Below, piece after piece: positions 1 through 5,463 of a DNA stretch of 5,463 bases. Every line of letters starts with the position of its first letter. Position 1 is the stretch's first letter. The stretch covers positions 1-5,463 of the forward strand of contig JASHXW010000306.1 of NCBI GenBank assembly GCA_030043395.1, given 5' to 3'. A program made the position numbers and the translations under genes. The DNA is from Streptosporangiaceae bacterium. Its GTDB lineage: Bacteria > Actinomycetota > Actinomycetes > Streptosporangiales > Streptosporangiaceae. The notes beneath the pieces are model-generated. The model searched no databases. It was not told the DNA's origin and worked only from the letters and a program-made list of their open reading frames with translations.

Positions 1-128
1 GCGGCGCGGGCCAGCCCGGCATCGCCGAGCGCGGCAACCAGGTGAACGGGAAGGCCCGCCGAGCGCAGGCACACGGTGCGCCACAGCGCCCAGTGCGCCG
101 TCAGCCGCACGAGATGCGGCGCGAGCGT
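1..128 (-). other. Start of a LanB-type (lantibiotic dehydratase / PEARL N-terminal-like) domain, truncated by window edge
   Basis: Residues about 1108-1149 of the NRPS, after the carrier domain and a disordered-looking linker, read APHLVRL, then W-x2-W (W1120, W1123), then CLRSAGLP (1127-1134) and a Leu/Ala-rich helix ending GDAGLARA. The pattern of a short HLVxL strand, WxLWR and a (V/L)RxAG(F/L)P helix matches what I recall from the opening of actinobacterial proteins annotated as lantibiotic dehydratase (Lant_dehydr_N). Those enzymes use aminoacyl-tRNA either to glutamylate Ser/Thr before elimination or, in PEARLs, to add amino acids to a peptide. I see none of the expected starts of C, E, TE or reductase domains. 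About 40 residues is little evidence and no catalytic residue is visible, so this is a moderate call. Confidence 0.5.
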
Positions 129-3100
129 GGCGGCCTTATCCGGCTGGGCCCGTGGGCTTGCCACGCGGTAGGCGCTGCGGTCCCGGCGCCGGATGCCCGC
201 CGGCCCGGTTGCCGACCGCGGCTCGGGAACGCGGACCTGGCCGGCCGGGCGCTCGGATTCGATGGCCGTGGCGCATGCGGCGAGAGTGGGAGCCTCGTAG
301 AAGGCGGCCAGGCGCAGTTCGACGGCGAACTCATCACGTATGCGGAACATCAGCCGCGCAGCCGAGAGCGAGTTGCCGCCGAGTGCGAAGAAACTGTCCT
401 CGCGGCCGACGTTACCCGCGCCGTCAGCCGGCAGCAGCAGTCGCCAGATATCGGCAAGGCGCTCCTCTGTGTCGCCGCGTGGCGGCGCGGCTGGCGCTCG
501 GACCTCCCGCTCAGGCGGTGGCAGCGAGCTGCGGTCGACCTTTCCGTTGACGTTGAGAGGGAACCGGTCAACCGCCCTGAATCCGGTTGGCACCAGGTAC
601 TCCGGCAGCCGCCTCGCGACGAAGTCACGCAGTACTGACGGCCGCAACGTGGCAGCATCCACGCCATCCGCTGGCGTCACGTAACCGACCAGGTGCCGCT
701 GCTCACCCTCGCCCGCCACGACGACGACCGATTCCCGGACTCCCGGATGCGCGCGCAGGACGGCCTCGACCTCTCCTGGCTCGACCCTGAACCCGCGGAT
801 CTTGAGCTGATTGTCCTTTCGGCCAGCGAATTCAAGTATCCCGTCCGCGCGCCAGCGAGCCAGGTCCCCGGTCCGGTACAGGCGGGTGCCGTGGCCGGCC
901 GGGTCTGGCACGAATGCGCGCGCCGTCGCCGCGGCGTTGCCCGCGTACCCGCGTGCCAGGCCGTCCCCGCCGGCGTGCAACTCGCCTGTAACGCCGATTG
1001 GCGCTGGCCGCCCGCGCTCGTCGAGGACGTGCACCGTGGTGTGCTGGATCGGACGGCCGATGGGCACCGTCGGCCCGATCTCGGCCGGGTCGCTCATGAC
1101 ATGGCAGGCCGTAAAGGTCGTGTTCTCAGTCGGGCCATAGCCGTTAACCAGAGGCAGGCCATGGCGTGCCGTGAGCACGGTGCGTACCGTGTCCGGATTG
1201 AGCACGTCGCCACCCGCCAGCACCACAGGGACGGTCGCGACCGAGTCGAGGTCGGCCTCGGCAAGCTGATGGAACAGTCCGGCGGTCAGCCAAGCGACCG
1301 TGACACCGCCGCTGCGCAGCACCGACGCTATATCCGCCAGCCCGAGCGGGCCGGGCGGCGCGACCACCACCGTGCCGCCGGTGAGCAGCGCGCCCCAGAT
1401 TTCCAAAGTGGAGGCGTCGAATGCGATGGGGGCCATCTGAAGCAATCGCTGCCCCGGGCCAAGCGGTGCGAAAGTCGCCTGGCTAATGAGGCGGATAACG
1501 GCGCGATGCGGCACGGCAACGCCCTTCGGCACGCCGGTGGAGCCAGAGGTAAAGCTGACATAGGCCAAGCTCAGCGGGTGCGAGACAGCTGGCGGCGCCA
1601 CGTGCTCATCGGCAGAGAGAGCCGGCTCGGCGTCCATGCGGATCGTCTCTATGCCCGGGGAGTTGGCATCGGCGGTTCGCGCCGTGGTCAGCATGAGTCG
1701 CGCGCCAGCCGCTGAGATCATCGTGGCCACACGCGAGGCAGGCGTTCCCGTCTCGACGGGGAGGTAGGCGCCGCCGGCTTTCAGAACCGCCAGCAGTGCC
1801 GTGACCAGGCCGATGCCCCGCTCGATCGAGATGGCGACGGGCACGTCCGTGCTCACGCCACGCCGGCGCAGCAGCCATGCCAGCGCGTTGCTGCGCTGGT
1901 CGAGCTCGGCGTACGTCACCGAGGTAGAGCCCAGCACCGCGGCAGTCGCCTCCGGGTGAGCGGCGACCTGGGCTGCGAACAGCTCGGGGATGGTGGCGTT
2001 GGCCGGGTAGCCGGCCGAGGTGCGATTCCACCGGCGCAGGACGGGCGCTTCGGCTGACCTGCCGAGGTCCAGGTCGCCGAGGGACGTCAGCAGGTTGGTG
2101 GCGAATTCGGTCAGAGTCGCGCGGAGCTGACCGAGCATCCGCTGCGGCGAGCCTTCGGTGAACCTTCGGCCGTCCCAGTGCGCGGAGATGTGGATCTGCG
2201 GCTCGTCGAATGCGCAGAAGGTGAGCGGATACGAAGGCAACCGGTCGACCCTGGCAGCGCTCAACCCGGTGGCGGCGCTGGTCAGTCCCGTCTGCAGCCG
2301 GTGCCGGTCGAACATGACCAGGCTGTCAAGCAACACGGTGTCGGCGGGCAGCCCCGCCCAGGCCAGTACTGATCTCATCGGCGTGAGCTGGTGCTGCCTG
2401 ACCTCGCGGATGCCATCATTCACCGCGGCCAGCAGGTCGCGCACGGACCATTCCTCGTCGACGCGGACCCTCAATGGCACGGTATTGACCAAAGGGCCGA
2501 TGACGGCCTCCGCGCCAGGCATGCTGCCATGACGCCAGGAACGCGTCACGGCCAGGACGACATCACTGACGCCGCCGTAGCGTGAGCGCAGCAGGGCCCA
2601 GGCGGCCGTGACCATCGTGCTTGGCTTAAGCCCGGCAGCTGCGGCAGCCTGGTGGATCAGCTCGGAGTCGCGGCGCGCCAGCACGGTTTCGGCCTTCATC
2701 GGCTCGGCGCCTCCCGGCGCGGGACTGCTGAGATAGCCAGGCAACGGTTGCGGTTGCACGGTGCCGGCGAGGTAGTCAGCCCAGAACTGCTTGGAGCCAG
2801 CCTGGCCTGCCGACTGCCACCATTGCACGAACTCGTGAAACGGTGGACGTGGCGGGTGACTCACGACGCGGCCCTCGCGACTCGCCGCGTACGCCGCGGA
2901 CACCTCTTCGACGAGCAGCCGCATCGATCGTCCGTCAAGCAGGGCGTGATGGAAAGTCAGCACCGAGCGGTGCGCCGGGACATCGCCGCCTGGCCGGCCG
3001 GCGGCCCCGACCCGGCGCAGGACCGTCAGGCGGACCAGCGGTGCCCTGGTCACGTCGAACACCTCGCGCCGGTCGGCCCGCAGGAACGACTCGAACGACT

Positions 3101-3449
3101 CGTCTGGCCCGCTGGCTGGCGGCGGCGGCAGATCGCGCCAGCGGATGTCGATCAATGCGTCGGGATCGACCACCTGGAGTAGCCCGTCGCCGTCAAGAAG
3201 GAACGCGGTGCGCAGTACCGGATGCCGCCGGGCAGCATCCTGCCAGGCCGCCTCGAACGAGTCCCGCTCGAGCGGGACTGACCAGTCGAGCGTGGCCTGG
3301 ATGACGTCGACGCCGTCATCGGGAAAGCGCATGTAGTTCAGGATCATCCCTTGCTGAGCTGGTAAGACGTCACCGCCCAGCGGCAACCCGGCTTGTGTCA
3401 CTGCATTCTGTGTCACTGCATTCGGCGAGGCAGCGAGGCGATCTCCCAT
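1..3449 (-). CDS. NRPS module C-A-PCP with a probable LanB-like C-terminal domain (partial)
   Basis: The frame is open from ATG 3449 to the window edge, giving 1149 visible residues; the C-terminus is missing. The condensation domain (about 25-440) shows LPAQQGM near its start, RHPVLRTAF, the catalytic HHALLDG (167-173) and IGPLVNTVPLR (317-327). The adenylation domain (about 480-975) shows LKAGGAYLPVE (556-566), TSGSTGVPKG (634-643), GYGPTE (770-775), TGD (860-862), GRKDNQLKIRGFRVEPGE from 876 and the A10 NGKVDR with K970. The carrier domain has LGGNSL with Ser1027 as the phosphopantetheine site. A Pro/Arg/Ala-rich linker (about 1067-1109) follows, then a segment unlike any usual NRPS domain. 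Inferred pocket residues are D678, A679, L682, W720, V743, A745, G770, T778, F779 and K970 (DALWVAGTFK), close to Val-type codes. No clear Shine-Dalgarno precedes the ATG, so translation is probably coupled to mbtH. The condensation domain lacks an upstream carrier in this window, so its donor must come from elsewhere. Confidence 0.93.
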   Translation of the reverse strand, partial: MGDRLAASPNAVTQNAVTQAGLPLGGDVLPAQQGMILNYMRFPDDGVDVIQATLDWSVPLERDSFEAAWQDAARRHPVLRTAFLLDGDGLLQVVDPDALIDIRWRDLPPPPASGPDESFESFLRADRREVFDVTRAPLVRLTVLRRVGAAGRPGGDVPAHRSVLTFHHALLDGRSMRLLVEEVSAAYAASREGRVVSHPPRPPFHEFVQWWQSAGQAGSKQFWADYLAGTVQPQPLPGYLSSPAPGGAEPMKAETVLARRDSELIHQAAAAAGLKPSTMVTAAWALLRSRYGGVSDVVLAVTRSWRHGSMPGAEAVIGPLVNTVPLRVRVDEEWSVRDLLAAVNDGIREVRQHQLTPMRSVLAWAGLPADTVLLDSLVMFDRHRLQTGLTSAATGLSAARVDRLPSYPLTFCAFDEPQIHISAHWDGRRFTEGSPQRMLGQLRATLTEFATNLLTSLGDLDLGRSAEAPVLRRWNRTSAGYPANATIPELFAAQVAAHPEATAAVLGSTSVTYAELDQRSNALAWLLRRRGVSTDVPVAISIERGIGLVTALLAVLKAGGAYLPVETGTPASRVATMISAAGARLMLTTARTADANSPGIETIRMDAEPALSADEHVAPPAVSHPLSLAYVSFTSGSTGVPKGVAVPHRAVIRLISQATFAPLGPGQRLLQMAPIAFDASTLEIWGALLTGGTVVVAPPGPLGLADIASVLRSGGVTVAWLTAGLFHQLAEADLDSVATVPVVLAGGDVLNPDTVRTVLTARHGLPLVNGYGPTENTTFTACHVMSDPAEIGPTVPIGRPIQHTTVHVLDERGRPAPIGVTGELHAGGDGLARGYAGNAAATARAFVPDPAGHGTRLYRTGDLARWRADGILEFAGRKDNQLKIRGFRVEPGEVEAVLRAHPGVRESVVVVAGEGEQRHLVGYVTPADGVDAATLRPSVLRDFVARRLPEYLVPTGFRAVDRFPLNVNGKVDRSSLPPPEREVRAPAAPPRGDTEERLADIWRLLLPADGAGNVGREDSFFALGGNSLSAARLMFRIRDEFAVELRLAAFYEAPTLAACATAIESERPAGQVRVPEPRSATGPAGIRRRDRSAYRVASPRAQPDKAATLAPHLVRLTAHWALWRTVCLRSAGLPVHLVAALGDAGLARA
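3260..3279. repeat. 20-bp perfect palindrome inside the condensation-domain coding sequence
   Basis: The plus strand reads AGTCCCGCTC followed directly by its reverse complement GAGCGGGACT, centred on CTCGAG. It lies about 170 bases into the NRPS gene and encodes part of VPLERDSF. With no loop it would form only a strained hairpin in RNA, but as double-stranded DNA it is a symmetric site. In high-GC coding DNA chance is a real possibility. Confidence 0.8.
3394..3423. repeat. Perfect 15-bp tandem duplication in the NRPS N-terminus
   Basis: The unit TGTGTCACTGCATTC (plus strand) occurs twice head to tail at 3394-3408 and 3409-3423 with no mismatch. In the NRPS frame it encodes NAVTQ twice (residues 10-19), in the short leader before the condensation domain. 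The unit is five codons long, so the frame is kept. It is also lower in GC than its surroundings. It looks like a recent slippage duplication in a flexible segment. Confidence 0.9.
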
Positions 3450-3458
3450 CCGGCGAGG

Positions 3459-3683
3459 TCAATCGGCGCTGGCCTGCTCGTGGTCGCGCATCCAGCGACG
3501 CAGCGACGCGGGCCGCATGTCGGTCCAGGTCTCATCGATGTAGGCGAGGCACTCGTCCTCGGTGCCGGTGAACCCGTCTCGGCGCCAGCCGGCAGGCAGC
3601 TCCCGCTCCGCTGGCCAGATGGAGTACTGCTCCTCGTCGTTGACCACCACGGCGTGCAGCCGGGCATCTGGCGTGTCAGGCAT
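3459..3683 (-). CDS. MbtH-like protein (NRPS adenylation-domain chaperone)
   Basis: This 74-residue protein has the family's normal length and nearly all its signature residues: [10 protein letters not shown] (15-24), PAGW (30-33), an ECLAYI segment (44-49) and [10 protein letters not shown] (53-62). MbtH-like proteins are small soluble partners that bind the A domain of certain NRPSs and are often needed for their solubility or adenylation activity. Its ATG overlaps the TGA of the adenylating enzyme (TGATG, one shared base), and its TGA is nine bases before the NRPS start. MbtH and NRPS are in the same reading frame, so one stop codon and three codons are all that keep them from being one protein. 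The likely partner is the NRPS A domain immediately downstream. The family assignment is secure; that the NRPS needs it is inference. Confidence 0.97.
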
Positions 3684-5344
3684 CAGCTGCTCCCTTCGGC
3701 AGCGGAGGCGCCCGCCCCGGCCAGCAGCTGCTCGCGCATGATGAACTTCCGGACCTTGCCAGTGGGTCCGACCACGATCTCGCTGTCCGGGATGGCCATG
3801 ACCCGTTGCGGCACCGCGGCCGTCACCTCGCCGAGCGCGGCGCGGACCTCGCCATCGCGGTCACGCGCGGGATCTGCGTCCGGTGCAAGAACCAGCAGCA
3901 CGTCGATGACCAGCTCGCCGTCGTCGCCGCGGGCCGCGAGGACCGTGCAGTCGCGGACGTCCGGGCAGCGCTTGAGTATGCGCTCCTCGGACTGCGCGGT
4001 GTAAAGCCAGTTCCCGTCGCCGAGATCGACCGCGTCGCTGACCCGGTCCATGTGGTAGAAGTAGCCGTCCTCGTCCCGGTACATGAGGTCACCGGTCAGG
4101 TAGTAGCCGTTGAGGCGGGTGCGGAAGTAGTTCACCGAGTCGTTCCAGTAGCCCAGGGCCAGCGTTGGCGACTTCATCGCGACCATTCCTACCTGCCCAG
4201 TCGGCACCTCCTGGCCGGTCTGCGGATCCACCAGGATGATCTCGGCGAAGGGGACCGGCTTGCCGACGCAGCGATCGTAGTGATCGCTGTCGAAGCGGTG
4301 GCTCATCTGGAACCCGCCGTAGCCCATCTCGGTCGAGCCGAGTGTGTCGTTGAACCGGGAGCCCGGCAGGCTGACGATCCCGTCCTTGCCGATGGCATGG
4401 TGGCTGCCGACCGCCACGAGACGGCGGATGTGCGCTTCGTGCGCGCAGTCCCCGCTGTTGGACCAGAAGCGAACCGAGCTGACGTCGCGTGCGGTGAGGT
4501 CGAAGCGGGCTAGCTCTGCCCACGTGACGGCGAAGCCGAAGACCGCGGTCGGGCGCCAGCGCTCGATCGCGTCGATGATCACTTCGCCGCTGCGGGCGAA
4601 TGCTCCGCCCTGCAGCGACAGGCACAGCAGCTCGTAACCGTTGCACAGGGCCTCGTTCACGATGATGACGCCGGCCGTGTGGGCCTGCGGGAACGCGGAC
4701 ATCTCGCGAACGGGCCCGTGCTGGCGCGGCTCGGTCAGCCGGGACGCGCGCACTGCCGCGAAGAGGCCGTGGTGCGAATGCACCACCGCGGCGGGAAGCC
4801 GCGTCGTCCCTGACGAGTGGGTGATCACGACAGGATCCTGCGGGTGGTGCCGGAAGTGGGCCGGCGCCAGGGACGGATCCCCCGTGCCGAGTTCTGCGGC
4901 ATCGCCGATGATGGGCGCGCCGAGATCATGCCCGGCAATCTCCGGATGCTCGGCGTCGGTAATCACCCCGACGCACCGCAGCCGGCGGATGTACTCCGCG
5001 GCTATCTCGGTTGGCATGCCGCCGCTCATCAGGGCAGGTATCGCCCCGAGCCAGGTCAGCGCGAGGAAGTTCAGTATCACGTCAGCCGCTGAGGTGACGT
5101 AGATGGCGACCGGGTCACGCCGGCCTATGCCGTGCCTGGCGAACCACTCGGCCCGTGCTGCTACCCGCTCCGTGAGCGTTCGCAACGACAGCGGGGTCCA
5201 CGCCGGGATCCCGTCGACGTCGGTGTCGAACGTCACCCGCGGCATGTCCATGTCGGCACCGTGCTCGGCAAGCCGCAGCAAGACGTTGCCGGCTCCCAGC
5301 TGCTCATCGGCGGCAAGAACCGCCCGAAGGTTGGTCGTGCTCAC
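3683..5344 (-). CDS. Stand-alone adenylate-forming (acyl-AMP ligase / acyl-CoA synthetase-like) enzyme
   Basis: This is a 553-residue, full-length member of the ANL superfamily (acyl-CoA synthetases, NRPS adenylation domains, luciferases). Such enzymes activate a carboxylic acid with ATP to an acyl-adenylate and pass it to CoA or a carrier protein. Visible motifs are a phosphate-binding loop [12 protein letters not shown] (175-186), LGSTEMG (335-341), YLTGD (415-419), the hinge-region MDRVSDAVD (432-440) and a C-terminal PTGKVRK (527-533) whose K530 matches the catalytic A10 lysine. The loop is unusual: the common TGxPKG pattern reads TRLPAA, so glycine is Arg182 and the usual lysine is Ala185. 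There is no carrier domain and no membrane segment, so it should be cytosolic. The GTG start is set by a strong ribosome binding site five bases upstream. The stop shares one base with the mbtH start. In this context it probably activates an acyl or aryl acid for the adjacent NRPS; the substrate cannot be read from sequence. Confidence 0.9.
3690..3696 (-). promoter_or_regulatory. Ribosome binding site of the mbtH-like gene
   Basis: The minus strand reads AAGGGAG, six bases before the ATG at 3683, within the last codons of the adenylating enzyme. Together with the TGATG stop/start overlap it supports the ATG as the true start and suggests coupled translation. Confidence 0.7.
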
Positions 5345-5409
5345 TGGTTCTCCTCCTTTGCGTATGCCTGCTCTGCAGCGGCCTGCTCCTGGGTCGCGGT
5401 GCGGCTCAC
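5341..5409 (-). CDS. Possible 22-codon mini-gene linking two neighbours by GTGA overlaps
   Basis: A GTG-started frame of 22 codons lies between the end of the upstream gene and the adenylating enzyme. Its product begins MSRTATQEQ and ends AYAKEENQ; it is rich in Ala, Gln and Glu and has no Cys. Both ends show a four-base GTGA overlap: its GTG overlaps the upstream TGA, and its TGA overlaps the GTG of the next gene. Eighteen of 22 codons end in G or C, so codon use fits real coding. There is no strong ribosome binding site of its own, so it would depend on coupling to the gene before it. Caution: the KEE near its end is encoded by the Shine-Dalgarno sequence of the next gene, so that part is constrained for another reason. 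It may be a scaffold or leader peptide, a coupling device, or chance. I do not recognise a family. Confidence 0.35.
   Translation of the reverse strand: MSRTATQEQAAAEQAYAKEENQ
5350..5359 (-). promoter_or_regulatory. Strong ribosome binding site for the adenylating enzyme
   Basis: On the minus strand these bases read AAAGGAGGAG, a near-perfect Shine-Dalgarno match, followed by five bases (AACCA) and a GTG. This fixes the start of the adenylating enzyme at base 5344. It is the strongest ribosome binding site in the window, and it lies inside the coding sequence of the possible 22-codon mini-gene. Confidence 0.85.
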
Positions 5410-5463
5410 CGGATCTCGCGGACGAACAGGCGGGACGACGAAATGACGGCTATGACGGCAAGC
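5406..5463 (-). CDS. C-terminal end of an unidentified upstream gene (partial)
   Basis: Only the last 18 codons and a TGA stop are inside the window; the start lies beyond base 5463. The visible tail reads LAVIAVISSSRLFVREIR, a short hydrophobic run followed by a basic end. This frame is preferred because 15 of 18 codons end in G or C, as expected for high-GC coding DNA, while the other open frame over the same bases has only 8 of 18. The TGA shares bases with the GTG start of the following mini-ORF (GTGA overlap), so this gene probably belongs to the same operon as the adenylating enzyme, MbtH and NRPS genes downstream. The tail is too short to assign a family; it could be a transmembrane end or a buried strand of a soluble enzyme. 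Confidence 0.5.
   Translation of the reverse strand, partial: LAVIAVISSSRLFVREIR

Follow-up and report, generated by a model that had tools for sequence, protein, structure and literature searches.

The window analysed here, a 5,463-nucleotide stretch of DNA from a Streptosporangiaceae bacterium, carries a gene in which a complete NRPS module with condensation (C), adenylation (A) and peptidyl carrier (PCP, or T) domains continues in frame into a LanB-type domain. We give a probability of about one half to the reading that this first module of an NRPS line has a built-in PEARL-type ligase behind its PCP, which would use ATP and aminoacyl-tRNA to extend the tethered intermediate at its starter end. 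Judging from its domains, this one protein probably has two distinct ways of forming peptide bonds. Comparison with relatives establishes the complete module, the fold of a LanB glutamylation domain, the PEARL-type residues, the lack of an elimination domain and the position of the gene, which comes after an MbtH gene and before further NRPS genes.

An NRPS module in frame with a LanB-type domain

The window is laid out as a minus-strand operon. It comprises a 553-residue AMP-forming acyl ligase of the ANL type (PF00501; positions 3683-5344), a 74-residue MbtH-like protein whose gene lies directly upstream of the fusion (3459-3683) and has homologues upstream of other fused genes, and a long frame that runs uninterrupted from 3449 to 3 and is still open at the window edge, with 1149 residues seen. 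By its open frame, its Pfam domains and its full-length relatives, this last gene (3-3449) is a C-A-PCP-PEARL fusion cut by the edge. All the domains of an NRPS module are present in it: Condensation at residues 29-468 (PF00668, E = 9.8e-50; positions 2046-3365), with the active-site motif FHHALLDGR that contains HHALLDG; AMP-binding at 491-835 and AMP-binding_C at 893-970 (PF00501 and PF13193), which make up the adenylation domain (540-1979) with specificity residues DALWLGGTFK; and PP-binding at 996-1062 (PF00550, E = 1.6e-11; 264-464), with an intact serine motif, FALGGNSL, that contains GGNSL. A linker rich in Pro, Arg and Ala (126-263), which has an RRDR motif at 177-188, leads from the PCP to the first 40 or so residues of the LanB/PEARL-type domain (3-122). 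The initial annotation had described a complete C-A-PCP module running on in the same open frame into a segment with the motifs HLVRL, W-x2-W and LRSAGLP; the Pfam domains and the unbroken frame confirm this, and the motifs are present in the 40 or so residues past the linker.

The resemblance of this tail to LanB greatly exceeds chance. With a profile of the family LanB domain from which the window was excluded, residues 1101-1149 reach 63.8 bits; with a profile built from 68 stand-alone LanB-like rows, no fusions included, they reach 35.9 bits. The best scores among 200 residue shuffles of the same segment were 4.9 and 5.5 bits, respectively. The Pfam scan did not flag the short piece of about 40 residues. 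In full-length relatives the LanB-type domain spans about 780 residues and contains PF04738. For the protein of locus L003, PF04738 was not listed by the Pfam scan at E = 0.001, yet it reached 1.2e-12 in the genome search. Neither a condensation, thioesterase or reductase fold nor an early stop, any of which would have spoken against the initial annotation, was found in the relatives examined; the window's own frame is still open at base 1. The domain has the fold of the LanB glutamylation domain, in a comparison whose structural re-alignment covered Foldseek's own matches. When alignment A2 was used as a profile against PDB sequences, the sole match was insignificant (E = 0.17), so the relation to solved LanBs rests on fold and not on profile search. 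In the predicted model the linker has pLDDT below 50, and the PCP-to-active-site geometry is unusable.

The ligase is kept at 72-80% identity upstream of the MbtH-like gene and the fusion in the window and in two other loci (L149:13535-15190 and L001:7893-9536). Its best NCBIfam model is the 3-aminoavenalumate diazotase AvaA6, but the score of 429.5 bits is less than half of the cut-off (975), and an identity as a diazotase is unsupported. A search of plasmid DNA gave matches confined to the MbtH stretch, in three records, one of them on an annotated MbtH family gene.

Relatives of the fused gene and origin of the fusion

A protein search with window residues 1040-1149 as query found 112 homologues. 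Their architectures, assigned with home-made profiles, were C-A-T-LanB (63), A-T-LanB (17), C-LanB (12), LanB (8), T-LanB (3), A-T-C-A-T-LanB (2), A-T-C-A-T (2), A-T (2) and three variants seen once each; contig ends may have truncated some of the shorter proteins. The C-LanB proteins, of about 1255-1330 residues, have no A or PCP between the two domains (P0045, P0053, P0056, P0062, P0063, P0068, P0069, P0073, P0074, P0080, P0084 and P0104), and 11 of the 12 keep the RRDR linker.

In a bacterial genome collection we found 155 relatives and kept 79 distinct loci. The whole C-A-T-LanB chain lies in one frame in 13 of these; L003 alone has A-T-C-A-T-LanB, L004 and L005 are truncated at contig ends, and in L014 (Saccharothrix luteola, 9674-15941) the gene is split into two overlapping frames, C-A and T-LanB, by a frameshift or a sequencing error. 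The hosts of these 17 loci are Micromonospora, Salinispora, Saccharothrix, and uncultured Streptosporangiaceae and Pseudonocardiales. The fusion recurs in many relatives. An assembly artefact is ruled out by its presence in 63 protein clusters and in cultured isolates, among them Saccharothrix algeriensis (L012), where it lies on a chromosome record of 6.9 Mb. Among 120 genomes sampled from the family of genome G012, 19 have a PEARL-like match at E = 1e-60, with high identity (74%) in G012 alone and 32-40% in the others. Separately, four Streptomyces loci (L027, L056, L063 and L075) have two LanB-like genes with an AMP-binding gene adjoining or between them, further Streptomyces loci (for example L034, L035, L051 and L073) have LanB pairs with no AMP-binding gene called, and one genome has three PEARL-like matches in tandem (G082:C38:4840-11659).

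In a midpoint-rooted tree, the 106 fused rows and 8 stand-alone rows form one clade (114 of 182 rows, support 1.0). Sister to this clade are the rows L018_10 and L020_11, each a LanB-like gene in its own right with a C-A-PCP gene adjoining on the other strand. The C domains encoded by these adjoining genes (FHHSVLDGR) likewise group as sister to those of the fused proteins, with support of 0.96 where the two sets join and 1.0 on each side. Because the sister relation holds in both the LanB and the C trees, the two types of domain were partnered before they fused. The linker motif RRDR (pattern R[RTS][DE]R) stands ahead of LanB in 107 of the 118 chains that have a preceding C, A or T domain, the window included, and in 7 of the 81 chains in which LanB stands alone.

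Active-site residues and the elimination domain

Residue roles have been published for the PEARLs BhaB7 and TglB. According to the available text of the two sources, D558, E575, E813 and R815 of BhaB7 serve phosphorylation of the carboxylate by ATP, and Y205 and R208 serve the CCA end of the tRNA (PMC12945691; PMC11962472). We use the numbering of the relative P0009, in which correspondence to BhaB7 is judged by residue order and near-constant spacing. The counts cover 106 fused and 68 stand-alone NRPS-type rows out of 182 in an alignment restricted to LanB pieces of at least 700 residues (protein search) or 550 residues (loci); the 8 stand-alone protein-search rows inside the fused clade are excluded from them and enter a separate 97/97 count. 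For comparison we used five LanBs and two split LanBs from ten genomes, each with PF14028 in the same frame or next door; only five of the LanB-like loci L080-L087 served as LanB rows, and positions in the LanBs are provisional, each coming from a single profile alignment.

Five residues, D1579, E1599, H1601, E1845 and R1847, are invariant in 106/106 fused and 68/68 stand-alone rows. Four of them (D1579, E1599, H1601 and R1847) are absent from all seven LanB and split-LanB rows; E1845 is non-discriminating, being present in four of the five LanBs and in both split LanBs. Y1209 and R1212, of the type that contacts the tRNA CCA end, are found in 106/106 fused rows and are common to LanBs; together with R1731 they are retained in all seven LanB rows, R1731 being replaced by G in one fused row and Y1209 differing in 3 of the 68 stand-alone rows. 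R1099 and F1780 are present in every fused row, and in three and one of the five LanBs, respectively, and position 1788 is K in every fused row, with R at this place in 45/68 stand-alone rows and L in all five LanBs.

A Pfam scan of four relatives (P0004, P0009, P0056 and P0108) identified PF04738 but no PF14028 domain. PF14028 is present in 9 of the 10 genomes searched, but in the seven with a fused gene it is not on that gene's contig except in G005, where it lies at least 4.7 Mb away along the record (more than 1.2 Mb if the chromosome is circular). The arrangement of a class I LanB dehydratase, with PF14028 fused or adjoining, was found in none of the relatives examined. On the residue pattern and the absence of nearby PF14028, the domain is assigned to the PEARL type, by test in the relatives; we infer the same for the window, where these residues lie beyond the edge. 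A true LanB dehydratase is rejected on the same two grounds. Of the earlier proposal of a LanB- or PEARL-like fusion, the in-frame joining of NRPS and LanB parts holds, in many relatives, and the domain is of the PEARL sort, not the dehydratase sort.

Front ends and operon context

The C-domain motif HHAxxDGR occurs in 44 of the 63 C-A-T-LanB chains from the protein search and in all 14 from the loci and the window; most other such chains differ by one or two letters (for example FHHALLDGH), and five yielded no motif. In three fused proteins (L003_08, P0020 and P0095), the C domain follows an A-T pair and bears the ureido motif EHHxxHDG, the PEARL part being short in P0020 and P0095; P0105 and P0106 have a ureido front end without a LanB profile match. 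The L003 protein, from Micromonospora wenchangensis (L003:10034-17407), is a single 2457-residue frame with the order A-T-C(urea)-A-T-PEARL, which is the SnaA plus SnaE set of the threopeptin pathway in one polypeptide. The ureido motif EHHxxHDG of the SnaA-type module is absent from the window C domain (FHHALLDG), and a ureido-forming role for that domain is rejected by motif, profile score and tree. Against the profile of fused C domains, 10 ureido C domains scored 108-139 bits (median 118), little more than ordinary ones (median 112, range 65-464).

The residues DALWLGGTFK of the window A domain are common to 54 of the 91 fused A domains listed, and the A domains of following modules read DILQLGLVYK and similar, as read by script at the presumed specificity positions, with the final K by convention. 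We take the first code to be Val-like, not Ser/Thr-like, and the second type to be Gly-like.

The fused gene is preceded by an MbtH-like gene in the window, in all 15 of the loci L001-L003 and L006-L017, and in L149; L004 and L005 are cut. In the fetched flanks (up to 10 kb, but less than 3 kb in L008 and L016), the gene calls on the same strand include no other NRPS gene before the fused one, and C-A-T genes come after it. Flank genes come from a simple gene caller, and some antisense frames appear among them. The nearest fetched relative with upstream sequence is L149, a second contig of the L004 genome, with identities to the window of 80% (ligase), 87% (MbtH) and 67% (fusion). Its operon further includes a thioesterase gene and a putative ABC transporter, the latter assigned from its size and place by analogy with L001. 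A second acyl ligase, a small carrier protein, a ketosynthase-like gene, a 4-hydroxyphenylpyruvate dioxygenase (HPPD) and a PhyH oxygenase lie upstream of the fusion (L149:1053-6773); the ketosynthase-like gene also matches the cispentacin AmcF model, at half its cut-off. This gene set is compatible with the synthesis of a starter acyl chain in trans and its acceptance by the N-terminal C domain. In Micromonospora sp. C31, an enolase-superfamily gene scoring above the o-succinylbenzoate synthase cut-off lies close upstream of the fusion (L002:7076-8272).

Proposed mechanism and alternatives

In the mechanism that we propose as the most economical one, the C domain would load an acyl starter onto the aminoacyl-PCP, and the PEARL domain would spend ATP to phosphorylate a free carboxylate of this tethered intermediate. 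An aminoacyl-tRNA would attack the activated carboxylate through its amino group, after which hydrolysis would remove the tRNA. The chain would grow at its starter end through the PEARL domain, and the downstream C-A-T modules would extend its thioester end. We infer three parts of this model: the carboxylate substrate, the tRNA and the timing of the PEARL step. Some observations count against it. The window C domain is non-ureido, so a free carboxylate of the threopeptin type is unexplained here; the A-domain code, presumably Val-like, offers no side-chain carboxylate; and 12 C-PEARL proteins are without A and PCP, so the PCP is not indispensable in cis. A bidirectional line within one polypeptide, in which PEARL would grow the starter end with aminoacyl-tRNA and the NRPS modules the thioester end, on the carrier, is plausible but less likely than not. 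If it is true, non-ureido starters (acyl groups with a second carboxylate) would be a second route to such an end besides the chain-reversing urea.

The PEARL domain might instead act after release, with a free-standing thioesterase freeing the peptide acid and PEARL activating its C-terminal carboxylate to add one residue. This would match classical PEARL chemistry as given in the available text of PMC12945691; both L149 and L001 have a thioesterase-like gene upstream, and no thioesterase domain is seen in the last C-A-PCP protein of the L004 contig. We consider it rather unlikely, because the domain sits on the first module and not on the last or on a separate protein, and where the fusion is of the ureido type, the carboxylate at the starter end offers itself as the obvious substrate.

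The initial annotation had the aminoacyl-tRNA attack the PCP thioester directly, without ATP, to release or extend the chain. The fusion does set the PCP beside a tRNA-binding domain, and tRNA-dependent partners of NRPS-like proteins are known from livipeptin (PMC10548850, available text). However, the residues for phosphorylation of a carboxylate, unneeded by an enzyme that acts on a thioester, are invariant in every fused row, and this reading is improbable. Release at the fused module in particular is unlikely, because in the fetched loci the fused gene heads the NRPS genes, with more C-A-T genes behind it.

A true LanB glutamylase that would aid dehydration of Ser or Thr on the carrier shares the fold and the tRNA residues, but with no PF14028 in the four relatives scanned or near fused genes, with residues in the fused domain that the seven LanB rows lack and with an A code that we take not to be Ser/Thr-like, it is very improbable and already largely refuted. 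Nothing was found in favour of a catalytically dead scaffold, which is equally hard to credit given active-site residues that are invariant across a divergent clade.

Relation to known systems and implications

SnaE, from the threopeptin cluster of Stackebrandtia nassauensis, is a PEARL-like enzyme acting on an NRPS-PKS product, and is proposed to join aminoacyl-tRNA to a carboxylate, at the cost of ATP, in trans; whether it acts on carrier-bound or free molecules is left open by the threopeptin paper in its available text (PMC11212132). The fused protein resembles SnaE in being a PEARL-type protein of an NRPS cluster that also encodes an MbtH-like protein, in its annotation as a lantibiotic dehydratase and in the expected lack of an elimination domain. 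By its published description, SnaE stands alone with a ureido-forming A-T-C-A-T protein as partner, whereas the window gene encodes one chain, which opens with a non-ureido C domain (FHHALLDGR) that no A-T pair precedes. With the RiPP PEARLs TglB and BhaB7 (BhaB-C-Trp) it shares the same kinds of residue for ATP, Mg and the tRNA CCA end, as matched by order and spacing; those enzymes extend ribosomal carrier peptides, whereas in the fusion the carrier is probably the PCP. It shares the glutamylation-domain fold with the class I LanBs NisB, MibB and TbtB, but unlike LanBs it has no elimination domain and has the four PEARL-type residues that the seven LanB and split-LanB rows lack. Livipeptin offers a similar case of a tRNA-using transferase that works with, and in relatives is fused to, an NRPS-like protein, but that transferase (an L/F transferase) is of another family and its NRPS-like protein is without a C domain, according to the available text (PMC10548850). 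An NRPS-linked PEARL has already been described; we found no study of a fused PEARL-NRPS protein in the literature searched, which left subscription papers largely outside.

The conserved C-A-PCP-PEARL and A-T-C(urea)-A-T-PEARL chains argue for action on carrier-bound molecules and offer a self-contained protein in which this can be tested. If confirmed, the proposed mechanism would mean that peptide bonds are made in both directions on one carrier, and it would aid genome-based prediction of products and enzyme engineering.
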